This document shows, piece after piece, positions 1 through 18,048 of a DNA stretch of 18,048 nucleotides. The stretch comes from Candidatus Aenigmatarchaeota archaeon. Lineage in GTDB: Archaea > Aenigmatarchaeota > Aenigmatarchaeia > QMZS01. The notes beneath the pieces were generated by a model, which saw only the letters and a list, made by a program, of their open reading frames with translations, searched no databases and was not told the DNA's origin. Every line of letters begins with the position of its first letter. Position 1 is the stretch's first letter. Where the stretch lies: the NCBI GenBank assembly GCA_016932615.1, contig JAFGCN010000028.1:1-18048 (forward strand), given 5' to 3'. A program made the translations under genes and the position numbers.

Positions 1-642
1 CCAGACAAGTTTCTTGTATTCTCCATCCTGCTCAACTGCAATCCCCTCCTGTTCGGAGATTTCAAAGTCTGAGGGAACGTATTCAGTTATTTTGCCGGAA
101 TAATCCTGATTGGCCTTGATTTCAAGAATCACCCGGTACCTTTCGGGAGGGTAAACCCTTGTGGGTGCATACCGCCTTACCCCATAGGGCACCCACTTTG
201 CTACCAGGAACTGATCAAAGATGGACTTGGTTCCGTAAGGGGTAAGGGTTGTGAGGTTTAATGAGTAGGAACCTTCACTTCCTGTAGGGTAGGTCAGGTA
301 GAAGTCGGGAAGCTCGGTTTTGCCGTAATAATTGCACTGTGGCGAAACCTGTATTTCGCCATTTTCGGTTGTGAAGGTCTCGATGGTTCCGTTTGGTGGA
401 GTGATGTCTAGGGTTAAGTTTGAGTCGCAGACCATCTGTCCTTTTTCGTCGAGGACTGCCATTCCAATAAAAGCATCCTCTTCTTCAAGGTAGATGCTTT
501 TGTCAGGGTTGATTGCGAGGACCCAGGCATCAAGAGTGGAGCCATTTCCTGCAATCGCAATCCCTGCTGCCAGAAGAGGTAGTGCAACTAGAACCAGGAA
601 TACGGTCAGCAAATAGCCATAGCTAACTCTCTTCATACCCAT
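1..642 (-). CDS. Secreted or membrane-tethered surface protein, C-terminus beyond window edge
   Basis: An open frame runs without a stop from ATG at 642 to the left edge, giving 214 residues of an incomplete protein. A second ATG at 636 (MKRVSYGYLL) is an alternative start. Residues about 7-32 form a hydrophobic stretch (LLTVFLVLVALPLLAAG) typical of a signal peptide or N-terminal anchor. The rest is beta-rich, with four N-glycosylation sequons (NGS, NLT, NGT, NLT) and phrases such as DITPPNGTIETF typical of Ig-like archaeal surface proteins. No catalytic motif is visible. It begins 47 bases after the stop of the upstream surface-protein gene on the same strand, so co-transcription is likely. 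The family is not recognised; surface location is inferred from the signal segment and sequons. Confidence 0.8.
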   Translation of the reverse strand, partial: MGMKRVSYGYLLTVFLVLVALPLLAAGIAIAGNGSTLDAWVLAINPDKSIYLEEEDAFIGMAVLDEKGQMVCDSNLTLDITPPNGTIETFTTENGEIQVSPQCNYYGKTELPDFYLTYPTGSEGSYSLNLTTLTPYGTKSIFDQFLVAKWVPYGVRRYAPTRVYPPERYRVILEIKANQDYSGKITEYVPSDFEISEQEGIAVEQDGEYKKLVW

Positions 643-689
643 AATTATACAGAAAAATCTAATACTTCTTCCCACTCAAATCCCACCTG

Positions 690-1967
690 CTACTGCATCC
701 TTGAGAGTATTGCTATAAGCACTGCTATGAGGAGCACCAAAACAACGGTGGGATTGCTGAGAAAACTCCAGACGCCACCACCTTCCGCTTCCCTTACATT
801 GATTATGACCTCTTTAGGGTAAGTAACTTTCTTTGAGTAGTATACTTTTCCGTTTACAATATACCTCCCGGGAGTTTTGGGAGTAAAATACGAAGTAAGG
901 TTCATCGTGGTTTCCTGGGGGACAGTCATCTCTTCGCTCTCTATAACTTCCACTATTTCGCCATCCAAAAGAACTTCTCCCTTGAACTTTGCGCTTGTGG
1001 AAAGCTCGCCAGTATTCTTGAATATCGCCTCGACTCTTGTTATCTCTCCTGCATTCACCCAGACTTTGCTTTCAATTCTTACAAGCTCGCCCATCCTGCT
1101 CATGGTCCCTGGCTCTAGAAGGTCAAAGGTAAGAAGCTGGTTTGCTATGATTTTTCCGCCCAGCGTGACGGTGATATTTGCCCAGTACTGGCCTTCGGCC
1201 ATATTTTCCGAGGATATTTCGAACCGGTCAGTTCCCTTGGTTGTCGGCAGGTACTCAGTGCCGTTGAATGTTGCGACCTTGACGATTTCCGCCATGTCCC
1301 TGTCAAATATCTCAATTTTTACCTGCGGCGTTGCCCTGACGTTTCCATTATTGGTGCCTGAAACAAAAAACTCGATTGGAGAGCCCATCTCAGCGTTTTT
1401 GGCATTGAATCCGGTGACCTGGAAGTTCAGGTTTTGCGCCCCGGTGAGCTCGATAACTGTCGGAACCTCCAAGGCTACGGCAATAGAAGTACCATACTGT
1501 CCCTCCACACTCTCGTTAAGGTGGGGGTTGGAATAAAATGTGATGACTCCCCGGTAAATGCCGACCTGAACATCTGCCGGAGGCCTTGCGACAATCCTTA
1601 CGTCTGCCTTTGACTTTGCAGGGATTGTTATGTTGGAAACCGGCAAAAGAAGCCCCGGAGTCTTCATATAAGCAACCGCCACTTCGCCGGAGGGAAGAAT
1701 AACTTCTGTCGGCTTTTCAATATAATTCTGGTCCATGGAAAAGAAAGTCAGGTAATCCCCATTTTCGCCTTTTGCAACCATTGTCACGGTTGTGGCAACT
1801 TCATTTGGGTTTGAAATGGTAACGTTTACCTCCGCGTACCCGCCGCGAAGGACATTTAAGAAGTGAACTTCAGAAGGGGCAATTCCAAGCCCCCCCGCAA
1901 GAGCAAGCCCCGCAAATACCTGGCACAAGAGAATCATGCTGGCCAAACGGGATATTGCAAAGCCCAT
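690..1967 (-). CDS. Membrane-anchored extracellular protein with Ig-like domains
   Basis: 425 residues. An N-terminal signal peptide (residues 1-24, ending ALA before GGLGIAPSEV) is followed by roughly three beta-sandwich-like segments (about 25-165, 170-290, 295-393) with Ig-like wording such as VNVTISNPNE, FFVSGTNNGNVRATP and VEAIFKNTGELSTSA. A single C-terminal membrane helix (about 406-422, VVLVLLIAVLIAIL) ends in a four-residue tail, so the protein should be exposed outside and anchored at its C-terminus. Six N-x-S/T sequons are present. The repeats resemble the CARDB/NEW3-like domains of archaeal surface proteins; no enzyme motif is seen. It lies between two other predicted surface proteins on the same strand (gaps of 48 and 47 bases), suggesting a shared cell-envelope role. 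The exact domain family is uncertain. Confidence 0.85.
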   Translation of the reverse strand: MGFAISRLASMILLCQVFAGLALAGGLGIAPSEVHFLNVLRGGYAEVNVTISNPNEVATTVTMVAKGENGDYLTFFSMDQNYIEKPTEVILPSGEVAVAYMKTPGLLLPVSNITIPAKSKADVRIVARPPADVQVGIYRGVITFYSNPHLNESVEGQYGTSIAVALEVPTVIELTGAQNLNFQVTGFNAKNAEMGSPIEFFVSGTNNGNVRATPQVKIEIFDRDMAEIVKVATFNGTEYLPTTKGTDRFEISSENMAEGQYWANITVTLGGKIIANQLLTFDLLEPGTMSRMGELVRIESKVWVNAGEITRVEAIFKNTGELSTSAKFKGEVLLDGEIVEVIESEEMTVPQETTMNLTSYFTPKTPGRYIVNGKVYYSKKVTYPKEVIINVREAEGGGVWSFLSNPTVVLVLLIAVLIAILSRMQ

Positions 1968-1984
1968 ATACTAATTAACAACAA

Positions 1985-2013
1985 ATAAATTGAAAATTAA
2001 AACAAGCAAAAAA
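1985..2013 (-). terminator. T-rich stretch after the sequon-rich surface gene
   Basis: On the minus strand the 48-base gap after the stop at 2016 reads as several T-tracts (TTTTTT, TTTT, TTTT) without a strong hairpin, which is the usual look of archaeal termination. It could instead only attenuate transcription into the next gene, since the spacing also fits an operon. Confidence 0.3.
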
Positions 2014-2015
2014 TA

Positions 2016-2969
2016 CTATCCTGCCACAGCCACAAACTCGGTCTGTCCTGTGCACACACCGCTAACGCCTGCAGAAGGAATCTTGATCCTCCAGTAAAGC
2101 GTCTTTGTACTTTCTCCGTCCGACGTGCCTGTTGCATCATAGTAGTTCAGGTCAAAGGCAGTATAGGCCGTTGAGGTGTCTGTAAGGGAGATGCCTTCAG
2201 GCCAGCTGAATGTGGTGGCATTGTACTTTATTCCGTCCGTGTCTCCATTGTCAGTTGCTATGTCCGTTGCCCCCGGGCAGTCCAGGTAACCGCTGTTCTG
2301 GCTTTCCCTGAGCTTTACGTCTATCTGCTGGTTGCACGTGTTCAGGACATCTGTTGTTCTCTGGGATTCCCCGCCAAGAGCAAGAGAGCCGAACTCAATA
2401 GAGGTGTTTATCACGTCAAGCCCAAGAGTTGTTGCGACTCCAAGTACCTTTGCAGCGCTTCCAGTTTCAGCGGAGGTGTCATTTACCGTAAAGTTCACTG
2501 TCCAGCCGCCGGCTGAAGGGTCTATGAAGTACCTTATGTAGTAGGTGCAGTTCACGGTTATGTTGGTGCCAGTCGCGTTTGTCCAGGTGCAGTCAGTTGC
2601 CACGTTAGATGAAGTTCCATTCGAGTAGTGGGTGTTCAGGTCATCTGCACCATCTATCGAATCGCTGTAGAAGTTCGTGTCAAGTGAAGTCTGGTTTACC
2701 TCGCCATAGCCGTTGTCGTCTATTACAACGGTCCAGCAGGACATTGACTTGTTTGCGCCGACGTCAGGCGTGAAATTCCCGTCCGATATCGGGTCGCAGA
2801 CAATAACGCCCATTGTTGGCGCGGAGTTTCCTACCGATACGTTTGTCGTGATGTTTTCGCCCTCTACTGCGTTTACCGGCATCATAGAGACTCTGCCGAC
2901 AAGCAGAATCGTGGTCACTACAAGTATCGCAAAAATTATGGGTTTTGCTTTGCCAATGGCTTTTTGCAT
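2016..2969 (-). CDS. Sequon-rich secreted surface protein
   Basis: 317 residues. Residues 8-25 (AKPIIFAILVVTTILLVG) form a signal or anchor helix, with a plausible signal-peptidase site at VNA (residue 34). The mature part is acidic, rich in T, S, N, D and G, and carries 13 N-x-S/T sequons (among them NIT, NVS, NFT, NKS, NQT, NCT and NDT) plus seven cysteines, so an extracellular, heavily N-glycosylated and possibly disulfide-bonded protein is expected. It ends without a C-terminal membrane helix (GVCTGQTEFVAVAG). No family or catalytic motif is recognised. A strong TATA-like run sits about 25 bases upstream of the ATG, making this the likely first gene of a surface-protein unit continuing to the left. 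A pseudopilin-like N-terminus was considered, but no clear prepilin cleavage motif is seen. Confidence 0.85.
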   Translation of the reverse strand: MQKAIGKAKPIIFAILVVTTILLVGRVSMMPVNAVEGENITTNVSVGNSAPTMGVIVCDPISDGNFTPDVGANKSMSCWTVVIDDNGYGEVNQTSLDTNFYSDSIDGADDLNTHYSNGTSSNVATDCTWTNATGTNITVNCTYYIRYFIDPSAGGWTVNFTVNDTSAETGSAAKVLGVATTLGLDVINTSIEFGSLALGGESQRTTDVLNTCNQQIDVKLRESQNSGYLDCPGATDIATDNGDTDGIKYNATTFSWPEGISLTDTSTAYTAFDLNYYDATGTSDGESTKTLYWRIKIPSAGVSGVCTGQTEFVAVAG

Positions 2970-2985
2970 AAGTATATATGCAAGG

Positions 2986-3002
2986 ATATAAATATATATT
3001 TA
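2986..3002 (-). promoter_or_regulatory. TATA-like box for the sequon-rich surface gene
   Basis: A 17-base run of only A and T (minus strand TAAATATATATTTATAT) is centred about 25 bases upstream of the ATG at 2969. In archaea transcription starts about 25 bases downstream of the box, so the transcript would be leaderless. Confidence 0.6.
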
Positions 3003-3075
3003 CTACCCGATTTAACGCTCCCTATGCCCCAACTGCCTCAAAGAAATTTTTCAGGCGCTGTTGCTGACAGGAAAT

Positions 3076-3531
3076 CTACTTTCCGGTACTCCCAAATCCG
3101 CCCCCTCTGTCTCCGCCGCACTCTGCAACAGAGTCTACCTTCAACCATTCTATCCGGGGGCTTCTTGCTACAACCATCTGGGCAATCCTGTCTCCTTTTT
3201 TTATTTCAAAGGGCTCACCTGAAGTATTCTGCATGATGACCCCAACTTCATTTCTGTAGCCCGAGTCAATTGTGGCGGGGGCATTTGGCATTCTTAGAGG
3301 CGTCTTTGCCGAGAGGCCTGAGCGCGGGCGCATCTGGATTTCCCAGCCCCCAGGTATTGCAACCTTAAGCCCGGTCTTCAGTATCTTTGTCTCCCAGGGA
3401 TTCCAGGAAACGCCCTCAACTGAAAAAATATCTGCTCCCGCGTCTGTCGGGTTTGCGTATTGGGGAAGCTTTGCTTCGGGATGGCACAACTCGATTTTCA
3501 CGATTACGCTTTCCCTTATCGGCTCTGCCAT
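3076..3531 (-). CDS. dut: dUTP diphosphatase (trimeric dUTPase)
   Basis: 151 residues, the normal size for homotrimeric dUTPases, which hydrolyse dUTP to dUMP and diphosphate, keeping uracil out of DNA and supplying dUMP for dTMP synthesis. All five family motifs are present in order: AGADI (31-35), RPRSGLSAK (68-76), TIDSGYR (87-93) with the expected catalytic Asp89, KGDRIAQMV (112-120), and the C-terminal glycine-rich GGDRGGGFGSTG (139-150) with the aromatic residue that stacks on uracil. In motif 3 the residue after YR is Asn, where Gly is common. A TATA-like run (3546-3557) lies about 20 bases upstream of the ATG, consistent with its own leaderless promoter. Cytoplasmic housekeeping enzyme; the bifunctional dCTP deaminase family is less likely because the C-terminal glycine motif is intact. 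Confidence 0.95.
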   Translation of the reverse strand: MAEPIRESVIVKIELCHPEAKLPQYANPTDAGADIFSVEGVSWNPWETKILKTGLKVAIPGGWEIQMRPRSGLSAKTPLRMPNAPATIDSGYRNEVGVIMQNTSGEPFEIKKGDRIAQMVVARSPRIEWLKVDSVAECGGDRGGGFGSTGK

Positions 3532-3540
3532 AAGAAAACA

Positions 3541-3553
3541 AACTCAAAAATAA
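3541..3553 (-). terminator. T-rich element shared with 3981-3993
   Basis: The plus-strand 13-mer AACTCAAAAATAA occurs here and again at 3981-3993. Read on the minus strand it is TTATTTTTGAGTT, lying 19-31 bases after the stop of the small gene at 3572; the other copy lies 24-36 bases after the KaiC-like gene. The equal placement suggests a U-rich terminator. This copy also overlaps the TATA-like region of dut. Confidence 0.45.
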
Positions 3554-3571
3554 TTTACTAAAGCGTCGCCT

Positions 3572-3904
3572 CTATCGGGGCTTAATTTTGTCAAGATTTT
3601 TCCTTGGAACCATTTCGTAAACGAGACCGCCGGGGTAAGTTCCTGCCTGAAATATCTCAAGGCCATAATAGCGCGCTATGGCCGCAGGAAGCTGTCTGAA
3701 TTTCTTGTTGGCGGGACCCCATTCAGTAGTAACCAAATACCCCGTTCCATCATCCAGCATACTAAAACCGAACCTGCCTACGTCAGGGCACTCCCCACCG
3801 ACATATTTTGGATTCATCTCCGGCCACAGATTTAATTCAGGAATAATACACTTTTCACTTGAGAGGTGAGCTCTAAAATCCTCTGGTGTATATTTGGAAT
3901 CCAT
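3572..3904 (-). CDS. Small protein of unknown function
   Basis: About 110 residues from the ATG at 3904 (MDSKYTPEDFR). A longer form from 3925 adds MNCPNSN, but an AT-only run at 3925-3937 is centred about 27 bases upstream of 3904 and overlaps the longer start, so the shorter leaderless form fits better. The protein is soluble, with no signal peptide or membrane segment. It has a Pro/Gly/Trp-rich middle (LWPEMNPKYVGGECPDVGRF) and a region TEWGPANKKFRQLPAAIARYYG that looks structured. No family is recognised. It lies between dut and a KaiC-like ATPase on the same strand and appears separately transcribed. A real gene is favoured over a chance frame because of its promoter, terminator and lack of a competing frame. 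Confidence 0.6.
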   Translation of the reverse strand: MDSKYTPEDFRAHLSSEKCIIPELNLWPEMNPKYVGGECPDVGRFGFSMLDDGTGYLVTTEWGPANKKFRQLPAAIARYYGLEIFQAGTYPGGLVYEMVPRKNLDKIKPR

Positions 3905-3924
3905 ATTACTATTAGGGCAATTCA

Positions 3925-3937
3925 TTATTTAAATATA
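3925..3937 (-). promoter_or_regulatory. TATA-like box for the small unknown gene
   Basis: An AT-only run (minus strand TATATTTAAATAA) is centred about 27 bases upstream of the ATG at 3904. It overlaps the alternative ATG at 3925, which is the main reason for choosing the downstream start. Confidence 0.5.
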
Positions 3938-3975
3938 GTATCTCTCTAACTCTGCAATGTTGTTGCCTTTCCCGG

Positions 3976-3994
3976 AAAAAAACTCAAAAATAAA
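3976..3994 (-). terminator. T-rich terminator after the KaiC-like gene
   Basis: On the minus strand, 23-41 bases past the stop at 4017, the sequence carries tracts of five and seven T separated by GAG. It includes the 13-mer also present after the next gene downstream (3541-3553). There is no hairpin, as is usual for archaeal U-rich termination. Confidence 0.5.
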
Positions 3995-4016
3995 TCCCCT
4001 TGCAGGGCGACCCAGT

Positions 4017-4682
4017 CTAAATGCTGAGGACCTTTATCCCGTCTTTCCCGATTTCAAACGGGTGAATATTCTCACTGTGCTTTGTTCGCCTCATCTTCTT
4101 TATGAACAAGTTTCGGCCTGCCTGGGGGCCGATGGGCGTAAAATCAAGGCGCACCACTGCATCAGTTATGTACTCTTCAACGCCAAGGCGTGAATAGGGG
4201 TTTTTCGGTGTGCCTTCGGAAACCATTATTACGGTAACCCCCTTTCGCCTCAACTCCGCAATCATCTCGTTCAGCTTGTTTCGAAGCTTCGCCTGGTCCT
4301 CCACAAATATCGAGAGGATGGATATGGAGTCCATCACCAGCCGTTTTGCCTTGTGCCTGTCCAGGTCAAGGAAATCAAGCTCCGGGTTCTCAAAAAGGTT
4401 TTTTTCGATTATGGCAAATTTTCCTGACTTTTCGTATTTTGAAAAATCCCAGCCAAATGCCTCGGCATCTTTCTTTATGTCTTCTGCCGTTTCCTCAAGC
4501 GTGATATACACTCCCGGCTCTCCTTTCTGAAGGCCTTCCCAAAGAAACCGAAGAGAGAATAGCGTCTTCCCTGTTCCTGCCTCGCCGCTTAATAGAACTG
4601 TAGAACCCTTTACAAATCCACCCTGAATCAACTTGTCAAGTCCCTGAATGCCTGTCGCGACCCTGTCCGAATCTCTCGGCAT
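4017..4682 (-). CDS. KaiC-like (RecA-superfamily) ATPase, single domain
   Basis: 221 residues from the ATG at 4682 (MPRDSDRVATGIQGLDKLI). A 20-residue upstream extension from 4742 would run across the promoter and palindrome, and the protein body starts exactly as KaiC domains do, so it is rejected. Seen: Walker A GEAGTGKT (33-40), the tandem catalytic glutamates in YITLEET (E63-E64), Walker B RLVMDS (Asp118), and a KaiC-type C-terminal strand KMRRTKHSENIHPFEIG (196-212). Family knowledge: archaeal KaiC-like ATPases form oligomeric rings and are thought to act in signalling rather than DNA repair; this one has one domain, not the two of the clock protein. It is divergently paired with an HTH-FIST regulator across a 139-base region holding two identical-class palindromes. 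RadA/RadB recombinases are less likely because the N-terminal HhH and DNA-binding parts are absent. Confidence 0.88.
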   Translation of the reverse strand: MPRDSDRVATGIQGLDKLIQGGFVKGSTVLLSGEAGTGKTLFSLRFLWEGLQKGEPGVYITLEETAEDIKKDAEAFGWDFSKYEKSGKFAIIEKNLFENPELDFLDLDRHKAKRLVMDSISILSIFVEDQAKLRNKLNEMIAELRRKGVTVIMVSEGTPKNPYSRLGVEEYITDAVVRLDFTPIGPQAGRNLFIKKMRRTKHSENIHPFEIGKDGIKVLSI

Positions 4683-4712
4683 AATAATACAACGATTTAT
4701 AAATACAGGGCA

Positions 4713-4721
4713 CTTTAAATT
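4713..4721 (-). promoter_or_regulatory. TATA-like box for the KaiC-like gene
   Basis: Minus-strand AATTTAAAG is centred about 35 bases before the ATG at 4682, predicting a start site near 4690 and an 8-base leader. A second candidate, TTTATAAAT at 4695-4703, is closer than usual to the start codon (17 bases). Confidence 0.4.
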
Positions 4722-4726
4722 GATTT

Positions 4727-4740
4727 GTGCACTTTTGCAC
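4727..4740. promoter_or_regulatory. Candidate operator 1, GTGCA-N4-TGCAC
   Basis: Perfect inverted repeat GTGCA-CTTT-TGCAC; with flanks the arms extend to TTGTGCA/TGCACAA (4725-4742). It sits just upstream of the TATA-like box of the KaiC-like gene, where archaeal activators or repressors bind. The same arms and the same 4-base spacing recur at 4794-4807. The identity of the bound protein is inference; the adjacent HTH-FIST protein is the obvious candidate. Confidence 0.6.
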
Positions 4741-4780
4741 AACAGACAAAAAATTTTAAATATTTATATAAAGTGTGTGA

Positions 4781-4790
4781 TTATATAATT
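4781..4790 (+). promoter_or_regulatory. TATA-like box for the HTH-FIST gene
   Basis: TTATATAATT is centred about 36 bases upstream of the ATG at 4822, predicting a start near 4811 and a leader of about 10 bases. An upstream alternative, TTTATATAAAG (4762-4773), would give a longer leader. Confidence 0.45.
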
Positions 4791-4793
4791 ATA

Positions 4794-4807
4794 GTGCATT
4801 GTTGCAC
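4794..4807. promoter_or_regulatory. Candidate operator 2, GTGCA-N4-TGCAC
   Basis: Perfect inverted repeat GTGCA-TTGT-TGCAC placed between the TATA-like box and the ATG of the HTH-FIST gene, overlapping the predicted transcription start. Binding there would block RNA polymerase, a classic arrangement for archaeal autorepression. Centre-to-centre distance to operator 1 is 67 bases. A further half-site-like CGCAC follows at 4812-4816. Confidence 0.6.
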
Positions 4808-4821
4808 CTAACGCACAAAAA

Positions 4822-6366
4822 ATGAGCGAAAAAAAAGTCCTAAAGGTTTTGGAGGAAAATCCAACTGGACTATCTATCACAGATATTGCTGAAAAGGCAA
4901 ATCTTCACAGAAATACGGTTGCAACGGTCGTAAGGCGGCTTCAGGATAAAAAAGCTGTCGAACTTAAGAAAGTTGGGCTTGCAAAAGTTTATTATCTTAA
5001 GCATTACCAGGCATTGCACCATATTGAATCCGCGTACAAGGGGCAAAACCTGTCTGTCGGCCTGGGGGTCAGCGACCTTGCCGATGGCTACAAGGCCGCA
5101 GTCTCCGCAGCCAAGCAGGCGGTAAACCAGTCGGGCCGCGGGGAACAGCCAACCTTTGCAATTGTTTTTGTCTCCTCACGATATAACGACCAGCTCTCTG
5201 CAGTGGTAACCGGGCTAAACCAGATTCTTGGGGAAAACACTTATATCGGCTGCACCACGGACAGGGAGATAAACTCTCTTTCCGGGTTCTGCCAGGGCAC
5301 AGTTTCAGTTCTTACCTTAAACACGAAATACCTCCACTTTGGAGTGGGCGTCGCAGAATATTACATAAAGCAGCCCTTTGAGGCGGGAAAGAAGGCAACA
5401 AAAGAGGCAATAGACAACTGCCCGGTGGATAGGTCAAACTACGCAACCGCCCAGTTCATGAGAGGCACGAAAAAGGCCTTTGCTGAAATTGTCAAAAACC
5501 CCCCCTACTTTGCCCTCACCTTTGTTGGGGGGGTGAGATTCGAAAACAAAGAAGTAGTGCCAAGCTTTGAGCACGAGTTCCTTGAAGGAATAAAGGAAAT
5601 CCTTGGGCCATTTATTCCCATTGTCGGCGGCTCGGCAGGAAGCGATTTCGACAAAGTTGACGATTTCGAAGGGGAAAATTATGTCCTTGCCAAGGGGAAA
5701 TTCTACAAAGGGGGAGCTGCAGTATGCTTTGTTGTTTCGGAACTCTTCTTCTCTTACGGTCTGGAGCAGGGATATATTTCCACGGAAAAGTACGGAGTAA
5801 TCACAAAGGTTTCGGACAACGGCAGGATGATTGACGAGATAAACAATCTTCCCGCCCTTGAAGAGTACTGTAAGCTCACCGGGCTCAAAAAGGAAACTTT
5901 CCTAAAAAATCCGTCCCAGTACCTTTCTCTTAGCAGCATGTGCACGCTTGATTCTGCCGGAAACCTCTACCCCATAGGAATGACTATGGCCAGCGCTGAT
6001 CCAAAAGAAACGAGGTTCTACAGCCAGCAAAAATTCATAAAGGGGACTTTGTTTGCAATAGGCAAATATGATGAGAAAAAAACCATAAACAGCACGATGC
6101 TTGCCATACAGGAGGCATGCATAGATAACGAAGACAAAATGCCCGTTCTGGCAATCAATATCAACTGCGCCACAAGAAGGTTCCTCCTTGGGGACAAGGT
6201 CAACGACGAGCTTGCCATGCTCCAGAAAGACCCAAAGCACAAGGACATGGTTTTCTTTGGTTTTCACTCTTTTGGCGAAATAGGGGCAAAAAGAAACCAG
6301 CCATCAAGCTACCTTGCGACAACTTCAACTTGCCTCGTCATTTTCGACAAGCTGATGGTTGAGTAA
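4822..6366 (+). CDS. HTH-FIST sensor protein, one-component transcription regulator
   Basis: 514 residues. Residues 1-62 form a winged helix-turn-helix (LSITDIAEKANLHRNTVATVVRRL, then a basic wing ending AKVYYL) like those of MarR/TrmB-type archaeal regulators. The rest matches FIST_N (about 75-305, with IGCTTD and PIVGGSAGSD) followed by FIST_C (about 340-505, with VITKVSDNGRMIDEINNLPALEEY, LAININCATRRFLLG and FHSFGEIG). FIST domains are predicted small-ligand sensors, possibly for amino acids; in bacteria they usually sit on histidine kinases, cyclases or chemoreceptors. Here the output is DNA binding, so ligand sensing and transcription control sit in one cytoplasmic protein (no signal or membrane segment). 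It is divergent from a KaiC-like ATPase and likely controls its own promoter and perhaps that of its neighbour. The domain calls are strong; ligand and targets are unknown. Confidence 0.88.
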   Translation: MSEKKVLKVLEENPTGLSITDIAEKANLHRNTVATVVRRLQDKKAVELKKVGLAKVYYLKHYQALHHIESAYKGQNLSVGLGVSDLADGYKAAVSAAKQAVNQSGRGEQPTFAIVFVSSRYNDQLSAVVTGLNQILGENTYIGCTTDREINSLSGFCQGTVSVLTLNTKYLHFGVGVAEYYIKQPFEAGKKATKEAIDNCPVDRSNYATAQFMRGTKKAFAEIVKNPPYFALTFVGGVRFENKEVVPSFEHEFLEGIKEILGPFIPIVGGSAGSDFDKVDDFEGENYVLAKGKFYKGGAAVCFVVSELFFSYGLEQGYISTEKYGVITKVSDNGRMIDEINNLPALEEYCKLTGLKKETFLKNPSQYLSLSSMCTLDSAGNLYPIGMTMASADPKETRFYSQQKFIKGTLFAIGKYDEKKTINSTMLAIQEACIDNEDKMPVLAININCATRRFLLGDKVNDELAMLQKDPKHKDMVFFGFHSFGEIGAKRNQPSSYLATTSTCLVIFDKLMVE

Positions 6367-6375
6367 AATGATTTA

Positions 6376-6391
6376 TTCACTTGTCAGTGAA
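6376..6391. promoter_or_regulatory. Inverted repeat TTCACT-N4-AGTGAA before the luxE-like gene
   Basis: Perfect 6+4+6 inverted repeat (TTCACT-TGTC-AGTGAA) ending two bases before the TATA-like box at 6393, that is, over the BRE position. This is a plausible operator for the acyl-activation/reduction pair. Its half-sites differ from GTGCA-N4-TGCAC, so a different regulator or binding mode is implied. It could alternatively act as a hairpin after the HTH-FIST stop (6366), but no T-tract follows. Confidence 0.45.
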
Positions 6392-6392
6392 C

Positions 6393-6400
6393 CTATAAAG
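6393..6400 (+). promoter_or_regulatory. TATA-like box for the luxE-like gene
   Basis: CTATAAAG lies 24 bases before the first in-frame ATG (6417). The predicted start near 6421 allows either a leaderless message from 6417/6420 or a short leader with AGGTGG before the ATG at 6435. Confidence 0.5.
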
Positions 6401-6416
6401 ATTCCATCCATAGATA

Positions 6417-7700
6417 ATGATGGTAGGTGGTAAAATGATACCTGGAAAGTTATATGGCAGTTTTAGTGAAATTTCACCCCCCGAAAGAGCAGAGCTAGCA
6501 AAAGACATTTATGAGAGATACTCCCAACTCACTCCATCGGAACAGGACATTGCAAGAGACCTGCTATACTACACTCTAGATGAAATGTCACCCGAAATGA
6601 GGTCCGGAGCAACGAACCTTCTGCTTGCAAAACAAGTGAAACGGTTATGGGAAACACCCTTTTATAACAGGTCCATGAAAAAGAAGGGAATTACTGCCCC
6701 CTCACAGATCTCAGACACAAACCGCTATTTCAAAAACATGCCAATTTCTTTCAAAAATCAGATAGTAAACTCAAGGTATGGTTGGGCGGGTGTGTTGTCC
6801 CCGGAACATAGACTAGCCGCACGCGGCAAAAATACCCCTGGAAAAGACAAAATACAGGTAATGTACTCTACTTCAGGCACAACAGGGCCTCCTTTTGAAT
6901 GCTACTACTCCAAAAGAGACGCCTACTTTACTCCAGCAATTTTTGGAAAGGCCTTAAGCGACATAAAGGCAAGCGAATTCAGCCCTTCCTACAATGTATT
7001 CAATCCACGGAGTATTGGGTATTGGGTCGTTCAAAATGCCTTTCCCGAGGCAGGGGTAACTCCCTTCTCGCCACACCCCACAAAAGACCTTGCCTATGAG
7101 CTTAATTTTTTGAGAGACCATGAAGTAAAGTCCATTTTCGGATCTACTGACCTGAAAAAAGGAGGAATTCAAAGATACCTATACCCAGAAAAAAACGCAG
7201 ACAAAAAAGAGCCAAAGTTGCTAAGTGCTGAAGACATATTTGGAAAGGGTGGGGTTGAAAGAGTTTACTTTGCGGGAGCAAGCATGCCAAAGGAACTTCT
7301 AGATAGGTTAAGAGATCTGGGTGTGATTGATGTTTGCGAAGGCCAGGGAACTTCAGAACAAACGGGAATGGGCACGGGAACGTATGGCAGAAAATACCCC
7401 CATTATCAGCGCGGAATATGCCGGCTAAAGCCACAGTATCTGGTAGAAGTCGTAAACATAGATAGCCTCACCGAAGGGTCTCCCCCCTGGCATGTTGACG
7501 TGGGGGAGAGAGGAATCCTGCTCAAGACTCCCCTCAACAGAACCGGGACAAAGCTTGGCAGATACGCTTTTGATGAAGCTACCTACCTTGGAACCGACCC
7601 TAAGACAGGGGAAGTCCTGATATCAGACCTTTCAAGACTGCGTGATCCAAGTACGGGAACCTACCTGAGCGACCTCGGGCAGTGTGGTGGGGGCATATAG
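6417..7700 (+). CDS. LuxE-like acyl-activating (acyl-protein synthetase/PaaK-like) enzyme
   Basis: 427 residues from 6417. ATGs at 6420 and 6435 are alternatives; the last follows AGGTGG by four bases and may be the true start (MIPGKLYG). Seen: the adenylate-forming P-loop YSTSGTTGPP (150-159), the acid-rich motif EGQGTSEQTG (308-317, matching the YGxTE position), and DVGERGILLKTPL (361-373) leading to RYAFDEATY near the RYxxGD position. These mark the LuxE/phenylacetate-CoA-ligase branch, which activates a carboxylic acid as acyl-AMP and passes it to a thiol. Its stop is four bases before the start of a LuxC-like reductase, so the two are translationally coupled. Expected role: activate an acyl group that the partner reduces to an aldehyde. 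The substrate is unknown, and there is no luciferase here. Plain acyl-CoA ligase activity is the main alternative. Confidence 0.8.
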   Translation: MMVGGKMIPGKLYGSFSEISPPERAELAKDIYERYSQLTPSEQDIARDLLYYTLDEMSPEMRSGATNLLLAKQVKRLWETPFYNRSMKKKGITAPSQISDTNRYFKNMPISFKNQIVNSRYGWAGVLSPEHRLAARGKNTPGKDKIQVMYSTSGTTGPPFECYYSKRDAYFTPAIFGKALSDIKASEFSPSYNVFNPRSIGYWVVQNAFPEAGVTPFSPHPTKDLAYELNFLRDHEVKSIFGSTDLKKGGIQRYLYPEKNADKKEPKLLSAEDIFGKGGVERVYFAGASMPKELLDRLRDLGVIDVCEGQGTSEQTGMGTGTYGRKYPHYQRGICRLKPQYLVEVVNIDSLTEGSPPWHVDVGERGILLKTPLNRTGTKLGRYAFDEATYLGTDPKTGEVLISDLSRLRDPSTGTYLSDLGQCGGGI

Positions 7701-7704
7701 CAAT

Positions 7705-9114
7705 ATGGCAGGAACAAGTGCCTTACCTATAAGGCAATCTGGAGCACCCAGTTACAAAAATATAAGGCCCTTCAACGTAGATAATGTGATTGGAGGGGAA
7801 TCAAGACAGGCAAACAAGGGCGATGCGCTACCCCTTTATACTATTTTCAGAGAATTTGCAGGAACTGTTCCAAACTCTGAGGAATCTGACCTAATGGAGG
7901 CCTTTTCCTATGCCCGAGATTATGCCAAAAAAATCCCATATGCCCGGCGTGTAGACGACGGAATAGAAGCTGTAAGAAAGGCCTCAAAGGAGCTTTTATC
8001 AAAGCGGGAAGACAGAGAAAGAATTGCGGCCCTTACAGGAAGCCAAACCCTTAAGTCTATTGAGGGCACACTGGACCTTTTCAAAGGCTGGGCTGATGGA
8101 ATTGGCAACTTATATAGCCAGATTATAGATGATGAAGGAAAACTCCTCTACAAATCAGGAATAAATGCGGGAATTCTTCCCGGAAACGTAAGCATATCCG
8201 GGACATGGACCCAATCGCTGTCTGCATTGGTTGGACCAATGGTAACGCGACCTGATCGTCGTGGATCTTTTGTAGCTTCAAGCTATGCGCAGTTGCTTGC
8301 AGATAATGGCTACCCTGGTGTTCAGGCAGTCAACTGGTCCTCAGAATTACACCCAAACCTTATACAAACACTCATTTCAGAAGGTCTCAGGGAAGGAAAA
8401 GTCCATTTTTTCGGAAGCAACGATACAATCAATGAAATTCTTCCTACTGAACTCAAAGACCACCCAAACCTCATCGCTTATGGAAGCGGACATGGCATGG
8501 CAATAGTTGATGAAACTGCAGATCTGGAACAAGCAGCAAAATTCTGCGTTCAGGGAAGAATATTCAATACCGGAAACATGTGTACCTGCACCAATAATGT
8601 TATTGCAGTAGGAGATACTACCTATGATAAGCTTTTGAATTACTTTGAAGGATGTAAGGAGACCCTTATGCCGGGAGATCCAAGAAAGCCCGACTCAGAC
8701 CTAGGCTGGATTGGAAGCCATGACCTGCAAACTATAGTCAAGCCCTTACTTTTGGAGCATACTGTGGCGCCTGATGAGGTGATAGTCAATTATGACTATA
8801 TGAAATTCACCCCGATAGAGACAAATCCTCACTCGAAGTTTGCAAGAAAAGAATGGCCTTATCCGATTCTTGGGATTATGGGTGCAGATAACATGGACAA
8901 AGCAATCGATATGGTTGGGGCTTGCCTGGAGCCAGGATGCAAATCCATCTGCGTAGGACTGCACATGGACCCGGATAAGCCAGACTTGCTCACTAAATAC
9001 ATAACTGCCCTGAAGCCCTATGCGCACAAGGTTGCGACTAATAACTCAACTACCAACATGGACCTCAATTGCCACCAAGGCCTAACTATCAGAAATATGA
9101 TGAGACCCATCTGA
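7705..9114 (+). CDS. LuxC-like acyl reductase of the aldehyde dehydrogenase superfamily
   Basis: 469 residues from ATG 7705. A GTG-started form from 7684 would overlap the upstream gene; GGTGGGGG at 7686-7693 looks like a ribosome-binding site and favours 7705. Seen: an ALDH-type Rossmann and catalytic layout with FFGSND (235-240, FxGS position), FNTGNMCTC (287-295) giving nucleophile Cys293, and KEWPYPILGIMG (382-393). Thirty-four residues before the cysteine, where hydrolytic ALDHs carry the general-base Glu, stands Tyr259 in AYGSGHG. Loss of this Glu is known in acylating enzymes (LuxC, CoA-acylating ALDHs), which release or reduce thioesters instead of hydrolysing them. Together with the LuxE-like partner this suggests acyl-AMP to acyl-enzyme to aldehyde, using NAD(P)H. 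The CoA-dependent acylating ALDH family is the main alternative. Cytoplasmic; no membrane segment. Confidence 0.78.
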   Translation: MAGTSALPIRQSGAPSYKNIRPFNVDNVIGGESRQANKGDALPLYTIFREFAGTVPNSEESDLMEAFSYARDYAKKIPYARRVDDGIEAVRKASKELLSKREDRERIAALTGSQTLKSIEGTLDLFKGWADGIGNLYSQIIDDEGKLLYKSGINAGILPGNVSISGTWTQSLSALVGPMVTRPDRRGSFVASSYAQLLADNGYPGVQAVNWSSELHPNLIQTLISEGLREGKVHFFGSNDTINEILPTELKDHPNLIAYGSGHGMAIVDETADLEQAAKFCVQGRIFNTGNMCTCTNNVIAVGDTTYDKLLNYFEGCKETLMPGDPRKPDSDLGWIGSHDLQTIVKPLLLEHTVAPDEVIVNYDYMKFTPIETNPHSKFARKEWPYPILGIMGADNMDKAIDMVGACLEPGCKSICVGLHMDPDKPDLLTKYITALKPYAHKVATNNSTTNMDLNCHQGLTIRNMMRPI

Positions 9115-9179
9115 CTACAGAGTATTAGACTTATAAAGAACTGGCTCTCACAGGATTCATTAATTGACGGCTCTAATAT

Positions 9180-9866
9180 TCACTCTTTCTTAGGCACCAA
9201 AAACACCAAATCTCTTTCGAAAATCTTGTCTTCGCCATCAAGGTCAATCTTGACCTTTGGCTTCAAAAGGTCTTTTTTGACAAGTATTTCCTTTACTTTC
9301 CCTGTCTTTCCCCGGTTTACGCCTTTTAAAATTATAACTTCAGAACCCTCCTTGTAAGGGTAAACTTTCTCGATTTTTCCGGTTTTAAGCCCAATCTTGA
9401 CTGTGTCGCCGGTTCGGTACTTCTTTCCCTCCTCAACTGAAAGGAGGACATTTCGCCCATCGTGAAGGTTTAACTGCAAGCCATTTTTTACAACCGTCTT
9501 GTCCATAACCTTGCAATACTTGGAGCCCGCCTTTTTCTCGTCAATCTTCCTGAACTCAAAGCCCTTGGCAGAAGGAACGACCATATAGTGCTCCTTTTTG
9601 TCCTTTATGGAAAGTACATCCATCATTCCAAGTGGAAACCTGTCATCAATTACCTCTTTTCCGTCAACAAGGAAGTTTTTCGCCTTTATGGCCTTTTTTG
9701 CCTCGGTTGCAGTCTTGTAAAGCCCGAAAATATCCCTTGCGACAACTACCAGAGGGAGGCAGTTCGCCTTTTGGTGAGGCCCTGGGCTTGGAATAGGGGC
9801 AAATCTCTTCTTTTTCCTTGGAAGCGGCCAAATGCCAGGCATTTCACTCCTTTTCAAGTGTACCAT
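9180..9866 (-). CDS. rps4e: 30S ribosomal protein S4e
   Basis: 228 residues from ATG 9866 (MVHLKRSEMPGIWPLPRKKK), which matches the usual S4e opening; a 15-residue hydrophobic extension from 9911 is rejected. Seen: the family N-terminus with PSPGPH (26-31), an S4-type RNA-binding region (about 37-90, VVVARDIFGLYKTATEAKKAI then FLVDGKEVIDDRFPLGMMDVLSI), the central S4e domain, and a KOW motif (about 173-199, GSEVIILKGVNRGKTGKVKEI). It binds 16S rRNA in the small subunit of archaeal ribosomes. In most archaea the gene lies in the spc operon next to L24e/L24 and L5; here it stands alone, with its own TATA-like box 21 bases upstream, convergent with the LuxC-like gene. The N-terminus is a few residues shorter than usual. 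Confidence 0.95.
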   Translation of the reverse strand: MVHLKRSEMPGIWPLPRKKKRFAPIPSPGPHQKANCLPLVVVARDIFGLYKTATEAKKAIKAKNFLVDGKEVIDDRFPLGMMDVLSIKDKKEHYMVVPSAKGFEFRKIDEKKAGSKYCKVMDKTVVKNGLQLNLHDGRNVLLSVEEGKKYRTGDTVKIGLKTGKIEKVYPYKEGSEVIILKGVNRGKTGKVKEILVKKDLLKPKVKIDLDGEDKIFERDLVFLVPKKE

Positions 9867-9880
9867 AAGATAGGGAAGAT

Positions 9881-9893
9881 AAAAATTAATTAA
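9881..9893 (-). promoter_or_regulatory. TATA-like box for rps4e
   Basis: AT-only run (minus strand TTTAATTAATTTT) centred about 21 bases upstream of the ATG at 9866, consistent with a leaderless message and separate transcription from the upstream orphan gene that ends at 9899. Confidence 0.5.
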
Positions 9894-9898
9894 AGTAC

Positions 9899-11005
9899 CT
9901 AGAACAGGCACATATCCCCATAGGTGTCCCTGACCAGGCCTTCATCCACTTTTTGGGAAAATAGGCGCTCCAACTCCTCATGAGACTTAATCTGGCTTAC
10001 GGCATCCATTACCCTCAAAGAATGCTGTTTTATGCCCGCCCGTCGGGATTCTCCTACCTTAAGACCTCGAAGCTCCGAATCCAAGATCTTCCGAACGCTT
10101 TTGTCCTTTTCTTCCAAGCCATTAAGACAGTCCATTGTCCTGCCAAATTCCTGCAGCCCTATAAAATTACGCCACCTCCTATAATCCTCAAGGTCTCCTG
10201 ATCGAAAAAGGCGGTAATCCGGGTCTATATCAAAAATGGGTTTCCCCCGGGGAACTGTGCAAAGCTCAAAATAACCCCTATCTTGGTCAACAACCCCCAC
10301 ACCCCACTCTGCGCCAAGCAAGGAAGCCAGGTCTTCATCATCAAATCCAATCGACCCAATGCTCGGGTAATAATTTCGAATCCATAGAATCTCCCCATCT
10401 CCCGATACAGAAAAAGGAATCATCTTGGGTATGATTCGGGGAATTTTTTTCTTATTCTTTATGTCCTCAAGAGACCTCACCGAGCCGTCAATTAAGCCCT
10501 CTGTAGCAGTGACATAATTTGCCTCAGACACGGGGGTGAGATTTCCCGGTTTTTTAACCCCAACTCCAGGGGACATTCTTTTTGCCTCAAAATCCGTATA
10601 CTTCACCCTAGATTGCCTTAAAACCAGTGGAGACAATTCTTTTCCATTTTCGTCCTCCACTACCAACAAAGCCATACTTGGAGTCTTCTGGGCAAGATAG
10701 GGATTATAGTAACTATCTCTCCGGGGCACGACATAACCGCTCCGTTTTCTTCCCCCCTCAAGAGTCAGCTCTGAAGCTATTTGAGGAGGTTTCCACTTGC
10801 CAAATAAGTCAGACCTCTCCCTATCATGATTTATCAAATCATCCATATCAGACCTAGAGCCATACTTTTGAGCATTCCTGCTTAGCCTCACATTGTAAGC
10901 TACTAACTCGCCAAGCCCCGAGTAAAGCTCTGTAAAAATTGCCGAGGGGTCTATCTCCCTGCCGCTTTCCGTAAACCGGAGATTTTGTATATCTTGAGCT
11001 ATCAT
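9899..11005 (-). CDS. Protein of unknown function, about 368 residues
   Basis: I do not recognise a family. From ATG 11005 (MIAQDIQNLRFTESG) the protein has 368 residues; in-frame ATGs at 11032 and 11053 give 377 and 384. A TATA-like run at 11038-11045 predicts a start near 11017, favouring 11005. It is soluble and highly charged, with no signal peptide, membrane helix or cysteine cluster. Visible features are an N-terminal helical part rich in R/D (about 50-75), a beta-rich middle (SMALLVVEDENGKELSPLVLR; IPKMIPFSVSGDGEILWIRNYY), an acidic patch GFDDEDLASLLGAEWG, and a helical C-terminus (SHEELERLFSQKVDEG). It lies between rps4e (32-base gap) and DUF1512 on the same strand. No motif supports a reaction. 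Confidence 0.7.
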   Translation of the reverse strand: MIAQDIQNLRFTESGREIDPSAIFTELYSGLGELVAYNVRLSRNAQKYGSRSDMDDLINHDRERSDLFGKWKPPQIASELTLEGGRKRSGYVVPRRDSYYNPYLAQKTPSMALLVVEDENGKELSPLVLRQSRVKYTDFEAKRMSPGVGVKKPGNLTPVSEANYVTATEGLIDGSVRSLEDIKNKKKIPRIIPKMIPFSVSGDGEILWIRNYYPSIGSIGFDDEDLASLLGAEWGVGVVDQDRGYFELCTVPRGKPIFDIDPDYRLFRSGDLEDYRRWRNFIGLQEFGRTMDCLNGLEEKDKSVRKILDSELRGLKVGESRRAGIKQHSLRVMDAVSQIKSHEELERLFSQKVDEGLVRDTYGDMCLF

Positions 11006-11083
11006 AAGTATATTTAAATATTTATTACCCATATAGGATAAATACTGATTCATAAGTTTCCGGCAGATTTTCGCTCAGAAAAA

Positions 11084-12298
11084 CTATTCCTCCTTGGTTT
11101 TTTCCTCCTTTTTCTCCTTCCTGCCGAAAACCCTTTCCCGAAGCCCCTTTTTCTCTGCCTTTTTCTTCTGCTCCTCTCTCCTGTTAAAGGCGTCTATGAC
11201 CCGGATTGCTTCCTCGGCGGCCTTTCTGCTATTCCCAACGCCTATTGTAACGCCAATTCCTGCAATTATTGCTCTCTTTTTGACTTCCTTAAGCTCCTGC
11301 TTTACTGCCAAGTCAACCTTTGGAAGGGCAAGCTTAACTTCCTTAGGCATGGGCATAAGAGCTTCCTCCGGCTTCATCTTGACAATTACCGCGTCAACGG
11401 GTATGCCTTTCTCTATCAGGTATGATTCGGCAAAGAACCTTTCAGCGCCACGTGGGCCCATGGCAAACCCTACTCCCCTTGCAACGGCTCCGGTTGTCTC
11501 TCCCTCCAGCTTTCCTGATGCGTCAACTGTTATCACCTTTTCAATCTTGTTTTTGGCGACAATTTTCCTTATCGCCTCATCGATGTTGCCAAGGTTTGCG
11601 GCCGGACCCTCTGCTTTGAGTATGAAGACTTCTTTTCCATTGATCGTCCTGGTCGCCACGACGGTCCCTTCCGCGATTTTGGTTGTCTTGTTGTCGCCTA
11701 TGAGGGTTGCGGCATAAAGAGGCCCTATGCAGTCCCCTACAGGGATACCATTGGTAAACGCAGGAATCGACTTATAAAGTGCCTTAACCTGCCGGTCGAT
11801 AAATGGAAGCTGGATCTGAAGAAGCATCCCATACTGGAAGTTCTTTGTCTCCCTGATAATCTCAATGAAGTGCTTTATGATTTTGGAAATCTGGTGAATG
11901 CCGATTGTGTGCATCATGCTTGCAGACAGGTTTTTTCTCTCCTCTTCGCTCACTCCGCTCGTAATTTCCTCGATATAAATGTCAAGCTTCTTGTCGTGTC
12001 GGTTTGTCATCTGGCGAATTTTGTTTGCAAGCCCTGTCGGCTCGATTGCCTCCGGCTCGACCACGAAATATTCAAGCATCCCTTTTATGGAATCGTCCAT
12101 TTCCTTTCTCGTAAGCTTTGTCCGAAGCCCTATTTTTTTTACAATCATCCTCTGTGACTTTACAACCATCTCATCATACGCCTTTGCCTTAGATTCGAGA
12201 AGAGTTATTATCTGATAGGTCATGAGCCGCGGGAAAAAGAAGATAAGGAATACCAGAAGTATAATGTTAATTAACTCCCAAGGCGTGGAACCGAACAT
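11084..12298 (-). CDS. DUF1512-type archaeal membrane protein
   Basis: 404 residues from ATG 12298 (MFGSTPWELINIILL). An extension from 12385 is rejected because a TATA-like box lies inside it, about 20 bases before 12298. Residues 8-24 form one membrane helix (LINIILLVFLIFFFPRL); the rest should face the cytoplasm. Features that match my memory of this archaea-specific family are GIPVGDCIGPLYAATLIGD (184-202), the beta-rich part VFILKAEGPAANLGN, VARGVGFAMGPRGAERFFAE (272-291) and VGNSRKAAEEAIRVID. The last 35 residues are a Lys/Glu-rich tail. No function is established for the family; the GDCIGP and GPRGAERF patches look like a conserved pocket. It is divergent from the radical SAM gene and may be co-transcribed with the orphan gene downstream (78-base gap). 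Confidence 0.8.
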   Translation of the reverse strand: MFGSTPWELINIILLVFLIFFFPRLMTYQIITLLESKAKAYDEMVVKSQRMIVKKIGLRTKLTRKEMDDSIKGMLEYFVVEPEAIEPTGLANKIRQMTNRHDKKLDIYIEEITSGVSEEERKNLSASMMHTIGIHQISKIIKHFIEIIRETKNFQYGMLLQIQLPFIDRQVKALYKSIPAFTNGIPVGDCIGPLYAATLIGDNKTTKIAEGTVVATRTINGKEVFILKAEGPAANLGNIDEAIRKIVAKNKIEKVITVDASGKLEGETTGAVARGVGFAMGPRGAERFFAESYLIEKGIPVDAVIVKMKPEEALMPMPKEVKLALPKVDLAVKQELKEVKKRAIIAGIGVTIGVGNSRKAAEEAIRVIDAFNRREEQKKKAEKKGLRERVFGRKEKKEEKTKEE

Positions 12299-12312
12299 TA
12301 CTATAGTTGTAT

Positions 12313-12323
12313 TAAAATAAATA
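12313..12323 (-). promoter_or_regulatory. TATA-like box for the DUF1512 gene
   Basis: Minus-strand TATTTATTTTA, centred about 20 bases upstream of the ATG at 12298; it supports that start over the longer reading frame from 12385. Confidence 0.5.
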
Positions 12324-12407
12324 GCTGCTCTGCAGGTTTTGACCAAAATAAGCGCCTTGCACTCTAAAGTACATGCTGGATGCAAGCAGGAGAGAACTTA
12401 AAAACTT

Positions 12408-12420
12408 AATTATTATAATA
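12408..12420 (+). promoter_or_regulatory. TATA-like box for the radical SAM gene
   Basis: AATTATTATAATA centred about 38 bases upstream of the ATG at 12452. The predicted start near 12440 gives a leader of about 12 bases and excludes an upstream 9-codon frame that begins at 12432. Confidence 0.45.
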
Positions 12421-12451
12421 GAACTCCATATATGGCAACTGGCCCTGAAAT

Positions 12452-13450
12452 ATGGCAATAATTAAAAAAAATATCGTGTTCTTCTGTGTAACAGACTACT
12501 GTAATGCAAAGTGTAAATCCTGCTCATTCTGGAAGACAAAAAAGCCCACATTCCCAAAAAAGGAGGAGCTTCCAATGATAGTCAATGCGTTGCATTCCAA
12601 GCTCGACTGCAAGTTTTTGCAGATAACCGGGGGCGAAACACTCACCTACCCCTACATATCTGAGCTTGTGCGTCTGGCACGAAAAAAAGGAATGATTACG
12701 CAGCTAATGACCAACGGCAGCTTGGTAAGCGAAGACACAATCAAAAAGCTTTGTGACGCAGGCCTTGACATTCTTGCAATTTCCATAGACCACCACGACG
12801 ACAAAGTAATGGAAAAATACCGGGGGATACCAGGCCTTCCCGCCAAAATCCGAAAAGACATAAAAAAGCTAAAAAAGACAAATTTGCTGGTGCCGGCAGG
12901 AATCTGCCTAAGCAAGTACAATATTGGCGCTCTGGAAAAGACGGCAGAGCATGCCCTTTTGCTCGGATTTGACGAGGTATATTTCTGCTGGCCAATCCAA
13001 TCTACTGAATCTACCTACAAGCTAGGCAATGATGAATATGACTCTGCCAATCTCAGCAACGAGCAGATAATAACCGCGATCAATACCATAATCAAGCTCA
13101 AAAAAAGATTCGGTTATAAGATCAGCCACACCTACGAACACCTGGAAGATATCCTGAGATACTACAAAAGCGAAAAACAAAAATTCCCCTGCAAAGCGGG
13201 GGAAAATTTATTCTATCTTGACAATCATCTGGACGTGTACCGATGCATGACCCTTCCGGATAAGCTCGGCAACATCCTCGGCGACGTAGAGGTAATCAAG
13301 AATGCCCATTGCGAAAAGTGCCCTCTGCAATGCTTCAGGGAGCCCTCGATTTGCTATAGCGGGCTCAAGTCGGTGCTAACCGTAGCAAAACTTGCCTTCA
13401 ACAGGAATTACTGGAAACTGATTCAGAAGAAATGCCTTCGCCCCAGATAG
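12452..13450 (+). CDS. Radical SAM protein with SPASM/twitch-like C-terminal cysteines
   Basis: 332 residues. The radical SAM cluster motif is C17-x3-C21-x2-C24 (CNAKCKSC), which holds the 4Fe-4S cluster that cleaves S-adenosylmethionine, followed by the SAM-binding ITGGET (58-63) and beta-strand motifs LMTNGS and LAISID. The C-terminal part holds six cysteines (C247, C265, C287, C290, C294, C301) in a pattern like SPASM or twitch domains, which bind an auxiliary Fe-S cluster in enzymes that modify peptides, sugars or cofactors (MoaA/PqqE group). It is a single gene with its own promoter, convergent with the glycosyltransferase to the right. No substrate peptide gene is evident nearby. The radical SAM call is firm, the auxiliary cluster likely, and the substrate unknown; modification of a glycan or lipid head group is possible from context only. 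Confidence 0.88.
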   Translation: MAIIKKNIVFFCVTDYCNAKCKSCSFWKTKKPTFPKKEELPMIVNALHSKLDCKFLQITGGETLTYPYISELVRLARKKGMITQLMTNGSLVSEDTIKKLCDAGLDILAISIDHHDDKVMEKYRGIPGLPAKIRKDIKKLKKTNLLVPAGICLSKYNIGALEKTAEHALLLGFDEVYFCWPIQSTESTYKLGNDEYDSANLSNEQIITAINTIIKLKKRFGYKISHTYEHLEDILRYYKSEKQKFPCKAGENLFYLDNHLDVYRCMTLPDKLGNILGDVEVIKNAHCEKCPLQCFREPSICYSGLKSVLTVAKLAFNRNYWKLIQKKCLRPR

Positions 13451-13672
13451 TCTAACTGCCAAGTTAAGTCGGGAACGTGTCTGAGTGGTGCTTGCCTTCA
13501 TAAGGCCTGGATAAAGTGCAAAATAAGATGCTAAACTACAGACGCTTAAATATAAAACTAAGTAGCTCTATGCTGGATAAAGTCAGGATGCCCAAATTAC
13601 TTCTTCAGATTAAGAGGCCTGGAAAAAATTCCTTCTGTTGCTTCTTCCCATAAGACCAGCAATTCTATTTTA

Positions 13673-13687
13673 TCCAGATTATCTGGA
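13673..13687. repeat. Perfect palindrome TCCAGAT-T-ATCTGGA
   Basis: Seven-base arms around one base. It includes one of the TATCCAG motif copies. It may form a small hairpin between the convergent genes or be a protein site; no T-tract follows directly on either strand. Confidence 0.35.
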
Positions 13688-13709
13688 GTTTGACCAATCT
13701 CTTAATGCC

Positions 13710-13720
13710 TGAATAAAATT
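13710..13720 (-). terminator. T-rich stretch after the first GT4 gene
   Basis: Minus-strand AATTTTATTCA lies 19-29 bases past the stop at 13739. A near-identical AATTTTATTTC follows the FkbM gene at the same kind of position (15140-15150), which supports termination. Confidence 0.35.
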
Positions 13721-13738
13721 GCCCCGGATCGCCGATAA

Positions 13739-14779
13739 TCATGCCAAAGATTGATAAACCTTAAGCGTTTCCTTTGCGATAATTTTCCAGTCATACATCC
13801 TCAAGACCTTCTTTCTGCCGTTCTTTCCAATTCTTACCAAATCACTTGCCCTAGCTTCATTTATTCTACGGGATAATGCCTCCGGAGTTTGTTTCTTCAC
13901 CAGAAAGCCATCGCACCCATCATCTATAACCTCGGGTATTCCGCCCACCGCAAAAGCCAAAGGCGGAGTTCCGCAAGCCATTGCCTCTATCGAAACCATT
14001 CCAAAGGCCTCCTGCCATGTAGAAGGAACCACTACAACGCTTGCTGAGGAATAGTTGTCAATGAGTGCTTCGTCATTTACCCTGCCCAAAAATTCCACCC
14101 GTTTGTTTTTTACTGCTTCTCTAATGCACTTTGACTTGAGAGGGCCGTCGCCTATTACGCAAAGCTTCCCTTCACCAAGCCTTCCAAAACTCTTAAAAAG
14201 TAAAGACAAGCCCTTTTCGGGGGATAGCCTGCCAACAAAAAGCATCCGGAAGTCCCGTGATTTATTTGCCTGGGGCCTAAACTTATGGACATCAACCCCA
14301 TTAGGAATAACCAATAATTTTTTTTCAGAAATTCCAGAAATTCTCTTAAGGTGAGTCTTAACAAATTTGCTCACGCATATTATTTTATCTGAATGCTTCA
14401 AACTTGGAGAAAGTTTTTTTAAATAAAGGGTAACAACGGAATCAATTATACTCCTACCACCGGGAGATAAGTGTATTGTGCAGACAACTGGCTTTTTAGT
14501 CTTCCTTTTAATTTCCTCTACAAGAAAATCCATAGTACTAAATGGAAGATGCATATGTATTATGTCGGGGTTCTTTTCCTCCAATAATCTGAATAACGCT
14601 TTCTTGCTTAAAAGAACCTTATAACTCAGGAATAAATTAAAGTAAGGAAGACTATCCTGACCTTTCTCAAAGGATATTATCTCCACATCGTGCCCCTGTC
14701 TTTTTAGTTCTTCAGAAAGACCTAACGCATGCCTGCCCTCTCCTCCAAGAATTAAATCGGCAATCATTACAATTTTCAT
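13739..14779 (-). CDS. Glycosyltransferase family 4 (GT-B fold)
   Basis: 346 residues from ATG 14779 (MKIVMIADLILGGEGRHALGL), which places the N-terminal Rossmann strand at the usual position; a 28-residue extension from 14863 has no support, and a TATA-like box lies 22 bases before 14779. Seen: glycine-rich acceptor loop GGEGRHA (12-18), IIHMHLPF, LLVIPNGVD (155-163), donor-domain start FVGRLSPEKG (181-190), VIGDGP, and the GT4 E-x7-E motif in EAFGMVSIE (E257, E265) followed by GTPPLAFAVGGIPEVI. It transfers a sugar from a nucleotide donor with retention, at the cytoplasmic membrane face. It is a single transcription unit flanked by two long motif-bearing spacers, within a run of glycan genes. 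Donor and acceptor sugars cannot be told from sequence. Confidence 0.92.
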   Translation of the reverse strand: MKIVMIADLILGGEGRHALGLSEELKRQGHDVEIISFEKGQDSLPYFNLFLSYKVLLSKKALFRLLEEKNPDIIHMHLPFSTMDFLVEEIKRKTKKPVVCTIHLSPGGRSIIDSVVTLYLKKLSPSLKHSDKIICVSKFVKTHLKRISGISEKKLLVIPNGVDVHKFRPQANKSRDFRMLFVGRLSPEKGLSLLFKSFGRLGEGKLCVIGDGPLKSKCIREAVKNKRVEFLGRVNDEALIDNYSSASVVVVPSTWQEAFGMVSIEAMACGTPPLAFAVGGIPEVIDDGCDGFLVKKQTPEALSRRINEARASDLVRIGKNGRKKVLRMYDWKIIAKETLKVYQSLA

Positions 14780-14797
14780 ATAAATATTACCTATTTG

Positions 14798-14804
14798 GTA
14801 AATA
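14798..14804 (-). promoter_or_regulatory. TATA-like box for the first GT4 gene
   Basis: Minus-strand TTATTTA centred about 22 bases upstream of the ATG at 14779, consistent with a leaderless message. Confidence 0.4.
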
Positions 14805-15095
14805 ACCTCCCGATCGAGGCAAGCTCCAGGTAATCTCACTTCATTAACACAAACAAACAGCACATTCTAATCGCTTAATTTAATCGGGCAAATCTCTAAC
14901 TTACGCAAAGATTGCCTCTTTTCAGAATCGTTATCCCAACCAACCCAAGGATCAGGGTATCAAGTAAAGATAATCTCATGCCAAAATTGCAACATCGGAC
15001 GATAGAGTTCCTATCCAGGCATTAATCGCATATGACTCGTTTAAGCAAAAAATTAGAACCCGGAATCAATTGTAGAGAATCCCTATCCAGTGAAT

Positions 15096-15119
15096 AACCC
15101 CCTAGCAAGCCATGGGGTT
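15096..15119. repeat. Hairpin AACCCC / GGGGTT
   Basis: Six-base perfect arms with a 12-base loop, followed on the plus strand by TTCTTTC. It lies 41-64 bases past the FkbM stop on the minus strand. No plus-strand gene precedes it, so a terminator role is unclear. Confidence 0.3.
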
Positions 15120-15139
15120 TTCTTTCGACTGTTGGTCAG

Positions 15140-15150
15140 AAATAAAATTC
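15140..15150 (-). terminator. T-rich stretch after the FkbM gene
   Basis: Minus-strand AATTTTATTTC starts about 10 bases past the stop at 15160 and resembles the stretch after the first GT4 gene (13710-13720). Confidence 0.35.
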
Positions 15151-15159
15151 CCTGTAAAG

Positions 15160-15822
15160 CTACAGACCATCTCTTCTTTCTGCAAACAGCGTTTTGTGAA
15201 AGAGATTTCCAATTTTAATCTCTGAATAATGCTTGGAAAGTATTTTTTTAAGATGGATGTGCGTCTCCTTACCCTCCCTCAAATGATAACATGCAATGGC
15301 AAGATTTGGGTGGTACTTGTCTAAGGTCTGCTCCATACCCTTAAATGCTTCAAGCTCGGCGCCTTCAATATCCATTTTAATAAAGTCCACAGACGGCAGT
15401 CCCAGCCTCTTAATTTCATTGTCTAATGTTGCCACTGAAATCTTAAAACTATATTTCGATCCTTTGTTATCAATGACGCTTGAAGCCAGTGAACCAAAAA
15501 TAGGGTTTCTATTAAGAGTTATTTTTCCATCAAAATCAAATAATCCTTTTTGTACCAAAATAACATTTTTGAATCCGATTAAATTTTGTTTCAATTTTTT
15601 AAAATTTTCTGGATCTGGTTCAAAGGCAATGACCTTCCCAGCTTCACCCACTCTTTCAGAAGCATATTTGCTAAAGTTTCCTAAATAGGCTCCAGCATCA
15701 ATAACCACATCCCCTTTTTTGAGGGTATATTTTTTGAGATATCCCGGAATGTCATAAAAAGCCACCCATAGATCCAAAATTGACAAGAAAGCCTGTTTTG
15801 GCAACATAATAAGTTCATACAT
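15160..15822 (-). CDS. FkbM-family SAM-dependent methyltransferase
   Basis: 220 residues. SAM-binding motif I is VIDAGAYLGNFS (40-51), the acidic loop AFEPDPENF (66-74) binds the SAM ribose, and VDFIKMDIEGAELEAFKGM (145-163) is the signature of the FkbM family (PF05050). Members O-methylate sugars and other small acceptors, often in glycan gene clusters. The N-terminus is short, so most of the protein is the catalytic domain; ATG 15807 (MLPKQAFL) is an alternative start. A TATA-like run at 15842-15852 lies 25 bases before the chosen ATG. Base composition differs from its neighbours: two 60-base rows counted by hand gave 33 and 20 percent G+C, against 53 percent for one row of the next gene, hinting at separate origin. 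Likely role: capping or decorating a surface glycan; the acceptor is unknown. Confidence 0.9.
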   Translation of the reverse strand: MYELIMLPKQAFLSILDLWVAFYDIPGYLKKYTLKKGDVVIDAGAYLGNFSKYASERVGEAGKVIAFEPDPENFKKLKQNLIGFKNVILVQKGLFDFDGKITLNRNPIFGSLASSVIDNKGSKYSFKISVATLDNEIKRLGLPSVDFIKMDIEGAELEAFKGMEQTLDKYHPNLAIACYHLREGKETHIHLKKILSKHYSEIKIGNLFHKTLFAERRDGL

Positions 15823-15841
15823 ATATTTAAAAGTATCATGA

Positions 15842-15852
15842 TTTTTAAGTTG
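15842..15852 (-). promoter_or_regulatory. TATA-like box for the FkbM gene
   Basis: Minus-strand ACTTAAAAATC-type run centred about 25 bases upstream of the ATG at 15822. A second AT run (15824-15834) is too close to the start codon to serve. Confidence 0.35.
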
Positions 15853-15905
15853 TTATTGATAAAACAAGGCGCCCATATATCCTAGAAGTCCTGATGTGAA
15901 ATCAA

Positions 15906-17018
15906 TCAAACTATTGAGTCATAAACCCCCCTTACTTCACGGGCGATAAGCTTCCACTGAAACTCTTTTGCCTTCCGGTAGCCGCCAGAGGAAAGCTTTC
16001 TCTGTAAAGAGCTATCCTTCCAAAAGCCATCTATTGCCTCTGCCATGCTGCTGGCGCCATATTTGAAAATGACTGCATTCTTCCCACAAGCCAGATATTC
16101 CGAGATTCCGCATCCCTCCGACACAAGCACCGGCGTTTTGCTTGCCATGGCTTCGAGGGCAACCATTCCAAATGACTCGTACCTTGAAGGAATTATCAGC
16201 CCCCTTGCTTCGCTGATGAGCTTTAGATGTTGCCTTCGCGGGACAAAGCCAAGGACATCAACCCTATCCCTTATACCAAGACAGGACAATTCTTCTCCAA
16301 GGAGATTTTTTGGATCAGAAACATCCCCGCCGGTAATGACAAGCCGAAAGTCCCTCAAAGTCTTCAGCTTCCGAACCGCCTGAAGCAATTCATATATGCC
16401 CTTGCTTTCATGGAACCTCCCTGAAAAAAGCAGGTAATCCCTCTTCTTTTTTGAGGTGCGAAATTCATTCAGGTTTATGCCGCAGGGTATCGCCTTAACG
16501 CGCTCTCTTTTTAGCCCGTATGCCTTCCCAATAATTTCCGCAAGCTTTGGGTTGGGGCATATGGTGACCTTTGCCCGGGAAACCATCTTTCTTTCCAGCA
16601 ACAGGAGAAGCTTCAGAAGGCGCCTCTGGTCAAAGCGGTCCGGAGTTTTTAATCGCTTCCGGGCTTTAAGCATGGCAAGTGAAGGGTAAGTCGGGCAATG
16701 TAGCGTGAAAACGTCCAGCGGGCAAACTCCGGGGCTGTAGAAACTGTTGTCATGGGCCAGGGAAAGTGAACGTCTCAGCTTTCGAAGATAATAGCAGCTT
16801 GCAATAAGATGGCTTGCCCATTTCAGGGGAATATAATTCGCCCCAGACAAGTTTGTGTTGTGCACCTCTATATTCTTGTGGAGGTATCCGGACGGAACCG
16901 TTGAAATCAGGTCCACAATCACCCCTAAATCCGCAAGCGCCTCCGCAAGGCCCTTCGAGTAGATTCCTACGCCAAAGCATTTTGGCGGGTATTCTGGCGT
17001 TACGAAGCCCACTCTCAT
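15906..17018 (-). CDS. Glycosyltransferase family 4 (GT-B fold)
   Basis: 370 residues. Begins MRVGFVTPEYPPKCFGVGIY, the typical N-terminal strand and glycine loop of GT4 enzymes. Other family marks are VKAIPCGINLNEF (174-186), the donor-domain start LFSGRFHESKG (197-207), LVITGGDVSD, VDVLGFVPR (253-261), and the catalytic E-x7-E in ESFGMVALE (E281, E289) followed by ASKTPVLVSEGCGISEYL. It should transfer a sugar from a nucleotide donor with retention, from the cytoplasmic side of the membrane. It is divergent from the UbiA gene (64-base gap) and upstream of the FkbM gene on the same strand. No strong TATA-like box is seen before it. Acceptor and donor are unknown; related enzymes act on lipid-linked glycans or glycolipids. 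Confidence 0.92.
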   Translation of the reverse strand: MRVGFVTPEYPPKCFGVGIYSKGLAEALADLGVIVDLISTVPSGYLHKNIEVHNTNLSGANYIPLKWASHLIASCYYLRKLRRSLSLAHDNSFYSPGVCPLDVFTLHCPTYPSLAMLKARKRLKTPDRFDQRRLLKLLLLLERKMVSRAKVTICPNPKLAEIIGKAYGLKRERVKAIPCGINLNEFRTSKKKRDYLLFSGRFHESKGIYELLQAVRKLKTLRDFRLVITGGDVSDPKNLLGEELSCLGIRDRVDVLGFVPRRQHLKLISEARGLIIPSRYESFGMVALEAMASKTPVLVSEGCGISEYLACGKNAVIFKYGASSMAEAIDGFWKDSSLQRKLSSGGYRKAKEFQWKLIAREVRGVYDSIV

Positions 17019-17082
17019 AAATGAGATTTACTGAAAAGAAGCATATGTCGGGCTAGAAGTAAGATTATCTCCTCAAATTATT

Positions 17083-17937
17083 ATGACCTATCTAAGGGAC
17101 TTCCTTGGCGCCTTCAGAATAAGAGACTGGCTGATAACCCTTCTGATGATTCCGGTCTTGGGGGCATACATTTCCGCATCAAGCCCGCTTAATATTGCCT
17201 TTATTGCAGCCAGCTTCTTTTTTGTCTGCTGCTACGGATTTCTTCTCAATGACTATTTTGACATAGAAATAGACCAGAGAAACAGAAAAAAGGTAAAAGA
17301 CGGAACAAACGCCATTCTTTCCGGGAAACTACCCGGAAACATTTCAGTTCTGCTAACGGCAGTTTTTGCGTCCCTGGGCTTTTTAATCGCTTCTCTAATC
17401 GGAAGCCAAACCCTGATGCTTACGCTTGCCTGTATGCTTTTGCTGTTTGCCTATTCGGCAAAGCCCTTCCGGCTAAAGGATGTGCCTGGGCTTGACATCC
17501 TAGTCCATGGAGGCACATACCTTCTTGCATTTCTTTCCGGGTACTCCGCAGGCGGCTTAGCACTATTACCAACCGCCATCTTTCCTGCAACAATGATTTT
17601 TCTCCTCGGCCAGGCGATTCTCGTATGCCACCAACTTATAGACTATGAGGAAGACAAAAAAAGCGCAAATACCACAATAACCCGGCTAGGGCTTAAGAAC
17701 GGCTGGAACCTTCTCCTTGCATACACTGCCCTAATTGCACTATCCAACGAGTTTCTGGTTGGCTACCTTGCGCTAAGCCCAATTCTCCACCTCGTAGGAG
17801 CAGGATACGCGTGCTTCTTTCTATTCTGGGGCCTTAGAGCAGACTACGCCAAAGCTTCAGGAAGGGAAACCCTGATAAGAGACCGGTTTTATATTCTAAA
17901 CAACCTTTCACTCATAGCTCTGGCAATTGCCTTGTAG
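17083..17937 (+). CDS. UbiA-family prenyltransferase
   Basis: 284 residues, very hydrophobic, with about eight to nine predicted membrane helices. The two aspartate-rich Mg-diphosphate motifs are NDYFDIEID (56-64) and DYEEDKKSANTT (187-198), and the loop YSAKPFRLKD (124-133) is typical of the family. UbiA enzymes transfer a prenyl chain from its diphosphate to an acceptor in the membrane. In archaea the best-known member is digeranylgeranylglyceryl phosphate synthase (ether lipids); others make quinones, haem A/O or polyprenyl-phosphate pentose carriers. The neighbouring glycosyltransferases favour lipid or glycan-carrier synthesis, but the sequence alone does not decide. The next gene, a GT2, starts 27 bases downstream on the same strand, suggesting an operon. 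Confidence 0.9.
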   Translation: MTYLRDFLGAFRIRDWLITLLMIPVLGAYISASSPLNIAFIAASFFFVCCYGFLLNDYFDIEIDQRNRKKVKDGTNAILSGKLPGNISVLLTAVFASLGFLIASLIGSQTLMLTLACMLLLFAYSAKPFRLKDVPGLDILVHGGTYLLAFLSGYSAGGLALLPTAIFPATMIFLLGQAILVCHQLIDYEEDKKSANTTITRLGLKNGWNLLLAYTALIALSNEFLVGYLALSPILHLVGAGYACFFLFWGLRADYAKASGRETLIRDRFYILNNLSLIALAIAL

Positions 17938-17964
17938 AGATATAATAGCTAAGCGGGGTTCATT

Positions 17965-18048
17965 ATGGACATTTCGGTAATCGTTCCAACTCTTAACGAA
18001 GAGAAGTACCTGGAACGGTGCCTAAGGTCGATTGCAAACCAAACTTAC
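17965..18048 (+). CDS. Glycosyltransferase family 2, 5' end only
   Basis: The frame opens at ATG 17965 and stays open to the window edge (28 residues). It reads MDISVIVPTLNEEKYLERCL, the classic first beta-strand and nucleotide-binding loop of GT2 (GT-A fold) enzymes, which use a nucleotide sugar or polyprenyl-phosphate sugar route. It lies 27 bases after the UbiA stop and probably shares its transcript. A UbiA plus GT2 pairing would fit synthesis of a lipid-linked sugar, but the rest of the gene is outside the window. Confidence 0.8.
   Translation, partial: MDISVIVPTLNEEKYLERCLRSIANQTY

Follow-up and report, generated by a model that had tools for sequence, protein, structure and literature searches.

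The window analyzed here, an 18,048-nucleotide stretch of contig JAFGCN010000028.1 of a Candidatus Aenigmatarchaeota archaeon, contains two divergent genes whose start codons (ATG at 4682 on the minus strand and at 4822 on the plus strand) enclose a gap of 139 bp. On the minus strand lies a single-domain KaiC-like ATPase gene, kaiC (4017–4682; Pfam KaiC, 1.4e-63), and on the plus strand a gene designated HTH-FIST (4822–6366), encoding a winged helix-turn-helix (HTH) domain at residues 1 to ~66 followed by FIST_N and FIST_C domains (Pfam FIST 4.8e-28, FIST_C 1.8e-10, HTH_24 7.2e-6) and proposed here to be an operator-binding sensor. Likely cotranscribed with HTH-FIST is a gene for an AMP-binding (acyl-activating) enzyme-like protein (6417–7700, plus strand), with a Pfam AMP-binding match of 3.2e-5 that falls below the curated cut-off, and overlapping it is an aldehyde-dehydrogenase-family gene (7684–9114, plus strand; Pfam Aldedh 2e-18). 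Two further open reading frames of the window, 3572–3925 and 9899–11053, both on the minus strand and of 117 and 384 residues, gave no Pfam match.

Sensor and DNA-binding domain of HTH-FIST are joined in a single chain, as in a one-component regulator, according to the Pfam assignments and a confident model of the HTH part. In an AlphaFold2 prediction from five sequences this part mostly has pLDDT values of 70–92, while the FIST part is unusable. The best matches of the HTH domain are HTH_24, Penicillinase_R and IclR, and the motif LHRNTV (residues 28–33), which opens the predicted recognition helix, is invariant in all orthologues. The NCBIfam NosP model matches HTH-FIST at 4.5e-21 and 75.3 bits, below its cut-off of 450.

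Palindromes and Promoter Anatomy

The sequence-only reading had placed the gapped palindrome GTGCA-N4-TGCAC twice in the intergenic gap and nowhere else in the window, and an exact scan bears out both statements. The two copies, candidate operators with no strand assigned, are P1 (GTGCACTTTTGCAC, 4727–4740) on the kaiC side and P2 (GTGCATTGTTGCAC, 4794–4807) on the HTH-FIST side. Shuffling of the window predicts 0.01 exact copies, and two copies appeared in none of 200 shuffles; among first-order Markov versions of the gap, 0.08% held one exact copy and none of 200,000 held two. The whole genome (1.26 Mb) has three exact copies, the third of which (C6:2316–2329) lies within an RNase Z-like coding gene. 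A copy with a single mismatch, GTGCTTAAATGCAC, is found at C11:16071–16084 (L096:1001–1014), some 49 bp upstream of a start codon whose protein is predicted to be secreted, and is possibly a promoter target as well, the sole other plausible one seen in this genome.

Midway between P1 and P2 lies a self-complementary TATA box, TTTATATAAA (4763–4772, no strand assigned), whose center at 4767.5 is 34 bp from the center of P1 and 33 bp from that of P2, and which may serve as a shared bidirectional promoter. In Pyrococcus furiosus transcription starts 23 bp after the final conserved A of the TATA element, and boxes shared by two directions give starts ~50 bp apart (PMC6640164). Applied to TTTATATAAA, this rule predicts starts at ~4793 on the plus strand and ~4742 on the minus strand, 51 bp apart and at most 2 bp from P2 and P1, respectively. 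The symmetry of the box is only suggestive, since the spacer between P1 and P2 is AT-rich and contains further palindromic 10-mers. An alternative TATA-like box, TATTTATAAA, lies on the minus strand at approximately 4700–4708, ~22 bp before the kaiC ATG. P1 had been described as standing behind this kaiC-nearest box, and its position upstream of it holds, with the adjustment that P1 also directly follows the perfect mid-gap box. Across the promoters compared (see below), a TATA-like box begins 28–34 bp before the palindrome in four of five (three of the four relatives), and in the window does so on both sides; in G071, no good TATA box stands 30 bp ahead of the palindrome.

Conservation and Specificity of the Palindrome

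Four other genomes, G006, G001, G025 and G071, have an orthologue of HTH-FIST, whose identity to the protein encoded in the window is 60, 61, 51 and 47%, respectively; the G001 gene is split across two contigs. A contig search with the orthologue alignment led back to these four genomes, all of them assigned to Aenigmatarchaeota, and a contig search of the genome collection with the single HTH-FIST protein recovered no relative. Viral contigs yielded none either, and a plasmid search returned distant bacterial FIST proteins only (~24% identity).

Conservation of the palindrome alongside the gene, and a genomic frequency other than random, had been put forward as checks on the sequence-only reading, and both came out in favor of its autoregulatory part. 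An exact GTGCA-N4-TGCAC precedes HTH-FIST in all five genomes with the gene, 9 bp before the ATG in G006 and G001, 19 bp in G025, 13 bp in G071 and 14 bp in the window; at these distances of 9–19 bp the site lies within the regulator's own promoter, as expected of an operator. In each of the four relatives this site, the counterpart of P2, is the single exact copy genome-wide. In a scripted comparison that used the palindrome as anchor, the six promoter sites proved invariant at all 10 arm positions and variable in the N4 spacer, whereas the 49 flanking bases are 33–53% identical between genomes. Four independent matches within 35 bp upstream would arise by chance with a probability of roughly 2e-20, a figure that ignores shared ancestry; G001 and G006 have more flank sequence in common, so that the five genomes represent about four independent lineages at most. 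The G071 promoter (L036) carries an additional half site, GTGCACC, just upstream of its palindrome at 3302–3315.

Within its genomes, the site is also nearly restricted to the promoter of the fused gene. The 95 genomes scanned (~76 Mb) contain 33 exact copies, six of which are the promoter sites above and ~27 of which lie elsewhere; the part of the copies in other genomes that was examined for a wider regulon lies mostly within open reading frames. Of the single-mismatch copies examined in the five genomes with HTH-FIST, 36 of 40 are inside coding sequence. An exact copy in G012 between a helicase gene and a SAM-synthetase-like gene was considered as a regulon member and is taken as chance. 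The eight genomes of the same family that have no HTH-FIST orthologue contain no exact copy. Another five genomes of the phylum have FIST genes that lack the fused HTH, and the palindrome does not occur upstream of these. The site is thus kept with the regulator (5 of 5) and absent from FIST genes that lack the fused HTH, as would be expected of the regulator's operator. Two of these FIST genes, in two genomes, belong to a split form of HTH-FIST, in which a small HTH gene stands directly upstream of FIST, overlapping it or 15 bp apart (L066:1178–2805, L067:1498–3147); the recognition helix of these separate HTH proteins is different, and the palindrome is absent there too.

Gene Neighborhood

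A KaiC-like gene, the best KaiC match of its genome, adjoins HTH-FIST in all four relatives. It lies upstream of HTH-FIST in the same direction and is inverted in the window genome, and the kaiC promoters of the relatives have no palindrome of their own; among the five genomes, P1 occurs only in the one in which kaiC is divergent. Since the relatives lack the kaiC palindrome and have kaiC codirectional with HTH-FIST, it is the promoter of HTH-FIST, not kaiC, that makes up the conserved target. Downstream of HTH-FIST come genes of the acyl-activating and the aldehyde-dehydrogenase or acyl-reductase kinds: AMP-binding and Aldedh genes are found in the window and in G006, LuxE and LuxC in G071, and Aldedh in G025. 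LuxE and LuxC, the pair expected of a LuxCE fatty-acid reductase operon, exceed their Pfam cut-offs beside the regulator in G071; the window has Aldedh and the below-threshold AMP-binding gene, which could not be aligned to the G071 LuxE. The similarity of the window's downstream enzymes to those of G006 and G071 is marginal, with strong divergence between genomes, and it is therefore only the type of enzyme that recurs.

LuxE or AMP-binding genes follow FIST in several relatives. In this phylum, what follows a FIST gene without HTH is mostly a LuxE-like gene for an acyl-protein synthetase (L067, L069, L072, L074) or a gene of similar size without a Pfam match (L066, L071), and at two loci (L068, L070) such a FIST gene stands tail-to-tail with a KaiC gene. 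These arrangements suggest a functional link between FIST, KaiC and LuxE that reaches beyond the HTH-FIST family.

Interpretation

Judged from sequence and gene context, the palindrome is very probably the operator of HTH-FIST autoregulation, with the HTH-FIST protein as the binder. A dimer would bind GTGCA-N4-TGCAC via its N-terminal winged helices. At P2, which lies in the core promoter downstream of the TATA box and ahead of the start codon, the bound protein would block polymerase or the start complex, so that HTH-FIST would repress its own gene together with the downstream acyl-activating and aldehyde-dehydrogenase genes; a small molecule acting on the FIST domain may then relieve this repression. 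That HTH-FIST represses is deduced from the position of P2. In the window genome, P1 would put the inverted kaiC under HTH-FIST control as well, probably via the one self-complementary TATA box that both genes would share, each start having an operator of its own; the two operators flanking this symmetric box point to a bidirectional promoter that serves both genes and is repressed. As the best explanation overall we regard this combination of HTH-FIST operators, ligand-relieved repression at P2 and P1 acting on kaiC as likely. The sequence-only reading had proposed an autoregulated sensor circuit controlling KaiC. Its autoregulatory half is supported, the site being kept in four of four relatives; control of KaiC would hold for the window genome only. 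We infer that the conserved circuit comprises HTH-FIST autoregulation and the downstream acyl-activating and aldehyde-dehydrogenase genes, and that kaiC control via a site of its own is special to the window genome.

Four other explanations were weighed. A chance repeat in an AT-rich promoter, which a short 14-bp motif with four free positions might invite, is contradicted by the five-genome conservation and the rarity tests and is scarcely conceivable. The palindrome might instead act in RNA, as a hairpin (5-bp stem, 4-base loop) that opens the messenger just ahead of the start codon and controls translation or stability: if transcription starts at the palindrome, this would form the first bases of the leader, and each copy folds alone into a 5-bp (or 7-bp) hairpin. 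The arms, however, are unchanged and show no compensatory change across proteins that are 47–61% identical, where an element conserved for structure only should vary, and the stem is unremarkable compared with shuffles in most rows (z of −0.8 to −2.0; the one strong row contains a second hairpin), which makes such a role very unlikely.

The operator might also be bound by a different regulator, encoded elsewhere, with HTH-FIST as target only, since binding by HTH-FIST is itself deduced and these genomes encode other winged-HTH proteins. Such a regulator, acting independently, should have further promoter targets, whereas within genomes the site is all but restricted to the HTH-FIST promoter and, from one genome to the next, goes with the gene that has the fused HTH; we hold this option to be quite improbable. 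HTH-FIST could also activate kaiC, with P1 upstream of the kaiC-proximal TATA box recruiting TBP/TFB. The ~20 bp that separate P1 from that box, itself ~22 bp before the ATG, would suit an activator; against this, the conserved P2 occupies a repressor position between TATA box and start codon, and the distance from the kaiC-proximal box to the ATG is short for a leaderless transcript. Activation is rated as unlikely. A more elaborate reading, in which the fused FIST and DNA-binding domains of this uncultured lineage act as a one-component switch at a symmetric TATA promoter that works in both directions, each start with its own operator, and so couple the KaiC-like ATPase to an acyl-to-aldehyde reducing pathway, is offered as a tentative idea that is more doubtful than not.

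Comparison with Known Systems

An autoregulated one-component regulator is a known, ordinary kind of device, of which this is an unusually clean example. What is new lies in the sequence of the operator, in the family of archaeal HTH-FIST proteins and in the predicted symmetric promoter with two operators. To our knowledge, GTGCA-N4-TGCAC is unlike the operators familiar for TrmB-type archaeal repressors, and we know of almost no regulator–operator pair from this uncultured, DPANN-type phylum. The site provides a concrete, predicted DNA target for FIST sensors, for whose archaeal members we found no described function, and the recurring neighborhood of FIST, KaiC and LuxE/LuxC-like genes suggests what the sensor may monitor.

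The putative shared promoter would resemble the bidirectional promoters of P. furiosus in its self-complementary TATA box and in the spacing of its starts, predicted here to be 51 bp apart and 49 bp apart in the published in vitro case (PMC6640164). In P. furiosus, transcripts in the reverse direction are for the most part antisense and presumed to have no function, whereas here genes lie in both directions and an operator sits at each predicted start. The regulator is like the autoregulated one-component repressors of the archaeal TrmB family (reviewed in PMC4158304) in being a winged-HTH protein with a proposed action at the core promoter via a palindrome, and differs from them in its sensor, which is FIST in place of the sugar-binding domain of TrmB. 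With NosP, the bacterial FIST-domain nitric-oxide sensor (PMC12570481), HTH-FIST shares the FIST_N/FIST_C sensor domain, and is related to it, with a score far below the NosP cut-off. The output of NosP goes to a histidine kinase that is a separate protein; HTH-FIST carries its own DNA-binding domain.
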